From the NCBI RefSeq assembly GCF_000516515.1, contig NZ_KI911784.1:4688633-4752632 (forward strand): 64,000 nucleotides of DNA. The letters are read 5' to 3'. The notes under the pieces were generated by a model, which worked only from the letters and a program-made list of their open reading frames with translations, did not search any database and was not told the DNA's origin. This DNA comes from Chloroflexus sp. Y-396-1. GTDB taxonomy: Bacteria; Chloroflexota; Chloroflexia; Chloroflexales; Chloroflexaceae. This document shows, piece by piece, positions 1 to 64,000 of the stretch. Numbering within the stretch: position 1 is the first letter of the stretch; each line of letters begins with the position of its first letter. The position numbers and the translations under genes were made by a program.

Positions 1-1
1 C

Positions 2-2930
2 GGCAGCGACGCCATCATCACGACGACTACGACCCTCCCCGACGGAACGTTCACCATCTCCAATGTCGCCCTCGGCACGTATCGGCTGGAGTTTGTCAAC
101 CCCGATGCAACAAACTTCAGCTTTGTAGCCGCCGATACGGCGGATAACCGCGTTGCCAGCATTGTGAGCAACAACGGTCGCACCGCGCTGTTCACCGTCA
201 ACGCCTCGAACCAGAGCATCGTGCGCTCCGCCGCGCTGATCGGGAAGAGTACGGTGAATGGGATCACCTTCGTTGACCAGGCCTATGACGGGCAGCGTAG
301 CGGCGATCCGGCGCTCGCCAACGTGACCGTCAATCTGACCGCGACGGTCGCGCTACCTAATCTGACCACCACCATCACGCGCAGCACCACCACCGACAGT
401 AGCGGCAATTACAGCTTTGGCGGGCTGCCCGGCGGAACAGGGGCAGTTACCTTCACGCTGAGCTTCACCCCACCGCCGGCCACCCCACCGTACCAGGTGA
501 CCCAGGCCGATGTGGGAGCGGATGCAACCGATAGCGACGGCGCTGCCGACCTGACCGATCAGCCGCTCGGCGTGGGAACAACTGCCAGCCGCGACCAGGG
601 CTACTACCAGAACGTGACCGTCCAGGCGCGGGTGTTTGAGGAGACCGCTACGATCAACAATACGTTTGAGAGCAGCGAGGCCGGGCTAAATGGTATCACC
701 GTGACTGTGAGCGGGCCGGTGTCCAGTTCGGCACCCACGAACTCATCAGGTCTGGTGACCTTCAGTGGCCCGCCCGGCGTCTACACCTTTACCATCCCCA
801 CCGATCCGAGTGGCTATGTTCGCTCGCCGGGCAATACCGGCACGGCTGCCACGGCGCTCGTGCTGAGTGGGCAAACCGCACCGGTAGTGCCGTTTGGCTA
901 TTACCAGCCAGCCCAGATTTCCGGTCAGGTCTTCTTCGACGGCGCGAATGCACCGGCTGATAATGCAGCCAGTAGTGAGCCGGGGGTTGGCAGCGTCACG
1001 GTACGGTTGCGAGACGGCAGCGACGCCATCATCACGACGACTACGACCCTCCCCGACGGAACGTTCACCATCTCCAATGTCGCCCTCGGCACGTATCGGC
1101 TGGAGTTTGTCAACCCCGATGCAACAAACTTCAGCTTTGTAGCCGCCGATACGGCGGATAACCGCGTTGCCAGCATTGTGAGCAACAACGGTCGCACCGC
1201 GCTGTTCACCGTCAACGCCTCGAACCAGAGCATCGTGCGCTCCGCCGCGCTGATCGGGAAGAGTACGGTGAATGGGATCACCTTCGTTGACCAGGCCTAT
1301 GACGGGCAGCGTAGCGGCGATCCGGCGCTCGCCAACGTGACCGTCAATCTGACCGCGACGGTCGCGCTACCTAATCTGACCACCACCATCACGCGCAGCA
1401 CCACCACCGACAGTAGCGGCAATTACAGCTTTGGCGGGCTGCCCGGCGGAACAGGGGCAGTTACCTTCACGCTGAGCTTCACCCCACCGCCGGCCACCCC
1501 ACCGTACCAGGTGACCCAGGCCGATGTGGGAGCGGATGCAACCGATAGCGACGGCGCTGCCGACCTGACCGATCAGCCGCTCGGCGTGGGAACAACTGCC
1601 AGCCGCGATCAGGGCTACTACCAGAACGTGACCGTACAGGCGCGGGTCTTCCACGAGACGGTGACGATTAACAATACCTTTGAGACCGGTGAAGCTGGTC
1701 TGCGGGCAGTCACCGTAAACGTGAGTGGACCAGCGTCAGGTTCGCTGACAACCGACCTCTTTGGTCTGGTGACCTTCAGTGGCCCGCCCGGCGTCTACAC
1801 CTTTACCGTCCCCACCGATCCGACCGGCTATACCCGATCGCCGGGCAATACCGGCACGGCCGCCACGGCGCTCGTGCTGAGCGGGCAAACTGCACCGGCA
1901 GTGCCGTTTGGCTATTACCAGCCAGCCCAGATTTCCGGTCAGGTCTTCTTCGACGGCGCGAATGCACCGGCTGATAATGCAGCCAGTAGTGAGCCGGGGG
2001 TTGGCAGCGTCACAGTACGGTTGCGAGACGGCAGCGACGCCATCATCACGACGACTACGACCCTCCCCGACGGAACGTTCACCATCTCCAATGTCGCCCT
2101 CGGCACGTATCGGCTAGAGTTTGTCAACCCTGATCCGGCGAACTTCAGCTTTGTGGCCGCTGATACGGCGGATAACCGCGTTGCCAGCATTGTGAGCGAC
2201 AACGGTCGCACCGCGCTGTTCACCGTCAACGCCTCGAACCAGAGCATCGTGCGCTCCGCCGCGCTGATCGGGAAGAGTACGGTGAATGGGATCACCTTCG
2301 TTGACCAGGCCTATGACGGCCAACGGGACACTGGCGATCCGAGACTAGCAAATGTGGCTGTGAACCTGACGGCGACAGTCGCGCTACCTAATCTGACCAC
2401 CACCATCACGCGCAGCACCACCACCGACAGTAGCGGCAATTACAGCTTTGGCGGGCTGCCCGGCGGAACAGGGGCAGTTACCTTCACGCTGAGCTTCACC
2501 CCACCGCCGGCCACCCCACCGTACCAGGTGACCCAGGCCGATGTGGGAGCGGATGCAACCGATAGCGACGGCGCTGCCGACCTGACCGATCAGCCGCTCG
2601 GCGTGGGAACAACTGCCAGCCGCGACCAGGGCTACTACCAGAACGTGACCGTACAGGCGCGGGTGTTTGAGGAGACCGCTACGATCAACAATACATTTGA
2701 GAGTGGCGAATCCGGTCTGGAGAATATCACCGTAAACGTGAGCGGGCCGGTGTCCAGTTCGGCACCCACGAACTCATCAGGTCTGGTGACCTTCAGTGGC
2801 CCGCCCGGCGTCTACACCTTTACCATCCCCACCGATCCGAGTGGCTATGTTCGCTCGCCGGGCAATACCGGCACGGCTGCCACGGCGCTCGTGCTGAGTG
2901 GGCAAACCGCACCGGTAGTGCCGTTTGGCT
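2..2930 (+). repeat. 1014-bp in-frame tandem repeat, about 2.9 copies
   Basis: The first bases of the window recur at 1015 and again at 2029, an exact 1014-bp period. Long stretches are identical at synonymous sites. Differences are confined to patches, for example around 660-740 / 1660-1760 / 2690-2770 and 2310-2375. The array may extend upstream of the window. Confidence 0.95.
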
Positions 2931-4852
2931 ATTACCTCCCGGCGCAGATCAATGGTACCGTCTGGTTTGATACCAACAGCAACGGCATCTTTGATAGCGG
3001 TGAGCCGGGGATGGAGAATGTTTCGGTGCGCCTCGTTGGGAATAATAGCGGCGCTGGTACTCCGGTGACAACCAACAGTAGTGGAGCATTCACTATCACC
3101 GGTATTGAGCCGACTGGACTGACCAACAGCAGTTATCAGCTCTGTTTCACCGCACCAACAGACTTTGTCTTCACTTCTAAGGGTGATACGCTGACGACCG
3201 ATAACAACAGCGATGCTAACCCCAGCGGTTGCACCGATAGCTTTACCATCGCTTCAGGTGTGAACATCGGTCATATCGATGCCGGTCTGCGTGGCGCCCT
3301 CTCAATCGGCGATCTTATCTGGGAAGATGCCAACGGTAACGGGATTCAAGACTCTGGCGAACAGGCACTGGAGAATGTAACAATCACGATCCAGGTGCAA
3401 ACCAACGGTGGCGTGATCAACAGCAGTAACCCATCGTTCACGTTCACAACAACCTCAACCGGTGGCAGTGGTCTATCGCCAAACTATTCAATCGGCAATA
3501 TTCCGCCCGGTAGCACCGTTACCATTCAGGCAGTCAGCCGCTTCGGGTACCTCTTAACCACGGCCAATCAGGGTGGTGACCAGGCAACCGATAGTAACGC
3601 TGTTGGTTCATCATTGACGCTTACAACCAATGACATAACGATTGATTTCGGGTTGTACCGGACAACGGCGATTGGGAATCTGGTCTGGTATGACGTGAAC
3701 GGGAATGGAGTGCGTGATACCGGTGAGCCTGGTATGCCGAATGTGACCATCGCTCTGCGCGATGCGGCCGGAAACACGATCACGTCAACGCAGACGCAAG
3801 GCGATGGCAGCTATGCCTTCAGTAACCTGGCGCCGGGCAGCTATTCATTGCGCTTGACAATACCTGCCGGTTATACAACCACCAACAATGGCAGCGGTTC
3901 GATCAGTATTGACGATGACAATGACTTCCGTACCGACGGGACAACTGTCAATTTTGTCATTACCAGCGGTCAAGCTCTCGGCGGCGTTGATGCTGGTCTG
4001 CGCGGGACTGGGAGCGTGAGCGGTATCGCATGGTTTGACACCAATGAAAATAACGTTCGCGATGCCTCAGAAACGGATCGCGTGAGCGGGGTGCGCGTGA
4101 CGGTAACCTTTACGCCAACCCTGTTACCAGCTTTGCCGCAGATAATTCAGGTTGCGACTGATACGAATGGCGCTTACAATGTAACCAATCTGCCACCCGG
4201 TGAGGTTGCAGTTGTCTTTACTAACCTGGCCGGTTACTTACCGGCGCAGCCAAATGTCGGCGGTGATGATACCATCGACAGTGATGGCCCGGTAGTATCC
4301 TTCACGTTGGGGGCTGGACAGAATGCGGTTGTGGACATGGGTTATTACCGACGGGTTCTGGTCTATCTCCCATTAACGATGGTACAGGTACCGCCAGATT
4401 TGATCGTGAGCATCCAGGCCACACCGGCCAATCCGAATCTCAACACGCCGGTTACGTATCAGATCACGGTTACCAACGTTGGTCGCGAACCGGCCAGCAA
4501 CTTCTGGGTAGACCTTTATGTCAATCCGAGAAGGCCGCCAGAGGTCAACGAGCGCTGGAATGATCTGTCACGGCAAGGGTTGGCCTGGTTCTTCGCCGGC
4601 ACTCTCCAGCCCGGTGAAAGCGTAACCTTGAACAGTCGTCCACGGAGTTCAACAAATCCATACGGTTACGATCCGACCACCAGTTCGCCAACGTGGAACG
4701 GGCGGCTACCTCCCGGACGGAACACCATCTACGTATATGTTGATAGCTGGAACCGTGACGAGTCTGGTAACGTGAGTTCACCGTTTGGCGCGGTAGAAGA
4801 GGTCAACGAGACCAACAATCGGGCCGAAATCACCATCGTTGTTTCGGAGTAA
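2..4852 (+). CDS. Giant SdrD/Cna-B repeat surface protein, 5'-truncated by window edge
   Basis: The frame is open from base 2, so the gene begins upstream of the window; 1616 residues are visible. A unit of 338 residues (1014 bp) is repeated in near-identical form about 2.7 times up to about base 2930. Each unit appears to hold three B-type beta-sandwich domains with the usual start (GxxFxD...) and a G-Y-Y end. Four more diverged SdrD-type domains follow, with N-G-N/D-S-G-E calcium-type loops (e.g. WFDTNSNGIFDSGEPG). After a YLPL segment comes a CARDB-like C-terminal domain (about 140 residues) starting PDLIVSIQATP. Such proteins form long extracellular stalks or adhesins. There is no C-terminal membrane anchor or LPxTG, so attachment is unexplained. 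A strong hairpin follows the stop. Confidence 0.85.
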   Translation, partial: GSDAIITTTTTLPDGTFTISNVALGTYRLEFVNPDATNFSFVAADTADNRVASIVSNNGRTALFTVNASNQSIVRSAALIGKSTVNGITFVDQAYDGQRSGDPALANVTVNLTATVALPNLTTTITRSTTTDSSGNYSFGGLPGGTGAVTFTLSFTPPPATPPYQVTQADVGADATDSDGAADLTDQPLGVGTTASRDQGYYQNVTVQARVFEETATINNTFESSEAGLNGITVTVSGPVSSSAPTNSSGLVTFSGPPGVYTFTIPTDPSGYVRSPGNTGTAATALVLSGQTAPVVPFGYYQPAQISGQVFFDGANAPADNAASSEPGVGSVTVRLRDGSDAIITTTTTLPDGTFTISNVALGTYRLEFVNPDATNFSFVAADTADNRVASIVSNNGRTALFTVNASNQSIVRSAALIGKSTVNGITFVDQAYDGQRSGDPALANVTVNLTATVALPNLTTTITRSTTTDSSGNYSFGGLPGGTGAVTFTLSFTPPPATPPYQVTQADVGADATDSDGAADLTDQPLGVGTTASRDQGYYQNVTVQARVFHETVTINNTFETGEAGLRAVTVNVSGPASGSLTTDLFGLVTFSGPPGVYTFTVPTDPTGYTRSPGNTGTAATALVLSGQTAPAVPFGYYQPAQISGQVFFDGANAPADNAASSEPGVGSVTVRLRDGSDAIITTTTTLPDGTFTISNVALGTYRLEFVNPDPANFSFVAADTADNRVASIVSDNGRTALFTVNASNQSIVRSAALIGKSTVNGITFVDQAYDGQRDTGDPRLANVAVNLTATVALPNLTTTITRSTTTDSSGNYSFGGLPGGTGAVTFTLSFTPPPATPPYQVTQADVGADATDSDGAADLTDQPLGVGTTASRDQGYYQNVTVQARVFEETATINNTFESGESGLENITVNVSGPVSSSAPTNSSGLVTFSGPPGVYTFTIPTDPSGYVRSPGNTGTAATALVLSGQTAPVVPFGYYLPAQINGTVWFDTNSNGIFDSGEPGMENVSVRLVGNNSGAGTPVTTNSSGAFTITGIEPTGLTNSSYQLCFTAPTDFVFTSKGDTLTTDNNSDANPSGCTDSFTIASGVNIGHIDAGLRGALSIGDLIWEDANGNGIQDSGEQALENVTITIQVQTNGGVINSSNPSFTFTTTSTGGSGLSPNYSIGNIPPGSTVTIQAVSRFGYLLTTANQGGDQATDSNAVGSSLTLTTNDITIDFGLYRTTAIGNLVWYDVNGNGVRDTGEPGMPNVTIALRDAAGNTITSTQTQGDGSYAFSNLAPGSYSLRLTIPAGYTTTNNGSGSISIDDDNDFRTDGTTVNFVITSGQALGGVDAGLRGTGSVSGIAWFDTNENNVRDASETDRVSGVRVTVTFTPTLLPALPQIIQVATDTNGAYNVTNLPPGEVAVVFTNLAGYLPAQPNVGGDDTIDSDGPVVSFTLGAGQNAVVDMGYYRRVLVYLPLTMVQVPPDLIVSIQATPANPNLNTPVTYQITVTNVGREPASNFWVDLYVNPRRPPEVNERWNDLSRQGLAWFFAGTLQPGESVTLNSRPRSSTNPYGYDPTTSSPTWNGRLPPGRNTIYVYVDSWNRDESGNVSSPFGAVEEVNETNNRAEITIVVSE

Positions 4853-4862
4853 CATCAATGAT

Positions 4863-4905
4863 GGTGGAAAAACTTGCACTGTAACCTATTGCAGGTTTTT
4901 CCACC
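4863..4905 (+). terminator. Hairpin after surface-protein gene
   Basis: Arms 4863-4878 and 4890-4905 pair over 16 bp with one G-T wobble and an 11-nt loop, starting 10 bases after the stop codon. There is no clean U-run beyond the stem, so it may act as an mRNA 3' stabiliser or a weak terminator. Confidence 0.6.
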
Positions 4906-5009
4906 TAGACAAGCAGAGGAATTCGCGATATTGTTACCATACAAGACGTGGCGATTGTTGCCTGCGCCAGCCACACCGACAACGACTATGAATGGGTAAG
5001 GAGTTGCAT

Positions 5010-5840
5010 ATGCAACGACGGATGATCAGCTACAGTATGATGATTTGCGGCGTGATCGCAATGGTAATAGGATTTACCCTCCTGCCGCTGCCTGCTCAAT
5101 CAACCGCAGCTCCGGCGCTGCAACCGTCGCCACGCCCGACATTGCCGCCACCAGTTCTTGTTCCGGCAACTCCCACACCGTTGCCAATGGGACGGATAAC
5201 CGGAACGATTATCGATCTGCGGACCAATGCTCCAGCATCGGGTATTGCGGTCCAGATTGGTGAGGCTGTGGCTTACAGTGACGGCAATGGTAATTATGAT
5301 CGCTGGGTTGAGTCGGGGTATTATCGGCTTGCCCTCAACTTGAACCCAGACCAGGGTTCGCCCGCTCAGCCGCCATTGGAGATTGCAGTCGGGCCTGGCG
5401 ATACGGTTGTAGCCCATCTCTTCTTTACCAGCCCGGCGCAAAGTACAGAAGTTTCACCTGACCTAGCAATTGAAGCACCGACCGCAGAACCGGCGCCACA
5501 ACCAGTCGTTGTTCCGGCTATGCCTGAAACGATGCCACCAAAGTTACCTTACACTGGTACCGCTACAGATGTTGATACTGTACCGGCAACGGCTATCGAT
5601 CAGCAGCCGACACGGCTGCCGCGCACCGCAGCAACCGCACCGTTCAATGCCCAGTTCTGGTTTATCCTTGGCGTTATCTTGCTAGCGGGCGGCATGGGCC
5701 TACAGTTCTGGCCAGCACGCCGATCATCACCATCGGCATCCACGAACAATCGGCTCTTGATAACTCTTCTGACAACACCTCTGCCTCACTCTCGTGAAGA
5801 GCTGTTACACAAACTTCTGACCGAACCAGAAGAGCACTAA
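5010..5840 (+). CDS. Proline-rich cell-wall protein with sortase-like motifs
   Basis: 276 residues. I choose ATG 5010 because AAGGAG lies 7 bases upstream; an in-frame ATG at 4992 has no such site. An N-terminal hydrophobic segment (about residues 10-27) acts as signal peptide, followed by a Pro/Thr/Ala linker. Residues about 60-145 (MGRITGTIIDL... to a VVAHLFF strand) look like a carboxypeptidase-regulatory-like beta domain. LPYTG occurs at about 179-183 and LPRTA at about 203-207, the latter directly before a membrane helix (about 216-232) and PARR. This is sortase-substrate architecture, but about 38 cytoplasmic residues follow the RR, longer than usual. It follows the surface repeat protein and may belong to the same envelope layer. 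Function otherwise unknown. Confidence 0.7.
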   Translation: MQRRMISYSMMICGVIAMVIGFTLLPLPAQSTAAPALQPSPRPTLPPPVLVPATPTPLPMGRITGTIIDLRTNAPASGIAVQIGEAVAYSDGNGNYDRWVESGYYRLALNLNPDQGSPAQPPLEIAVGPGDTVVAHLFFTSPAQSTEVSPDLAIEAPTAEPAPQPVVVPAMPETMPPKLPYTGTATDVDTVPATAIDQQPTRLPRTAATAPFNAQFWFILGVILLAGGMGLQFWPARRSSPSASTNNRLLITLLTTPLPHSREELLHKLLTEPEEH

Positions 5841-5899
5841 ACGGTTACAGGCACTCCGGATACGAGTAAGTGTTATCACACGCAGAACAGAACACTACA

Positions 5900-5922
5900 G
5901 GGGCAGGTTGAGAACCTGCCCC
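5900..5922. repeat. Perfect hairpin GGGGCAGGTT/AACCTGCCCC
   Basis: Ten-bp perfect stem with a 3-nt loop between two convergent genes (stops at 5840 and 5988). Related hairpins occur at 12277-12295, and degenerate halves at about 5965-5977, 22455-22478 and 30925-30938, so this is a dispersed repeat that may also serve as bidirectional terminator. Confidence 0.7.
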
Positions 5923-5987
5923 GACCAGTTTGATCGGCGTCACGATCAGCAACGGCGGCAGATGGGGAACCTGCCCTTTCCGGCTCC

Positions 5988-7031
5988 TCATGGTACAATT
6001 ACAGCTCTACCTACAATTCGTCGATGTTTGAAATCGTCAATTGCTTGATTGATCTGGTCGAGGCGGTATTGTTTGCCATGGAGCTTCACTCGTCCTTCAG
6101 CGTTCAACTCCATCAGTTCAACCAGCTCAATGTAATTACCGACCAGACTTCCCTCAATTGCAATCTCGGTGATGATCATATGGACAGTAGGTACATGGAT
6201 CGCACCGCCATACCCGACGACAAAATGAGTACCGCCCTGACGCAACATCTGCCAGGAGATTTGCTCGGCGCCCAACTCGCCAACAAAATCAATCACCACA
6301 TGTGCTCCACCATGCGTTAAGTCCTTAACCTCCTGTACGATTGTATCGGTTCCATCAAGAACATAGTGTGCCCCCAAATCACGGGCCAGTTTTCGTGCTG
6401 CCTCTGAGCGATCAACAGCGATAATTCGTGCTCCGCAGAGTTCGCGTACCGATTGTAATGCAATATGACCTAGACCGCCAACGCCAAGGATTACGCAATA
6501 TTGACCGGGGCTCAACTTGCGTGCTGCCTTCTTAGCTACGCGATAAGCAGTGATCCCGGCATCAGCTAACGGTGCTACATCGACCGGAGCGACATTTGGA
6601 TTGAGTTTGATTAGCGCTCGTTCGTTAGTCAACATGTACTCGGCAAAACCACCATCACAGTTGAGGCCAGGGAAGCTGCCATGTTCGCAGTACATATCTT
6701 CGCCACGCCGACAACCAAGGCAGATACCGCATGACCGCAAGGGATGACAAATGACCGGATCACCGACCTTTACCGAGGTCACACCAGGACCAACTTCCTC
6801 AACCCACCCTGCATTCTCGTGACCGAGAATGTAAGGTAGCAGAGTACGTTGCGGATCTTGAATATCTTTCCAGACCCCCTCGATGATGTGAAGATCGGTA
6901 CGACAGAGACCGGCTGCGCCGATACGGACAATCACCTCACCGGGCTTCGTAATCTTCGGTAGCGGCACATCTTCGAGTTGCAGTTGGACGTTGAGATGTT
7001 CATCGTACTCGTGTAGACGGGCAGCACGCAT
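5988..7031 (-). CDS. Zinc-dependent NAD(P) alcohol dehydrogenase (MDR family)
   Basis: 347 residues, usual MDR length. Catalytic zinc site: CRTDLH near residue 43 and GHENAG near 70. The structural zinc lobe CGICLGCRRGEDMYC carries all four cysteines. Rossmann motif GVGGLGHIALQ lies near 180. It would oxidise a primary or secondary alcohol with NAD(P)+. The start has an AGAGGG-type site. It is the last gene of the amidohydrolase-DUF59-ADH operon, 14 bases after the DUF59 gene. In actinobacterial propane/acetone monooxygenase clusters (prm/mim) an ADH of this type oxidises the hydroxylation product; that role here is inferred from neighbours only. Confidence 0.88.
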   Translation of the reverse strand: MRAARLHEYDEHLNVQLQLEDVPLPKITKPGEVIVRIGAAGLCRTDLHIIEGVWKDIQDPQRTLLPYILGHENAGWVEEVGPGVTSVKVGDPVICHPLRSCGICLGCRRGEDMYCEHGSFPGLNCDGGFAEYMLTNERALIKLNPNVAPVDVAPLADAGITAYRVAKKAARKLSPGQYCVILGVGGLGHIALQSVRELCGARIIAVDRSEAARKLARDLGAHYVLDGTDTIVQEVKDLTHGGAHVVIDFVGELGAEQISWQMLRQGGTHFVVGYGGAIHVPTVHMIITEIAIEGSLVGNYIELVELMELNAEGRVKLHGKQYRLDQINQAIDDFKHRRIVGRAVIVP

Positions 7032-7045
7032 AGAAGGTACCCTCT

Positions 7046-7822
7046 CTATTCAACTATCAGGCGATCACCAACACTGGAGTAGTCGTATTGCCGTTCGGGG
7101 AAGAATTGTGTCCTCAGCAGTCCTTCACAGAGGCTGGTGTTGAAGGCAATATTAAGACGAGCCGAACGTGAGTAGCGCAGATAGGCTAGCAGATCGGCTT
7201 CTGCAATCGGCTGATCCGTGACAGTGGTGAACAGCCGCGCATCAACGGTCACTGCCAGATGTAATCGGTGTCGCTTATGGAGATACCGTTGCAGATCGGC
7301 TGCGGCCAATGGAATACGCCGAGGAGGCGTTGTTTGCACGATCAGGTCTTCACCTGATACTGTCACGTCACCAATACGCAAACCGAGAATGGCTGCATCG
7401 CTTAAGCCGACCTGTCGCATACGGCGGATCAAGACATCCTGGCGCGCCAGAAACCCTTTGACGATAAATGTATGACGCAATGCTTCAAGATCAGACTGGC
7501 GATCAACGTCGTTCGGAAACGTTTCGAGAAAACTTCGTCCGGCATTAATCCCGCTGTTTATCTCATCAGCGAGACAATTGTTGCGAACGATCACGGTGAC
7601 CTGATTTACCCCTGGAATCTGTCCTACCTCGTGACGGATATCCTGTGACATCATAAAAACGAAGTTTGGTGCACACCAGAAGGTTGGCACGGTATACGTC
7701 ACTGTTACCCGTCCGCCATCAATTTGCACTTCGTTGATAAATCCCAACTCAGTGATTGGTGTATCAAGTTCCGGATCGTAGACTTCGGCCAGAGCACGAT
7801 AGACTTCGGCAATTGTCGGCAT
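7046..7822 (-). CDS. DUF59/MIP18-family metal-sulfur assembly-like protein
   Basis: 258 residues from ATG 7822, chosen over the ATG at 7864 because an AAAGGG-type site precedes it and the longer form would overlap the upstream gene. The first about 100 residues are a MIP18/PaaD-type domain: VYRALAEVYDPELDTPITELGFI then a VTYTVPTFWCAP segment with the conserved Cys. The remaining about 150 residues are a C-terminal extension I do not recognise. Family members mature Fe-S or other metal centres; versions beside binuclear-iron monooxygenase genes are thought to help assemble that hydroxylase. It lies between the amidohydrolase (13 bases upstream) and the alcohol dehydrogenase. Confidence 0.8.
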   Translation of the reverse strand: MPTIAEVYRALAEVYDPELDTPITELGFINEVQIDGGRVTVTYTVPTFWCAPNFVFMMSQDIRHEVGQIPGVNQVTVIVRNNCLADEINSGINAGRSFLETFPNDVDRQSDLEALRHTFIVKGFLARQDVLIRRMRQVGLSDAAILGLRIGDVTVSGEDLIVQTTPPRRIPLAAADLQRYLHKRHRLHLAVTVDARLFTTVTDQPIAEADLLAYLRYSRSARLNIAFNTSLCEGLLRTQFFPERQYDYSSVGDRLIVE

Positions 7823-7835
7823 TGGCAGAACCCTT

Positions 7836-8882
7836 TCATACCATGGCAGGAGTAGTACCATCAAGCACTACCGGCATGTTCCGAAGCTGCTCCTTCTTTG
7901 CTTCCACATCAATGCCGTACAGGCGTGCTGCATTCAGACCGAGAATTTTCTCTTTGGTCTCTAGGGTCAGTTTCACACCAAACTCAGCCTCAAGGTCGGG
8001 TGGTAGTTCAAAAGCCATGAACTTCTCGATCAGCCAGCCTGGAGTCCACAGAGCATAGTCACTTGCGAAGGTCAGCTTATCAGGACCCAGCCAGTAGAGG
8101 AGGTTTGCCATCACTTCGGCGAAATAGCGTGGACGTGAGTGGATGAAGGGCATCACTACCGCCAGACCACCCCAGACATTTGTTTCTTGCGTTGCAATCC
8201 AGCAGAAGTCTTCCAAACGTGGTAGACCACAATGCTCAACAATAAACGTTAGTCCAGGAAAATCGGTTGCCACATAGTCAACATCAGCCACATCAAACGC
8301 ATCGCGGTCGAGGGGCCAGATGGTAGGACCCTTGTGGACATGAATGTTGGTAATTCCAAGCCGCTCACACTCTTCAAAGAAGGGATAAGCTGCCGGATCG
8401 TTCAATTTCCAACCACGAGAACCCTTGTCCCATTCCGCGGTATACAGCTTAACACCTTTAATATCGTATTGAGCCTTCGCTCGCCGTAATGCGTTCAGAC
8501 CAAGTGGCCCATCCTCACCGTGACGCGGGTCGAATGAACCGTTCAGGATAACGCGCTCTGGGAAGGCTTCCTTTAACTGCGCATTGCGCTCGATAGGATT
8601 GAAGCCAGTGTGGTAGAACTCAAAAAGGTTCGTTGATTGCAGAATGCACATGTCAACATAGCCTTCAACGAACAGGTCGCGGGCCATGTCTGTGACTGAG
8701 TAGCGCTCATAATGTTCAAGTGTCCAAACCTTATCGGCTGGCGACAGGTTCTTATGGTATGCATAGAAACAATCGATCCAACCTTTGCCGAGCTTCCCAC
8801 GCTGATTTTCCGGACTGGCATCCCATAAATGGGTATGTGCGTCAATGACGAAGATTTCGCGGCCATCATCGGTACGATACAT
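7836..8882 (-). CDS. Amidohydrolase_2 family metal-dependent hydrolase
   Basis: 348 residues, TIM-barrel amidohydrolase. VIDAHTHLW gives the N-terminal HxH metal pair (residues about 14-19). NIHVHKGP and FIVEHCGLP provide later His ligands, and FASDYALW the catalytic Asp. AGGAGG lies 5 bases before ATG. First gene of the minus-strand operon, divergent from the AcoR-sensor histidine kinase. Amidohydrolases of this clade accompany propane/acetone (prm/mim) monooxygenases in actinobacteria, where their exact job is unclear and may be in hydroxylase maturation. No monooxygenase subunit gene is in this window. Substrate unknown. Confidence 0.85.
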   Translation of the reverse strand: MYRTDDGREIFVIDAHTHLWDASPENQRGKLGKGWIDCFYAYHKNLSPADKVWTLEHYERYSVTDMARDLFVEGYVDMCILQSTNLFEFYHTGFNPIERNAQLKEAFPERVILNGSFDPRHGEDGPLGLNALRRAKAQYDIKGVKLYTAEWDKGSRGWKLNDPAAYPFFEECERLGITNIHVHKGPTIWPLDRDAFDVADVDYVATDFPGLTFIVEHCGLPRLEDFCWIATQETNVWGGLAVVMPFIHSRPRYFAEVMANLLYWLGPDKLTFASDYALWTPGWLIEKFMAFELPPDLEAEFGVKLTLETKEKILGLNAARLYGIDVEAKKEQLRNMPVVLDGTTPAMV

Positions 8883-8922
8883 ATGTGCCTCCTGTCTACA
8901 ATGACACCGACCACCAACACTG

Positions 8923-8944
8923 TGACAGATTGCATGACAGATTG
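8923..8944. promoter_or_regulatory. Direct repeat TGACAGATTG x2, 12-bp period
   Basis: Exact 10-bp repeats at 8923-8932 and 8935-8944, about 40-60 bases upstream of the amidohydrolase start. Tandem sites one helical turn apart are typical for OmpR-family response regulators, and one is encoded at 11553. Binding is inferred. Confidence 0.5.
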
Positions 8945-8991
8945 AGAGTATGTGGGATGAATGTATCGTAACAATTCAGCAATAAGGTGAC

Positions 8992-9011
8992 GGTGAAAAA
9001 GCGGTGAAAAA
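8992..9011. promoter_or_regulatory. Direct repeat GGTGAAAAA x2, 11-bp period
   Basis: Exact 9-bp repeats at 8992-9000 and 9003-9011 in the 226-base divergent region, on the histidine kinase side. The spacing is one helical turn. Possible operator for the kinase/regulator operon or shared between both promoters. Confidence 0.45.
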
Positions 9012-9025
9012 ATTGGCAGGGATAG

Positions 9026-9055
9026 TAGACGACCCTCATTGAGGTATGGTATAAC
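9026..9055 (+). promoter_or_regulatory. Candidate promoter of the two-component operon
   Basis: TAGACG at 9026-9031, 18 bases, then TATAAC at 9050-9055, upstream of the ATG at 9109. It matches the sigma-70 consensus at 4/6 and 5/6 positions. Confidence 0.4.
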
Positions 9056-9108
9056 CAGATTACCGCGGCTAAACAGAAAGCACCATATACCAGGCGCAGG
9101 GGGGCGCT

Positions 9109-11556
9109 ATGAACGAAACAGCGCTGCAAATAGCGACCATAGCAGATCTCGATGCGCTAGCCTGGCAGATTGCCAGACTACGCGAAGAGTTTCTGAGCAA
9201 TGCCGACGTCGATCTTTCATCAATGCGCACTGTTATTCGTGATTCCTGGCAACGCTGTCGGGCCTTGGCGGTAAATGCTGAACTCAATCTGGCACATTTC
9301 GTGACAACCAATGATCAGCAGCTTCGCGATCTCTACGATCTCAATGTAGCATTTCTGCGCGCTGCCGGTCCGGTTCTGCCTCGTTTGCGAGCGACGCTCG
9401 GTAACGCTGGTTATGTCGTTGCAGTAAGCGACGCGGAAGGTACATTACTCGATGTTGATGGTGATCCGGAATGCCGACGCAAACTGGCCCGTAAGGGATT
9501 ACTGCCGGGGAGCAATTGGAGTGAAGCAATTGCTGGGACGAATGCAATCGGGGTTGCGTTGGCGACAGGACAGGTTGTGCAACTGGTTGGCGCTGAACAC
9601 TACTGTACCGGTTGGCAGGATGTGACTTGCACTGCCGCACCAGTATTTCATCCCGATGATGGTCATCTGTTGGGGGTACTCGACATTACCGGAGATTACC
9701 GACTTGTCCGTCCTTTCCTTACCGGCATTATGGCTGCTGCAGCCGCTGAAGTGCAACGACGCTACCGCTTGGAGCGCGTCACACAATCAGGTCGATCCCA
9801 GATTTTCAATGGGTGGACGCCACCAACACTGGCCAGCATTGCACCGCTGTCTACCGGTGAGCAATCGGTACGATTCGAGCGTCTGGCCGATGTTATGCGT
9901 ATCGTTAGTGGTGTCCTTGATCCGGTACGCACCCCTCACATCATTGCCGAACAAATGGGACGCTTACTCGACGCCAGTGGTACCGTGCTGATAGAGGGAA
10001 CTGCCATTGACCCGCCACGCACATATTTCTGGACAGTATCAGGCGAAGCAGGTCAACAGGCGTCAGATATTCTCCGGAATGCGATACACGATCCGACAGT
10101 TCTTACCTGGCGTTTCTGCGACCGTCCATTTGTAAGTAGCGCTGCTGTAACGAACTACAAAGACGAGGTAGCTGGCTTTCCACTACCTGACATTGGCGGT
10201 GTTATTGTAGCGGTGCGTATACCACCCCGCCCTTGGACAACTGCCGATCAGCGAAGCGGTGCGACTCTGGCCATGCATAGTGCGGCCATGTTGCGCTATG
10301 CGCGTCTCTACACCGACTTGCAGGCGTATGCTGCTCAAACCGAAGTTCTCAATACATTAGCACTCTTTCTTAGCACGCTGATCGATCCGATCCGTCAGAT
10401 TGATGTCGTTTTGCAGCGTATTCTTGCACTTACTCGTCTCGATATTGGAATCATTGTGTTAAAAGAGGATCGACATCTGGCTATTACTGTTGTGCCTGAA
10501 ATCGCAATCGATCATGAGCAGGTACTGGCTCTGATTGAAACGGTGGTAAGCACAGGTCAGCCAATCTGGCTCTGTCGCGAACATGCGACTGCTCAGACAG
10601 GAAATGTCCTTCCTTTACACGATTTTTGTGATCTTGTCGCATTACCGCTCATCCTCCACGCAACAAATGCAGGGGCTCTACTAATTGGCAGTCGTATCCA
10701 TCGGCATATCAGTGGTGAAGACTTGACCCTGTTACTCACGATTACCCAGCAGTTAGGACTGACACTAAGTAATGCTCATCTGCGACGGGTAGCAAGTGAA
10801 AACGAGGCACTGCGGCAAGCCAATCATTTAAAAAGTGCGTTTTTGGCGAGCGTATCACATGATCTTCGCTCGCCGTTAACCGCTATTCGTGCATCAGTTG
10901 AAGATCTACTGGAACGTCAGCACGAGGTGCCAGCCAGTGACCATCGTGCCCTGCTGTCGAATATTGCTCGTGAAACGGCACGATTGAGCCGTTTTGTTGA
11001 TCAATTGCTCGATCTTTCGCGTATTGAAGCCGGTACACTTCCAATCGATCGTGAGTGGATTGAGCTAAACGCCTTAGTTGACGATGTAATAACCAACTTC
11101 CAGCAACAATATCCTACCTGCCGGATTGAATTATTTATATCACCAACACTGCCGTTGTTGTACATCGACCCTATACTTATGGCACAAGTGTTGTGGAATA
11201 TTATTGAAAATGCCCAGAAATATGGACCACCTGAAGGACCTATCACGCTAGAGGCATTTTGCACTAATACCGATATCGTGATCAGTATCAGTGATCGCGG
11301 TCCGGGAATTCCGCTTCATGAACGACATCGAATCTTTGATAGATTTTATCGCTTGGAACGCGACCGTCGCAGCCATCGTAGTGGTAGTGGATTAGGTCTT
11401 GCAATCTGCCACGGCATTGTTTCCGCACACCAGGGAAATATCTGGGTTGATGAGCGACCTGGTGGTGGCAGTATCTTTCGGATTATCTTGCCGTTGATTA
11501 ACGAACAACCAACTACCTGGTATCCGGTAGAGCATTCCAACAGAGCGTCAGTATGA
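9109..11556 (+). CDS. Sensor histidine kinase with AcoR-type N-terminal sensory region
   Basis: 815 residues, no membrane segment, so cytoplasmic. Residues about 40-200 match the input region of AcoR/MimR-type sigma-54 activators: RDSWQRC, then VAVSDAEGTLLDVDGDP, GLLPGSNWSEAIAGTNAIG, GAEHY and TCTAAPVF. Two further GAF-like regions follow (about 255-400 and 410-570). The transmitter has SHDLRSPLTAIR with His584 as phosphosite, then N-box NIIENAQKYGPP, G1 DRGPGIP and G2 GSGLGLA. In AcoR proteins this input senses small oxygenated metabolites and drives a AAA+ output; here the output is a kinase. The stop overlaps the regulator start by 4 bases (ATGA). Divergence from the amidohydrolase operon suggests it senses that pathway's substrate. 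Confidence 0.88.
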   Translation: MNETALQIATIADLDALAWQIARLREEFLSNADVDLSSMRTVIRDSWQRCRALAVNAELNLAHFVTTNDQQLRDLYDLNVAFLRAAGPVLPRLRATLGNAGYVVAVSDAEGTLLDVDGDPECRRKLARKGLLPGSNWSEAIAGTNAIGVALATGQVVQLVGAEHYCTGWQDVTCTAAPVFHPDDGHLLGVLDITGDYRLVRPFLTGIMAAAAAEVQRRYRLERVTQSGRSQIFNGWTPPTLASIAPLSTGEQSVRFERLADVMRIVSGVLDPVRTPHIIAEQMGRLLDASGTVLIEGTAIDPPRTYFWTVSGEAGQQASDILRNAIHDPTVLTWRFCDRPFVSSAAVTNYKDEVAGFPLPDIGGVIVAVRIPPRPWTTADQRSGATLAMHSAAMLRYARLYTDLQAYAAQTEVLNTLALFLSTLIDPIRQIDVVLQRILALTRLDIGIIVLKEDRHLAITVVPEIAIDHEQVLALIETVVSTGQPIWLCREHATAQTGNVLPLHDFCDLVALPLILHATNAGALLIGSRIHRHISGEDLTLLLTITQQLGLTLSNAHLRRVASENEALRQANHLKSAFLASVSHDLRSPLTAIRASVEDLLERQHEVPASDHRALLSNIARETARLSRFVDQLLDLSRIEAGTLPIDREWIELNALVDDVITNFQQQYPTCRIELFISPTLPLLYIDPILMAQVLWNIIENAQKYGPPEGPITLEAFCTNTDIVISISDRGPGIPLHERHRIFDRFYRLERDRRSHRSGSGLGLAICHGIVSAHQGNIWVDERPGGGSIFRIILPLINEQPTTWYPVEHSNRASV

Positions 11557-12230
11557 AGCAGCGTATCCTCATTGTTGATGACGATCCGGGGATTGTGACC
11601 GCAATTATGCCCTCCTTGAAAGCGCAAGAGTATGACATCGCGGTCGCACACGACGGTGATCATGCACTTTCCTTATTTACTCAGCTTGCACCCGATCTCG
11701 TATTGCTTGATCTCGTTATGCCATCACTCCATGGCATAGCCGTTTGTCAGCGAATCCGTCAGCAAAGCTCAACCCCGATCATTGTTGTCAGTGTGAAAGG
11801 TGCTGAAGCCGACATCGTGACCGCTCTCGATAACGGTGCTGACGATTATCTGGTAAAACCATTTCGATTGAGTGAGCTACTTGCACGGATTCGAGCTGTT
11901 TTGCGTCGTGGACGTAGTGAGCAGACCGTGATTCAATGTGCTGATTTGGTGATTGATACAAGCCGTCGCCTGGTACAACGGCAGGGGCAAATAGTTAGCT
12001 TAACGCCAATTGAATATGCAGTGTTGGCCGAATTAGTGACTCACCGCAATGGTGTAGTTACAGCACGCCAGATCGTACAACGGGTGTGGGGTCCTCAGTA
12101 TATCGACTCAACTGACTATGTCAAAGGCGTCATTCGACGTTTACGAGTCAAATTAGAGCCAGATCCCTCGCACCCGCGTTATATCCTTACCGAACCACAT
12201 GTTGGATACCGGTTCAATCACGGTGAGTAG
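11553..12230 (+). CDS. OmpR/KdpE-type response regulator
   Basis: 225 residues. Receiver: acidic pocket DDD at residues 9-11, phosphoacceptor Asp53 in LVLLDLVMP, switch Ser in VVSVKG, and the KPF lysine. The C-terminal winged helix has LTPIEYAVLAELV and YVKGVIRRLRVKLEPDPSHPRYI, the OmpR/PhoB signature. Coupled to the kinase by an ATGA overlap, so almost certainly its partner. The direct repeats at 8923-8944 and 8992-9011 are plausible targets. Confidence 0.93.
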   Translation: MKQRILIVDDDPGIVTAIMPSLKAQEYDIAVAHDGDHALSLFTQLAPDLVLLDLVMPSLHGIAVCQRIRQQSSTPIIVVSVKGAEADIVTALDNGADDYLVKPFRLSELLARIRAVLRRGRSEQTVIQCADLVIDTSRRLVQRQGQIVSLTPIEYAVLAELVTHRNGVVTARQIVQRVWGPQYIDSTDYVKGVIRRLRVKLEPDPSHPRYILTEPHVGYRFNHGE

Positions 12231-12276
12231 AGTATTGACCCTCACCACTGTCGCGGCAACCTTCTTCTCCCACAGA

Positions 12277-12295
12277 GGCGGGTTCAGAACCCGCC
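12277..12295. repeat. Hairpin GGCGGGTT/AACCCGCC
   Basis: Eight-bp perfect stem with a 3-nt CAG loop between convergent stops (12230 and 12330), a variant of the hairpin at 5900-5922. Likely a dispersed gene-end repeat or terminator. Confidence 0.6.
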
Positions 12296-12329
12296 CTTAT
12301 TGTTGCTCCTCACCCCTCGGTTCTCACTC

Positions 12330-13172
12330 CTACTCACCCGTTAACAATATGTGCAATGCCGAGTGATCCAGTTCACCGAGACCGCGTTCGACTAGAAGTT
12401 CGTAACGGGCAATGGTGTCGGCCAGGTGCGGTAACTCAACCCCTGCGGCCTGCGCCATTGTTGCTGCCAGCCGCAAATCTTTGAGCTGTGTCGTGACCTT
12501 GCCACCCGGAACATAGCGCCGTTCCGCCATCCGTGCTCCATGAATTTGCAGTATCTTCGAGTCGGCAAAACCGCCAGCTAACGCCACGCGCAAGAGTGCC
12601 GGATCGACTCCGTAGGCTTCGGCCAGTACGATCGCTTCGGCGACAGCTTGAATGGTCAGTCCAACGATCAGTTGATTAATCACTTTCGCAGTATGACCGG
12701 CGCCCGGTGGGCCAACATGCGTTGGCCGCCCCAGTGCTCGTAATATCGGCTGAGCACGGTTGACATGCTCGGTCGTCCCGCCAACCATAATCGCCAACGT
12801 TCCCGCTGCTGCCCCTTCAGGTCCACCTGATACCGGCGCATCGACCCAGCCAATTCCTCGTTCGGCCAGCCTTGTTGCGTGCGCTTTGGAGTGCAGCGGA
12901 TCAGAGCTGCCCATATCGATGACCAGTTGTCCTGGCTGTAACAATGGTTCAAGGCGACGCAACATCTCGTCAACCGCAGCCGAGTCACTCAACATCAGAA
13001 TCAGTGTCTCGGCCTGTGCCGCTTCGGCGAGGGTGGTAGCCAGTGGGATCCCTTCGGTTAACGATGGATCAAGTGGTGAACGATTCCAGCCGATGATGTT
13101 AAATCCGGCAGCCAATAATGTGCGCGCCATTGGCCGACCCATTAACCCCAGACCAAATAATGCGATAGTCAT
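12330..13172 (-). CDS. 3-hydroxyisobutyrate dehydrogenase-family oxidoreductase
   Basis: 280 residues. Rossmann GLGLMGRPMA at residues 6-15, substrate motif VDAPVSGGPEGAAAGTLAIM near 115, and catalytic Lys in AGHTAKVINQL near 165. This is the beta-hydroxyacid dehydrogenase family (3-hydroxyisobutyrate dehydrogenase, tartronate semialdehyde reductase, threonate dehydrogenase); the exact substrate cannot be told from sequence. A GAGGGGG site precedes ATG. It lies downstream of the SAF-domain dehydrogenase on the same strand with 134 bases between, and may share its pathway. Confidence 0.85.
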   Translation of the reverse strand: MTIALFGLGLMGRPMARTLLAAGFNIIGWNRSPLDPSLTEGIPLATTLAEAAQAETLILMLSDSAAVDEMLRRLEPLLQPGQLVIDMGSSDPLHSKAHATRLAERGIGWVDAPVSGGPEGAAAGTLAIMVGGTTEHVNRAQPILRALGRPTHVGPPGAGHTAKVINQLIVGLTIQAVAEAIVLAEAYGVDPALLRVALAGGFADSKILQIHGARMAERRYVPGGKVTTQLKDLRLAATMAQAAGVELPHLADTIARYELLVERGLGELDHSALHILLTGE

Positions 13173-13306
13173 TACTTCACCCCCTCAGAGTGGGTCTGAA
13201 CATTCTTTAAGAACGAGCGCGGCACCGCGACGCAACGGGCATTGCATCGCCCCTCCTACGGACACGCGCACCTTGACCGTAGAGACTCAACCAGTTCTAT
13301 TTGAGA

Positions 13307-14662
13307 TCAAGGTTTGTGACTCCCGGTCATCGTGCGTTCCATGAATCGGCGCAGACGAACAGTCGGATGGTTGGTTTCGTAGTCAACATCGTCCCAGCGC
13401 ACGACAGTACCTGCCGGGATCGGGCGCAAGGTACGGATATTGTGGGCCAACCCAATCGGCAATGCCCCCATAGCCACCGAATCGGCTGCCGGCATAAGTT
13501 TCCCGTAAACGGTATACCCCCCTTCACCGTCAAGTGTCTCCCCTTCAGCCAGATCGCGTTTGGCAACTGACACGACATCACCGAGAAATGCGCGGGGATA
13601 ACCGGTTGGTTCCTGACGTAAACCTACTCGTAACACTGAAATCGGCAATTCCAGTCCGATCAGGTGGGAAGGACGATACAGCGCACTGTAAACCCCACTG
13701 GCATCGGTCACCAGGCCGTATTCAGCAAAACAGCGTCGCACATAGTCGTTGGGAGCCGCGAAGACCACGTAGACACCCCACCGTAGATCGCGGAATACCG
13801 GCCGTCCATCACGTTCAAGCGACGAAACGACCTCAACGGTACCGGCATGCGTTAGTTGCCCACCAACTGTTTGAGGCCGTAACACATGAGGGAGATCGTC
13901 AACTCCGCAGGGTGGAAATGCTAGCCCATGAGGTTGCGGGTGCAACAGACAGGCATTAGCAACTGCTGCCATCTCAATAGCCGATTTGGTTCCGTCAAGA
14001 AAAGAATTGAACATCTGCGGATTCATGCCACCCGCCGCTGCCTGCTCGGCGCTTAGCCCGTAATACTGCCAGACGGTATCCGGGGTGCTCTGATGATAAT
14101 GCGGTAAGTAGCGGGTACCCTTGCCAGCACAAATGACCTCGAAACCACAAGCCCGCGCCCATTCTACTTGCTCGGCGATCAGAGCTGGCTGATCACCATA
14201 CGCTAGTGAGTAAATGACACCTGCCTCAGCGGCCCGCCGGGCGAGCAGGGGACCGAGCAGGGCATCAGCCTCGACGTTAACCATGACCACGTGACGGTGG
14301 TGCTCAATTGCCAGCAGACAATGCGCGACTCCGGCGGCAGGTGCACCAGTTGCCTCAACAATCACTTCAAGGCCATCCGCGGCAATAAGAGCTGCCGCGT
14401 CGTCGCCAACGTGAGTTGTTCCATGCCGTAAGGCATCGGCCAGCGAGGTAGCTGCGTATTGTTCAGCAGGCCAACCAGCACGCTCTAATGCAATCCGTGC
14501 TCGTTCAGGAGACAGATCGGCCACACCAAGAACATGGAGACCACTTACCCGACGCGCCTGCGCCAGAAACATTGTCCCAAATTTCCCGGCGCCAATCAGC
14601 CCCACTCGTAACGGTCGGCCCTCAGCAACCCGGCGAGCCAGTAGCGAGAGCAGGTCATTCAT
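13307..14662 (-). CDS. Homoserine-dehydrogenase-like NAD(P) oxidoreductase with C-terminal SAF domain
   Basis: 451 residues. The N-terminal Rossmann motif is RVGLIGAGKFGTMFLAQ (about 19-35). The middle includes VIVEATGAPAAGV and ICAGKGTRYLPHYHQSTPD. The last about 110 residues (SVAKRDLAEGETLDGEGGY... RPIPAGTVVRWDDVDY) are a SAF domain as in antifreeze-like/FlgA proteins. This family is common near sugar-acid catabolic genes, but the reaction of this member is unknown to me. It is divergent from the membrane protein gene at 14761. Confidence 0.75.
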   Translation of the reverse strand: MNDLLSLLARRVAEGRPLRVGLIGAGKFGTMFLAQARRVSGLHVLGVADLSPERARIALERAGWPAEQYAATSLADALRHGTTHVGDDAAALIAADGLEVIVEATGAPAAGVAHCLLAIEHHRHVVMVNVEADALLGPLLARRAAEAGVIYSLAYGDQPALIAEQVEWARACGFEVICAGKGTRYLPHYHQSTPDTVWQYYGLSAEQAAAGGMNPQMFNSFLDGTKSAIEMAAVANACLLHPQPHGLAFPPCGVDDLPHVLRPQTVGGQLTHAGTVEVVSSLERDGRPVFRDLRWGVYVVFAAPNDYVRRCFAEYGLVTDASGVYSALYRPSHLIGLELPISVLRVGLRQEPTGYPRAFLGDVVSVAKRDLAEGETLDGEGGYTVYGKLMPAADSVAMGALPIGLAHNIRTLRPIPAGTVVRWDDVDYETNHPTVRLRRFMERTMTGSHKP

Positions 14663-14760
14663 ACATTTTCCCTTCTATTATTCGACGGCACGACTATCAG
14701 GTCGCGAAAAATCATCGGTGATTCATATTGTAATCGATCAGATTGTGGTACACTGCCAGT

Positions 14761-15969
14761 ATGCAGGATCAATTGGTAAAACAACTTCGTTCACTCAAGA
14801 CCCAACGCTGGCGGCAGCACGCAATCGAGGAGTTGGTGCGGTCAGTCAGTGTTGGGTTCCTCATTGCCTGTATCGGCGCTCTGCTACCGATATTTGGTCT
14901 CGGTTCGTTACCGCGCCCTCTCGCAGGCTGGATTGTCGCCGGTAGTGTATTAGTAGGTAGTTTGCGCGCCCTGGCATTTCGGCTGTCATTGACGACTGTA
15001 GCGCGCCGTCTCGACCGCCGGTTCGATCTGCATGAACAAATAAGCACTGCGCTGGAATTACGAGGCAATCAAGTTGGGATTGCTGCCCGGTTGCATGCAC
15101 AGGCTCAAGAGAGTTTGGATCGCGTGCAAAATTATGTCAAGCGAACTAGGCCACCACTCTGGTCAGAAGCGCTCACACCCGTTTCACTTCTCCTCGTCCT
15201 TGTGGGGCTACTTCTGCTGGTACCATCACCAATACCCCCGTCTAGCAGAGCAGAGCCACTGCCCGATCTGGCGAGACCTGACCCGGTAGCGATAACAGCA
15301 GACCAGCCATCGACTAACGTCATCCCTGCTCCAGCAGCGAGTACCGATCCGGGTGCGCTTTCCGCGCTGGCCGATGCGTTACGCGATCAAGGCATCACTC
15401 GTCAGGCTGCTGAAGCACTCGATCAGGGCAATCCTGCAAGTGCTGCCGATGCCCTGCGTGAACTAGCCGATCAAATGGGTGAGATTTCACCAGAAGCACG
15501 CGAGGCATTAGCTGCTGCACTCCGTGAAGCCGCCCGTGCGATTCAGCGCGCCCAACCCGATCTAGCCGATCAGATGCGGGCAACCGCCGATGCGCTTCAG
15601 TTTGGCGATGCGGTTGCCGGCGCTACCGGTCTTGAGGCACTGGCAGATGCCCTTGAGCGACAACCCAGTTCATCTGCATCCGTGGCAAGTGGCGGTGGTG
15701 GGGCAGGAAACACACCAGGGAGCCAGCGCCGCGAGCAACCCTTTCGCCCAAGTGGGGTTGAGGGTACGCCATTAGAGTTAACAACCGACGGTCAAGGTCA
15801 GCTTCCGACCACCGGCACTCCTGGCGAACAGACAACTAACACTCAGACGGGAACGCCGATCATTCGCTCTGGAAGAGTTGGGAGCGGTGGACCGGTGCAG
15901 GCCGCCGATGATCCACTTCAGATACCCACGGATGTCCGCGATGTGGTTCGCAACTATTTTTCGCCGTAA
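14761..15969 (+). CDS. Three-TM protein with Ala-rich helical region, first gene of a DUF58/VWA operon
   Basis: 402 residues from ATG 14761. N-terminal half has three hydrophobic helices (about 28-52, 55-78, 145-163). The rest is charged, Ala-rich and helical with repeated ALADALR/ALREL patterns (about 200-310), then a Gly/Thr/Gln-rich low-complexity tail. I know no named family; similar proteins stand beside DUF58 and BatA-like VWA genes. No Shine-Dalgarno site precedes the ATG, and a -10-like TACACT sits only 5 bases before it, so the mRNA may be leaderless. An earlier in-frame ATG at 14743 also lacks a site. It overlaps the next gene. Confidence 0.65.
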   Translation: MQDQLVKQLRSLKTQRWRQHAIEELVRSVSVGFLIACIGALLPIFGLGSLPRPLAGWIVAGSVLVGSLRALAFRLSLTTVARRLDRRFDLHEQISTALELRGNQVGIAARLHAQAQESLDRVQNYVKRTRPPLWSEALTPVSLLLVLVGLLLLVPSPIPPSSRAEPLPDLARPDPVAITADQPSTNVIPAPAASTDPGALSALADALRDQGITRQAAEALDQGNPASAADALRELADQMGEISPEAREALAAALREAARAIQRAQPDLADQMRATADALQFGDAVAGATGLEALADALERQPSSSASVASGGGGAGNTPGSQRREQPFRPSGVEGTPLELTTDGQGQLPTTGTPGEQTTNTQTGTPIIRSGRVGSGGPVQAADDPLQIPTDVRDVVRNYFSP

Positions 15970-16858
15970 ATCGAGTACACCGCCGCCATTGTTCGACGAA
16001 GCGTTTCTGCGTCGGCTAGAGCGACTAAGCCTGCAAGCGCAACGTACTCTACGCGGCACACCAATTATCGGGCGTTATCCTGGGCGGCAACCAATGCCGG
16101 CAACGATTTTTAATGATCATCGCCCGTATGTTCCTGGTGATGATCCACGCTATCTCGACTGGAATGTCTATGCCCGGCAAGAGCAGCTTTTGGTGCGTCT
16201 GGGTGAAACCGAGCAGGACGTGGCGGTTAGTGTAATTCTTGACACTTCGCGGAGTATGGCGATGGGCGAACCGGATCGGTTGCGGCTGGCAATCCAGCTT
16301 AGCGGGGCAATCGGTTATCTGGCATTGGCCCACGGTGATCGGGTAAGTGTGCTGGCCGGTGATCGGCCATCCCTCGTCTTTGGCCCGGCGCGCGGCAAGA
16401 TGCAGGCGGTTAAACTATTCACGGCGTTACGTGAAGTAACTCCGACCCTACGCACCGATCTGGTGCAGGCAGCCCAACAGATAGCGCAACGCAGCTCGCG
16501 GGGTGGTCTGGTGTTGTTCCTTTCCGATCTGCTCACAGCGATGCCGATGGAACAACTTGCCCAGATCCTACCGGCGCCGCGTTGGCAGGTGATGGTGTTG
16601 CATCTCCTAAGTAGAACGGAGACGGCGCCGAATCTGCAAGGGCCGCTGGAACTAGTTGATAGCGAAACCGGCGAACGGATGGAGGCCGATCTTGATGCCG
16701 AGACGCTGGCAGCCTATCGCACCGCAGTTCAGAACTGGCGATCGGCAATTGCTCGCCACTGCTCAGCATACGGGATAAGTTACGCATCCATTATGACCGA
16801 TTGGGTGATTGAACGTCAGATTATTCCGTTTCTACGGGTTCGTCGTTTTCTAACGTAA
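15941..16858 (+). CDS. DUF58 family protein (VWA-like)
   Basis: About 305 residues; the start is uncertain (ATG 15941 or 15932; both overlap the previous gene by roughly 30 bases and lack a good ribosome site). The DUF58 hallmark DHRPYVPGDDPRYLDWNVYAR is present, followed by a VWA-like fold with VILDTSRSM (MIDAS-type DxSxS) and VLFLSDLL. DUF58 proteins partner MoxR AAA ATPases and BatA/BatB proteins in envelope or metallo-enzyme assembly. No moxR gene is in the window. Usual family length is about 300-430. Confidence 0.85.
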   Translation: MWFATIFRRKSSTPPPLFDEAFLRRLERLSLQAQRTLRGTPIIGRYPGRQPMPATIFNDHRPYVPGDDPRYLDWNVYARQEQLLVRLGETEQDVAVSVILDTSRSMAMGEPDRLRLAIQLSGAIGYLALAHGDRVSVLAGDRPSLVFGPARGKMQAVKLFTALREVTPTLRTDLVQAAQQIAQRSSRGGLVLFLSDLLTAMPMEQLAQILPAPRWQVMVLHLLSRTETAPNLQGPLELVDSETGERMEADLDAETLAAYRTAVQNWRSAIARHCSAYGISYASIMTDWVIERQIIPFLRVRRFLT

Positions 16859-16878
16859 CGCACAAGCTTAGGATCGGT

Positions 16879-18729
16879 ATGACACTGCTCGCTCCGCTAG
16901 CTCTGCTGTCACTCCTCACGCTACCAATCATCGTTGTCTTGCATATGATACAGTCGCGCCGTCGGCGCGTAGAGGTACCATCTCTACTCCTCTGGCGGCA
17001 AATTCCGTTACAGGCTACTGCACGCCGCCGACGGCGTCTTCGGCTAACGTTGCTCTTGTTACTGCATTTATTAGTTGCGTCGCTTATTGGCGTTGCATTA
17101 GCACAGCCTGAGATCACCTTGCCATGGACGAGTGCACGCACGCGGGCAATTATCATTGATACATCAACCAGTATGGCTCTGGTGGAAGGTGGCAGCAGCC
17201 GTCTCGAACGCGCCCGCCAGCGTGCAGCCGTCTTGATCGGAGAGATGCGTGGTGCCGATCAGGTGGCATTGATCGGTGCCGGCCCGCAACCACGATTGAT
17301 CGACCGTGGCCACGTTGCCGATAGTGCACGGCTGCTAGGGACCCTGACCGCGCTCGATGTTGAAGGGAGCGGGAGTGATTTGGTTAGTGCGTTCACTATC
17401 GCTGAAACGTTGCTTCTTGACCAACCAGGGGCCGAGATTTTCGTACTTACTGACGGGGCATTATCTCCACCCAATGTCAGCAATATCCGCTTTCCTATAC
17501 ACATTGAAGTAATCGGCACTGAACAACCGAATCGGGCAGTAGCAACACTGGCTGCTCGAACAGATGCGGCTCAGGCCATTCATATCTATGCTCGGCTCGT
17601 CAATGCCGGTAATCGCCTCTTTAGGGGGCCGGTGCAGCTCTGGCTTGATGATCAACTGCAATTGACTGAGCAGGTCAGTATGCAAGCAGGTGCTGTACTC
17701 GAACTGAGCTGGACGCTTCGCGGGCCATCTCAGCAGGTTCGGTTAGAGCTTGACGGCGCCGATGGCTTACCGCTCGACGATACTGCTACCGTTGTGGTGA
17801 ACAACCGGCGTCCTATTCGGGTGCTCCTGGTCGCTGATGATTCACCAGCGCTGATGCGGGCCTTGCAGGCAATGCCTGAGGTTGAGGTAACAACGGTTTC
17901 ACCAACCGACTACGTTCTAGAACAATCGGCGACCGTCGAAGTCACCATCCTGGTAGATACATTACCGGCGCGCTGGCCAGCGGGTGGTGTGTTAGTTATT
18001 AATCCGCCTGCGGGATCTCTGCTCGATGTACGGGGGACAACAGCCGCTGTGCCGACGATTACACTCACTCCTGCCGGTGAAACGCTCTTGCGCGATATTA
18101 ACCTGAGCGGTATTGATTGGGGTTCGATTACCATAATTGAACCGCCAGACTGGTTAACACCGCTGGCATTCAGTGGTACTCAACCCCTTATCCTGCGTGG
18201 TCGTGTTGAACGTAGTGACATTACCGTCTGGAACGTTGATCTGACCGATCATCCCCTTACCAGACGGCTGGCTTTTCCATTACTGGTAGCGCGGACTATG
18301 CGCAGTCTAGCGCCACCACCACTCCCTGCTGCGGTAACAGCAGGGGAGACACTGCTCTATCAGGCCGATCTGCGGACAACGCAATTAGAGATCATTGCTC
18401 CCAATGGCATACGTGACGTGGTTGAAGTACAACCGGCTTTACCCGTCGCCATCACTTTAACACAAACCGGTCTTTACCGCATTCGTGAATGGGCAAACGA
18501 ACAGACTATCCACGAAGCACACCTGCCGGTCAACGCTAGCACTCTTGCCGAAGCCGACCCAACACCACGGATGTCGAGTACAACGATCAGCCCTCCAGTC
18601 ACGTCGACGCAAACCGAACCGATAGCGACACCGCAACCGTTGTGGTCGTGGTTGATGATGATAGCAATTCTCATCCTGGTTATCGAATGGCTCTACATTC
18701 AGCGCCAATCAGTCCAGGAGGTACGATGA
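16879..18729 (+). CDS. BatA-like membrane VWA protein
   Basis: 616 residues. The N-terminus LLAPLALLSLLTLPIIVVLHMIQSRRRRVEVPSLLLWR is the BatA/aerotolerance N-terminal signature, and a second helix precedes the VWA domain (residues about 88-230, MIDAS IIDTSTSM, later VLTDGALS). A beta-rich region follows, with a C-terminal membrane helix (about 592-610). This is a membrane-tethered assembly factor in a MoxR/DUF58-type system. The stop overlaps the next start by 4 bases (ATGA), showing translational coupling. Confidence 0.85.
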   Translation: MTLLAPLALLSLLTLPIIVVLHMIQSRRRRVEVPSLLLWRQIPLQATARRRRRLRLTLLLLLHLLVASLIGVALAQPEITLPWTSARTRAIIIDTSTSMALVEGGSSRLERARQRAAVLIGEMRGADQVALIGAGPQPRLIDRGHVADSARLLGTLTALDVEGSGSDLVSAFTIAETLLLDQPGAEIFVLTDGALSPPNVSNIRFPIHIEVIGTEQPNRAVATLAARTDAAQAIHIYARLVNAGNRLFRGPVQLWLDDQLQLTEQVSMQAGAVLELSWTLRGPSQQVRLELDGADGLPLDDTATVVVNNRRPIRVLLVADDSPALMRALQAMPEVEVTTVSPTDYVLEQSATVEVTILVDTLPARWPAGGVLVINPPAGSLLDVRGTTAAVPTITLTPAGETLLRDINLSGIDWGSITIIEPPDWLTPLAFSGTQPLILRGRVERSDITVWNVDLTDHPLTRRLAFPLLVARTMRSLAPPPLPAAVTAGETLLYQADLRTTQLEIIAPNGIRDVVEVQPALPVAITLTQTGLYRIREWANEQTIHEAHLPVNASTLAEADPTPRMSSTTISPPVTSTQTEPIATPQPLWSWLMMIAILILVIEWLYIQRQSVQEVR

Positions 18730-21254
18730 TCTGGCAAACGCCGAATATGTTCTGGCTCCTGTTGACACTTCCAGCGCTGGTCTTAATCTGGGGGCGTAGT
18801 GGCAGTCAGTTACCCTGGTCAGTGCTGGGGTTACGGCTCGTCATCGTTACCCTCTTGATCGGTGCGCTGGCTGATCCAGTACGACCGCAATCTGGCAAAC
18901 CAGGTGATAACCCGCTGATTGTGCTGTACGATCAATCAGATAGCCTGACTGCTGTCGGTCGAGCTGCGATTCGGGTCGAAGCCGAAGCGATTGCCGCTGC
19001 GGCTGGCCCGGAAACGCGCTTGCTAGCATTCGGGGCTACAGTCGTGGCCGGTCTCGACCAACTACCAGACGGCGCCGGTAGTGATCTGGCAGTGGCGATT
19101 ACGACTGCTCAACAACTGTTACCCGGCGGTGGTAGGGTCATCCTGATCAGTGACGGTCAGGCAACCGGTGGTAATGCCCTGGTTGCCGCACAACAGGCTG
19201 CACGGGCCGGCATTCAGATCGACGTGCGTTTTGTTGCTCCACCGCCAATATCTGAAGTTGCGGTGACGCGCATTGATGCCCCTACCCTCTTGCGGAGTGG
19301 CGAAACGTTCGACATTGTGATTTCTACCTTCTATCAACCAACAGACAGCGCCGATCCGCTATCTGCTCGCCTGAATATATGGGCAGAGGGTGAATTGCTC
19401 ACCGCAGAGTCGGTCTTCATCCCACCAGGGCAACACCAATTTGTCACAACTCACAGCGCAACCCAACCGGGCATTCTTAGTCTGCGCGCCGAGGTTATTC
19501 CCACCGGAAATGACACCTTTGCTGCAAACAACAGCGCCGCCATAACTGCACTGGTTATGCCATCACCGCGCATTTTGTTGGTCGAAGGTAGCCGTGAGAG
19601 TGGAGCGATTCCTGGTGCTGCTCTGCGTCAGGCTGGCATAGAGATCGAACGTATCCCGGCAAGTGAATTTCCGGCCAACCTTGATCGCTTGAGCAGGTTT
19701 GAAGGTATTGTCATGATTGATGTAGCAGCCAATCAACTGACGCTCGATCAGATGATGGCGATCCGCGAAGCGGTGCGCAGTGAAGGGAAGGGGCTAACTG
19801 TTCTCGGCGGGAGACAATCGTTTACTCTAGGCGGGTATGCAGACACACCACTAGCTGATGTTCTGCCGCTGCTGATGACGCCGCCGCCACGTCCGCAACG
19901 TGCACCAGTATCTCTCTTGCTGATTATCGATCGCTCAGCCAGCATGAGCGCCTCGTTCGGGGTGACGAAGTTCGATATGGCGAAAGAGGCAGCAATGCTT
20001 GCCCTTACCGCTTTACAATCAGAGGATCGGGTTGGGGTATTAGCGTTTGATACCGATACGATCTGGACGATCCCCTTTCAGGAGGTTGGTGAAGGGGCAC
20101 AGTTGGCCGATTTGCAAAGTCAGATCGCAAGGATGACAATCGGTGGCGGCACTAACATTGAACGAGCACTGGCTGTTGGCTTACCGGCGCTGGCAAACGA
20201 ACCGTATCGTACCCGACACGCAGTGCTGTTGACCGACGGACGCAGTTACAGTAATAATTATCCGCGTTACCAACAATTGATTGAAACGGCTCGTGCAGCC
20301 CAAATAACCCTTTCGACCATAGCTATCGGGACTGACGCTGACACGGAATTACTAGATCAGTTGGCCCAATGGGGGAATGGACGGTACTACTTCGTGGCAG
20401 ATGCCACCGACCTGCCACGGCTCACGTTGCAAGAGAGTGAAATTGCGGCAGCCGAACCGACGGTTGAGCAACCGGTGCCGGTACTGGTGAATCAAGCTCA
20501 CCCAATGATACGCAACCTCGATCCTCGTGAATTTCCTCTGCTCGACGGATACATTGCTTTGCAACCACGCAACGAGGCTACTGTTGTCCTCAAAAGCCCG
20601 ACAGAAGACCCGCTGTTAGCCGTCTGGCAATACGGCTTAGGTCGGAGTGTCGCCTGGACAGCCAGCGCTGCCGAGCCGTGGGCCAACGTCTGGCCAGGCT
20701 GGCAGGGATACGATCAGTTCTGGGCGCAAGTTGTACGATATACCATACCAACACCTGACAGTGGGCCCCTTCAGGTACGACTGGAACCGACAACAAAGGG
20801 TACTCGCCTGGTAGTTGAGGCACAAACAGCGGGCGGCGACCCTGTCGATTTAGCCCAGGTTAACGCCCGCATTACCCTACCTGATGGCAGTGAACAGAGC
20901 TTTCGTCTGGAGCAGATGGCGCCGGGGTACTATACCCGCGATCTGACATTTACCAGTAGCGGCCCGTATGAGATCACGGTTGCGCTGTTTAGCGGGCAAC
21001 AAACCCTGCAGCGCAGTATTGGCTATGTTCAACCACCACCGGCGGAGTACGCTATACAAACGTCGAACACAGGCGAAGCCCTCTTACGCCAGATCGCTGT
21101 CGTCACCGGCGGCAACTTGGAGTTTGACCTCACTGCCTCGTCAACAGCATCCTCTCAACCAGCATCAACGGTCTTGTGGCCGTTTTTGGCCGGTTTGGCA
21201 CTTGCGTTCTGGCTGGTCGAGATTGCGTTGCGGAGGAATCGGGGCTTAAGGTGA
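18726..21254 (+). CDS. Large membrane protein with VWA and glutamine-amidotransferase-like domains
   Basis: 842 residues. ATG 18726 follows AGGAGG and overlaps the upstream stop. Two N-terminal helices occupy residues about 5-60. A first VWA-like region carries LYDQSDSLT (MIDAS-like). Residues about 290-385 resemble the GATase1-like domain of such proteins (GKGLTVLGGRQSFTLGGY). A canonical VWA domain starts SLLLIIDRSASMSASFG, with AVLLTDGRSY. A beta region and a single C-terminal helix (about 815-833) end the protein. The role is probably structural or regulatory in the same envelope complex as the two preceding gene products. Confidence 0.83.
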   Translation: MIWQTPNMFWLLLTLPALVLIWGRSGSQLPWSVLGLRLVIVTLLIGALADPVRPQSGKPGDNPLIVLYDQSDSLTAVGRAAIRVEAEAIAAAAGPETRLLAFGATVVAGLDQLPDGAGSDLAVAITTAQQLLPGGGRVILISDGQATGGNALVAAQQAARAGIQIDVRFVAPPPISEVAVTRIDAPTLLRSGETFDIVISTFYQPTDSADPLSARLNIWAEGELLTAESVFIPPGQHQFVTTHSATQPGILSLRAEVIPTGNDTFAANNSAAITALVMPSPRILLVEGSRESGAIPGAALRQAGIEIERIPASEFPANLDRLSRFEGIVMIDVAANQLTLDQMMAIREAVRSEGKGLTVLGGRQSFTLGGYADTPLADVLPLLMTPPPRPQRAPVSLLLIIDRSASMSASFGVTKFDMAKEAAMLALTALQSEDRVGVLAFDTDTIWTIPFQEVGEGAQLADLQSQIARMTIGGGTNIERALAVGLPALANEPYRTRHAVLLTDGRSYSNNYPRYQQLIETARAAQITLSTIAIGTDADTELLDQLAQWGNGRYYFVADATDLPRLTLQESEIAAAEPTVEQPVPVLVNQAHPMIRNLDPREFPLLDGYIALQPRNEATVVLKSPTEDPLLAVWQYGLGRSVAWTASAAEPWANVWPGWQGYDQFWAQVVRYTIPTPDSGPLQVRLEPTTKGTRLVVEAQTAGGDPVDLAQVNARITLPDGSEQSFRLEQMAPGYYTRDLTFTSSGPYEITVALFSGQQTLQRSIGYVQPPPAEYAIQTSNTGEALLRQIAVVTGGNLEFDLTASSTASSQPASTVLWPFLAGLALAFWLVEIALRRNRGLR

Positions 21255-21297
21255 TGGGTTCGAGACTACGATCATTCGCGGTTAAACCGAGTTTGCT

Positions 21298-22359
21298 ATG
21301 ATAGATGACATTGAAACAATCATCACAACAGCAATTCGTGAACGCATCTTTCCAGGAGCAGTGATTGTCATAACCCAGAACAATCGATTGCTGCATGCTG
21401 CCGCATACGGAACTACGATGTACGATGATCCTGGGACGCGAACAGTAACGCTCGATACGATCTACGATCTGGCCTCGCTAACCAAAGTCTTTATTGCGAC
21501 CGCCGCCTTACGACTTCACGACGCCGGTCTGTTACCTCTTGATCGACCAGTTCAACGCTGGTTACCAAACATACGCGCTACTGATGTCACCATTCGACAT
21601 TTGCTCAGTCACCGTAGTGGATTGGCAGTACAACTGGCGCCATTGGCGCGCGGTGGAATAGCGACGATCAGAGAAGTGGTATACGCGGCTACACCCACCC
21701 ATCCCCCAGGCTATGTCACCAGGTATGCCAATGTCAACACACTCCTATTAGGAGACGTCATCGCAACCGTTTACGGTGGTTCGCTGGTCGATGCGCTCAG
21801 CGAACTGGTTTGCCGGCCACTCGGCATGCGAACAACCCGCTTCTGCCCACCGGTAGAATGGCGAGCACGCATTGCTCCTACCGAATGGGATGAGGAATGG
21901 CGCGGTGGTTTGGTACACGGCGTCGTCCATGATGAGAGTGCGTATGTGCTGGGGGGCGTTGCCGGTCACGCAGGACTCTTCGGCACTGCAAGCGATGTGC
22001 TACGACTGGTGCAACTCTTCTTGCAAGAGGGATGGTGGGATGGACAGCAACTGCTGAAACCAGAAACTGCACGGACAGCGCTTCAGCCGCAGCCAGTGTC
22101 GGAACCACATTCTGCGCATCCGGCGAGCGGTCTGGGCTGGATGTTGAACCGACCGTATATGGGATCGGCAAAGACTGAAGGTTTTGGGCACAGTGGATTT
22201 ACCGGCCCGATCATCATCGGCGTTCCGTCACAGGGACTGGCAATCGTACTGCTCTGCAATCGAACATACCCCAAACGTACACCACCACCATACCGTCATC
22301 ACGAGGTTTCGGCGGCAGTCGTGGATAGTGTATTGCAGAGCATCGGGAATGAAGTGTAG
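21298..22359 (+). CDS. Class C beta-lactamase-family serine hydrolase
   Basis: 353 residues. Active-site motifs: S60-L-T-K63, Y142-A-N144 and HSG in GFGHSGFTG (the KTG equivalent). No signal peptide is visible, so it is probably cytoplasmic and more likely an esterase or peptidase than a true beta-lactamase. It follows the VWA operon by 43 bases and may be cotranscribed. The ATG at 21298 has no clear ribosome site. Confidence 0.85.
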   Translation: MIDDIETIITTAIRERIFPGAVIVITQNNRLLHAAAYGTTMYDDPGTRTVTLDTIYDLASLTKVFIATAALRLHDAGLLPLDRPVQRWLPNIRATDVTIRHLLSHRSGLAVQLAPLARGGIATIREVVYAATPTHPPGYVTRYANVNTLLLGDVIATVYGGSLVDALSELVCRPLGMRTTRFCPPVEWRARIAPTEWDEEWRGGLVHGVVHDESAYVLGGVAGHAGLFGTASDVLRLVQLFLQEGWWDGQQLLKPETARTALQPQPVSEPHSAHPASGLGWMLNRPYMGSAKTEGFGHSGFTGPIIIGVPSQGLAIVLLCNRTYPKRTPPPYRHHEVSAAVVDSVLQSIGNEV

Positions 22360-22636
22360 GATTTTCAGTGTGTCCGTATCCCCTTTACTTAGGATCGCGG
22401 GCCTCCGGCCAGCCCGCTTCTCCATGGAATGAGCGCCCACCAGCCCCCGTTGGGGATTGCCGGGGGTGGAACCTGCCCCGACCGCTTGTTCCTACCTCCA
22501 ACTTCTCTCCTTGATCACCACTGATGGGTCAGGAAAGAACATTGAAAAGCCCTGACTAAAGGGTGAGGAGACGAAGAGACAGCCATCAGAAGAGGTATAA
22601 TGATAGAGACAGTAGCGACCCTCACCTTCCCCCCAG

Positions 22637-22674
22637 CCCCCTTCCTCTCCCGCGCTGCGGGTGAGGAAGGGGGG
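22637..22674. repeat. GC-rich palindrome, family 1
   Basis: CCCCCTTCCTCTCCCGC and its complement flank a GCT loop, with a CTCACCTTCCCCCCAG lead-in. The same unit recurs at 22834-22870 and 23994-24030, and partly at 22934-22960, 24109-24137 and 24210-24240. Confidence 0.85.
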
Positions 22675-22711
22675 GAGAGTGGGGCGGGAGCGAAAGAATA
22701 TGGTACGCAAT

Positions 22712-22920
22712 AGAGGGTTTCGGGGAATGCTGGTGGGCAAGGCATACGTCTACGCGACGCGCTAGAGCAGGGTGACGACGGTTGCAGGGCCGGTACTGCG
22801 GAGTACGCCGGGCGGCCCTCACCTTCCCCCCAGCCCCCTTCCTCTCCCGCAGCGCGGGAGAGGAAGGGGGAGGGTAAGCGTAGCAGTGGCGATTCTGCGT
22901 CGAAGTCGGTCAACGATGCC
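22712..22920. repeat. About 210-bp dispersed repeat, copy A
   Basis: It matches 23874-24080 in the same orientation over its whole length: a TTCGGGGA..CGCTGG lead, CGCGACGCGCT, CCGGTACTGCGGAGTACGCC, the palindrome at 22834-22870, then GGCGATTCTGCGTCGAAGT. The two copies flank the small peptide and DCC genes. Confidence 0.8.
22834..22870. repeat. GC-rich palindrome, family 1
   Basis: 17-bp arms around an AGC loop; nearly the same sequence as 23994-24030 but with the loop inverted. Confidence 0.85.
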
Positions 22921-22933
22921 AAGACCACGATCA

Positions 22934-22960
22934 CCCCTCTCCCGCGCTGCGGGAGAGGGG
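22934..22960. repeat. GC-rich palindrome, family 1 short form
   Basis: CCCCTCTCCCGC and its complement around GCT, followed by CTGGGGGTGAGGGC; a partial second copy follows at about 22978-23007. Confidence 0.8.
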
Positions 22961-23213
22961 CTGGGGGTGAGGGCAGCCCGCGCTGCGGGAGAGGGGCTGG
23001 GGGTGAGTGCCACCCGCAGCACCTGGCACTAACCGCTCGGCAGCGGGACCGGGCGGCGGATGGCGGAACAGAACTTTGGCCCCCCGAACGCAATGGTTGC
23101 AGATGCATGGTGCGAGCCTCATGAGAAAGCCGAGTTTTTGATCACACTCTTAGAAGTAGGTCGAGAGTCTACACTGGCAACATACTCTAGCCTGATTGAC
23201 AACGGAGGGAGAT

Positions 23214-23315
23214 ATGAGCCGCAAACGTTATCAGCAATGGTTCCGCATTCTCAGCGCGATCATTATTGGTATTCTGGTACTGGCGTTAGTCGTAACGGCG
23301 ATTGTTCCGTATTAA
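23214..23315 (+). CDS. 33-residue single-span membrane peptide
   Basis: ATG 23214 follows a strong GGAGGGA site. The product begins MSRKRYQQWFRIL, continues with a hydrophobic stretch of about 20 residues rich in Ile, Leu and Val, and ends TAIVPY. The basic N-terminus predicts an N-in topology. It lies 110 bases upstream of the DCC protein gene on the same strand, inside the cassette bounded by the 210-bp repeats. No family recognised; short leader-like hydrophobic proteins are easily missed. The strong ribosome site and tidy topology argue that it is real. Confidence 0.55.
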   Translation: MSRKRYQQWFRILSAIIIGILVLALVVTAIVPY

Positions 23316-23425
23316 TCTCTGAAGAAGCGCTATTGATCAAACCCGCTTACGAAACGCCAATCGCCATTACAACCAAGACACCGATTCCTCGACTCAGCCA
23401 GCTCTTACCTATGAAAGAGAAACCC

Positions 23426-23803
23426 ATGCGCTACACGATGCTCTACGACGGCAACTGCCGTATCTGCCGCCGCCAAGCTGAACTTGTTGCTGCTTACGAC
23501 GATTACAACCGGATCGAATTACTCGATGCGAATAGTGCACACGCCCGCGAACGATTTCCGCATATTAGCTTCGAGGATGCACTAAGTCAGTTGCATGTTG
23601 TCGGGCCAGACGGTACTGTCTACCGTGGCGCCGAAGCTGTGCGTGAGCTGTTGTTGCAGTTACCAACGCTGCGCGGTTTAGGCGAGATATTGCGGCTACC
23701 CGGTGTTCTTTCACTGGCCCAACCTCTGTACGAATTGGTTGCGCGGAATCGTTATCTGTTTGGCGGGACGGCTACCTGTGATGACAACGCTTGTCGCAGG
23801 TGA
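23426..23803 (+). CDS. DCC-family thiol-disulfide oxidoreductase (DUF393)
   Basis: 125 residues from ATG 23426, which has AAAGAGA upstream; an ATG at 23411 is a possible alternative. The family hallmark YDGNCRICRR places CxxC at residues 11 and 14. The rest has the DUF393 pattern (GAEAVRELL..LPTLRGLGEILRLPG... LYELVARNRYLFGG). Members are thioredoxin-like and often membrane-linked. The C-terminus CDDNACRR adds two more cysteines. It sits between two copies of a 210-bp repeat, next to a membrane micropeptide. Confidence 0.85.
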   Translation: MRYTMLYDGNCRICRRQAELVAAYDDYNRIELLDANSAHARERFPHISFEDALSQLHVVGPDGTVYRGAEAVRELLLQLPTLRGLGEILRLPGVLSLAQPLYELVARNRYLFGGTATCDDNACRR

Positions 23804-23873
23804 TGTAGGGCTTTGCAGAGCATGATCAACAACCTGAGCTGTTGATGAGGTGCGACTCTAACGGTATCTCCAG

Positions 23874-24080
23874 AAAGGTTCGGGGACCGCTGGCGGGCAG
23901 CGCTTACGTTTCCGCGACGCGCTGAAATAGGGTGGCGATGGTTGCAAGGCCGGTACTGCGGAGTACGCCTAGCGGCCCTCACCTTCCCCCCAGCCCCCTT
24001 CCTCTCCCGCGCTGCGGGAGAGGAAGGGGGAGGGTAAGCGTAGCAGCGGCGATTCTGCGTCGAAGTTGGTCAACGAGACC
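23874..24080. repeat. About 210-bp dispersed repeat, copy B
   Basis: Direct copy of 22712-22920, with scattered substitutions. Confidence 0.8.
23994..24030. repeat. GC-rich palindrome, family 1
   Basis: 17-bp arms around GCT within repeat copy B. Confidence 0.85.
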
Positions 24081-24249
24081 GTTTCTACCAACCAGCTTAC
24101 CCCGATCCCGCGCTGCGGGTGAGGAAGGGGGAGGGTGGGCGTAGCGGTGGCGATTCTGTGTCGAAGTCGGTCAACGAGACCGTTTCTACCAACCAGCTTA
24201 CCCCGATCCTGCGCTGCGGGTGAGGAAGGGGGAGGGTGGGGGGAGAGAA
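24048..24249. repeat. 101-bp tandem repeat, two copies
   Basis: GGCGATTCTG begins at 24048 and again at 24149. GTCAACGAGACCGTTTCTAC and GCGCTGCGGGTGAGGAAG recur with the same 101-bp offset and only a few substitutions. Confidence 0.85.
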
Positions 24250-24500
24250 AGAATGCTGGAAATCACTCACGTAATGGTCACACGGGTACGGTACGTGCTC
24301 AACGAGACATCTGGGTTTTTGATCAGGCTCTCAGAGTTCTCGGCTGCGTATCGCATGCTCAAAGACAGGGACGTATTTCAGCAGAGGGTGTGCTGCGGGC
24401 CAGACAGGCACCGGCCCCTTTCACGATGCTATCAGGCAAATGTTCCTAAAGAGGGATATGGCTGTGAGTAGAGTGGGTACCGGCGCAAACGTCAGGACAT

Positions 24501-25646
24501 TCATCCTATCCGATGCAGGCGGGCCAGGCGAAGCGGCGTAATATCATAGCTGGTCGTTCCGTTGATCGCCAGATCAGACAGTATTTCGCCAACAACTGGG
24601 GCTATGCTGAAGCCACAACTACTCGCTGGGATTGCGATGAGAATCTGATTGTACTCCGGATGGGTATCAATCACGAAATCACCGTCGGTCGTGTGCGTGA
24701 AGCGACATGTCTCGGCATACAGCACTTGAGTCACAAAACCCGGCATGATTTGCGCGAGCCGTTGAGCGATCCGTTCATTTTCTGCCGGATCGGGTATTGG
24801 TGGTGGTTCGTAAGGGTCAGTAACAGGTATCCCAGCCCCGTAACGCTCGACTTTGATCCCTTCTCCTAAATCAGGATAACAGACGAGAAGGTGATCGCCG
24901 TGGTGGTGACCGTAATCGCGCACCACCGGTAAATACCCCAGTTTGCTCAAGACGCGATGACGCGGCGAGAAATAGGCAACCTGCTCGCAGGTGGTGGATA
25001 GATCAACCGCCACATCAAGATGCCGCAACAATACAGAGCTGTATGAACCAGCCGCGATCACTACGCGCTGTGCCCAGTACACCGTACCATCGGCATCGAC
25101 TCGCACACCTGAACCCTCTGGTTTGATCCGACTGACCCGCACACCTGTAGCAACCCTTGCCCCATAGCGCCGTGCCTGCTCGATCATCGTCGCAACACAA
25201 CGCGACGCCGGTAACATACCACCTTCAGGCTGATAGATAGCGATGGTTTGGTCAGTCAAGGCGAGCTGCGGAAAACGGACACGTAGCTCGTAAAGACCGA
25301 GTACTTCAACTGCCTCATCAACAGCGCTGAGGTGAGCGATGCTTGCCTGGATGGGGGGCGAATCGGCATGGCCAATATCCAGGACACCCGTCTTGATCAA
25401 CAATCGTTGACCACTATCGTCTTCCAGGCGACGCCAGGCCTGCCGCGCTGCGGCAGCCAATCGCACGTGATGGAGCCGCGGGTGAACAGAGCTGATCGAG
25501 CGCGATAAGCCGTGTGAGCTACCGCGAGCGTGCCCGATAGTAAACTGTTCGAGTAAAAGCACTCGACGACCGCGCCTAGCAAGAGCATATGCCGTTGCCG
25601 CACCGATTACTCCGCCGCCGACAACTAGCACTTCGAGCGCAGGCAT
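24501..25646 (-). CDS. FAD-dependent amine oxidase, sarcosine oxidase/MTOX-like
   Basis: 381 residues from ATG 25646, which has GAGG seven bases upstream. The FAD motif VVGGGVIGAATAYALARRG is at the N-terminus, followed by the family motif ARGSSHGLSRSI that leads to the covalent-flavin type fold. Length and pattern match monomeric sarcosine oxidase / N-methyl-tryptophan oxidase, which demethylate secondary amino acids and make H2O2. The C-terminal segment IAIPASSCGFSIAPVVGEILSDLA differs from the usual G-F-SGHGFK motif: the expected flavin-linking Cys is shifted or replaced, so covalent linkage is uncertain. Substrate unknown. Confidence 0.82.
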   Translation of the reverse strand: MPALEVLVVGGGVIGAATAYALARRGRRVLLLEQFTIGHARGSSHGLSRSISSVHPRLHHVRLAAAARQAWRRLEDDSGQRLLIKTGVLDIGHADSPPIQASIAHLSAVDEAVEVLGLYELRVRFPQLALTDQTIAIYQPEGGMLPASRCVATMIEQARRYGARVATGVRVSRIKPEGSGVRVDADGTVYWAQRVVIAAGSYSSVLLRHLDVAVDLSTTCEQVAYFSPRHRVLSKLGYLPVVRDYGHHHGDHLLVCYPDLGEGIKVERYGAGIPVTDPYEPPPIPDPAENERIAQRLAQIMPGFVTQVLYAETCRFTHTTDGDFVIDTHPEYNQILIAIPASSCGFSIAPVVGEILSDLAINGTTSYDITPLRLARLHRIG

Positions 25647-25831
25647 AGTGAGCCTCACTTCGCGGAGCCGCTAATCATTCACTTGAATCATACGCTGGTG
25701 TGTTACAGTGGTGATGGGTTATCCTTGCTTGCGCTACGATGCGGGGAGATGAAGAGAGAGCGGGAGATAGGTTGGGTCCCCACCTCACGCTCTTTCCTCG
25801 TCTCACCTCACCACGCTACGGTTTTGCTGAT

Positions 25832-26551
25832 TCACTCGCGACGATCTTCGCGCCAGCGGAAGACAAACTGCTTATCACCGGGACGGTCACGACGAAAACG
25901 CCAGAGCCTGGTCGGACGCCCACGTCCTTCTCGCATATACGGTGTCTCTTCGAGGATGCCGGACTCCTTAATCTTGCGATAAAAGTTACCTTTATCGAGC
26001 TTTTCACCCAGAATTTGCTCGTAAATGTGTTTCAATTCGAGGATTGAAAAGAGTTCGGGCAACAACTGAAAGGCCAGAGTCGTATATTCGAGTTTCGAGC
26101 GCAGCCGTGAAAGTGCATACGCCAGAATCTGATCGTGATCAAAGGCGAGAGGTGTTGGCAATTGATCGACCGGGAACCAGCGCACGTCGCTATTCTCGTC
26201 ACTCACTCGGATCGTCTGTACATCAGCGCGGACGAGGGCAATGTAGGCGACGCTGATCACTCGATGACGCGGATCGCGATGCACATCACCGAAGGTATAA
26301 AGTTGTTCAAGATAGACATCTCGCACACCGGTCTCTTCCTCAAGCTCACGGCGTGCTGCTTCTTCCAGTGACTCGTCAAGCCGGATGAACCCGCCTGGAA
26401 TCGCCCAACGTCCCTCGAACGGCCAGCGTTTCCGCTGAACAAGCAAGACATGGAGCGTGCGATTGATCAGGCTAAAAATTACGACATCGACTGTGACCGC
26501 CGGCAACTGATATTTGCTGACATCGTAAGGTACCGGATGTTCATCCTGCAT
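25832..26551 (-). CDS. Nudix hydrolase-winged helix regulator (NrtR/AraR-like)
   Basis: 239 residues from ATG 26551, preceded by GGAGGGAG; a longer start at 26590 would run through the operator. The N-terminal Nudix domain has an intact box GGFIRLDESLEEAARRELEEETG. Residues about 150-239 form a winged-helix region (LPELFSILELKHIYEQIL... KGNFYRKIKESGIL... GRGRPTRLWRF). This is the layout of NrtR-type repressors of NAD metabolism and of AraR-type sugar regulators. Its position after glk, rpe and rpiA suggests sugar control. A palindrome over its own promoter implies autoregulation. The complete Nudix box suggests it may retain hydrolase activity. Confidence 0.85.
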   Translation of the reverse strand: MQDEHPVPYDVSKYQLPAVTVDVVIFSLINRTLHVLLVQRKRWPFEGRWAIPGGFIRLDESLEEAARRELEEETGVRDVYLEQLYTFGDVHRDPRHRVISVAYIALVRADVQTIRVSDENSDVRWFPVDQLPTPLAFDHDQILAYALSRLRSKLEYTTLAFQLLPELFSILELKHIYEQILGEKLDKGNFYRKIKESGILEETPYMREGRGRPTRLWRFRRDRPGDKQFVFRWREDRRE

Positions 26552-26576
26552 GATCGAGTTTCTCCCTCCGTTGATA

Positions 26577-26597
26577 TTAGTGTTATTCATACACTAA
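26577..26597. promoter_or_regulatory. Operator palindrome TTAGTGT-N7-ACACTAA
   Basis: Perfect 7-bp inverted repeats separated by 7 bases. It overlaps the -10 of the promoter at 26586-26614 and lies 26 bases before the regulator's start. It is the expected position for a self-repressing Nudix-family regulator. I saw no second copy upstream of other genes in the window. Confidence 0.7.
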
Positions 26598-26614
26598 AAC
26601 AGAAACGGTGTCAA
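26586..26614 (-). promoter_or_regulatory. Sigma-70-type promoter of the Nudix regulator gene
   Basis: On the minus strand: TTGACA (26614-26609), 17-base spacer, TATGAA (26591-26586). The -35 overlaps the glk stop codon. Confidence 0.7.
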
Positions 26615-27591
26615 CTCATTGCTGCCGCTGCCGCTCCGAGTAACCCTGCCTTCGGTTCGAGGATGACATGAACCGGAACCCGGCTTAATAATTCGCTGAA
26701 ACGGCCTTTATCGCGGAAGATTTGTAAAAAGCGACTACGCTTCATCAGTGGCAACACACGAGGGGGTAATCCACCACCAATATAGACACCGCCAGTCGCT
26801 AACACTTTCAGAGCCAGATTCCCGGCTTCAGCAGCTAAAATATCGACAAACAGTTCAAGGGTTGTGCGACATACCAGACACATCTGCTCGGTGGACATGC
26901 CAGCCTGAACGATGACCGGAGTTGGATCGCTCGCGGCGGCCAATTGCTCGGCAACCTCTGGTGTTTCCTGTTGAAGTAGGCAATCACGGACGAAGGCGTA
27001 GAGATTGGGAATACCGATGCCTGAACAGACTCGCTCGTAGCTTACGTGTGTGTAGCGCTGGTGCAAATAGTCGAGCAAATCTTTTTCGATCCGGTTACGG
27101 GGTGCAAAGGTGGTATGGCCACCTTCAGAAGGGTGGGGCCGGTAGCGCTGACCGTCCCAGGTGAGAAATGCCTCACCCAAACCAGTACCGGGGGCAATAA
27201 CGCCAATAGCGCCGCCGGTGATTGGTGACCCGACCGCGAGTGTTTCAATATCGGTGGGTTCAAGGATTGGCACTGACTGGGCAATAGCTTCCAGATCGTT
27301 GAGCAAGCGCACCGGTGCGCCTTTCAAGACATCACTCAGCGCAACCGCATCAATCATCCAGTGTAAATTGGTAATGCTGGCCTTTCCGGCCATCACCGGC
27401 CCGGCCACTCCAAACGCAGCGCCGGTGATTGAAGCCGGATGTCGGGTGCAAAACTCGGCAATGATCTCTTCCAGCCCTGAATATTGGGCGCTAGGGAAGG
27501 TCTGCTCTACTAATGGATGATGTGGCCCGCTGTTGTAATCAAACAGGGCAAGGATGGTCTTGGTACCACCAATATCACCGGCAAGATACAT
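26611..27591 (-). CDS. glk: Glucokinase (E. coli Glk type)
   Basis: 326 residues from ATG 27591 (GGAGAAAAGG site upstream). ATP motif LAGDIGGTKTILALFD at the N-terminus, substrate loop LLNDLEAIAQSVP, phosphate motif GVIAPGTGLGEAFL, and PSEGGHTTFAPRN, all typical of the bacterial glucokinase family rather than ROK. It phosphorylates glucose to glucose-6-phosphate with ATP. It is 31 bases downstream of rpe in one operon with rpiA. Confidence 0.93.
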   Translation of the reverse strand: MYLAGDIGGTKTILALFDYNSGPHHPLVEQTFPSAQYSGLEEIIAEFCTRHPASITGAAFGVAGPVMAGKASITNLHWMIDAVALSDVLKGAPVRLLNDLEAIAQSVPILEPTDIETLAVGSPITGGAIGVIAPGTGLGEAFLTWDGQRYRPHPSEGGHTTFAPRNRIEKDLLDYLHQRYTHVSYERVCSGIGIPNLYAFVRDCLLQQETPEVAEQLAAASDPTPVIVQAGMSTEQMCLVCRTTLELFVDILAAEAGNLALKVLATGGVYIGGGLPPRVLPLMKRSRFLQIFRDKGRFSELLSRVPVHVILEPKAGLLGAAAAAMS

Positions 27592-27622
27592 AAAACACCT
27601 TTTCTCCGCACACAAGAACAGT

Positions 27623-28294
27623 TCACTTCAATCGTGGAATTTCTCCCAGCGCAATCCGCAGATCAGTGATTGCATCGGCAATGGGCTGGTTGCCAAACAC
27701 TGCCGAACCAACGACAGCAACGGTTGCACCGGCCGCAGCACAGGCAGCAATCGTCGATGGATTGACCCCACCGTCTACCATAATGTCAATTGGACGATTG
27801 CTTAGCAGGGTACTCAACCGGTGGACTTTCGTCAAAACCGAGGGGATCAGAGTTTGACCACCAAAACCGGGATTAACTGTCATCAACAAGATCAGATCAA
27901 CCTGGTCGATCACTTCTTCGATCATGCACAGCGGTGTGGCCGGATTGATCGCAACCCCAGCCTTTTTCCCCAGATCACGGATCATCTGGACAGCTCGATG
28001 GAGATGTGGTGTTGCTTCAGCGTGAATGGTTATCAAATCAGCACCGGCAGTAGCAAAATCAGCCAGATAGCGTTCGGGTTCGACGATCATCAGGTGTGCA
28101 TCGAGCAGCGCACCATACTTATCGGCCAGGGGGCGTAACGCACGCACAACCAATGGGCCAAAACTAATGTTTGGCACAAAATGGCCATCCATGACGTCGA
28201 GATGGATCCAATCAATACCGGCAGCACAAACCGCAGTCACTTGTTCACCTAGGCGAGCGAAATCAGCCGTAAGGATGGAAGGTGCAAGCCGCAT
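27623..28294 (-). CDS. rpe: Ribulose-phosphate 3-epimerase
   Basis: 223 residues, full length. Signature [16 protein letters not shown], metal/catalytic [32 protein letters not shown] and [10 protein letters not shown]. It interconverts ribulose-5-phosphate and xylulose-5-phosphate in the pentose phosphate pathway. It follows rpiA by 27 bases and has a CAGGAG site. Confidence 0.96.
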
Positions 28295-28321
28295 AGTACT
28301 CCTGCAATCGTATGCGCAAGT

Positions 28322-29047
28322 TTACCCGGTTATTGTACCGCAATCCGATGCTACTACATGTCGAACACCGGTAGCACTAGCAATGAAGAGATCGGTTGCT
28401 AAACCAACGAACAGACCGTGCTCGACAATGCCGGCCCGTGCTGCCAGCCGTTCCGCCAGAGCTGCCGGATCGGCAATCGGGCCACAGGCCCAATCAAGAA
28501 TGAGATGACCCTGATCGGTACGGAACGGCCGACCGTCAGCTCGCAACCGCAGTCGTACTGTGCCACCCTGTGCCTCTAACCAGCGAGCGGTTGCCCGTTG
28601 CCCGAAATCAACAATCTCTACCGGAAGCGCGAAGCGGCTTCCAAGCGCTGGCGAAAGTTTGCTCTCATCAACAATAATCGCAACCCGGCTACTGGCCTGA
28701 GCAACCATTTTTTCGCGCAGTAAGGCGCCACCGCCTCCTTTGATTAATGCTAGATGCGGATCAACTTCATCAGCACCGTCGATAGTTAGATCAACCGTGT
28801 TTACCTCATCAAGTGTTGTCAATGGGATGCCCACATCTCGGGCGAGCAGTGCAGTGCCTTCGGCGCAGGGAACACCCACAATATCGTACAATTCCCCCTG
28901 CCGCAGACGCTCGCCGATTAAGCGGGTCGCGTAAGCTGCTGTACTACCAAAACCCAAACCAACTACCATTCCCGGCTGCACCAATGCTACGGCTGCTGCC
29001 GCTGCCATTGCTTTGAGTTCCTCGACTGAAACAGATGTTGTGTTCAT
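28322..29047 (-). CDS. rpiA: Ribose-5-phosphate isomerase A
   Basis: 241 residues, slightly longer than E. coli RpiA (219). Motifs [46 protein letters not shown] (catalytic Asp and Glu), and ESKLSPALG. It converts ribose-5-phosphate to ribulose-5-phosphate. It lies 21 bases after the M61 peptidase gene and before rpe and glk. Confidence 0.95.
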
Positions 29048-29068
29048 TACCGGATCGCTCTCTCCTAT

Positions 29069-30823
29069 TTACATCTTTTGTAGCCAGGCCGCACGAGCAT
29101 ACTGTTGAGCATCGGTCGGCGCGGCTACCGATACCAGCGATAGCATATCATAGGGTGCGACGGCCAGTGTCACCGGTACTTCAACCAGGGCATCACCGCG
29201 GAAGAGCGTTAACCGCACCACATCACCGGGTCGGCGCTCAAGGAGGCGTTGGTGCAACCGTTCCTCGTTAATCCGCCAACCATCAAGCGCTACAAGCTCA
29301 TCATCGGCATACACACCAGCTTCGTAGGCCGGTCCATCACTGCGCACCGACGCAACAAGGGTGCGGTCGTCCTGTTTTCGCACATTGATCCCTAGCCAGG
29401 CCGGTGGTTGACCATCAGGGCGGGGCCGACGATATTGCCAGCGCGGTTCGAGACCTACAACTGCGAGCGCCGTCGCGTAATCAAGTTCTTCCACACCAAC
29501 AACGTAGCGTTCGTACAGGTCACGGAGAGCGCCGTCAGCGCCACCGATCAGCTCAAGTGCGGCCAGAACAGCTCCCTCTTCAGGAATGCCCGGCCCGGTG
29601 ATCGGATAGCGCTGGTATAGGTAACGCATCACATCATCAAAGCTCCGTACACTATTGGTTCGAGCACGGATCGCCATATCAAAAATCCAGCACACCAATG
29701 CCCCTTTGAGGTAATAAGAAATGCTTGAATTGATACTGTTTTCATCAGGACGGTAGAGCTTGATCCAGGCATCAAAACTACTCTGTTCGAGGCTTTGTAA
29801 CCGGCGACCAGGTTGGTTCTGCAATTGCACGATCTTGTCAGCCAGTTTCTGAAGATAACGCTCTTCACTGATCAGACCAGCGCGCACCAGCAACAGATCA
29901 TCGTAATAGCTAGTTGCACCTTCCATCAGCCATAATAGCCGTGTGTAGTTCTCGTTCTGATAGTCAAACGGACCCAGAGGCGCCGGGCGCAAACGTTTAA
30001 CATTCCAGGCATGAAATAGTTCGTGTGAGGTCAGGCTCAAATACCGTTCATAATTGTCGGTAAATGTCCAGCGATCCACCATATTTGAGGCACTGTTCCG
30101 ATGTTCAAGGCCACCACCACGCCCATCGGTCAAATGCAGAATAAAGGTATAGTCGCGGTACGGCAAGCCACCAAACATAGCCCGTTGTACTTCAACAATC
30201 CGTCGCGTATCAGCCAGCAGCCGTTCTTCGTCTTCATTACCGTGGCCCCAAATTGCAATCTGATGCGGAATACCATCGACCGAGAAGGTCAACAGGCGAT
30301 GGGTACCACACTCCACCGGGCAGTCGATCAGTTCATCGTAATCGAGGGCCTGAAACGAGGCTCGCTGTGGACGGGCAGGATCAGATGGCAACGGCGTCAG
30401 ACCGGTCGTTGCCCGCCAGCCAACCGGCAGATCGATGTGCAAGGTCAGAGATTCGTGAGTATGACCGTGGACGTACATGAACACGTTTGCACCGTTGAAA
30501 TAGCCATGAGAGCCATCAAGGTGGCTGGTTCGCACGGTTAGATCAAATGCGTAGACGTTATAGGTCACGATCACTCGGGTTGACGCACCTGCCTCGATCA
30601 GCCAGGTATCTTTGCGTGTCTTGCGCCAGGGCAACCGGCTACCCTGGTCATCAACTGCCTGAAATTCCTGAACATGGCGCGCAAACTCACGGATCATGTA
30701 CGAACCGGGTGTCCACGCTGGCAGCGATAGCCGTATCTCGCCGGGCTGGAGGCGATCAATCTCGATCTGGACATGAAACAGGTGCGAGTGTGGTTTGGGC
30801 ATTGCGATAGTGTAGATGATCAT
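29069..30823 (-). CDS. M61-family (glycyl) aminopeptidase with PDZ domain
   Basis: 584 residues, family-typical. N-terminal beta domain to about 160, zinc motif H267-E-L-F-H271 and Glu301 in LWLMEGATSYYDD as third ligand. The GGGLEHRNS motif precedes the metal site. A C-terminal PDZ domain (about 475-560) includes LVASVRSDGPAYEAGVYADDEL. No signal peptide is visible, so it appears cytoplasmic. AAGGAG lies 6 bases before ATG. First gene of the rpiA-rpe-glk run; the link to sugar genes is probably only transcriptional. Confidence 0.9.
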   Translation of the reverse strand: MIIYTIAMPKPHSHLFHVQIEIDRLQPGEIRLSLPAWTPGSYMIREFARHVQEFQAVDDQGSRLPWRKTRKDTWLIEAGASTRVIVTYNVYAFDLTVRTSHLDGSHGYFNGANVFMYVHGHTHESLTLHIDLPVGWRATTGLTPLPSDPARPQRASFQALDYDELIDCPVECGTHRLLTFSVDGIPHQIAIWGHGNEDEERLLADTRRIVEVQRAMFGGLPYRDYTFILHLTDGRGGGLEHRNSASNMVDRWTFTDNYERYLSLTSHELFHAWNVKRLRPAPLGPFDYQNENYTRLLWLMEGATSYYDDLLLVRAGLISEERYLQKLADKIVQLQNQPGRRLQSLEQSSFDAWIKLYRPDENSINSSISYYLKGALVCWIFDMAIRARTNSVRSFDDVMRYLYQRYPITGPGIPEEGAVLAALELIGGADGALRDLYERYVVGVEELDYATALAVVGLEPRWQYRRPRPDGQPPAWLGINVRKQDDRTLVASVRSDGPAYEAGVYADDELVALDGWRINEERLHQRLLERRPGDVVRLTLFRGDALVEVPVTLAVAPYDMLSLVSVAAPTDAQQYARAAWLQKM

Positions 30824-30883
30824 TGCAGCTCCTTATGTCTATTGCCGGCTAATTTTGTTCTGGCGCCCTCACCTTTCTCTCGG

Positions 30884-30914
30884 CCCTTTTCTCTCCCACA
30901 CAGGGGGAGAAAGG
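30884..30914. repeat. Imperfect C/T-G/A hairpin
   Basis: CCCTTTTCTCTCCC pairs imperfectly with GGGGGAGAAAGGGG in the divergent gap before the ABC operon, followed by a degenerate relative of the 5900 hairpin (about 30925-30938). Confidence 0.5.
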
Positions 30915-31068
30915 GGGGCGGATCGGGGTTGAGAACCCGCTCATTCTCATCCTTCTTTCCTATTTTCTCTTCCCAGTAAAACGCCATCTACCATCAACCA
31001 TTCCCGCGCTACACGATGGTTTATTCTAAACGACTGTAGAAACACCAACACGCTCATTCCGCCAGGTG

Positions 31069-31077
31069 TGCTATGAT
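31069..31077 (+). promoter_or_regulatory. Extended -10 promoter of the ABC operon
   Basis: TGCTATGAT (TG-N plus TATGAT), 34 bases before the ATG at 31111; no convincing -35. Confidence 0.4.
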
Positions 31078-31110
31078 TAACTGCAAAATAGCATAACACG
31101 AGCACACGCT

Positions 31111-32010
31111 ATGAATGCGATTGAGACCATTGACCTCACCAAACGCTATGGAAAACGGCTGGCCGTTGATCGGCTAAATCTGACGGTCGGCAAGGGTGAA
31201 GTATTTGGCTTTCTCGGCCCTAACGGCGCCGGAAAGACCACAACGATTGCCATGCTGCTGGGACTGGTACGACCAACCAAAGGCCAGGCAATTGTACTCG
31301 GTCACGATGTGCAACGCGAACCGGCACTGGCACTCCGGCGCGTTGGGGCGATGATTGAGGCACCTGCGTTTTATCCGTACCTCAGCGGCGCCGATAACCT
31401 GCGTGTGCTGGCACGTGCAGGTGGGATACCGGCTGCGCGAGTCAAGGAGGTACTGGAGACCGTCGAGCTAAGTGACCGCGCCCGCGATAAGGTTGCCACC
31501 TACTCTCAGGGTATGAAACAACGGCTGGCGATAGCGGCCGCACTCTTACCCGATCCCGAACTGATTATGCTCGATGAGCCGACCAATGGCCTTGATCCGG
31601 CAGGGACAGTCGAGATCCGTAACCTGATTCGCACACTGGCCGCCAGTGGGCGCACGATTTTGCTGTGCAGTCACCTGCTCTACGAGGTCGAGCAGCTCTG
31701 CAATCGGGTAGCAATTTTGAAAGAAGGTAAGCTGATTGCGGCTGGCGAAGTGGCAACGTTGCTGCGGCGTGGACAGGGAGTGCGATTACGAGTGCAAGGC
31801 AATCCCGAACCGGCAGTGCATCTCTTGCGTACCTTGCCGTGGGTCAATGGCGTGACAGTACAGGAGGAAGCGATTATCATTGATGCACCTGTTGAGCGTG
31901 CTGCTGAAATCAATGCCCTGCTTATTCGCGCCGACATCGTGGTGGCCGAGATTGGCGCAAACCATAGCTCGCTGGAAGAGTTCTTCCTAACAGTGACGAG
32001 AACTGAGTAA
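31111..32010 (+). CDS. ABC transporter ATPase (ABC-2/BcrA-like exporter)
   Basis: 299 residues. Walker A GPNGAGKTTT, signature YSQGMKQRL, Walker B LIMLDEPTNGLDP and H-loop LLCSHLL. The last about 80 residues form the regulatory tail common to DrrA/BcrA-type exporters. The permease gene starts 5 bases after its stop. Substrate unknown; it may be a lipid, antibiotic or peptide. Confidence 0.93.
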   Translation: MNAIETIDLTKRYGKRLAVDRLNLTVGKGEVFGFLGPNGAGKTTTIAMLLGLVRPTKGQAIVLGHDVQREPALALRRVGAMIEAPAFYPYLSGADNLRVLARAGGIPAARVKEVLETVELSDRARDKVATYSQGMKQRLAIAAALLPDPELIMLDEPTNGLDPAGTVEIRNLIRTLAASGRTILLCSHLLYEVEQLCNRVAILKEGKLIAAGEVATLLRRGQGVRLRVQGNPEPAVHLLRTLPWVNGVTVQEEAIIIDAPVERAAEINALLIRADIVVAEIGANHSSLEEFFLTVTRTE

Positions 32011-32015
32011 CTGCG

Positions 32016-32933
32016 ATGGATACACGAACGATGTTTACCAACCTCCTGGCTGCCGAATGGCTGAAGATTTCACGCCGTCCGATGGCGCTCCTCTTGCTAG
32101 GTATCTTTCTCTTTTTGACCTTTTTGCAGCAAACCCTCTGGTTTCTGGTCGTCGCTCTGCAAGAGGGAACCTTCAGTGGGGGCCAGGTTACATTTAATCT
32201 GCTCAGTCCGGCAGCGATTGAACAGATTAAACGGCAACTCAGCTTGCCTGGCGTCTTCGGCGCTATGTTGAGTGCAATCAACGGTACTGGTGGCATTCTG
32301 GCAATTATCCTGACTGCCGGTATCTTTGGGAGCGATTTTAATTGGGGAACGTTACGGATTCTGTTGACCCGCGCTCCACATCGGGGAGCATATTTGCTGG
32401 CAAAGCTGGTCGCCCTGCAACTGGCATTGCTGGTTGCAATTATCATCACGCTGGCGATGGGCACACTGTTGGCCTTGCTGTTCGGTACAATCCTCGGTTT
32501 ACCGCAGCAGATGAGTATTATTGATCTGTTGTTATTGCCGATTGGTATTCTGCGGGCGCTGATCGTGATGTTACCGTACACGCTGATAGCTGGCGCCAGC
32601 GCCATTGTGGGCCGCTCGGTGATCGCTGGGGTGGGTGGCGGTTTGATCTTTCTGGCCTTTGATGTGAGCGCCGGTTCGCTCAATACGATTGGTGCGGTTG
32701 ATCCGATGATTCGTGCGCTGGTCAATCTCTTGTTGCAGCCGAACATTAACCGACTGGTGGTGGAAAACAGTCGTATGTTCGGTCTCGATCAGAGTGTGCT
32801 GACCGCCGCTCTCGATCTGAGTCTGTTGCCACCGCAGTGGCAGGCGCTGATCGTGATTGCTGTCTATAGCGCTATCTTTGGCTATAGCGCCTACCGCACG
32901 CTTAACCGCCAAGACATCGGAGGGGCCAATTGA
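32016..32933 (+). CDS. ABC-2 type permease
   Basis: 305 residues with about six predicted membrane helices, the first at about 21-45 (MALLLLGIFLFLTFLQQTLWFLV) and then ILAIILTAGIFG, LVALQLALLVAIIITLAMGTLLALL and others. FGSDFNWGTLRILLTRAPHRG is the typical cytoplasmic loop motif of the ABC-2 (BcrB-like) class. It forms the exporter with the ATPase upstream. Its stop is 12 bases from the convergent antiporter stop. Confidence 0.88.
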   Translation: MDTRTMFTNLLAAEWLKISRRPMALLLLGIFLFLTFLQQTLWFLVVALQEGTFSGGQVTFNLLSPAAIEQIKRQLSLPGVFGAMLSAINGTGGILAIILTAGIFGSDFNWGTLRILLTRAPHRGAYLLAKLVALQLALLVAIIITLAMGTLLALLFGTILGLPQQMSIIDLLLLPIGILRALIVMLPYTLIAGASAIVGRSVIAGVGGGLIFLAFDVSAGSLNTIGAVDPMIRALVNLLLQPNINRLVVENSRMFGLDQSVLTAALDLSLLPPQWQALIVIAVYSAIFGYSAYRTLNRQDIGGAN

Positions 32934-32945
32934 GGTGGGTTTGCG

Positions 32946-34859
32946 CTAACCAATGCGCAGACTCACCTCACGCAGGCTATCGGGCTTGCCAACAATTGTG
33001 AGTTCATCACCGAGACGGAGTCTCGTATATCCATGTGGCACAATGCCTTGCCCATCGCGGCTAATTTCAAGGAGCAAGACATCGGCTGGCAAACGTAAAT
33101 CACGTACTAGCCGACCATCAATCTCACGATTCGTCACCGTCATTTGCACCACATCGTAAACCGGATCGGTATGCAACAACAAATTGAGTGACTGCGGTGC
33201 CCGTACTGCCTGTTCAAGAAGGTTTACCATTGCGGTAGCCGGATCAATGATAATTGCACCTAATTCACGGAACTGCTCACGAAACTCAGATTGGTTGGGC
33301 CGAACAATCAGACGTGGCACACCGAACTTCTCAAACGCGATCTGACATGCCCGTAGGTTATCCTCATCTTTTTCTAATAGTGCAACGACTGCATCGGTAG
33401 CACGAGTGATTAATCCGTTCAGCGTTTGCAGACTAATCTCAGAGATGTGGCGCTCATCAACATCCTCGCTTGTCAGCCGCTGTACGTGGTCGTAATCAGT
33501 ATCGGCGACGCGCACTTGCCAGCCCCGTGCACGTAACTGGCGAGCCAATGCAATCGATTGTTGCTCAATGCCGAGGATAAGTACATCACGCACATCATCG
33601 CGAATTCCCGGTTCGGGTAGGTTAGCCTCGCCCAGGCGTTGTATGGCAAAACGCAGGGTAAGCGGCCCGGTAATCTCGTTGAGGACGATTACAGCGATGA
33701 TCAATGTCGCAAAGGTATCACCTATCGACGGCAAAAGCAGAGAGGCTTCACGCGCCAGACCTAATGCAATGCCAGCCTGGGTGATCAATCCCAACCAGAA
33801 TAATGGACGGAACCGTGGCGGTTCACCGGCAATTGACAATCCTAATGAACTCCCAATGAAAAGGGACAACGCTCGCACCAAAAAGAGCACAGCAGCAAAT
33901 ATTAGGGCAGTCAACAGGATGTCGAGCTTGAGACCCAGACCGGTGACAGTGAAGAAGGCAACGTACACCACGGGACTAATATCGTGCAATAATTCGCCCA
34001 GCTCATTACGATACGGTGAAAAATTCGTGATCAGAAAACTTCCCATTAATGCAACCAGTAATGGCTCAATCATAATCTTGAATGACCAGCTTGTAGCCGA
34101 GATACTCTTGAGCCAGTCCGTCCCAGCAAAGATACCGTAGCCGAGTGTCACAATAGCGGCCAGTTTCCACCAGCGCGACCAGCTCTGCCGGAGTACAACA
34201 CGCAACACCTGGCTGACACCGTAGCCCGCCACTCCTGATAGGATGAGATCGATAAGCAACAGGGCAAGGAAGGAAAGATTGACGCTACTTCCCTCGACTA
34301 AAGCCGTAGCAAACGATGAACTGATCGCAAAGATTACAATGATCGCAACATCCATTGCAATAGTTACACCCAGGATCAGGCGAGTAGCCGGACCACGAGC
34401 GCGTAGCTCTTTGATCACTGCGATAGTCGAAGGGGGCGAGAGGGCCAACAGAATCGTTGTACCAAGGAGAGCGATGGCGATCTTCTCACCAGTACTCAGC
34501 CCTTGCGCAAATGGGATAAACTCGAGGAGTACAAATAGACTCGCGCCGATCAGAATCAGGGCGGTAACGATGATCATACCTAGTGACCATAGAACGGCGC
34601 GTAGACTGCTCATCAGGTCTTTGTAGAACAGTTCATTACCGGCCACAAAGGCAATCACTGCCAGCGCTATCTGATCAATGAAGCGCAGACGCTCACCCGC
34701 ACTTGACGGCAGGAGTTGCAAGCCAAATGAGCCAACCAACACACCGGTAAAGAGATAGCCCGTGATATACGGTAGACGCAGTCGGGCAAACCACTCTCCA
34801 ATACGGTGAGAGGCAAGGCAGATTAGAGCAAAACCGGCCAGATAGATCAGGGTCTGCAA
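32946..34859 (-). CDS. CPA2 cation/proton antiporter with TrkA-N and TrkA-C domains
   Basis: About 637 residues. I choose TTG 34859 because AAGGAG sits 8 bases upstream; another TTG at 34877 precedes that site. Twelve to thirteen membrane helices fill residues 1-400. A Rossmann-like TrkA-N region starts DVLILGIEQQSIALARQL, where the usual GxGxxG glycines are mostly lost. The TrkA-C domain ends the protein (DVVQMTVTNREIDGRLVRDL... LRLGDELTIVGKPDSL). It exchanges K+ or Na+ for H+, gated by nucleotide or ion binding. Family match is clear; ion specificity is not. Confidence 0.88.
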   Translation of the reverse strand: MQTLIYLAGFALICLASHRIGEWFARLRLPYITGYLFTGVLVGSFGLQLLPSSAGERLRFIDQIALAVIAFVAGNELFYKDLMSSLRAVLWSLGMIIVTALILIGASLFVLLEFIPFAQGLSTGEKIAIALLGTTILLALSPPSTIAVIKELRARGPATRLILGVTIAMDVAIIVIFAISSSFATALVEGSSVNLSFLALLLIDLILSGVAGYGVSQVLRVVLRQSWSRWWKLAAIVTLGYGIFAGTDWLKSISATSWSFKIMIEPLLVALMGSFLITNFSPYRNELGELLHDISPVVYVAFFTVTGLGLKLDILLTALIFAAVLFLVRALSLFIGSSLGLSIAGEPPRFRPLFWLGLITQAGIALGLAREASLLLPSIGDTFATLIIAVIVLNEITGPLTLRFAIQRLGEANLPEPGIRDDVRDVLILGIEQQSIALARQLRARGWQVRVADTDYDHVQRLTSEDVDERHISEISLQTLNGLITRATDAVVALLEKDEDNLRACQIAFEKFGVPRLIVRPNQSEFREQFRELGAIIIDPATAMVNLLEQAVRAPQSLNLLLHTDPVYDVVQMTVTNREIDGRLVRDLRLPADVLLLEISRDGQGIVPHGYTRLRLGDELTIVGKPDSLREVSLRIG

Positions 34860-34989
34860 TACATGAACTCCTTTCAACTAAGCAGAAAAGATTAGACGTG
34901 TCATACTGAACAGATGAACCGGCTGGTACTATTGCTGTCTTGCCCAGACCATCAAGCGAACAAGTAGGTGGTCAAAACAAACCAATGGG

Positions 34990-35592
34990 TTATAACCACT
35001 GCACAACCAGTTCGTCCAATGATCGGCGTGGACGACGTTTTGGTTCCTGCGCCAGGTAGCCAATCGGGATCAGCGCCTGCGGGTGTAAATCTTCGGCCAG
35101 ATTGAGGGCTGTTCGCACTGCTGCTGGGGCGAATAACGGCGCACACATCCATCCTGCTGCCAAGCCGAGCGCGAACGCCGCCAGCAACATATTCTGCACT
35201 GCACAACCCAGACTCTGGATCGCCATTGTCGTCTCGGCAGTCTGGCGTTCGGGGTCGGGGTAGACATCAAGGTCGTTGAGGTAAAGACAGGGAATGATGA
35301 TCACTGGCGCGTTCAGCACCCGCTCCTGCGAGCGTTGCAAGCGCTGTTCAATAGTTGCCGGGTCATGCCCATCGAGCGCGAGGTGATGACGCCATGCTTC
35401 GCCCATTGCTGCCGCCAGCGCCGCCTTACGTTCGTGAGCTTCGACCACCACAAACCGCCAGGGCTGCCGTCCATGGGGTGATGGCGCCCAACTAGCTGCC
35501 CACAAAATCTGCTCAATAGCTTCACGCGGCGGCGGATCAGGCCGAAAAGCACGCACTGTCCGCCGAATTTGGACGAGGGTGAAAAAGTCCAT
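34990..35592 (-). CDS. Nitroreductase-fold protein, FbiB C-terminal-domain-like (dehydro-F420-0 reductase candidate)
   Basis: 200 residues from ATG 35592 (MDFFTLVQIRRTVRAFRPDP). FMN-binding nitroreductase fold with APSPHGRQPWRFVVV and a WMCAPLFAPAAVR.. PIGYLA C-terminal half that follows the pattern of the actinobacterial FbiB C-terminal domain. It stands directly downstream of cofE, the equivalent of the FbiB N-terminal domain, so the two together equal a split FbiB. FbiB-C reduces dehydro-F420-0 with FMNH2. The function is inferred from context and pattern. A MITE-like element ends 6 bases upstream of the ATG and could have replaced its native leader; no strong ribosome site is visible. Confidence 0.75.
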   Translation of the reverse strand: MDFFTLVQIRRTVRAFRPDPPPREAIEQILWAASWAPSPHGRQPWRFVVVEAHERKAALAAAMGEAWRHHLALDGHDPATIEQRLQRSQERVLNAPVIIIPCLYLNDLDVYPDPERQTAETTMAIQSLGCAVQNMLLAAFALGLAAGWMCAPLFAPAAVRTALNLAEDLHPQALIPIGYLAQEPKRRPRRSLDELVVQWL

Positions 35593-35597
35593 GACTT

Positions 35598-35780
35598 CAC
35601 TACAAAAAGGCGATCTTCCCACCACAGAGACCACGGAGATCACAGAGACTAAAGATAATTTTATCTTTCATTGAACATAGGGTTGTGAACATTTTTCCTC
35701 CATGCGCCCAATGGCCAAAAATATCCTTTTATTCATAAATCTTAGACGCTCTGTGTGCTCCGTGGTAAGTTTTTGCAGTG
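35598..35780. mobile_element. 183-bp MITE-like element
   Basis: Outer arms CACTACAAAAA (35598-35608) and TTTTTGCAGTG (35770-35780) are 10/11 inverted matches. Inner arms ACCACGGAG-N2-CACAGAG (from 35630) and the complement (about 35745-35768) are also paired. Flanks GACTT (35593-35597) and GACTC (35781-35785) could be a target-site duplication. No transposase is encoded. The CACAGAG/CCACGGAG text resembles dispersed palindromes seen in many environmental bacteria. Confidence 0.6.
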
Positions 35781-35796
35781 GACTCATCCATGATAT

Positions 35797-36552
35797 TTAA
35801 CGGAAGAGATCAAAGCGCGGATCACGGATCAACTGGCGGGCATTAGCCGTTGCACTTGGTTGATACCGATACCCACGCACCAGCGCTGCCGGTACGCGAT
35901 CAATCTTTCCCATCACCAGCTCGGCAGCAGATGCTAGTTCATCGGCAACTGCGATCAACGTCGCCTGCATTGTGTAGCCATACGGGTCGGTAATCCCAGC
36001 AAAATCGTGCAGCGGCATCATACCGGCGACGCCAATCGCTACATTAACCTGCCCTTCACGCCATGGACGACCAAAGGTATCGGTGATAATCACCGGCGGC
36101 GCATAGCCGTAGCGACTGGCAAGACCTTTATGGAGCGCAGCAGCACTTGCATCAGGATCGAGCGGCAGCAATGTCAGTCGTCGGCCACCATCGACATTCG
36201 ATTCGTCCACGCCACTATTCGCGCAGACAAAGCCGTGATGGGTTTCAGTAATCAAGACCCCATTTGCCATCTTCACAATCCGCTTCGCCTCGCGCAGCAC
36301 GACCTCCTGGTAGTGCGCATCTTTCTTCGCAGTACGGGCAATTTCGCAGGCAAACGGCGACGGCTCAACCGTCGCCGGGTCGATCAGACGTCCTTCAGCC
36401 TTCGACACGATCTTTTGCGTCACGACCAGAATATCGCCTGTTTCCAACCCACCGGCAGCATCAATTGCTGTAGCAAGGATCGCCACCAGGTCATCTCCGG
36501 GTCGTACTTCACCGATACCGCGCAACGGCAGGATGCGAATTTCTCCTTGCAT
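35797..36552 (-). CDS. cofE: Coenzyme F420-0:L-glutamate ligase
   Basis: 251 residues. IRILPLRGIGEVRPGDDL at the start, GDILVVTQKIVSKAEGR, ANSGVDESN (metal/substrate site) and VIITDTFGRPWREGQVNVAIGVAG are CofE family signatures. It adds gamma-linked glutamate to F420-0 using GTP. A GAGG site precedes ATG. It starts 6 bases after mtnP and is followed by the FbiB-C-like reductase, with a MITE-like element between. Confidence 0.93.
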   Translation of the reverse strand: MQGEIRILPLRGIGEVRPGDDLVAILATAIDAAGGLETGDILVVTQKIVSKAEGRLIDPATVEPSPFACEIARTAKKDAHYQEVVLREAKRIVKMANGVLITETHHGFVCANSGVDESNVDGGRRLTLLPLDPDASAAALHKGLASRYGYAPPVIITDTFGRPWREGQVNVAIGVAGMMPLHDFAGITDPYGYTMQATLIAVADELASAAELVMGKIDRVPAALVRGYRYQPSATANARQLIRDPRFDLFR

Positions 36553-36558
36553 ACGACC

Positions 36559-37425
36559 TCACGACCAATAGCGACCGGCAATCGGTGCCAGACGCTCTTT
36601 GACCGCTGCCGGAATATAATCGGGGTGGGTGACAATTGCGTAGCGCAGCGCATCATGAGCGGGACTGGTAAAGGTGTCGTCGATCTGAGCAACAGCCTGT
36701 CGAACAATCTGTTGAGCGAGGGCTACATTCGCACTCAGCACCTTAATCACCTGTTCAGCGGTGACTGCATCGTGTTCGGGATGCCAAACATCGTAATCGG
36801 TCACCATTGCCAGTGTCGCATAAGCAATCTCGGCTTCGCGGGCCAGCTTCGCTTCGGGCAATGCCGTCATCCCGATCAAACTGTGACCACGGCGTCGGTT
36901 CTCTTCACTCTCAGCTTTGGTCGAGAACTGTGGCCCTTCCATCACAACCAGGGTTCCACCGTAATGCACAGTAGCCCCGGCAGCTTGTGCCGCGTGCAAA
37001 AGAATGTTACTTAAATTGGGGCAAAATGGTCGATCAAACGCGACATGGGCAACGACCCCACCCTCAAAGAAGGTTGCCGGACGGATCCCCTTGGTACGAT
37101 CAAAAATCTGATCGGGAATGACAGCATGACCTGGTGCGTAATCTTCACGCAGTGAACCAACCGCACTAACCGAGATTAAGGCGCGTACTCCCAACAGCTT
37201 AAAGGCATAGATATTCGCCCGCGCCGGTACCTCACTCGGATTCAGCCGATGCCCGCGCCCGTGACGGGGCAAGAACGCCACCCGCCGCCCCTCTAGCTCA
37301 CCAATGATAAACGCATCGCTCGGATCACCGAACGGTGTACTCAGGCGCACCTCTTCGGGGTTCTTCAATTCAGGCATTGCATACAGACCGCTTCCACCGA
37401 TCACACCGATTGTTGCGCTGCTCAT
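36559..37425 (-). CDS. mtnP: S-methyl-5'-thioadenosine phosphorylase
   Basis: 288 residues from ATG 37425, which has AAGGAG 7 bases upstream; a longer frame to 37605 lacks such a site. PNP/MTAP fold: GVIGGSGLYAMPEL, RHGRGHRLNPSEVPARAN (phosphate site), VVMEGPQFSTKAES and MTALPEAKLAREAEI, then TDYDVWHPE. It cleaves methylthioadenosine to adenine and methylthioribose-1-phosphate for methionine salvage. It is first in an apparent operon with cofE. Confidence 0.92.
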   Translation of the reverse strand: MSSATIGVIGGSGLYAMPELKNPEEVRLSTPFGDPSDAFIIGELEGRRVAFLPRHGRGHRLNPSEVPARANIYAFKLLGVRALISVSAVGSLREDYAPGHAVIPDQIFDRTKGIRPATFFEGGVVAHVAFDRPFCPNLSNILLHAAQAAGATVHYGGTLVVMEGPQFSTKAESEENRRRGHSLIGMTALPEAKLAREAEIAYATLAMVTDYDVWHPEHDAVTAEQVIKVLSANVALAQQIVRQAVAQIDDTFTSPAHDALRYAIVTHPDYIPAAVKERLAPIAGRYWS

Positions 37426-37876
37426 AGGCATGCTCCTTATGCTCAGAAGACTACGCCGTAGAGCAGTATACCGCAGATAGTGGGGGAGGGGCAACTGGTA
37501 ACATTGCGCGCCAAGGGTTTTCAGCGTTTTCAGCGCCCGTGCTAGATGGGCAATGCGCGATGCCGCAACGGGCGATGTCGGGATCGGCTGCGGCCATCCC
37601 ATCATCCATCCCCATCATCCCGACCCATCCCATCCATCCGTTCGCCCGATTAATACGGGCGATATGATGGGAACGATTCGGATCGACGACGGCAATACAA
37701 TCTTGGCGGATTGGCGCTGCATCCACCAGCGGCAGCAGATCGCCATCATCCAAATGACCGGTTTGATCAACCGATGATTGCGTCAGATCGTGTGTGAGAA
37801 ATGCCGGTGCATCGTATTGAAGTGACAATCGAGCTTCTAATCATTCCGCTTAGATGTTCAGAGCGTGTTTTGGTAC
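37426..37876. other. Intergenic region with CATCC-rich low complexity
   Basis: No gene seen. 37595-37640 is a run of degenerate CATCC/CATCCCATC repeats, and 37505-37540 has a doubled TTTTCAGCG. The rest is non-descript up to the promoter at 37877. Confidence 0.6.
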
Positions 37877-37905
37877 TTCTCATAGAAACTGACACAAAGT
37901 ATAAT
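37877..37905 (+). promoter_or_regulatory. Promoter of the ATPase pair
   Basis: TTCTCA (37877-37882), 17 bases, TATAAT (37900-37905). The ATG is at 37952, giving a short leader of about 40 bases. Confidence 0.6.
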
Positions 37906-37951
37906 CTGGTATAAGATTCACCTTCACACTCATTCAAAAGGATAGACCGCA

Positions 37952-39013
37952 ATGTCCAATCCTTTCTTCTACGGCGGTCGGGTCGAGCCGGATCAGTTTG
38001 TTGGCAGGCAGAGCGAACTGCGCCGTATCTTCACAGCACTGGAGGTTGCTCACACTGGGCAGATGCAGAGTGTGTCGGTCGTTGGGCCGCGACGTATCGG
38101 GAAATCATCGCTGTTGTGGTACGTGACTCAGCGGTACCACAAATATCTACAGAACGCCACGACGTATCGATTCGTCTACATTGATCTGCAAAATGCCCGG
38201 TGCCATACGCTCGCAGGATTGCTCGGCGAGATCATCACGCAATTGGGGCTACGTGGTCGGATCGGCAAGCCGTCACTAGTCGATTTCCAAGACGCCATCC
38301 TGAAACTGAAAAACCAGGGTATCTCGCCCGTGATCTGTCTCGACGAATTTGAAGAGCTGATCGAACGACAAACAGCATTTCCCGTTGATGTTTACGATTC
38401 CTGGCGATCGCTCATAAACCAGCATGCGCTGGCTTTTATCATCGCCTCGAAGACGCCATTACCCGCTCTGGCACAGGCAGGCAAATACACATCGCCGTTC
38501 TTCAATGTGTTTACATCGCTCCGACTAGGTGAGCTTACCGACAGCGAAGCGCGCCAACTGATTGCACGCAGCGCAGATTGCGATCACCCCTTCTCTCCAC
38601 ATGAACAAGAGAAGCTCCTGCGACTGGCAGGCAAACATCCGTACAAACTGCAACTGGCAGGAAGTTTGCTTTACGTTGCTAAAGCTCAGGGCGCACCCGT
38701 GCGCTGGTCACGCCTGCGGTGCGAGTTTTACTATCAATGCGAACAGGCAGGATTGGCGACGCCCTGGCGGAAAACAATGGGCATGCGTCTCACCGCTGCC
38801 ATATCCTGGCTGGTCGTCACACCTGCTACCTGGCTGGGACGTGCTCTCCTTGAAGGGGTGCTGCGCCTGAAAAAGGACGACGTAAGCCAGACCACCGCCT
38901 GGATGTTCGGCACGATTCTACTCATTGCGATGATTGCAATTCTGTTCGGTTCGATTACGATCAACCCAGACGAGATGTTGCAATTGATTGAGCGTATTCG
39001 TGGTAACCCGTAG
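37952..39013 (+). CDS. Membrane-anchored AAA/STAND-like ATPase A
   Basis: 353 residues. The N-terminal motif NPFFYGGRVEPDQFVGRQSELRRI is the entry of the archaeal/STAND-type AAA_35 clade. Walker A VVGPRRIGKSSLL, Walker B PVICLDEFEEL, then a sensor region FIIASKTPLP. A WH-like region follows, with a C-terminal helix (about 318-338). Predicted to be a membrane-bound P-loop switch or scaffold. The second ATPase gene starts 28 bases after its stop, so they are one operon. Biological role unknown. Confidence 0.8.
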   Translation: MSNPFFYGGRVEPDQFVGRQSELRRIFTALEVAHTGQMQSVSVVGPRRIGKSSLLWYVTQRYHKYLQNATTYRFVYIDLQNARCHTLAGLLGEIITQLGLRGRIGKPSLVDFQDAILKLKNQGISPVICLDEFEELIERQTAFPVDVYDSWRSLINQHALAFIIASKTPLPALAQAGKYTSPFFNVFTSLRLGELTDSEARQLIARSADCDHPFSPHEQEKLLRLAGKHPYKLQLAGSLLYVAKAQGAPVRWSRLRCEFYYQCEQAGLATPWRKTMGMRLTAAISWLVVTPATWLGRALLEGVLRLKKDDVSQTTAWMFGTILLIAMIAILFGSITINPDEMLQLIERIRGNP

Positions 39014-39041
39014 TACCACTGAGCAACGGAGACATTCAGCC

Positions 39042-41321
39042 ATGCCCGACACCCTACGCTTTCCCCACGGCCTGCTACGCTTACTGTACTGGATGTACTT
39101 CAAACCACTGACCCTGCGAGCGTATGCGCGCCGCATTGCTCCTGAGCTGGATGAATATCTCAAGCTCTGGGAACTGTCGGATGATCAGCGCGCCGACCCA
39201 CGGGTGCGCCATCTGCTCCGGTTATCATTAACGCTGATCTGCGGTACGCCGCTGGTGATTGTACCCCTCATCGGCGCTACGATTAATTGGCTGGCCCAGA
39301 CCGGTGTTTCTGACGTTGCGTTTTACTGGATACCAGGAATGGTAGCAACGTTCGGCTGGATTATTGGGAGTCTCATCGGTTTCTGGCTACGTTGGAAAAG
39401 GCGTAGATCACTTGTGAACCTGGCAGGTTGGGGAATAGCTATTTTCGCTCTTACCTTACTCGTTTCCAGTTTTTTACCCGATTCGGTCACGAACCTGTTC
39501 AGTACGGTCCTTGCGAACGCGATAGTGCACCTTCCTGGCGACCCCAACACTTTATTTAAGGTGGCGGTCGGCGTGGCGGTCGGCGTGGCGGGCGGCGTGG
39601 CGGGCGGCGTGGCGTGGACAGTCGCTTTTCTCTTGTATTACTTTCGCCTGCCCTTCTATCTCATTGAGCTGCCCTGGAACCTGATCGTCGGACGGTGGGC
39701 CGAATCCGCTCCGCCGGAAGAAGCCACCCGTCGCTTTCGTCTGATACCACTTTACTGGGATGAAGTCATCTGGTTGCCGCTCTGGGGGCTGGATCACACC
39801 CTGGTTGAAATCGGCAAGAAAGACCGTCGCCTCGTGCAAACCCTAATCGCTGACGTCGCACAATCGTTTCGTCAAGGTTGGGCAGCGCGCAATGCGCTGA
39901 TCGAACTGACTGCCTACGATCTCGAGCGAGTAGCGGATGTACAGTCCATTGCCAGCATTGCTGAACAACTGACCTGGCTGCCACTCGATATACCCGCTGA
40001 ACTGGAAACTGTGCTACCACCCATCCGGGAAATTGCTCAATATGTGCAGGCTGCGCTGGAGAGCGACACCCTCTACAACAAACAGCGCCAATTGCGTGAC
40101 GCCTACGAGCGAACGCGACGTGTACGCGAAGGGCTGGCGCTGCATAAGGATCGACGCATAGCAGTACAGTTCGGGCGCATCCTGGAACGCTGGGAAGCGA
40201 TCCTGTCCCAGCAACTCATGGAGTTGAAAGATCGTGAGAGCATCCCGAATGTGTACGTAGTAGGAAACCCACTTGCGACCAATAGCAAGGTATTCAAGGG
40301 TCGGCATGATCTCTTCTTGACGCTCGAACGCGAACTGGCAACAGCAGCAGAACAACGGCCTGCCCTGCTGCTCGTTGGCGGGAGACGCTGCGGCAAGACG
40401 TCGACGATAAAGCAACTGCCGGTTCGTCTCGGACCGCGCCTCATTCCGGTAGAGGTTGATATGCATGATGCGGTCAATACCGAAGGCGCAAGCGGATTGC
40501 TGTTTAACCTGGCGAAGCAGATCAGGGAGAACGCCTTGACCCACCGGCGCCTCAAACTGCCAGAATTGACCCGTGATGCATTAGCAGTTGATCCATACCC
40601 GATATTCGGCGAGTGGCTGTCGCAGGTTGAGGCTGCACTGGGTGAACGCTGGATTTTGCTCTGCCTGGACGAATATGAGCGGTTACAAGAGATGCTAGAT
40701 GACGGCCGCATTGACCGACGTATCTTCGGCTACCTGCGCCATATCATTCAGCATCACCCGCAGATAACCATCCTGCTGAGCGGTTCGCATACGCTGGTCG
40801 ATTTACCACCGATGTGGAGCGACTACTTCATCAACGTGCGCACGCTCAAAATCGGTCACCTGAAAGAAGACGAGGCCCGTGAACTGATCGTTCGTCCGCA
40901 AGAAGACTTCCCCCTCACCTATGATGATGACGCTGTCGCACACATTATCAAGGTGACCGATTGCCATCCCTATTTCGTCCAGGTTACCTGCCGCGATCTG
41001 GTGCATATGCTTAACGACCAGAACCGTACCCATGCCACACTCGCCGATATCGAACAGGCCTTCGCAAGTGTCCTAACCTCCGCTGGCGGGCACTTCACTG
41101 AACTATGGCACGGACCCGACACCGATGACACCCAACGGGCCGTGATGCGTGCGATTGCACTGGGGCAGGATGTGAAATGGGTTGGTGATCCAGAGGCAGT
41201 GAACGTTGCCCTGCAGCGGTTAGTGCGGCGCGATATTCTCACTAGAACCGCAAATGGCTACTGCTTCCGCGTTGAGTTGGTGCGGCGATGGGTACGGCAG
41301 AGAATCGAGGAGGAGGGGTGA
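39042..41321 (+). CDS. Membrane AAA/STAND-like ATPase B
   Basis: 759 residues from ATG 39042 (the longer frame to 38988 overlaps the upstream gene). About four N-terminal helices (residues about 60-85, 90-115, 125-148, 170-200) come before a helical linker. The P-loop ATPase starts near 410: VVGNPLATNSKVFKGRHDLF, Walker A LLVGGRRCGKTSTI, Walker B ILLCLDEYERL and sensor ILLSGSHTL. The C-terminus is winged-helix-like. The fourth helix includes a VAVGVAVGVAGGVAGG repeat from a 12-bp tandem. It pairs with ATPase A, which has the reverse topology. Confidence 0.78.
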   Translation: MPDTLRFPHGLLRLLYWMYFKPLTLRAYARRIAPELDEYLKLWELSDDQRADPRVRHLLRLSLTLICGTPLVIVPLIGATINWLAQTGVSDVAFYWIPGMVATFGWIIGSLIGFWLRWKRRRSLVNLAGWGIAIFALTLLVSSFLPDSVTNLFSTVLANAIVHLPGDPNTLFKVAVGVAVGVAGGVAGGVAWTVAFLLYYFRLPFYLIELPWNLIVGRWAESAPPEEATRRFRLIPLYWDEVIWLPLWGLDHTLVEIGKKDRRLVQTLIADVAQSFRQGWAARNALIELTAYDLERVADVQSIASIAEQLTWLPLDIPAELETVLPPIREIAQYVQAALESDTLYNKQRQLRDAYERTRRVREGLALHKDRRIAVQFGRILERWEAILSQQLMELKDRESIPNVYVVGNPLATNSKVFKGRHDLFLTLERELATAAEQRPALLLVGGRRCGKTSTIKQLPVRLGPRLIPVEVDMHDAVNTEGASGLLFNLAKQIRENALTHRRLKLPELTRDALAVDPYPIFGEWLSQVEAALGERWILLCLDEYERLQEMLDDGRIDRRIFGYLRHIIQHHPQITILLSGSHTLVDLPPMWSDYFINVRTLKIGHLKEDEARELIVRPQEDFPLTYDDDAVAHIIKVTDCHPYFVQVTCRDLVHMLNDQNRTHATLADIEQAFASVLTSAGGHFTELWHGPDTDDTQRAVMRAIALGQDVKWVGDPEAVNVALQRLVRRDILTRTANGYCFRVELVRRWVRQRIEEEG
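39561..39608 (+). repeat. Four 12-bp in-frame tandem repeats
   Basis: GTGGCGGTCGGC twice then GTGGCGGGCGGC twice, encoding VAVG VAVG VAGG VAGG in a membrane helix of ATPase B. Slippage would change helix length by four residues per unit without a frameshift. Confidence 0.9.
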
Positions 41322-42072
41322 TCAACGTTCCCAGTGAGCGGTGTATGACGCCAAAACCAGACTTCAGCAGAAAAAGGTTCAATCTATCTGGTATGGCAGC
41401 CCCACGACTGTGGTATCCGGTGGCAACTGCTCTACCGCAAGTTCTCACCTCTCGTACAATTGCTAAAGTTCCAACGCTTCAGTTGTGACCCTGTACGCGG
41501 AACAAAGGAAGGCAAAAGTGGCGTCGAAGGGGAGGTGAATATTTTCGTCGGTTTACAAACCTCCTAACTGACGTCTCACCGCTCTCATAAAGGAGACGAA
41601 GGAAGAAGTTGTGGTGAGGGGAGCTATTCTTCTCACTTACCCCTATTTCCTTCCGCTCGTGCCTCCTCTCGTGATGATAGGGGTGGGTCCTATCCCGCAC
41701 GCCTCCACTGAAAGCCCCCGCAAGCCTTCCCTAAAAGCCCCCCTGCTTGCGGGGGTTGGGGGAAGTGGGGGGGGCTAATACACCAACCGATAAATCCCAA
41801 CCATCTCACGACTCGGACCGGAGACCCGCGCCAGACGAAAGGAGGCATGAAACGTTAAAAACCTACGCTTGTTGCAGCGATAAAGGTTTTCTGCCTTGAG
41901 ATGAAGAAGTGGTAAGAGTAAGCCAATTTCCCCTCCATCGTCATCACAAGTTCGTGTGGTGAGTAGCGGCTCTACCTGACAACCCTTGAACCTGAGGATG
42001 GTCGAAGTGCATCAGCTTGCCCTGATCTCAGGGTATACTATCTTCAGTTGCCGTCTACCAAGAGGTGTTGCC
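41322..42072. other. Long intergenic region without a gene
   Basis: 751 bases. It holds complementary purine- and pyrimidine-rich tracts at about 41590-41690, a GC-rich hairpin at 41715-41755, and otherwise nothing coding. AAAGGAGG at 41838-41845 stands before a three-codon frame and is too close to the ATG to be convincing. Confidence 0.65.
41715..41755. repeat. Hairpin CCCCCGCAAGC/GCTTGCGGGGG
   Basis: 11-bp perfect arms around a 19-nt loop. Related GC-rich text occurs at 43345-43377 and 61978-61994, a second dispersed palindrome family. Confidence 0.75.
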
Positions 42073-43221
42073 ATGTGGCTGGCCGTTATTGGGATCGTCA
42101 TTAGTGTAGCGCTGGTGGGAAGTTTTATTGTAGACTGGCAGCGGATGCGTCGAATTCCGCGTCTGTCCCCTCCAAATTTGCCATCTGATCCACCGTTCGT
42201 TTCAATTTTGATCCCGGCGCGCAATGAAGAGCGCGGTATTGCCCGTTGTGTCAGAGGGGCGCTAGCACAACGTTATCCGCATTTTGAGGTGATCGTGGTT
42301 GACGATGGTTCAACCGATCAGACTCCGACTATTCTGGCTGATCTGGCCGCGGCCGATTCACGCTTACACCCGATTGCCGGAAAACCATTGCCGCCGGGTT
42401 GGGTGGGGAAATGTCATGCCTGCCAGCAGGCAAGTAGTGTTGCAAAGGGTGAGTGGCTCCTTTTTCTTGATGCTGACACTGCACCGGCCCCTGACCTTAC
42501 CGCTGCACTGCTCTGCTATGCGCTGGCAACGAACGGTGATATGGTAACGATTTTCCCCTTCTTGGAACTCGAAACCTGGGCTGAACAATTAGTGCTGCCG
42601 CCGTTTGTGGCCTTGATCGTCTCGATCTTCCCGTTTGAGCGCCTCTCTCAACCTGACGTTCGTCCTGAAGAGGTGTTGGCCAATGGGCAATGTATCTTTG
42701 TGCGACGTGCTGCGTATGACGCAGTAGGTGGTCATAGCGCTGTACGTGGCGAGGTGCTAGAGGATGTTCGTCTCGGTCAAACCCTGCGTGCTGCCGGGTT
42801 TACTGTGCGAGGGGCGATTGGCTTAGAGTATCTGAGGGTGCGGATGTACACGAATGCCGCTGAGGTGGTGGAAGGTTTAATGAAAAACGCTTCAGCGGGT
42901 TCGCGTAGTGGTGGCTGGCGCTCGTTATTTGCGATGACAATGTTGCTCGCGCAGGCGTATGCGCCGTTGCTCTTGATGATAACCGGCTGGTCGTTAAGCG
43001 GTTGGGCAGGGAGTGTCGTTTTCCTGGCAGGTTTGCTTGCCTGGTTGGCCGGTCTGCTCTTTTGGGGCATGCTGTATCGGCGATTTTATCATCTTAACCC
43101 ACTGTACGCTCTTCTCTGGCCCATCGGTTTGCTACTCTATTTGCTCATTGCCGGTTATGGGATTCTGCGTGTGCAGTTGGGGCGGGGAGTTACCTGGAAA
43201 GGACGACGCTATGCCGGTTAG
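42073..43221 (+). CDS. Family 2 glycosyltransferase, membrane-bound
   Basis: 382 residues from ATG 42073 (GAGGTG upstream). One N-terminal helix, then a GT-A domain: SILIPARNEERGIARCVRGAL, VVDDGSTDQTP, LFLDADTAP (DxD), QCIFVRRAAYDAVGGH and EDVRLGQ. Two to three C-terminal helices follow. The layout resembles CrtQ/HpnB-type glycosyltransferases acting on lipid or carotenoid acceptors, but the acceptor is not identifiable. Confidence 0.83.
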   Translation: MWLAVIGIVISVALVGSFIVDWQRMRRIPRLSPPNLPSDPPFVSILIPARNEERGIARCVRGALAQRYPHFEVIVVDDGSTDQTPTILADLAAADSRLHPIAGKPLPPGWVGKCHACQQASSVAKGEWLLFLDADTAPAPDLTAALLCYALATNGDMVTIFPFLELETWAEQLVLPPFVALIVSIFPFERLSQPDVRPEEVLANGQCIFVRRAAYDAVGGHSAVRGEVLEDVRLGQTLRAAGFTVRGAIGLEYLRVRMYTNAAEVVEGLMKNASAGSRSGGWRSLFAMTMLLAQAYAPLLLMITGWSLSGWAGSVVFLAGLLAWLAGLLFWGMLYRRFYHLNPLYALLWPIGLLLYLLIAGYGILRVQLGRGVTWKGRRYAG

Positions 43222-43384
43222 GATTGACCCCAACCCACACGGTCACCTGGGTGCGTGGGCCACCGGCCCGCGTGTGCAGTGTGCGGCTGAAGCCTATCGG
43301 TTGGTGCATCAGCGCTTCATCATCCCCGGCCCGTGCACGCCCACCCTTGCAAGCCCCCCCCGCAAGCGAGGGGTAGGGGGATAG
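43211..43384 (+). CDS. Short ORF overlapping the glycosyltransferase end; possible gene remnant
   Basis: 57 codons from ATG 43211, with AAAGGA seven bases upstream. The first about 40 residues (MPVRIDPNPHGHLGAWATGP...) look like a real protein N-terminus, then the frame runs into the GC-rich repeat (PRKRGVGG) and stops. The most likely reading is a downstream partner of the glycosyltransferase that was cut off by a repeat insertion or deletion. Family not recognised. Confidence 0.35.
   Translation: MPVRIDPNPHGHLGAWATGPRVQCAAEAYRLVHQRFIIPGPCTPTLASPPRKRGVGG
43345..43378. repeat. GC-rich palindromic text, family 2
   Basis: GCAAGCCCCCCCCGCAAGCG then AGGGGTAGGGGG; related to 41715-41755. Confidence 0.6.
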
Positions 43385-43505
43385 CTGGCGGAACGTGCAC
43401 TGTACGTCCTATGGAGAGTGGGATGTCGGTCGGCGACCTGCGCACTAGGATACACGGTTTTAGCCGACAAGATTTGGCGTAAAGCTGCTTTCGCCTTTAC
43501 CGCGA

Positions 43506-43790
43506 TCAGGCCAGTTTGAAATCAATGTGCAGGAATTTACGGGTTACCGGGTGACGCTGCACAACGTAAATCACGACCGGGTAAGTCGTGCCCTCTATAT
43601 CGAGATTGAACGATTCTCCCTTGGGCACGGTGCGAAAGATCTGCTCAAAATCGCGCTCACTGATTTGAATAGCGGTGGTTTCAACACCTTTACCGTAGAA
43701 GTTGGCCGGTAAAATGCCTTCGCGACGCAGAGTCTTGACCTTTTTGCCGAAGATGTGACGGCGTTGAGCTGTTAGGGTGACGTTTACCAT
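43506..43790 (-). CDS. rplY: Ribosomal protein bL25 (short form)
   Basis: 94 residues from ATG 43790 (MVNVTLTAQRRHIFG), with AGAGAGG upstream. It follows the L25 pattern: KKVKTLRREGILPANFYGKGVE, FEQIFRTVPKGESFNLDIEG and VVIYVVQRHPVTRKFLHIDF. It binds 5S rRNA in the large subunit. Length matches the short E. coli-like form without the CTC-type C-terminal domain. Divergent from priA. Confidence 0.9.
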   Translation of the reverse strand: MVNVTLTAQRRHIFGKKVKTLRREGILPANFYGKGVETTAIQISERDFEQIFRTVPKGESFNLDIEGTTYPVVIYVVQRHPVTRKFLHIDFKLA

Positions 43791-43920
43791 AAGATGCCTC
43801 TCTTTAGTGTTTACGGAGGGGAGAAGTCTGCCCATTGCCGACCCGAGACCCTCCAACGATCCGACGAAATAGTATATCATAAAGCCGCGACTGTAGATCA
43901 ATCGAGGTGTGTTTCTGTTT

Positions 43921-46464
43921 ATGAATACCTCCCCTGAACATCTGCTGCTTGAGGTGGTTGCCGATGTTGTAGTGCTGGCACCGCACTCAGGCCGCCAACA
44001 TCCGCGTTTCTTTTCATACCGTGTGCCTGATCATCTACGGGAAACAACAACGGTAGGCCAGTTGGTTTGGGTACCGTTGCGACAGCAACAGGTTCGGGGA
44101 GTGATTGTTGCATTGCAGCATCGCACAGCCGATGGTCTGCGTGATCTCATCGATCTGGTTGATCCGGCGGTATCTATTCCTGAAGTTACCATCCGATTGG
44201 CGCGTTGGGTTGCCGAATACTACGACGCTCCGTTGGCGACGGTTCTTGATCTCTGTCTTCCGCCCGGCACAACGCGACAGATTGAGACGACCTGGCGAGC
44301 GACGGCAGCCGGCCTGACGTGTGAGTTAGGGGCATTGCCAGATCGCGAGCGGGCGATCCTTTTTTATCTGCGACGCCATGGAGAACAGAGCGAATCTGCG
44401 TTACGGGCTGTGCTGCGTGGTAGTGATGAACAGTTACGCATAGCCTACCGTGTATTAGCCGAACGTGGGTTGATTGTACAGGGGAGACGCATCGAACCGC
44501 CACGAGTGCAACCACGGCGTGAGCAAATTGTTCGTATGACGGTTCGTGATTTAGAGCAGGCGTTGGCTGAGTTGCATCGCGCACCACGTCAGGCCATGGC
44601 TCTTCGCTGGTTGGCTGAGCGGGTAGCAGATGAACCGCCGACGCTCAGTGAATTTCGGCGGGCAACAGGAATTGACAGTACGGGAATACTTGCGCTCACA
44701 CGACGGGGGTTTATTCATTTGAGTGAGCGTGAAGTCTATCGCGATCCGCTGGCAACGGTGACGTTCTCTCCTGATACCGCACCACCACTAACGATGGCAC
44801 AACGGAAGGCGTATGAGACGATTGTAACGACCCTCGAAACAGGCACCGGTGGTCGTTTCTTGCTGTACGGTATTACCGGCAGTGGGAAGACAGAAGTATA
44901 CTTACGCCTGATTGCCCGTGCGTTACGCCTCGGTCGCCAGGCGCTGGTGCTGGCGCCAGAGATTGCACTCACTACCCAGTTGGTACGCCGTCTGGCTGCT
45001 CGTTTCGGTCATCAACTGGCAGTGTTCCACAGTGGGCTAAGTGATGGTGAACGGTACGATGAGTGGCGTCGATTACGGCGTGGTGAAGCCCGGATTGCCA
45101 TCGGCGCACGTTCTGCGCTTTTTGCCCCGCTCCCCGATCTAGGGTTAGTCATTGTTGATGAGGAGCATGATCCTGGCTACAAAAATGATGCAGCCCCCCG
45201 CTATCATGCCCGTGATGCAGCGTTACACCTTGCCGAGCTAGCTGGAGTTACCGTTGTGCTTGGCAGTGCAACACCGAGTGTCGAAACCTTCTACGCGGCG
45301 CGTAACGGCGCTATTCAGTTGCTCGAACTGCCCGAACGGATCACTGCGCAGATTGGGCTCGATGGTCTCGTTCATAGTCGCCCGCTCCCGTTGCCGCCAA
45401 TCCGCATCGTTGATATGCGGCGTGAGTTGCAGCAAGGTAATACCTCGATCTTCTCAAACACTCTTTACCATGCGCTTGCCCAAACGCTTGCCCGTGGTCA
45501 GCAGGCGATCCTCTTTCTCAACCGTCGGGGGGCAGCATCGTTTATTGTCTGTCGGGATTGTGGCTATGTCGCCCGTTGTGAACGCTGTTCCGCACCACTT
45601 ACCGTTCACTACCATGCGGAATCTAAGGCCGAAGTAGGAGCACCGGTATCGGTGTTGCTCTGTCATGCGTGTGGCCAACGTACCGCAGCACCGGTCATTT
45701 GCCCACAATGTCTCAGCCGTCGCATTCGGACGTTGGGAATCGGCACCCAACGGGTTGCTGAAGCAGTACGTGAGTTCTTTCCGTCAGCCCGCGTAGCACG
45801 CTGGGATCGCGACAGTATAACCGGAAAACATTCTCATGACATGCTCCTTGAAGCGATGGTACGCCACGACATCGACGTGCTCGTCGGTACCCAGATGATC
45901 GCGAAAGGTCTTGATCTGCCGCTGGTTAGTCTGGTAGGGGTCGTTTTGGCCGATACCGGGCTGTACCTGCCTGATTTTCGGAGCGGTGAGCGGGCATTTC
46001 AACTCTTGACCCAGGTGGCCGGGCGTGCCGGTCGGCGTAGCGAGGGTGCGCAGATAATCATTCAGACCTATCAGCCAGATCATTACGCCCTGCAGGCGGT
46101 TCGTGACCATGATTACCGGTCATTCTTTCGCGAAGAGATGGCGTTTCGGCGTGCGCTAGCCTATCCACCGTTTGGTCGGTTGGTGCGTTTTGTTACGACA
46201 GCAGCACACGAGGAAACATGCCAGCGTCGAGCCGAACAGTTGGCGGTAGCGTTACAAAAGTGCATTACCGACCGTGATCTCGTGGGATGGCGTTTGATTG
46301 GCCCGGCACCGGCATTCTTTCGTCGTCAACGCGGGCGCTGGCGCTGGCATCTATTGTTGCGCGTACCGCCGGCAACCACCACACAGGAACTTCGAGCAGT
46401 ATTCGATGCTGTCGGCCCCTTGTCTGGCTGGGTGATTGATATTGACCCGGTGAATGTGTTATGA
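43921..46464 (+). CDS. priA: Primosomal protein N' (replication restart helicase)
   Basis: 847 residues from ATG 43921; a GTG at 43909 lies too close to the GAGG site. N-terminal 3'-DNA-binding domain (VVVLAPHSGRQHPRFFSYRVPDHL), then Walker A LLYGITGSGKTEVY, DEEHDPGYKND (DEAH box), VVLGSATPSVET. The zinc region has CRDCGYVARCERC, LLCHACG and CPQC, eight cysteines. Motifs V and VI: VGTQMIAKGLDLPLVSLVGV and TQVAGRAGR. It reloads the replisome at stalled forks. Confidence 0.96.
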   Translation: MNTSPEHLLLEVVADVVVLAPHSGRQHPRFFSYRVPDHLRETTTVGQLVWVPLRQQQVRGVIVALQHRTADGLRDLIDLVDPAVSIPEVTIRLARWVAEYYDAPLATVLDLCLPPGTTRQIETTWRATAAGLTCELGALPDRERAILFYLRRHGEQSESALRAVLRGSDEQLRIAYRVLAERGLIVQGRRIEPPRVQPRREQIVRMTVRDLEQALAELHRAPRQAMALRWLAERVADEPPTLSEFRRATGIDSTGILALTRRGFIHLSEREVYRDPLATVTFSPDTAPPLTMAQRKAYETIVTTLETGTGGRFLLYGITGSGKTEVYLRLIARALRLGRQALVLAPEIALTTQLVRRLAARFGHQLAVFHSGLSDGERYDEWRRLRRGEARIAIGARSALFAPLPDLGLVIVDEEHDPGYKNDAAPRYHARDAALHLAELAGVTVVLGSATPSVETFYAARNGAIQLLELPERITAQIGLDGLVHSRPLPLPPIRIVDMRRELQQGNTSIFSNTLYHALAQTLARGQQAILFLNRRGAASFIVCRDCGYVARCERCSAPLTVHYHAESKAEVGAPVSVLLCHACGQRTAAPVICPQCLSRRIRTLGIGTQRVAEAVREFFPSARVARWDRDSITGKHSHDMLLEAMVRHDIDVLVGTQMIAKGLDLPLVSLVGVVLADTGLYLPDFRSGERAFQLLTQVAGRAGRRSEGAQIIIQTYQPDHYALQAVRDHDYRSFFREEMAFRRALAYPPFGRLVRFVTTAAHEETCQRRAEQLAVALQKCITDRDLVGWRLIGPAPAFFRRQRGRWRWHLLLRVPPATTTQELRAVFDAVGPLSGWVIDIDPVNVL

Positions 46465-46628
46465 ACGCTCCCTTAGACTTGTAGGGACGAGACGGTGCCT
46501 CACTCTAGACGGTACCTTGCCCCGACCCGTGATACCATCGGTATTAGCCTGGTCACGATTCCCATCGCCTCCATCGACAGGTTTTATTCTGTCGTGACGT
46601 GAAGGGCGGAGAGGTGATTCCCTATTCG

Positions 46629-46637
46629 TGATATACT
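46629..46637 (+). promoter_or_regulatory. Extended -10 promoter of eno
   Basis: TGATATACT (TG-N plus TATACT). The predicted start is at about 46643-46645, at the base of the hairpin that follows. Confidence 0.5.
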
Positions 46638-46641
46638 GAAC

Positions 46642-47983
<1,342 letters not shown>

Positions 47984-48208
47984 AGGCGCGTTTGCCGGAA
48001 ATTCTCTCGTCGGTGCGCACGGGCCACTAGCCTGTGCTTTGAGTGATTGGGTGGAGCCGGTAGCCGTGTGAAACAGCACCGCGCTCCTGGCAGTTGAGGA
48101 ATTCGCTTCTACCGGTTCACTAAAGACTCGGGAGAGGAATCATCCCGCTTCTGGCAGGAGCGTGTCTAGTCAGGGACCAGGCGAAATACGTTGGAACAGA
48201 AAAACACG

Positions 48209-48242
48209 ATCCTCCTTTCTCTCTGGAGAGAGAAAGGAGGAT
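48209..48242 (-). terminator. Strong terminator after gltA
   Basis: 15-bp perfect stem (CCTCCTTTCTCTC and complement) with a TGGA loop. On the minus strand it is followed within four bases by TTTTT, so it terminates gltA; it may also stop eno transcription, which converges on it. Confidence 0.75.
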
Positions 48243-48255
48243 TGGTGAGTGACGC

Positions 48256-49542
48256 CTACCGTTGATCGATAGGCACGTAATCACGCCGCTGTGGCCCGAT
48301 ATATACCTGTCGGGGGCGGGTGATCTTTTGCTCAGGATCACCGAGCATCTCTAGCCATTGGGCCAGCCAGCCTGAGGCGCGTGGAATTGCGAACAGGAAG
48401 GGGAAATACTCGATGGGGAAACGGAGCGCCTGGTAGATCAAACCGCTGTAGAAATCGACGTTCGGATAGAGCTTCCGTGAGACAAAGTACTCGTCTTCCA
48501 GTGCAATTCGCTCTAGCTCGATGGCTACATCAAGTAGAGGATTGGTTGCTGTTGCAGCGAAGACGTCATGGGCGATTTTACGAATAATCTTCGCTCGCGG
48601 ATCATAGTTCTTGTACACGCGGTGACCGAACCCCATCAGCCGGGTTTCTCCCTTCTTCACGCGCTCGATAAAGGCCGGTACATTCTTCGGATGGCCGATC
48701 TGTTGCAGCATACGCAGCACGGCTTCGTTGGCGCCGCCGTGAAGTGGGCCATACAGCGCCGCCGCCGCCGCAGCCAGCGCGTTATAGGGATCAGCATGAC
48801 TTGAACCAACACTCCGCATCACCGATGTCGAACAGTTCTGTTCATGATCGGCGTGCAAGATGAAGAGAACATCCAGCGCCTTCGCCAGGACCGGATTCAC
48901 TTCATACTCGCGTTGATTCATGTAATCCATCATGTAGAGCAGATTAGCCGTGTAACTGAGCGAACTATCCGGCAGGTTGAATGGCCGCCCGATACGATGC
49001 CGGTACGCAAAAGCCGCAATTGTGGGGATTTGACCGATAATGCGCCAGATCTGTTTCTCACGTACCGCCGGATCATGGATGTTCTTGGCTTCAGGATAGA
49101 GGGTAGACATTGCAGCCACGGAGCTGATCAAAATCCCCATCGGATGAGCATCGTAGCGGAAGGCTTGAATCAATTCGACCAGACTGTTATGCAAGAAGAG
49201 ATGGCGACTGATCCGGTACTCCCACCATGCCAATCGCTCTTTTGAGGGTAATTCTCCGTACAGAAGTAAATAGGCAACTTCAAGATATGAACTCTTTTCG
49301 GCTAACTGCTCAATAGGGTATCCTCGGTACTCTAAAATCCCTTTGTCTCCATCGATATAGGTAATACTACTTTTACACGACGCGGTGTTCAGGTAAGCCG
49401 GATCATAGGACATCAAGCCGAAATCGTCGTCCGACACTTTAATCTGGCGTAGATCGGTAGCTCGAATCGCGTTGTGCTCAATCGGAATCTCATACGTCTT
49501 GCCGGTGCGATTGTCGATAACAGTGAGTGTGTTCTTTGTCAT
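48256..49542 (-). CDS. gltA: Citrate synthase
   Basis: 428 residues, type II bacterial length. Motifs YIDGDKGILEYRGYPIEQLAEKS, LHADHEQNCSTSVMR (catalytic His), AALYGPLHGGANEAVLRM, GFGHRVYKNYDPRAKI and PNVDFYSGLIYQAL with the arginine sites near the end. It condenses acetyl-CoA and oxaloacetate. ATG 49542 has only a weak GAAAG site. Convergent with eno across a shared hairpin. Confidence 0.95.
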   Translation of the reverse strand: MTKNTLTVIDNRTGKTYEIPIEHNAIRATDLRQIKVSDDDFGLMSYDPAYLNTASCKSSITYIDGDKGILEYRGYPIEQLAEKSSYLEVAYLLLYGELPSKERLAWWEYRISRHLFLHNSLVELIQAFRYDAHPMGILISSVAAMSTLYPEAKNIHDPAVREKQIWRIIGQIPTIAAFAYRHRIGRPFNLPDSSLSYTANLLYMMDYMNQREYEVNPVLAKALDVLFILHADHEQNCSTSVMRSVGSSHADPYNALAAAAAALYGPLHGGANEAVLRMLQQIGHPKNVPAFIERVKKGETRLMGFGHRVYKNYDPRAKIIRKIAHDVFAATATNPLLDVAIELERIALEDEYFVSRKLYPNVDFYSGLIYQALRFPIEYFPFLFAIPRASGWLAQWLEMLGDPEQKITRPRQVYIGPQRRDYVPIDQR

Positions 49543-49665
49543 AGTCGTGATCTTTCGTTGTACCTGCGACTACATCGTCTGTGATCCGTCAAGATCACCT
49601 TGCAGGAATTCGGTATCCTGTATCGGTTGCAAGCTGTTGTTGACGATGATGTTGCTCTCGCCTGT

Positions 49666-49674
49666 ATTGTACCA
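49666..49674 (-). promoter_or_regulatory. Extended -10 promoter upstream of gltA
   Basis: On the minus strand TGG then TACAAT (TG-N plus TACAAT), leaving a leader of about 115 bases before the gltA ATG. Confidence 0.35.
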
Positions 49675-49768
49675 AAAGTTGTTACAGATTGCACGGAGTT
49701 GGGCAAAGCCCTGGATCGATAGCCGATACGGATTGTTGGGCAAACGTACTCATAGCTGTACATCTCCC

Positions 49769-52744
49769 TTAACGACCACTTGGACGCGCTATGACTTCAA
49801 TCGGAATTCGCCAACCGGTTTCCGATGTCTCTGCCCATACTAGCGCCTCAAGCGATGGCCAGCGGTAAACCCCGATCACTAACCAGTAGCGATCCGGTGG
49901 CAAATCGGCAGGGATTGTCAATCGCCGATCGTCGATGATCAATTCACCCGTGCGCCACTGAGTGGTTGGTCGGCCACCACTAGCAGGTGGACCGTCGGCA
50001 TCGATGATCCGTTCATCTGCACTATTGCGGAGGTGGAGCATAATACTACGCTCATCAAGCTGATTGTGCAGAGCTTCCCACCAAAGGGTGATAGCAATCG
50101 TCTCACCGGCTACAACCTGTTCAGTACTCAGATCGTATCCGCGGAGCAACATATCTTCGCCAATACGCATATCTAGCACGTGGAGTGGGCGATCAATACC
50201 GGTCGTCATGAGAGGATGCTGTGCTACCCAATCAAGGATAATTATACCACTACGATCAATGGTAAATGCAAAAAGATCGACCGGTGTTAACAAGGCTCGT
50301 TGGTCTGTGCCGATCCAGAGCCGGGCCGTATATGAGCCAGGTTGCGGATCACCCGACTGGATGCCAAGCGGTAATATGGCACCGGTACTATCTTGCGCAA
50401 CTGCCGCACCACTGTCGAGATCAATTGTTATTGCGACTTCTCGCGGCACAGTAGCTAACGGCATCCGCAACCCGTAGCGTCCGAAGAGGCGACCTTGTTG
50501 GTAATCCCAAAGTTCGATGGCAGCTACTACTGGACCACTATCCGGATTCAGCATTGTGAGGGTTGTTGTAATGCGCAAATCCTCTACTCTGCTGGTAGCA
50601 CTCAACACGATACTGTGCGGCAATTGATTAAGAATAGCCGGTGGTTTTGCGGTGAGCATGGCGCTCTGCAACAACACTGGATGGGGATCAGGTTGGTGAA
50701 TGGTTACCGTTTGTGGTGTTGTCAATGGGCCAACGCTGATCCAATGCCTGCCAGCGGCAACGGTATATGTTTGCTCATTAATCACCAGTTTGCTGTCAGT
50801 CAAGGCTGCTACTTGCAAGATGAGCCAACGTTCAGTACGTTCATCGTTGTTAGACAGCGAAGCATGTTCAGCCAATTGATAAGCGGTTATCGTAAGCGTC
50901 GTCCTCTGATCTGCCGCGAGTATTTGATCGAGCGGCTGATACGCGAGTAGTGTATCCGGTTTTTGGTAGAGCAGATATGGGCCACCACGCCAGATCGTCG
51001 GATCGGTCAGCCCCCACATGCTAGGGTCCTCGTCGCGTTGGAGCAGGATGTATTCACCAATTCCAGTACTGGTTGTCGCTGTTGAAGTAGTATAGCCGGT
51101 ACGAACTGAACCGTAGACGGCGGTGTGATCGAGGAGATACGCGGCTAGTGCACTGGTAATTCCCTGTACACGCGGATCGCCGGACAAGAAGACCGTACTA
51201 CCGGGCGGTACAACCTGACGTAAATCGCGCAGTGCAGGCAGGACTCCGGCAAACAAACCCGGTTTTCCCCAGTGATCGGCTATGACACGCCCGGCGGTGA
51301 ATGTAATTGGCCCGCCAATTAGGAGCATCATGCCGGCAATGATAGCGAGGCGTACCCATTGTCGTTTCAGAGACCATCGTTCGCTGAGCGCTTGCAGTCC
51401 ACAAACTGCTAGTGCACTTGCGATCCATCCCAGATAGGCTGCCGCTTTGAGATAGCCATAGTGATAGGCCGACACAAAACGGAGGGTAAGGAGAAACAAA
51501 ACTGCCCCAGCCGCCATTCCCAGCCAACGACCACGTTGCGGTGCAGCCATTACGGCATAGCCGGCCAGCAGGAACATCGTCAATGCAGCGATAGCGGTGA
51601 GTGGGGTGAGTGCTTCTGGTCCGCCACGTAAACGGAAGAGCGTCAGACCAACAACATCGCTCAATGGAACAAAACGAAACAGACCTAGTGTCGTTAATGG
51701 TAAGCTGTAGCGGTAATTGAAACCGGCAAAATAGTCAGGGATGGTTGGGGCTGCCAGCACTAGCACGAGCATGATCAGTCCAATGCTCTGCTTAAACACC
51801 AACTGGCGTTCACGATGCTGCCAGAGCGTAACAGCACCAATTCCGGCGGCCATTAGCCCAAGCGGGCCAAGTGCTGGGTAGTACGTGATCGGAACAGCCG
51901 CCACAGCGATGGCGGCAACGAGCAATCCTTCGCCAAAACGTGCCGACTGTACAGCATGCAGGCCGAGAATGATCACCAATGGGATAAGGGGCCAGGCAGC
52001 GATTTGCATACCAAAGTTAAAGAAACTGACCCATAGCAGAAGACCATTGAGCACAGCCAGCAAAGCGCCGAGAGTTGCCGACCAACGTCGTAGATCGAAC
52101 ACTGACTGCAAAAGAATGTAGAGGCCGATACCACCTAACGCCCGCAGCCAGGCCAATAGTGGCCCAAAGCTGATCAGCGGCTCACCACCGCTTAGGAGAT
52201 CAACACTGCCCTGCCAGATACTGAAACCCAGCGTTAATCCGATACGTGGTGGATGAGCATTCAGATCACGGATCGGGTTTGGTGGAGCAGTGGCGATTGC
52301 ACTGACTGGCCCGCGGGTCAGATAGCGTGCAGTGGGCCAGTAATTTTCTATATCCCAGCCTTCGCCAATAGGGGCGGAATAGCCGTAACTCAACAACGGA
52401 GCAATGCCAACTGCTACCCCAACGAAGCCGATGAGAAGCGCTGGCCAATGTTGATGAAGAGCGGTTAGTATGCGCGGTGGTCCAAGCCGCCGCCATGCCA
52501 GCCAGTTCAACACTCCGCCAAGTGGTAACAGCAGCCCCAGGGCTAACCCTAATCCACCGACAAAGCGCACGACCCAATACCCGATCACTACCGTCAACGC
52601 ATACCCAACTAGCGGTGTCAGGATAGCCCGCCATGGCTGGAGTGTGGTCGGTAAAAGCAAGCGGGTTATGCCCCACCCATTCCAGAGAGCGAGTGCACTG
52701 GCGACAATCAGGGTCGATAACAGATCAATGAATAATATGCTCAT
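49769..52744 (-). CDS. Large polytopic membrane protein with C-terminal beta-sandwich
   Basis: 991 residues from ATG 52744, 10 bases after the MFS stop. The first about 480 residues have at least twelve hydrophobic helices. The rest is soluble beta-rich, with two similar sandwich regions, the last ending LLRGYDLSTEQVVAGETIAITLWWEA... RYWLVIGVYRWPS. This C-terminal module is common in Chloroflexi membrane glycosyltransferases of the GT-C type. Glycosyl transfer is inferred only; I see no clear catalytic DD/DE motif in the first loop. Confidence 0.7.
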   Translation of the reverse strand: MSILFIDLLSTLIVASALALWNGWGITRLLLPTTLQPWRAILTPLVGYALTVVIGYWVVRFVGGLGLALGLLLPLGGVLNWLAWRRLGPPRILTALHQHWPALLIGFVGVAVGIAPLLSYGYSAPIGEGWDIENYWPTARYLTRGPVSAIATAPPNPIRDLNAHPPRIGLTLGFSIWQGSVDLLSGGEPLISFGPLLAWLRALGGIGLYILLQSVFDLRRWSATLGALLAVLNGLLLWVSFFNFGMQIAAWPLIPLVIILGLHAVQSARFGEGLLVAAIAVAAVPITYYPALGPLGLMAAGIGAVTLWQHRERQLVFKQSIGLIMLVLVLAAPTIPDYFAGFNYRYSLPLTTLGLFRFVPLSDVVGLTLFRLRGGPEALTPLTAIAALTMFLLAGYAVMAAPQRGRWLGMAAGAVLFLLTLRFVSAYHYGYLKAAAYLGWIASALAVCGLQALSERWSLKRQWVRLAIIAGMMLLIGGPITFTAGRVIADHWGKPGLFAGVLPALRDLRQVVPPGSTVFLSGDPRVQGITSALAAYLLDHTAVYGSVRTGYTTSTATTSTGIGEYILLQRDEDPSMWGLTDPTIWRGGPYLLYQKPDTLLAYQPLDQILAADQRTTLTITAYQLAEHASLSNNDERTERWLILQVAALTDSKLVINEQTYTVAAGRHWISVGPLTTPQTVTIHQPDPHPVLLQSAMLTAKPPAILNQLPHSIVLSATSRVEDLRITTTLTMLNPDSGPVVAAIELWDYQQGRLFGRYGLRMPLATVPREVAITIDLDSGAAVAQDSTGAILPLGIQSGDPQPGSYTARLWIGTDQRALLTPVDLFAFTIDRSGIIILDWVAQHPLMTTGIDRPLHVLDMRIGEDMLLRGYDLSTEQVVAGETIAITLWWEALHNQLDERSIMLHLRNSADERIIDADGPPASGGRPTTQWRTGELIIDDRRLTIPADLPPDRYWLVIGVYRWPSLEALVWAETSETGWRIPIEVIARPSGR

Positions 52745-52754
52745 ACGATGGGTG

Positions 52755-53924
52755 TCATGCCCGATGGACAACGCTCCAGAGTACCAGCGCCGCAATGAGA
52801 TACAAGATTACTGAAACGCCAATCAATGCCGGTCGTGATATATCATACAGCAAACCGAAACATGCACTACCAACAAACCAGCTTATGCCGAAACTGGCAT
52901 TAAACAGACCATACGCTGCGCCGCGTCGATCCAGTGGTGCAAACCGAGTCACTGCGGCGCGTAAGATCGACTCTTGCGCCCCCAAGACTCCACCCCAGAT
53001 CACAATCCCAATGATGACCATCAGAAAACCATCACTGAAGAGGAGGGGTGTGCTCAGCGCAGCCAGTGCCGTAATCCCAACCAGAGCGTAGAGACCAATA
53101 CGGTCGTAGAGGAGACCAAAACCGAATGCAGCCACTGCATCAACTGTCATTGCTAATGCGTAGAGCGCTGGAATAGCGGCTGACGCAAGAATACGTTGTT
53201 GCTGAAGATGGTATGCAGTAAGCGCAAAATCAACACTGGCCGCAGCGAAGAGGGCCACACCTACCATATAGAGCCAGAACTGGCGCGAAAAACCGGTGGT
53301 TGACAGCGTCGGTGTTTTGCCGATCAGGTCAGCCGGTTGGGGAAACTGCTTCCTCGCCGTGAGGAGAACGGCCATGCAGAGCACCCCTGGAATGATCAGA
53401 AGCCCAAACGCCAGTTGAAAACTATTGCTAAACGCCAGCACACCGGTCAACATCAGAGGAGCAGCAATAGCGCCAACTTGGTCGAGCACTTCGTGCAGAC
53501 CAAATCCTTTTCCTGCACCAACGCGCTCGGCGGCGTATGAGATAAGTGTATCTTTGGCGGGACTGCGCAATGCTTTACTCAGGCGTTCAACCATCAAGAG
53601 ACCAACGGCCAGTGGCCAGTTATTGGTTAACGCCAGAAGCGGCACCGCGATAACGGTCATACCGTAGCCGAGAATTGTGAGGAGCCAGTAGCGACGAGTG
53701 CGATCACTCAGGTAACCAAAGACCACTCGCAGACCATAACCGATCAGCTCACCAATACCGGCAGTTAGTCCTACAATTGTGCCACTAGCACCCAACAAGG
53801 CAAGGTATTGTCCACTCAGGCTACGCCCCCCTTCGTAGACCATATCGGCCAGCAGGCTGACAATACCCATCAAAACAATGAACTGGAAGGCGCGTTGGTA
53901 GGTTGCGGCTGCTCTTGATTGCAT
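52755..53924 (-). CDS. MFS transporter
   Basis: 389 residues from ATG 53924, with twelve helices. The loop 2-3 motif is degenerate (GYGLRVVFGYLSDRTRRYW), matching the G-x-x-x-D-R-x-G-R-R motif. The C-terminal half has GGVLGAQESILRAAVTRFAPLDRRGAAYG. It resembles the YfcJ/bacteriocin-exporter-like MFS branch; substrate unknown. It lies 142 bases downstream of the HutG-like gene on the same strand. The longer open frame to 54149 overlaps that gene and is not used. Confidence 0.8.
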   Translation of the reverse strand: MQSRAAATYQRAFQFIVLMGIVSLLADMVYEGGRSLSGQYLALLGASGTIVGLTAGIGELIGYGLRVVFGYLSDRTRRYWLLTILGYGMTVIAVPLLALTNNWPLAVGLLMVERLSKALRSPAKDTLISYAAERVGAGKGFGLHEVLDQVGAIAAPLMLTGVLAFSNSFQLAFGLLIIPGVLCMAVLLTARKQFPQPADLIGKTPTLSTTGFSRQFWLYMVGVALFAAASVDFALTAYHLQQQRILASAAIPALYALAMTVDAVAAFGFGLLYDRIGLYALVGITALAALSTPLLFSDGFLMVIIGIVIWGGVLGAQESILRAAVTRFAPLDRRGAAYGLFNASFGISWFVGSACFGLLYDISRPALIGVSVILYLIAALVLWSVVHRA

Positions 53925-54066
53925 GATTACATCTCGCTTTCCGGCTCGAGTATAGCGCATCGTCTGTGCGAGGCACAAACCAGAGGTACTTGTTCTTGTT
54001 CGGAATGTAAGTCGTGTTGTTTCAGACGCCAAAAGGTTAAACAGGAGGGGTAATATTGCCACTCGC

Positions 54067-55023
54067 TTACGATCTAGACCTACGGTGAGCAGCAAAAGCA
54101 ACCAGTGTATGCCAGATTGCAACCGCAGCCAGTCGAGCCGTGCGATCATCGAGGTCGTATTGCGGGTTCAGTTCACTGAACTCGATCAAGCGAGTACGTG
54201 GTTCGGCGCCGGCTAACGCTGCCAAGGCAACCAGTTCATCACCGCGCATCCCCAGCGGGTTGGGAGCGCTAACTCCAGGAGCTTCTGCCGCCTGTACAAC
54301 ATCAAGATCAAACCCCCACCCGATACTTGTGGCATCACTGGTCGCAAGCATTGTCCGCATCGTATCGGCAACACCATAATGACGTGCAGTGTTCAACTCG
54401 ACAATAGTTGCCCCTCGTTCACGAAGATACTCGGTGTAAGCAGGGGCATTGGCAAACGGTTGTACCCCAAACACCCAATACCGGTGTGGATCAATGAAGC
54501 CACCTTCAATCAATTGCCGGTACGGTGTGCCGCTATTCGCTGGTTGATCGGCGCGCACATCGTAGTGGGCGTCGATGTTTATTGCCAGTGTTGGTGACGG
54601 CGCAACTGACGCCAATGCTGCCATGTCGGGAAAACTAATATCATTTCCTCCGCCCAGCGAAATCAACAGCTTTCCATCGGCGATAATACGTGCTGCCAGG
54701 CACCGTAACCGGTCGTGGATCGCTTCCAGATCACCTTCAGTTGAAACATCGCCAAGGTCGCAGATGGTCGTGTCGGTGAGACCGGCAATACCGAGGCGAT
54801 ACAACCACCGCCGAATAGCAGTTGGTCCCTGGGCAGCACCGGGGCGACCACGGTTGCGACGCACACCTATGTCTTGCGGGCAGGCGAGGATGACGACCTG
54901 GGCAGCATCATAAGCGGCCATACCGGGCCTAACGATTTCGCCCAGGCGCTGGTCGTAGGGATCATTACGGCGGTAAAAAAGATCACTCGCCGGTAGCTGT
55001 AGATATGACCACGGTTCGTTCAC
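54067..55023 (-). CDS. Ureohydrolase, formimidoglutamase-like
   Basis: 318 residues, GTG start at 55023 overlapping the upstream stop by 4 bases (GTGA). Arginase fold: LSLGGGNDIS, NIDAHYDVR (Mn ligands D151, H153, D155), NSGTPYRQL (as in HutG), and GFDLDVVQAAEAPGVSAPNPLG. It would hydrolyse N-formimino-glutamate to glutamate and formamide. The first Mn ligand, normally His in GGGH/GGDH, is Asn127. No other hut gene is nearby. Substrate is therefore tentative. Confidence 0.75.
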   Translation of the reverse strand: MNEPWSYLQLPASDLFYRRNDPYDQRLGEIVRPGMAAYDAAQVVILACPQDIGVRRNRGRPGAAQGPTAIRRWLYRLGIAGLTDTTICDLGDVSTEGDLEAIHDRLRCLAARIIADGKLLISLGGGNDISFPDMAALASVAPSPTLAINIDAHYDVRADQPANSGTPYRQLIEGGFIDPHRYWVFGVQPFANAPAYTEYLRERGATIVELNTARHYGVADTMRTMLATSDATSIGWGFDLDVVQAAEAPGVSAPNPLGMRGDELVALAALAGAEPRTRLIEFSELNPQYDLDDRTARLAAVAIWHTLVAFAAHRRSRS

Positions 55024-55265
55024 TGGCGGAAGAAATCGATAACCTGACTGCGTTCCTCTTCACTTGGCATCAATTCGATGAACGTTATGCGGTGCCAGGG
55101 AAAGATAACAGCCTGGACACCGGCCGCCAGATACGGTACCGGTTTACCGTCGCGCTTGCGCATATTGGTCACCTTTATGAAGAGATCACCAGGCTGGGGC
55201 TCTTGATCAATATCGGCCAGCAGCGGATCCTCGCCGGTAAGATGAAGAATAACTGTTTTCGGCAT
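55020..55265 (-). CDS. 81-residue conserved-looking protein, unknown function
   Basis: From ATG 55265 with GGAGG eight bases upstream. Beta-rich: MPKTVILHLTGEDPLLADI then PGDLFIKVTNMRKRDGKPVPYL and AVIFPWHRITFIELMP. A small beta-barrel (Sm-like or PilZ-like size) is possible, but I do not recognise the family. It is translationally coupled to the ureohydrolase and lies 31 bases downstream of the FHA gene, so it is placed within the signalling operon. Confidence 0.6.
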   Translation of the reverse strand: MPKTVILHLTGEDPLLADIDQEPQPGDLFIKVTNMRKRDGKPVPYLAAGVQAVIFPWHRITFIELMPSEEERSQVIDFFRQ

Positions 55266-55296
55266 AGAGAAGCCTCCGCAAACGAAATGTGTCACG

Positions 55297-55818
55297 TTAT
55301 CCGTTCATTTCAAACCGTACTAGTAACATCCCAAGTTGTATCTCATCGCCGTGATGCAACTCAACAGGCCGACGCGGAGCTATCCGTTGACGATTGAGGA
55401 ACGTTCCGTTGGAACTGCCCAAATCTTCAAGCAGATACATCCCATCACGACAGATAATGCGGGCATGTTGACGTGAAACACCGGCATCGTATCCACCATC
55501 AAGACTCAAATCCACATCAGGGAAGAAGTTCCGCTGCTGATCTTTACGCCCAATTAAGAGTTCAGGTGTAACCGGTAAGACAATTCGCCGACCCGAACTC
55601 AGCACGACCAGAGCGATCGTGTTCGTTTCGGGCGCCGGTGTTGGTGCAGGTAAGATGGTTGCTTCATCAACCGCTGCCTGAGTGGTTTCGGCAGCCGCAC
55701 GGTTGAGTGAAGCCGTTGTTTGCCGCTGAGGTTTTGTGCTCAGCAAACTGGCACCACACACTGTACAAAAGATTGTCCCGTCGAGTTGTTGAGCCTGACA
55801 GTGGCTACAAATCACCAT
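55297..55818 (-). CDS. Zinc-ribbon FHA domain protein
   Basis: 173 residues. Residues 4-22 form a zinc ribbon (CSHC and CTVC). A linker with several Thr follows (QTTASLN, AAAETTQAAVDEATILP). The FHA domain (about 80-170) has the phosphothreonine-binding pattern LLIGRKDQQ, SLDGGYDAGVSRQHARI and LEDLGSSNGTFLN, so Arg, Ser, His and Asn are all in place. It should bind pThr peptides. It follows the VWA gene by 17 bases. The kinase and PP2C upstream carry candidate ligand motifs. Confidence 0.88.
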   Translation of the reverse strand: MVICSHCQAQQLDGTIFCTVCGASLLSTKPQRQTTASLNRAAAETTQAAVDEATILPAPTPAPETNTIALVVLSSGRRIVLPVTPELLIGRKDQQRNFFPDVDLSLDGGYDAGVSRQHARIICRDGMYLLEDLGSSNGTFLNRQRIAPRRPVELHHGDEIQLGMLLVRFEMNG

Positions 55819-55835
55819 GAGCTGTCTACTCCAGG

Positions 55836-57092
55836 TTATGATTGTCCTTCGCGCCCGATCAAACCACGAGTACCATATTTGATCCGCTTACGACCTTCAG
55901 CACTTGCTTGCCCAGAGCGTAGCAGGCGGGTCGCTTCTTCCTGAACAGTACGCGCCAGTTCAATTTCACCAGCCTCAAACAGTCTCGTTCCGGCCATTTG
56001 CAAGCGACGAGTTGCCTCTTCGAGTTTTCCTTCCTCGGCGGCCTGCCAGGCACTAGCCTGGAGACGGTAGGCGACTAACCGTTCTAACCAGTGTTTTACC
56101 GTTGGATCGACTTCAGATGCAACTTCATCAGGATTGCGTACTCCCACGACCAGATTCTGTTCGTGATTTGCCGTTGTACCCTCGCTACCCGGCACGCGGT
56201 AACGAAGTTGGAGGCGCAGCATAGTGTGCCGACCAACCGGTAAGGGGGGAACCACAATTTCCATCAGGAGAGCCTGAGCATCACTTTCCGGCCAATCACC
56301 GAGGGCCGCCGTCCAGGCGAAATCGGCCTCTTCAATGATGGGTAGGGGGCCGATGTACGGACGCACCCGATCAAGCGAGCGAAGTAAACCCTGTGGCGGT
56401 AACGTCGCCCGCAGTTGAACATCCTGAGCAAAGATGTTGTGCATACGCTCGACCTCAGCGGTAAAGATTTTCGTAATCTCAGCCGCTGAAGTAATGTAAT
56501 GGGTACGACTATTCTCACGGGCAGCAATCGTTTCGAGCAGGTCTTCATTCCACTCGCTCCCGATACCAAGAGCGGTGATCCCAATACCCCGCGCCTGAGC
56601 ACGCCGGGCAATCTCAACACAACGTCCTTCATCGCCGTAGGTACGTCCATCGGTAAGCAACAACAACCGATGAATAGCGCGCGGCATCATTGCCCGCTGC
56701 AACTCTTGTAACCCCAACGCCAGACCGGTTGCCATTTCGGTGCCACCAGCCGCTTCAATCGCACTAATCTGACGCTTGATTTCAGCTCGCGCCCGTGCCA
56801 GTTGCGCCGGGACCACCACTTCAGCCCGATCATTGAACGTGACCAGCGCAAAGCTCTCGTGATCGCCAAGCAGATCAAGAATCTGCATCGCGGCCTGCTT
56901 AACCTGTTGGAGCCGTTCGCCGCGCATTGATGAACTGCGGTCAATCACTAGACATAGGTTGAGTGGGAGTCGTGGCATTTTCGTTGCACCACTTTGGGCT
57001 GATAGCTCAATGAGGGCATAGAGGAGCTGTGGCTCCTGACTGGCTGGCAGTACACTACGACTCGGTGTGATGCGTAGATCAACCTTACTCAT
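55836..57092 (-). CDS. VWA-domain protein (TerY-like context)
   Basis: 418 residues. The VWA domain starts LCLVIDRSSSMRGERLQQ (intact MIDAS DxSxS), with FALVTFNDRAEVV, GTEMATGLALGL and LLLTDGRTYGDEG. A beta-rich VIT-like region and a helical C-terminus (WQAAEEGKLEEATRRLQMAG) follow. No signal peptide or membrane helix, so cytoplasmic. Its ATG overlaps the PP2C stop by 4 bases. VWA + PP2C + kinase triads are known in Ter-type phosphoregulatory systems. Confidence 0.87.
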   Translation of the reverse strand: MSKVDLRITPSRSVLPASQEPQLLYALIELSAQSGATKMPRLPLNLCLVIDRSSSMRGERLQQVKQAAMQILDLLGDHESFALVTFNDRAEVVVPAQLARARAEIKRQISAIEAAGGTEMATGLALGLQELQRAMMPRAIHRLLLLTDGRTYGDEGRCVEIARRAQARGIGITALGIGSEWNEDLLETIAARENSRTHYITSAAEITKIFTAEVERMHNIFAQDVQLRATLPPQGLLRSLDRVRPYIGPLPIIEEADFAWTAALGDWPESDAQALLMEIVVPPLPVGRHTMLRLQLRYRVPGSEGTTANHEQNLVVGVRNPDEVASEVDPTVKHWLERLVAYRLQASAWQAAEEGKLEEATRRLQMAGTRLFEAGEIELARTVQEEATRLLRSGQASAEGRKRIKYGTRGLIGREGQS

Positions 57093-58045
57093 AGCGCCCC
57101 CTCATCGAGCGGCAACGAAACGACTACCACTGAAATATTATCGTCACCGCCAGCCAGGTTGGCTAATGCGATTAGCTCACGGCAGACATCGTATGGCCAG
57201 GGACTATGCAGAAGGGCCTGTTCGATAGCTTTCTCTTCGACTAGACTCCACAGGCCATCGCTGCACAGCACCAGGTGCGAACAATTGTTTAACTGGTGGT
57301 ACACAAAATCAACAGCAACGTGAGGCTGTTGACCAACGGTACGATAAAGCTGATTGCGCAGTGGATGTTCACGAGCTTCTTCCGGATCGAGCTGACCCAG
57401 CGCGATGAGCCGTCCAACGGTTGAATGGTCAGTCGTAAGTTGACGCAGACCAGCCGGTTCGTAAACATAACAACGTGAGTCACCGACATGGGCAACGTAC
57501 AAGCCGTTGCCGATGACCAGCGCAGCAGTACAGGTGGTGCCCATATCTGAACCGGCAGCCTGAGCTTCCCGCCAGATCACTGCATTTGCCTCTTGTACTG
57601 CCTCGATCATCAACGGTTGCAACGCCTCAATGATACCATCTTCGATCACCGGTAATACCAGTCGCTCAAGCACACTGGTCAGCACCGTTTGTACCGCCAA
57701 CCGGCTGGCAACCTCACCACCGCGGTGTCCACCCATTCCATCGGCGACGACAAATAAGCCCACCGTTACGTCTTGCCCTTCCCGTGGTACGGTCATGATG
57801 GTTGCCAGGGCACAATCTTGATTCATTTCGCGTACTCGCCCAATATCACGGAGAGCGGCTGCCGCGAAACCTTGCGCTGAGCCTCGGAACGTCAACGCTG
57901 GTTGATAATCTTGCCCTATCTGACGAGTTCCATCCTCTTCAGGAGGGGTTAGAGCAAGTTGCCGCTGACGTTCAGCTTCAATATCAGTTAAACTGAGTGG
58001 TTCAGTTGGCGTTTCATCTGGTGAAGATAGTGTTTCATCTGGCAT
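57089..58045 (-). CDS. PP2C-family Ser/Thr protein phosphatase
   Basis: 318 residues from ATG 58045; a GTG at 58054 is too close to AAGGGG. The N-terminal tail has the EEDGTRQI peptide at about residue 40. PP2C motifs: GRVREMNQDCAL, FVVADGMGGHRGGE (metal Asp), TTCTAALVIG, YVAHVGDSRCYV, LCSDGLWSLVEE and GGDDNISVVVV. No membrane segment. It dephosphorylates the partner kinase's substrates. It starts 28 bases after the kinase stop and overlaps the VWA gene. Confidence 0.92.
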   Translation of the reverse strand: MPDETLSSPDETPTEPLSLTDIEAERQRQLALTPPEEDGTRQIGQDYQPALTFRGSAQGFAAAALRDIGRVREMNQDCALATIMTVPREGQDVTVGLFVVADGMGGHRGGEVASRLAVQTVLTSVLERLVLPVIEDGIIEALQPLMIEAVQEANAVIWREAQAAGSDMGTTCTAALVIGNGLYVAHVGDSRCYVYEPAGLRQLTTDHSTVGRLIALGQLDPEEAREHPLRNQLYRTVGQQPHVAVDFVYHQLNNCSHLVLCSDGLWSLVEEKAIEQALLHSPWPYDVCRELIALANLAGGDDNISVVVVSLPLDEGAL

Positions 58046-58073
58046 AATCGCCACAACCCCTTGATGAGCCGCT

Positions 58074-60089
58074 TTACGCTTTCAGCGCGTAAAGATGGTG
58101 ATCCATTGACCCAATATACACTACACCGTTCACAATCATCGGTGTTGAAACAATCGCACCTTCGGTGGGATATTTCCAGATGAGCTGTCCATTACCGGCA
58201 TCGAGGCAGTAAACTGCCTGATCGACTGCGCCAAAATAGAGGCGGCCGCCTTCAACTCGTGGTGAGGATGTAATCTGACTACCAACCTCGTACTTCCATA
58301 CCAGACGGCCACTCTTAGTATCGAGCGCGTACATGATTCCATCGACTCCGCCAATAAAAACGCGCGTGCCTACTACACACGGTGACGAGTTAATGTAATG
58401 ACCGGTGCGAAAACGCCAGGCTGGCCAGCCGCCTTCAGCATCAAGGGCATAGAGGTTCTGATCAAGTGAGCCAACAAAGACGAGACCGTCGCTGTATGCT
58501 GGCGATGAGCGAACCGGCTGTTGCGTGCGCTGCTTCCACTTCACCGCGCCAGTCCGCGCATCGAGACAATAGACGTTACCGTCATCACCACCAATGAAAA
58601 TAGAGTTGCCGCTGATACACGCCGAAGAGCGAATAGGGCTCCAGGTCCGATACTTCCAGATCAGTGTGCCACGTAAGCCGTCGATTGCATAGATATGCTG
58701 ATCATCGGAACCAACAAACACAACCCGATCTTCAATCCGGGGTGAAGAGCGGATCGGCTTACCGGTACGGAATGTCCAGCGTACCCCGCCACGGCGCATA
58801 TCGAGGGCGTACAGCGTGCCATCCTCTGAACCGATATAGACCATATCTTGCCAGACAGTGGGTGATGAGCTGATTCCTCCCTCTGTCGCATATTTCCAGC
58901 GGAACTCACCGCGGGTGGCATCGAGGGCATAGATATTTGTGTCGTAGCATCCAACGAACACCAATCCGCCGCTCACAAAGGGTGACGAGCGCACCTCATC
59001 TTCAAACTTAAATCGCCAGACCAGCTCAGTGGTCTGTGCGCCTTTGAGCACAGCCGGTACAGCAACGGTCGTTTTGGCTGTACTAGTACCGGCCAGTGAC
59101 GGAACCTTCAGCAAGGCCTGCCGAAGCTCCTCAGCACTCTGCCAGCGTGCCGCCATATCGTATTCCAGCGCACGGGCTACCACTGCTTCCATTTCAGGTG
59201 ACACTGTCGGGTTAATCTGACGGATCGGACGTTCCTGAAACGTGAAAGGGGTTTCAAGGCGCGGATCAGTGTTGGTTAGCAGATGGTGGAGCGTTGCACC
59301 GAACGCATAGATGTCACCAACCGGTTCAGCAATCCCGCGGTACTGCTCAGGTGGTGAGTAGCCCTCAGTACCGATCATCGTCCCTTTTCGATCACTGCGA
59401 TTGAGAGTGCGGGCAATACCAAAGTCGATCAGTACAATCCGATCATCGCCAACCACCATCACATTGGATGGTTTCATATCGCGGAACACAATTGGCTCAG
59501 GCTTATGGTTGTGTAGGTACGACAGCACGTCGCAAATTTGCAATGCCCAGCGAGCCACTCGTTCTTCATCGAGTGGTTTTCCGTGCTCTTCCAGCACTGT
59601 CTCCAGGTCTTTACCGGGAATGAACTCGAGTACGAGGTAGACTTTGCCGTTCTCTTCAAAAAAGTCATAAACCTTGGGTATGGCAGGATGTTGGAGCGTA
59701 GCGAGCAGGCCAGCTTCGCGTTGAAAGTTTTTCAGGTTGAGCAAACGGGTTTGCGAATCAGGGGCGCTTTGTACCATCTCCTTAATTGCACAGTAACGCA
59801 CCACGTCTTTGAAGCGAAGGTCACGCCCGCGATAGACGACACTCATCCCGCCGATCCCGATCGGTGCTTCGACCTGATAGCGCCCTTGGAGAATCGTGCC
59901 GGGACTGAGCATTGTCGGTGCGACCGGTGCCGACTGCCCGCCTGGTCGCGCTTCGATCTGGCGGGTGCCCTCATCTGCCGCCGGGTGGGCGGTAGGGCTG
60001 ATCTGGCGCGTTCCTTCCTCGGCAGGAGCGCCAACGTCGGGCGGTTGGGTATTGATAGCTTTAGTGCTAACCCGTTTGATCAAACCCAT
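58074..60089 (-). CDS. Ser/Thr protein kinase with C-terminal PQQ-type beta-propeller
   Basis: 671 residues. An N-terminal tail of about 60 residues carries two GTRQI peptides (Thr27, Thr42). The kinase (about 70-330) has GIGGMSVVYRG, K103 in CAIKEM, FRDMKPSN with catalytic D204 (HRD His replaced by Phe), DFG 222-224, and GTEGYSPPEQY. Residues about 356-671 are seven PQQ/WD-type blades of the VRSSPFVSGGLVFVGCYDTNIYALDA pattern. No membrane helix lies between the domains, so the propeller is cytoplasmic, unlike PknD-type receptors. A promoter lies at 60146-60174. It is the first gene of the signalling operon. Confidence 0.92.
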   Translation of the reverse strand: MGLIKRVSTKAINTQPPDVGAPAEEGTRQISPTAHPAADEGTRQIEARPGGQSAPVAPTMLSPGTILQGRYQVEAPIGIGGMSVVYRGRDLRFKDVVRYCAIKEMVQSAPDSQTRLLNLKNFQREAGLLATLQHPAIPKVYDFFEENGKVYLVLEFIPGKDLETVLEEHGKPLDEERVARWALQICDVLSYLHNHKPEPIVFRDMKPSNVMVVGDDRIVLIDFGIARTLNRSDRKGTMIGTEGYSPPEQYRGIAEPVGDIYAFGATLHHLLTNTDPRLETPFTFQERPIRQINPTVSPEMEAVVARALEYDMAARWQSAEELRQALLKVPSLAGTSTAKTTVAVPAVLKGAQTTELVWRFKFEDEVRSSPFVSGGLVFVGCYDTNIYALDATRGEFRWKYATEGGISSSPTVWQDMVYIGSEDGTLYALDMRRGGVRWTFRTGKPIRSSPRIEDRVVFVGSDDQHIYAIDGLRGTLIWKYRTWSPIRSSACISGNSIFIGGDDGNVYCLDARTGAVKWKQRTQQPVRSSPAYSDGLVFVGSLDQNLYALDAEGGWPAWRFRTGHYINSSPCVVGTRVFIGGVDGIMYALDTKSGRLVWKYEVGSQITSSPRVEGGRLYFGAVDQAVYCLDAGNGQLIWKYPTEGAIVSTPMIVNGVVYIGSMDHHLYALKA

Positions 60090-60145
60090 GCGTCACCTCA
60101 CCCAAGGTATGTTTGCCAAACAGAAACGAATATGACTGTTCCTCT

Positions 60146-60174
60146 ATTATAGAAGGTGTTGTCAGCTTCAGCAA
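60146..60174 (-). promoter_or_regulatory. Promoter of the kinase-phosphatase operon
   Basis: On the minus strand: TTGCTG (60174-60169), 17 bases, perfect TATAAT (60151-60146). The leader is about 50 bases to the kinase ATG at 60089. Confidence 0.65.
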
Positions 60175-60235
60175 CCGCCAAACGAGGCAGAATTGACATG
60201 CGACTAGGCGTAGTTTTTGTTACGGCAAGGTGTTG

Positions 60236-61720
60236 CTATTCTTGTGCCCATCCCTGAACGCGAGACAATGCCATGTGCCATCGTTCGTAAGCGGTAGTCC
60301 GTTCTGCAGATGATAGCCGTGGAACAAATCGCTGGGCACGTTCGTCAAGCAGGCTCGGTAAGCTGTCGAGCGACCAGACACCGGCACCAATGCCGGCTAA
60401 CAGGGCAACACCACGGGCGGTCGTCTCGGTATCGCAGGCGCGGATCAGCGTTATCCCGCTCAGATCGGCCTGAATCTGACAGGCCAGGTCACTGGCCGCC
60501 AGACCACCACCAACGCGCAGTTCGGCGATCGTTATCCCAGCTTCGGCCTGTATCGTTGCCAGAATATCGACCAGTTGGAAGCCAATCGCTTCGTAGAAGG
60601 CACGGGCAATATGACCCATACCAACACCGAGCGCTAGACCAAAGATCGCCCCACGTGCACTCCGATCCTCACTTGGCACCCCTAGACCATTCAGGGCCGG
60701 TACAAACACGACACCACCGCTATCGGTGACGGCAGCAGCGTAGCGGTCGAGATCGGCTGCACGCCGCACCAACCCAATTTCACGCAACCAGTTCGCCGCA
60801 GCGCCGGTAGTTGTCATGTCTGCTTCAAGCGCATAAGTGGTGATTCCATCGATCTCCCAGGCAAGGTATGTTTTACAGATACCTTGCGGCGGCGGTGAAG
60901 TACCGACAACAACATTGACAAACGATGCTGTTCCGTGCGTTGCTACCGCCTGTCCCGGTGTCCGACAATCATAGCCGAATAGCGCTGCCTGCTGATCGGT
61001 CATCATTGCCAGCACCGGTACTGTAGCACCATCAATCAGCAAGTCGCCAAAATGATGAATCGTTGGTCGGGCAACCGGCAATGCCGTGCGCGGTATATTT
61101 AGTGCTGTGATCCACTCATCCCACAAAGCCTTTCGTCGTGGATCGTACACCGTCATTGCCTGCAAGAGGGAATGATCAAGCGCGTGCTCAGCCGGTCGGC
61201 CAAGGGCCTGTACAATCCAGCCCGCTGCTAGTGAAACCCGTAAGACACCACGTTCGGCTGCCCGGCGGAAGGCTGGATCGTGACGCATACGCCATGCCAT
61301 GTGCATTGCACCGGCATACGCACCGGGAAATTGACCAAGACGTTCACGTCGTTGTGATCCCAACGGTGTCTTATCCAGTTCGGCAACCAGAGGGGCAGTA
61401 CGTAGATCTTGCCAGGTGATCGCATTACCGATTGGTCGTCCGGTGACTGCGTGCCAGGCAAAAATAGTATCGCGCTGTGAGGTGATGCCACAGGCGAGGA
61501 GTTCATGACCTCGCACCCCGGCCCGGCTTAAGGCTTGCTGAATTGCCTCAGCAACACTGCGTGCAATCGCCGATGGCCGTTGTTCAACCCACCCTGGCTG
61601 CGGATAAACGCGCCCGACCGGTCGGTAGCCATACCCACGCATGTGACCGTCGGGATCGTAGATCACCGCTCGACTACCACTACCACCCTGATCGATAGCT
61701 AGAAGGTAACGCTTGCTCAC
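60236..61720 (-). CDS. FGGY-family carbohydrate kinase, glycerol-kinase-like
   Basis: 494 residues. N-terminal phosphate loop LLAIDQGGSGSRAVIYD, where glycerol kinase has GTTSSR. QPGWVEQRPSAI, AITWQDLRTAPLV and the second domain MMTDQQAALFGYD and LRVGGGLAASDLACQIQADL match glycerol kinase better than xylulokinase. The substrate is a polyol or sugar and glycerol is not assured. The gene stands alone between the kinase operon and a repeat region. Confidence 0.82.
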   Translation of the reverse strand: MSKRYLLAIDQGGSGSRAVIYDPDGHMRGYGYRPVGRVYPQPGWVEQRPSAIARSVAEAIQQALSRAGVRGHELLACGITSQRDTIFAWHAVTGRPIGNAITWQDLRTAPLVAELDKTPLGSQRRERLGQFPGAYAGAMHMAWRMRHDPAFRRAAERGVLRVSLAAGWIVQALGRPAEHALDHSLLQAMTVYDPRRKALWDEWITALNIPRTALPVARPTIHHFGDLLIDGATVPVLAMMTDQQAALFGYDCRTPGQAVATHGTASFVNVVVGTSPPPQGICKTYLAWEIDGITTYALEADMTTTGAAANWLREIGLVRRAADLDRYAAAVTDSGGVVFVPALNGLGVPSEDRSARGAIFGLALGVGMGHIARAFYEAIGFQLVDILATIQAEAGITIAELRVGGGLAASDLACQIQADLSGITLIRACDTETTARGVALLAGIGAGVWSLDSLPSLLDERAQRFVPRLSSAERTTAYERWHMALSRVQGWAQE

Positions 61721-62234
61721 ACGATTTCCTCATTTTTTACGAACGCTGACGTACATTATAGCAAGAAATACACACAAGACGTTGTTCAGTGGTGGAGACA
61801 ACATGTTCAGTATCCGTGCTGCGAAGTGCGTCTCTCCCCCACCTGCCCCTGGAACGTTTCAACGTTTTCGCCTTACCCGGTAATGGGACGGAGGTGATAG
61901 GGATTCCCAAGCTGTTCGCTGTGTGTGACGGCGCGCAGCTTTTCGTCCCGTTCATCGCACGGCAGGTGCAGGTTCACCCCCCCCGCTTGCGGGGCAAGGG
62001 GAGCGCGAGCAGGGGCCTGGAGGGTGATGAGGTGCTGATCCGCCATCCGATGGGTTCCGGCACAATGCGGGCCAGCGGCTCGCGCACCCAGATCGCGACG
62101 TTCGCTAATGTCATTCTGTTTGGGAACTGTTCGGTCATCAAATGCAACCCGAAACTGAGAACTCTGAAAAGCCCTAGCTCAGTGTGGTATCATTACTTTC
62201 AACACCACCGGTAGCAGCGCAAGGAGAAACCGCT
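61721..62234. other. Intergenic region without a gene
   Basis: 514 bases. A palindrome of family 2 (CCCCGC-TT-GCGGGG) is at 61981-61994. A 141-codon frame at 61789 runs straight through that repeat and has no ribosome site; I do not call it. GAAAAGCCCTAGCTCAG at about 62168 resembles 22541-22556. Confidence 0.6.
61981..61994. repeat. Short palindrome CCCCGC-TT-GCGGGG
   Basis: Six-bp arms and a 2-nt loop, member of the family seen at 41715 and 43345. Confidence 0.6.
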
Positions 62235-63029
62235 ATGCCTAGCCCGTTTCCTGGAATGGATCCGTATCTGGAGCAGCACTCCCTCTGGCCGGATGTCCAT
62301 CAGCGGCTGATCACGTATAGTGCAGATGCTTTGCAGGTGCACCTGCGGCCACGCTACCATGCCCGGATTGGCGAGCGGTTGTACGTCATTCCCCCACAAC
62401 GCCCCATCTATCCCGATGTGACCGTTACCCGACGGCCACCGGTCGATCTCCCGGCTACGATCCACCAGCGTTCTGTGCTCACCGCCGATCAGCCGGTGGT
62501 GATTGTTGCGCCAGCCGACCCGGTACGCGAGCCGTTTATCGAAATCCTTGACCTGACCCAGGGTGGGCGAGTGGTGACGGTGATCGAGGTGCTCAGTCCC
62601 GCGAACAAAACACCCGGCGAGACGCACGATATCTATCGGCGTAAGCAAGAAGAGGTGCTTGCCAGCAACGTGCATCTGGTTGAGATTGACCTGTTGCGCC
62701 AAGGCGTCCATACGGTTGCAGTGCCCGCACCCTACTTGACACCGTACCAGCCGTGGCATTACGTGATTTGTGTTAGCCGGGCTACCGACCGCGAACGGTT
62801 TGAAGTATATGTGCGCACGATGCGCCAACGGCTGCCACGGATTGCCATTCCGCTGCAAGCGCCCGATCCGGATGTGGTGTTAGACCTCCAGGCGGTCTTT
62901 GAGCGCTGCTACGAGTATGGGGCGTATGACGATCTGATAGATTATCGTGCCCATCCTGAAATCAAGTTGTCGCCGGAAGATGCAGCCTGGGTGGATGAAC
63001 ACCTCCGCCAGCAGGGTCTGCGCCCCTGA
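62235..63029 (+). CDS. DUF4058 family protein
   Basis: 264 residues from ATG 62235 (AAGGAG site). The family opening MPSPFPGMDPYLEQHSLWPDVHQRLI is complete, followed by IEILDLTQGGRVVTVIEVLSPANKTPG and a NVHLVEIDLLR core. That core resembles a PD-(D/E)xK-like motif (IEVLSPANK, LVEIDLL), as in some Uma2/DUF4058 proteins, which are often expanded in cyanobacteria and Chloroflexi. Function unknown. Confidence 0.85.
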   Translation: MPSPFPGMDPYLEQHSLWPDVHQRLITYSADALQVHLRPRYHARIGERLYVIPPQRPIYPDVTVTRRPPVDLPATIHQRSVLTADQPVVIVAPADPVREPFIEILDLTQGGRVVTVIEVLSPANKTPGETHDIYRRKQEEVLASNVHLVEIDLLRQGVHTVAVPAPYLTPYQPWHYVICVSRATDRERFEVYVRTMRQRLPRIAIPLQAPDPDVVLDLQAVFERCYEYGAYDDLIDYRAHPEIKLSPEDAAWVDEHLRQQGLRP

Positions 63030-63587
63030 GCACGGTCAGCGTTGATGGGTGCTCTGTTGGTGCGAGCTGGCCCCTCGTTGTTCCCCCCTGCCCCTAGCAT
63101 CGCTTCCTCGTCTACGAGCAAGTTGAGAACTCATCCCTCTCGATGTGTAACGGGTACAGGTCATCGGGAAACTCTATCTATCGCCCTGAAGAAGGTTTCA
63201 CGTATGAGTGAGAACGACGGAGTGCGATAATTGCACCGCATTATGTTTCATGCTCGATCTAAGTATCTATAATTCACTAACCTCACGTGGTAAGCTCGCG
63301 ACATGATAGCGATATATTCTCTACGAAAATAAAATATTATTTACACGCGACGGTTTTCTATTTTTATAGAGCGGTTTGGTTGATTGCGAAATTTTTAACT
63401 ATTTCCTGATAATTTTTAAAGTTTGTATAAATTTTCACAAAATATTTCTGCAAAATGGAAGATTTATCTATTACATATCACCTTGTTTTTATAAAATTTT
63501 AATGCTATTATCAGATGGATACAGGAACTGTACCGATTATAATGTCGTCCACAGGGTATATAACAACACTAACACAAGGAGGCGTCT
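63030..63587. other. Intergenic region, strongly AT-rich from about 63236
   Basis: 558 bases with no gene. The first 200 bases have ordinary composition; 63301-63510 is much richer in A and T than anything else in the window, with runs such as TTTTTATAAAATTTTAAT. It ends in a good promoter and a leader. Confidence 0.75.
63483..63511 (+). promoter_or_regulatory. Promoter of the terminal secreted-protein gene
   Basis: TTGTTT (63483-63488), 17 bases, TATTAT (63506-63511), leaving a leader of about 70 bases before ATG 63588. A second -10-like TATAAT at 63268-63273 lies further upstream. Confidence 0.55.
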
Positions 63588-64000
63588 ATGTACCGGCCGA
63601 GAGTTGTTTGGAGTTTGATTGCCCTGATCGGAGCCTTGCTGCTCAGTGGTACTGCCCCCCTGGCTGCTGCTCCTTTCTCTGGTCGCACCAGTTTTGTCGA
63701 TCCACGCTTTGCGACAGTCTGGAGCCGTACTGACAGTGAGGCGGTCCGAGGTGGACGCACCTGGTATTGGGGGCCAGGGCCGTGGTTTGACTACGGCGAA
63801 TTTTACCGGGAAAGCCCTAACTCAATACGTACCGTTCAATATTTCGACAAGGCGCGGATGGAGATTAACAATCCAAGTGACGGTATCGTCACCAACGGTC
63901 TGCTGGTCAAGGAGTTGATCAGTGGTCGCATGCAGACTGGCGATAATCCCTTCGACGTTCTAAGTCGTGATGGTTCTGATGTTCCGGTGGCCGGTAATCC
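63588..64000 (+). CDS. Secreted protein, 3'-truncated by window edge
   Basis: ATG 63588 follows AAGGAGG. 137 codons are visible and open to the window end. An N-terminal signal peptide (basic MYRPR, then SLIALIGALLLSGTAPLAAA, cleavage probably at AAA-PF) is clear. The mature part FVDPRFATVWSRTDSEAVRGGRTWYWGPGPW is rich in Trp and Gly. Family not recognised from this part; it looks like an exported wall or surface protein. The AT-rich upstream region suggests strong or regulated expression. Confidence 0.75.
   Translation, partial: MYRPRVVWSLIALIGALLLSGTAPLAAAPFSGRTSFVDPRFATVWSRTDSEAVRGGRTWYWGPGPWFDYGEFYRESPNSIRTVQYFDKARMEINNPSDGIVTNGLLVKELISGRMQTGDNPFDVLSRDGSDVPVAGN

Follow-up and report, generated by a model that had tools for sequence, protein, structure and literature searches.

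The window analysed here, a stretch of 64,000 nucleotides from Chloroflexus sp. Y-396-1 (contig NZ_KI911784.1), contains an operon on the reverse strand that encodes, in order, a Ser/Thr kinase, a PP2C-type phosphatase, a VWA protein, a zinc-ribbon FHA protein and a small protein of 91 residues (Table 1). This order is kept in 55 of 63 loci from Chloroflexia and in 20 of 26 loci from more distant Chloroflexota. The kinase comprises an N-terminal tail, a kinase domain (residues 71–321) and a C-terminal PQQ-type β-propeller; inspection of its sequence by eye revealed no transmembrane segment. The phosphatase, which may start at a GTG or at an ATG three codons further in, scores 227.6 bits against the NCBIfam Stp1/PP2C model, for which the cut-off is 230. 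The small protein has no Pfam match even at an E-value of 10. No T6SS genes were recognised by eye among the ORFs between 50 and 64 kb of the window.

Table 1. Features of the operon, in window coordinates.
Feature	Position	Strand	Evidence
Ser/Thr kinase, 671 aa	58074..60089	(-)	ORF; Pfam Pkinase 2.1e-41, beta-propeller 4.6e-80
STKAI, kinase residues 8-12 (Thr9)	60054..60068	(-)	ORF translation
GTRQI within EEGTRQI, kinase residues 26-30 (Thr27)	60000..60014	(-)	ORF translation
GTRQI within DEGTRQI, kinase residues 41-45 (Thr42)	59955..59969	(-)	ORF translation
PP2C-type phosphatase with N-terminal tail, 321 aa	57089..58054	(-)	ORF; Pfam PP2C_2
TEPL, PP2C tail	57995..58006	(-)	
GTRQI within EEDGTRQI, PP2C tail (Thr43 from GTG, Thr40 from ATG)	57917..57931	(-)	
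VWA protein, 418 aa, ArnB-like	55836..57092	(-)	Pfam, alignment, AF2 model, Foldseek
GTRGL within YGTRGL, VWA residues 407-411 (Thr408)	55860..55874	(-)	alignment, AF2
Zinc-ribbon and FHA protein, 173 aa, ArnA-like, putative reader	55297..55818	(-)	Pfam FHA 3.4e-22, Zn_Ribbon_1 9.1e-6
TTASL, zinc-ribbon-to-FHA linker (Thr34, Thr35)	55705..55719	(-)	alignment
FHA domain	55330..55557	(-)	Pfam FHA; pocket residues in alignment
Small protein, 91 aa, conserved gene no. 5	55020..55295	(-)	ORF

Threonine motifs in four proteins of the operon

A previous, sequence-only reading of this DNA had placed the peptide GTRQI at two positions in the kinase tail and one in the PP2C tail, and the ORF translations bear this out. 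Two further sites escaped it, at the VWA C-terminus (Thr408) and in the FHA linker (Thr35), and GTRQI itself is not the conserved unit; the element common to all sites is Thr-x-x-Ile/Leu/Met. The STKAI of the kinase is the local form of a conserved start, M-x-L-[I/L]-K-[K/R] followed by Thr within six residues, found at 58 of 61 kinase starts, and the TEPL of the phosphatase belongs to a T-x-P-[LIM] class present in 44 of 62 PP2C tails. Kinase tails carry up to eight copies of the motif, and seven of them have a form with the hydrophobic residue at +4. Thr-x-x-[ILM] is absent from 3 of 60 kinase tails and from 3 of 62 PP2C tails, the latter being those of Chloroploca, in which the tail is almost lost; it precedes the FHA domain in 52 of 54 linkers (absent from two), and all four proteins bear it at 43 of 51 readable loci. 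A D/E-rich lead stands before the kinase motif. The motif also resembles the substrate consensus of bacterial STKs, a point absent from the sequence-only reading.

The GTRQI 5-mer is by itself not rare, since a degenerate DNA pattern for it has 14 matches in the genome against 8 for the reversed control; three of the 14 fall in this operon. The pattern also admits AGY, and among the 8 of 11 outside matches that were examined (L009–L016) seven read GTRQI and one GTSQI, three of the eight lying inside open frames of at least 100 residues. The single match of these eight that falls in an N-terminal tail, in SdhA, lacks conservation beyond the genus. Among the 14 kinases of the genome, GTR/STK-type motifs in the N-terminal tail are confined to the operon kinase; in 5 of the 13 others some T-x-x-[ILM] occurs ahead of the domain, within a stretch of at most 110 residues.

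The motif T-x-x-[ILM] is short and common in shuffled sequences (about 41 of 60 shuffled kinase tails still hold it), so that its mere presence means little and only its number and offset carry weight. Across the 63 Chloroflexia loci, I/L/M-type hydrophobics at Thr+3 are enriched 2.4–2.6-fold, with 179 occurrences in 60 kinase tails (shuffle mean 68.0, maximum of 1000 shuffles 93) and 145 in 62 PP2C tails (mean 61.5, maximum of 1000 shuffles 84). In each set of tails on its own the enrichment is specific for the +3 offset and for Thr over Ser; Ser+3 is not enriched (26 in kinase tails, 26 in PP2C tails), and 278 neighbouring ORFs, with 187 disorder-like segments between them, show no Thr+3 excess in these segments, 69 cases standing against 76.4 after shuffling. 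With one genome per genus the counts are 79 for kinase tails, 70 for PP2C tails and 37 for the FHA linker, against shuffle means of 33.3, 29.0 and 16.1 (maxima of 1000: 54, 46 and 28). The FHA linkers are less specific, Thr+3 being found 78 times beside Thr+4 56 times and Ser+3 42 times, and a raised Ser+4 value in kinase (0.20) and PP2C tails (0.17) is not fully explained.

The same rule, derived from Chloroflexia, was then applied to the 26 distant Chloroflexota loci. Here Thr+3 counts are 24 in kinase tails (9.1 expected; Ser+3 count 11), 25 in PP2C tails (13.2 expected; Ser+3 count 13) and 43 in the FHA linker (12.6 expected; Ser+3 count 7). The strictest copy is that of the VWA protein, which ends in GTRGL at all 58 complete Chloroflexia ends and in [YF]GTRx[ILF] at 26 of 26 distant ones (25 with [ILM]); GTR is unchanged in all 36 sequences that were aligned. 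In split gene sets the separated VWA gene keeps T-x-x-L (GTRGL in G019, GTQRL in G087), as does the kinase tail of G019. The motif thus spans many genera and a second group of Chloroflexota, which disposes of the two objections raised beforehand, absence from related genomes and recent duplication of the tails. The VWA protein, previously cast as an adaptor, is not merely that, given its copy of the motif.

Structural relatives of the VWA and FHA proteins

The AF2 model of the VWA protein (pLDDT 91.2) comprises a split β-sandwich, a VWA domain and a C-terminal four-helix bundle. Thr408 lies where the last helix (398–409) ends, ahead of a low-confidence terminus, and the MIDAS residues D51, S53, S55, T118 and D148 are invariant in 36 sequences. 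The four best Foldseek matches are, in order, 4fx5, 8s05_A, 8s05_B and 5a8j, and the model aligns with ArnB (8S05_A) over 370 residues (VIA Z 31.4, rmsd 4.1). ITIH1 follows with a Z of 24.7, and the inter-alpha-inhibitor chains align over nearly their full length too. By sequence, ArnB ranks sixth, through the VWA domain alone and below the inter-alpha-inhibitor chains. The Pfam family ArnB_C was not reached (of 12 members two gave a match, at best with an E of 0.23), the helix bundle searched alone gave no ArnB match, and vWA-TerF-like was matched by 1 of 12 members (0.041). From its modelled fold the VWA protein may work in an ArnB-like manner; we do not class it as a member of the ArnB_C family.

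In the FHA domain, the pocket residues G90, R91, S115, R116, H118, N137, G138 and N142 are invariant in 34 sequences and T139 is conserved in at least 90%. The Arg, Ser and Asn/Thr residues expected of a pThr-binding domain are present, and both the intact pocket and the co-occurrence with an FHA gene agree with the earlier proposal. So does the preference for a hydrophobic residue at +3, the motif fitting the pTxx[I/L/V] ligand class among the ELM classes quoted in PMC8786283. Of the linker residues, Thr35 alone is invariant in an alignment of 23 sequences, though not in a wider one.

A profile search of the PDB with the FHA protein gives Sulfolobus ArnA (5a8i_A) as best match (6.5e-13), the FHA stretch contributing an i-Evalue of 8.4e-8 and the ribbon stretch a weak 0.18. 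ArnA is not among the best 50 Foldseek matches listed for the FHA model; the top ones include OdhI, Rv0020c and GarA, and DgcB, with its pThr tail, is also listed. The protein falls below the cut-offs of the OdhI (41.3/200 bits), FhaB (52.1/125) and TagH/VI_FHA (TIGR03354; 48.8/120.25) models, and in the AF2 model its linker is not docked on to the FHA domain (pLDDT about 53).

A probable ArnAB-like switch and its alternatives

In the archaellum regulatory network of Sulfolobus (PDB 5A8I, 8S05 and the paralogue 5A8J), ArnA uses its FHA domain to bind the C-terminal bundle of ArnB when this is phosphorylated. Common to both systems are a zinc-ribbon FHA partner, a vWA protein of three domains (split β-sandwich, VWA, helix bundle) and an antagonistic kinase and phosphatase. 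In the ArnB phosphopeptides Ile comes directly after TTRR, which gives T-R-R-I at T344 and T354, and Chloroflexus has T-R-x-L at the predicted site. The precedent is imperfect, since the fast site of ArnB is T353, with Ile at +4 rather than +3; the LIETT copy was unphosphorylated in the same assay, and mutants of the Thr pair retained motility control. The Chloroflexus system also differs in that kinase and phosphatase lie in the same operon and both bear the motif, in that the kinase has a β-propeller and the phosphatase is a PP2C, unlike ArnC/ArnD (ArnC having OB and TPR-like parts) and PP2A, and in that the VWA Thr sits right where the bundle ends.

Taken with the observed motif, its offset specificity and conservation, the operon, the pocket residues and the ArnA sequence and ArnB fold matches, this likeness suggests that the Thr-x-x-[I/L/M] peptides are probably phosphorylation-dependent FHA docking sites, in an ArnAB-like switch that comes with a writer and an eraser of its own. 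In such a switch, with its putative phosphorylation, binding, order of events and output, the operon kinase would phosphorylate Thr in its own tail, the PP2C tail, the VWA GTRGL and the FHA linker; the FHA domain would bind these sites, its specificity set by the hydrophobic residue at +3; and the PP2C would take the marks off. The VWA and zinc-ribbon-FHA proteins would form a pair like ArnB and ArnA, loose at first and tight once the VWA C-terminus is phosphorylated, to which the kinase and PP2C tails would bring writer and eraser, several copies per tail giving avidity. The linker copy could compete in cis, as in GarA, OdhI or DgcB, or cross-link in trans. More tentatively, the operon might encode a phospho-hub that assembles itself, all four proteins carrying ligands for the one reader; kinase activity would then drive a multivalent cluster that pulls in its own phosphatase and is thereby self-limiting. 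On this tentative reading, an ArnAB-like core whose T-R-x-I/L code is related between crenarchaea and Chloroflexota would point to a signalling code that is old or horizontally shared rather than to an archaellum device.

The enzymes that write and erase the mark, the scaffold and the reader all bear one short peptide in their loose ends, probably the tag that the reader recognises, which gives the set the look of a switch that assembles itself and is akin to the archaeal one. The conserved motif and FHA company foreseen by the sequence-only reading hold, but the copies on the VWA and FHA proteins make an ArnAB-like switch preferable to a new device for gathering kinase and phosphatase. To our knowledge, ligands have been identified for few of the FHA proteins of bacteria; here sequence alone yields a reader together with a precise set of peptides on the operon's kinase, phosphatase and scaffold, conserved in both groups of Chloroflexota. 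This ties an operon of bacteria to the ArnAB switch of archaea, in a genetically compact version whose kinase, phosphatase, vWA and FHA proteins are co-expressible. In the open-access literature (as distinct from subscription papers and preprints), neither operon nor motif appears in any title or abstract opening among the matches listed.

The main rival, though unlikely, is that the motif reflects no more than the substrate preference of the operon kinase, acidic on the N-terminal side of Thr and hydrophobic or Pro-hydrophobic on the C-terminal side, and that phosphorylation of the tails regulates kinase and phosphatase activity directly, FHA binding being unneeded. In PknA-dependent sites of M. 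tuberculosis (PMC7164672), Thr is preceded by acidic residues and followed by Pro at +2 and Leu/Val at +3, which comes close to the T-x-P-L class of the PP2C tails and to the D/E-rich stretch ahead of the kinase motif. A consensus by itself leaves unexplained the invariant linker Thr of the 23-sequence alignment, the invariant VWA C-terminus and the company of a zinc-ribbon FHA gene, and in the Arn precedent the FHA domain does bind the phosphorylated bundle. The two readings are also compatible, as writer and reader may share a consensus.

That the system is no more than an off switch in which the FHA domain takes up its linker (E-T-T-A/T-S-L) in cis, the other tails being unrelated substrates, seems improbable: the linker is similar to the Thr tails by which some FHA proteins bind themselves (tail features in PMC6733907), and the best Foldseek matches include OdhI and GarA, but the Thr+3 enrichment in kinase, PP2C and VWA tails of two groups is then unexplained, and neither the OdhI model score nor the undocked linker agrees. 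Least probable of all is a phospho-independent short linear motif, or a mere bias in the composition of tails rich in acidic residues and Thr, in either case unconnected with FHA, to which the genomic GTRQI count and raised Ser+4 might point, as the excess is for Thr at +3, with none at Ser+3 or in the segments of neighbouring ORFs.

The operon also shares features with other systems. In GarA/OdhI and DgcB a Thr tail stands N-terminal to the FHA domain, with a hydrophobic residue at +3 in DgcB and OdhI; the Chloroflexus protein differs by its zinc ribbon and by the occurrence of the motif on kinase, phosphatase and VWA protein. In T6SS PpkA/PppA/Fha, kinase, phosphatase and FHA protein are likewise described as one regulatory set; here the VWA partner is separate and ArnB-like, and the TagH model score is below cut-off. 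The TerY-P triad consists of the TerY vWA protein, a PP2C and a kinase, and this three-gene neighbourhood is present in the operon, which differs in its extra zinc-ribbon FHA protein and ArnB-like vWA. The VWA and FHA proteins had no match in PADLOC, which may or may not hold TerY-P models; the kinase matched kinase-domain models such as PD-T4-6, and one model was a candidate for the PP2C.

Threonine motifs in the tails of the operon proteins

Both peptides that the sequence-only reading had placed in the kinase tail, EEGTRQI (Thr27) and DEGTRQI (Thr42), are present, as is EEDGTRQI in the tail of the PP2C phosphatase. Further copies are found beyond these: KRIKYGTRGL stands near the terminus of the VWA protein, ahead of a short end, and QTTASL lies in the FHA protein, between its ribbon and FHA domain. 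The kinase N-terminus is MGLIKRVSTKAI; an M-x-L-[I/L]-K-[K/R] start is seen in all 61 readable kinase starts, 58 of which have a Thr among the next six residues. Catalytic HRD/FRD-type and DFG motifs are found in 61 of 62 kinase ORFs.

Genes of the operon in the window
Feature	Position	Strand	Assignment
Kinase ORF	58074-60089	minus	Pfam kinase domain and PQQ-type propeller
PP2C ORF	57089-58054	minus	Pfam PP2C
VWA protein	55836-57092	minus	Pfam VWA
Zinc-ribbon-FHA protein	55297-55818	minus	Pfam zinc ribbon and FHA
91-aa protein	55020-55295	minus	no match in Pfam, NCBIfam or PADLOC

GTRQI by itself is not rare in its own genome, where as a DNA pattern it gives 14 matches compared with 8 for the reversed control. 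Nor is it a conserved unit: although the peptide is shared by the kinase and PP2C tails, its flanks vary between genera, and only the Thr and the +3 residue are constant. Judged by their sequences, the unit common to the operon tails is Thr-x-x-[I/L/M]. With one genome taken per genus, the kinase class has an acidic residue or Gly at −2, G/S/A/T at −1, then T, R/K, any residue and I/L/M; the PP2C classes are T-x-P-L and G-T-R-[Q/P]-L, the FHA linker is frequently E-T-T-[A/T]-[S/A]-L, and the VWA class is Y/F-G-T-R-G-L. Thr35 is the sole invariant linker position in an alignment of 23 FHA sequences. A wider FHA alignment of 34 (the window protein and 33 of 75 sequences, including a distant group) has no invariant linker column, and its FHA pocket residues are invariant. 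Among 36 VWA sequences from two groups (the window protein and 35 of 79), GTR is invariant and Leu411 is at least 90% conserved.

Enrichment and recurrence of the unit

Relatives of the PP2C occur in 149 of the 158 genomes of the class. We read 63 loci: the window's own and, for each of 62 relatives, its top PP2C match, to an E-value limit of 6e-70. Of these, 55 have the complete set of five genes, always in identical order and strand; the other eight stretches are without one or more genes, several of them at contig ends. The sequence-only reading depended on the motif occurring in related genomes, and the unit is indeed found in all four tails at 43 of the 51 loci readable for all four. Tails without it are three from kinases, three from PP2Cs (Chloroploca) and two FHA linkers. 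Seven kinase tails have T-[RK]-[RK]-G-[LI], hydrophobic at +4, and the L095 kinase tail has a +4 repeat form too.

Because the unit is short, its mere presence is weak evidence; after shuffling, about 41 of the 60 kinase tails and 38 of the 62 PP2C tails still contain it. The counts are more telling. I/L/M stands at Thr+3 179 times in 60 kinase tails (L073, L090 and L095 dropped), against a shuffled mean of 68.0 and maximum of 93, with 33–55 at the other offsets from +1 to +8. In 62 PP2C tails (L073 dropped; start codons estimated) it does so 145 times, against 61.5 (maximum 84) by shuffling and 36–84 at other offsets, and in 54 FHA linkers 78 times, against 33.7 (maximum 51) and 13–56. These linkers exclude L065, L067, L068 and L101, where the pattern was not found, and L051, L064, L066, L078 and L102, whose stretches are without FHA. 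All 58 VWA ends carry the unit, leaving out two that are cut (L051, L102) and three outside the stretch (L064, L066, L078). Ser+3 counts are 26, 26, 42 and 0 for kinase, PP2C, FHA linker and VWA, which makes the FHA linker the least specific tail. The effect persists with one genome for each of 31 genera (79 against 33.3 by shuffling for kinase, 70 against 29.0 for PP2C, 37 against 16.1 for FHA linkers), and is not found in 187 disorder-like segments of neighbouring ORFs, taken as longest-ORF picks (69 against 76.4). The controls on offset, on Ser+3 and on neighbouring ORFs reject a chance origin. There is also an excess at Ser+4 in kinase (76/388) and PP2C (93/558) tails, and in kinase tails a Ser often stands before the motif Thr.

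Scanning genomes with an alignment of 12 VWA sequences yielded 80 loci, the best 80 of 247 relatives, among which 26 (L166–L191) hold the same operon. Their titles include Anaerolineales, Thermoflexales and Ardenticatenales, or Chloroflexi bacterium only. The five genes are in order in 20 of the 26, and in the remaining six, genes are missing or the contig is cut. The motif rule had been set on Chloroflexia, with tail windows of 60 and 42 residues and a VWA pattern allowing Phe chosen after viewing the tails; on these terms T+3 counts are 24 against 9.1 for 18 of the 26 kinase tails and 43 against 12.6 for 25 FHA linkers (each reached in 0 of 2000 shuffles), and 25 against 13.2 for 24 PP2C tails (4 of 2000). 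Ser+3 counts are 11, 7 and 13 respectively. Thinning similar tails leaves 21 against 7.7, 27 against 8.5 and, for PP2C, 25 against 12.3. VWA ends match [YF]GTRx[ILF] in all 26 loci, and in 25 with [ILM]. Eight kinase tails were left out, five as absent or cut and three for a mis-set domain start; the latter (L174, L180, L184) show LTTRQL, STQQI and DTHRI by eye. Recent duplication, which would have undercut the sequence-only reading, is rejected, since the tails diverge strongly from genus to genus and this distant group shows the pattern again.

Two genomes, G019 and G087, have a split set. In G019 the VWA, FHA and small-protein genes are located elsewhere in the genome, with GTRGL in the VWA protein and DTTTTL in the FHA linker, and the kinase tail holds repeats of the ETGTVGL type; in G087 the VWA end is HYGTQRL, the FHA linker has TGPI and the kinase tail has GTRPV repeats, with Val at +3. 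The 91-aa protein is a conserved fifth operon gene in both Chloroflexota groups. One contig titled Candidatus Gracilibacteria (L127) has a VWA gene with 68% identity to that of the window, and its assembly is probably mis-binned or mislabelled.

A phosphothreonine reading and its likeness to ArnAB

We consider it fairly probable that Thr-x-x-[I/L/M] sites are marked by the operon kinase, bound by the FHA protein and cleared of the mark by the PP2C, with phosphorylation, binding and output all predicted. The kinase would mark itself, the PP2C, the VWA protein and the FHA linker, the FHA protein would bind the marked Thr sites, the PP2C would reverse the marks, and the propeller may sense input. 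Published work lists pTxx[I/L/V] as one of two FHA ligand classes (PMC8786283) and describes a Bdellovibrio FHA domain that accommodates, in a depression, the +3 Val of its pThr ligand (PMC6733907). More tentative is a multivalent phospho-hub, in which kinase, PP2C, VWA and FHA proteins all carry ligands of one reader domain. Our confidence in both is slightly lowered, and that in the rivals raised to match, because the fast site of Sulfolobus ArnB, T353, has Ile at +4.

The strongest rival, that the unit is a substrate consensus of the operon kinase only, seems unlikely to us. PknA-dependent sites of M. tuberculosis combine acidic residues on the N-terminal side of the Thr with Pro at +2 and Leu/Val at +3 (PMC7164672). 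A pure kinase consensus agrees best with the PP2C motif class and least well with the invariant positions of the VWA protein and FHA linker. One consensus may also serve both kinase and FHA reader.

By profile, the best solved relative of the FHA protein is the Sulfolobus zinc-ribbon-FHA protein ArnA (6.5e-13; FHA stretch 8.4e-8, ribbon stretch 0.18), with other FHA domains closely behind. By fold, the 50 listed Foldseek matches are led by OdhI, Rv0020c and GarA, and ArnA is not among them. Docking of the linker on to the FHA domain is not seen in the AF2 model, and the protein falls below the cut-off for the FhaB, OdhI and TagH models. The VWA profile finds Catenulispora 4FX5 at 1.7e-18 and ArnB, the vWA partner of ArnA, sixth (8S05_A, 1.3e-11, VWA domain only), below inter-alpha-inhibitor chains and a mussel protein. 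Its AF2 model (pLDDT 91.2) comprises a split β-sandwich, the VWA domain and a four-helix bundle, with GTR at the C-terminal end of the final helix (398–409), ahead of a low-confidence end. The top four Foldseek matches are 4FX5, ArnB twice and an ArnB paralogue; VIA gives Z of 37.9, 31.4 (370 aligned, rmsd 4.1) and 26.5 for the three in that order, followed by inter-alpha-inhibitor heavy chain 1 (24.7, residues 1–403). The bundle alone does not match ArnB by sequence, and Pfam ArnB_C is not reached by the VWA protein.

ArnB peptides phosphorylated in cells include RMELIETTRR (337–346), ISESIETTRR (347–356) and IGTVEQTR (357–364), according to PMC6509490; joined by numbering, T344 and T354 would in our reading be T-R-R-I. 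PMC12852372, by contrast, finds that the kinase ArnC phosphorylates T353, T363 and T375 first and that the LIETT copy is not phosphorylated. The same paper has the ArnA ribbon holding ArnB loosely and the FHA domain binding the phosphorylated bundle, with short-time binding lower in T353A/T354A and T359A/T363A and the sites redundant. PP2A and ArnC both act on the ArnA/ArnB complex (PMC7472852). The operon is similar to ArnAB in its composition, in the fold of the VWA protein and in the type of site. It differs in kinase, phosphatase and the unreached ArnB_C, and we therefore describe it as an ArnAB-like new variant. ArnAB supports the architecture and site type, and less so the exact +3 rule, because of the +4 Ile of T353 and the unphosphorylated LIETT copy.

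Related proteins in the same genome

GTR/STK-type N-tail motifs are confined to the operon kinase among the 14 kinases found in the genome; in the 110 or fewer residues preceding the domain, some T-x-x-[ILM] occurs in five of the remaining 13. Comparison with PADLOC matched kinase-domain models (PD-T4-6, mad6, MkoA and C3a189 are among the 25 listed of 33 matches) and one PP2C candidate, with none for VWA or FHA, and a defence-system reading is rejected. A succinate dehydrogenase-type flavoprotein, SdhA (L012/L234–L263, by eye), has an N-tail GTRQI in this genome and GTRQV in seven genus mates, so that GTRQ[I/V] is kept in all eight genus rows. Outside the genus the Thr is kept in 2 of 22 rows, by eye (loci from 30 of 41 genomes), and SdhA was rejected as a downstream ligand.

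A second set lies at L110:1045-5298 (genome 4003044-4007297), with two zinc-ribbon PP2Cs, a zinc-ribbon kinase, a VWA protein and a zinc-ribbon FHA protein by eye. Its VWA end is LRYATRRL, and YATR[RK]L is kept in 18 of 19 relatives viewed. In the FHA protein there, EAPTVIAPP is repeated 11 times within a single stretch, with Ile at Thr+2, not +3. A third VWA paralogue (L214:5376-6743) ends in GRKTVRLTD, a T-x-x-L, and no kinase, PP2C or FHA gene was recognised beside it by eye. By eye, the kinase at L199 (630187-630822) continues C-terminally into zinc-ribbon and FHA domains, the FHA match at 629524-629748 placing writer and reader in one chain.
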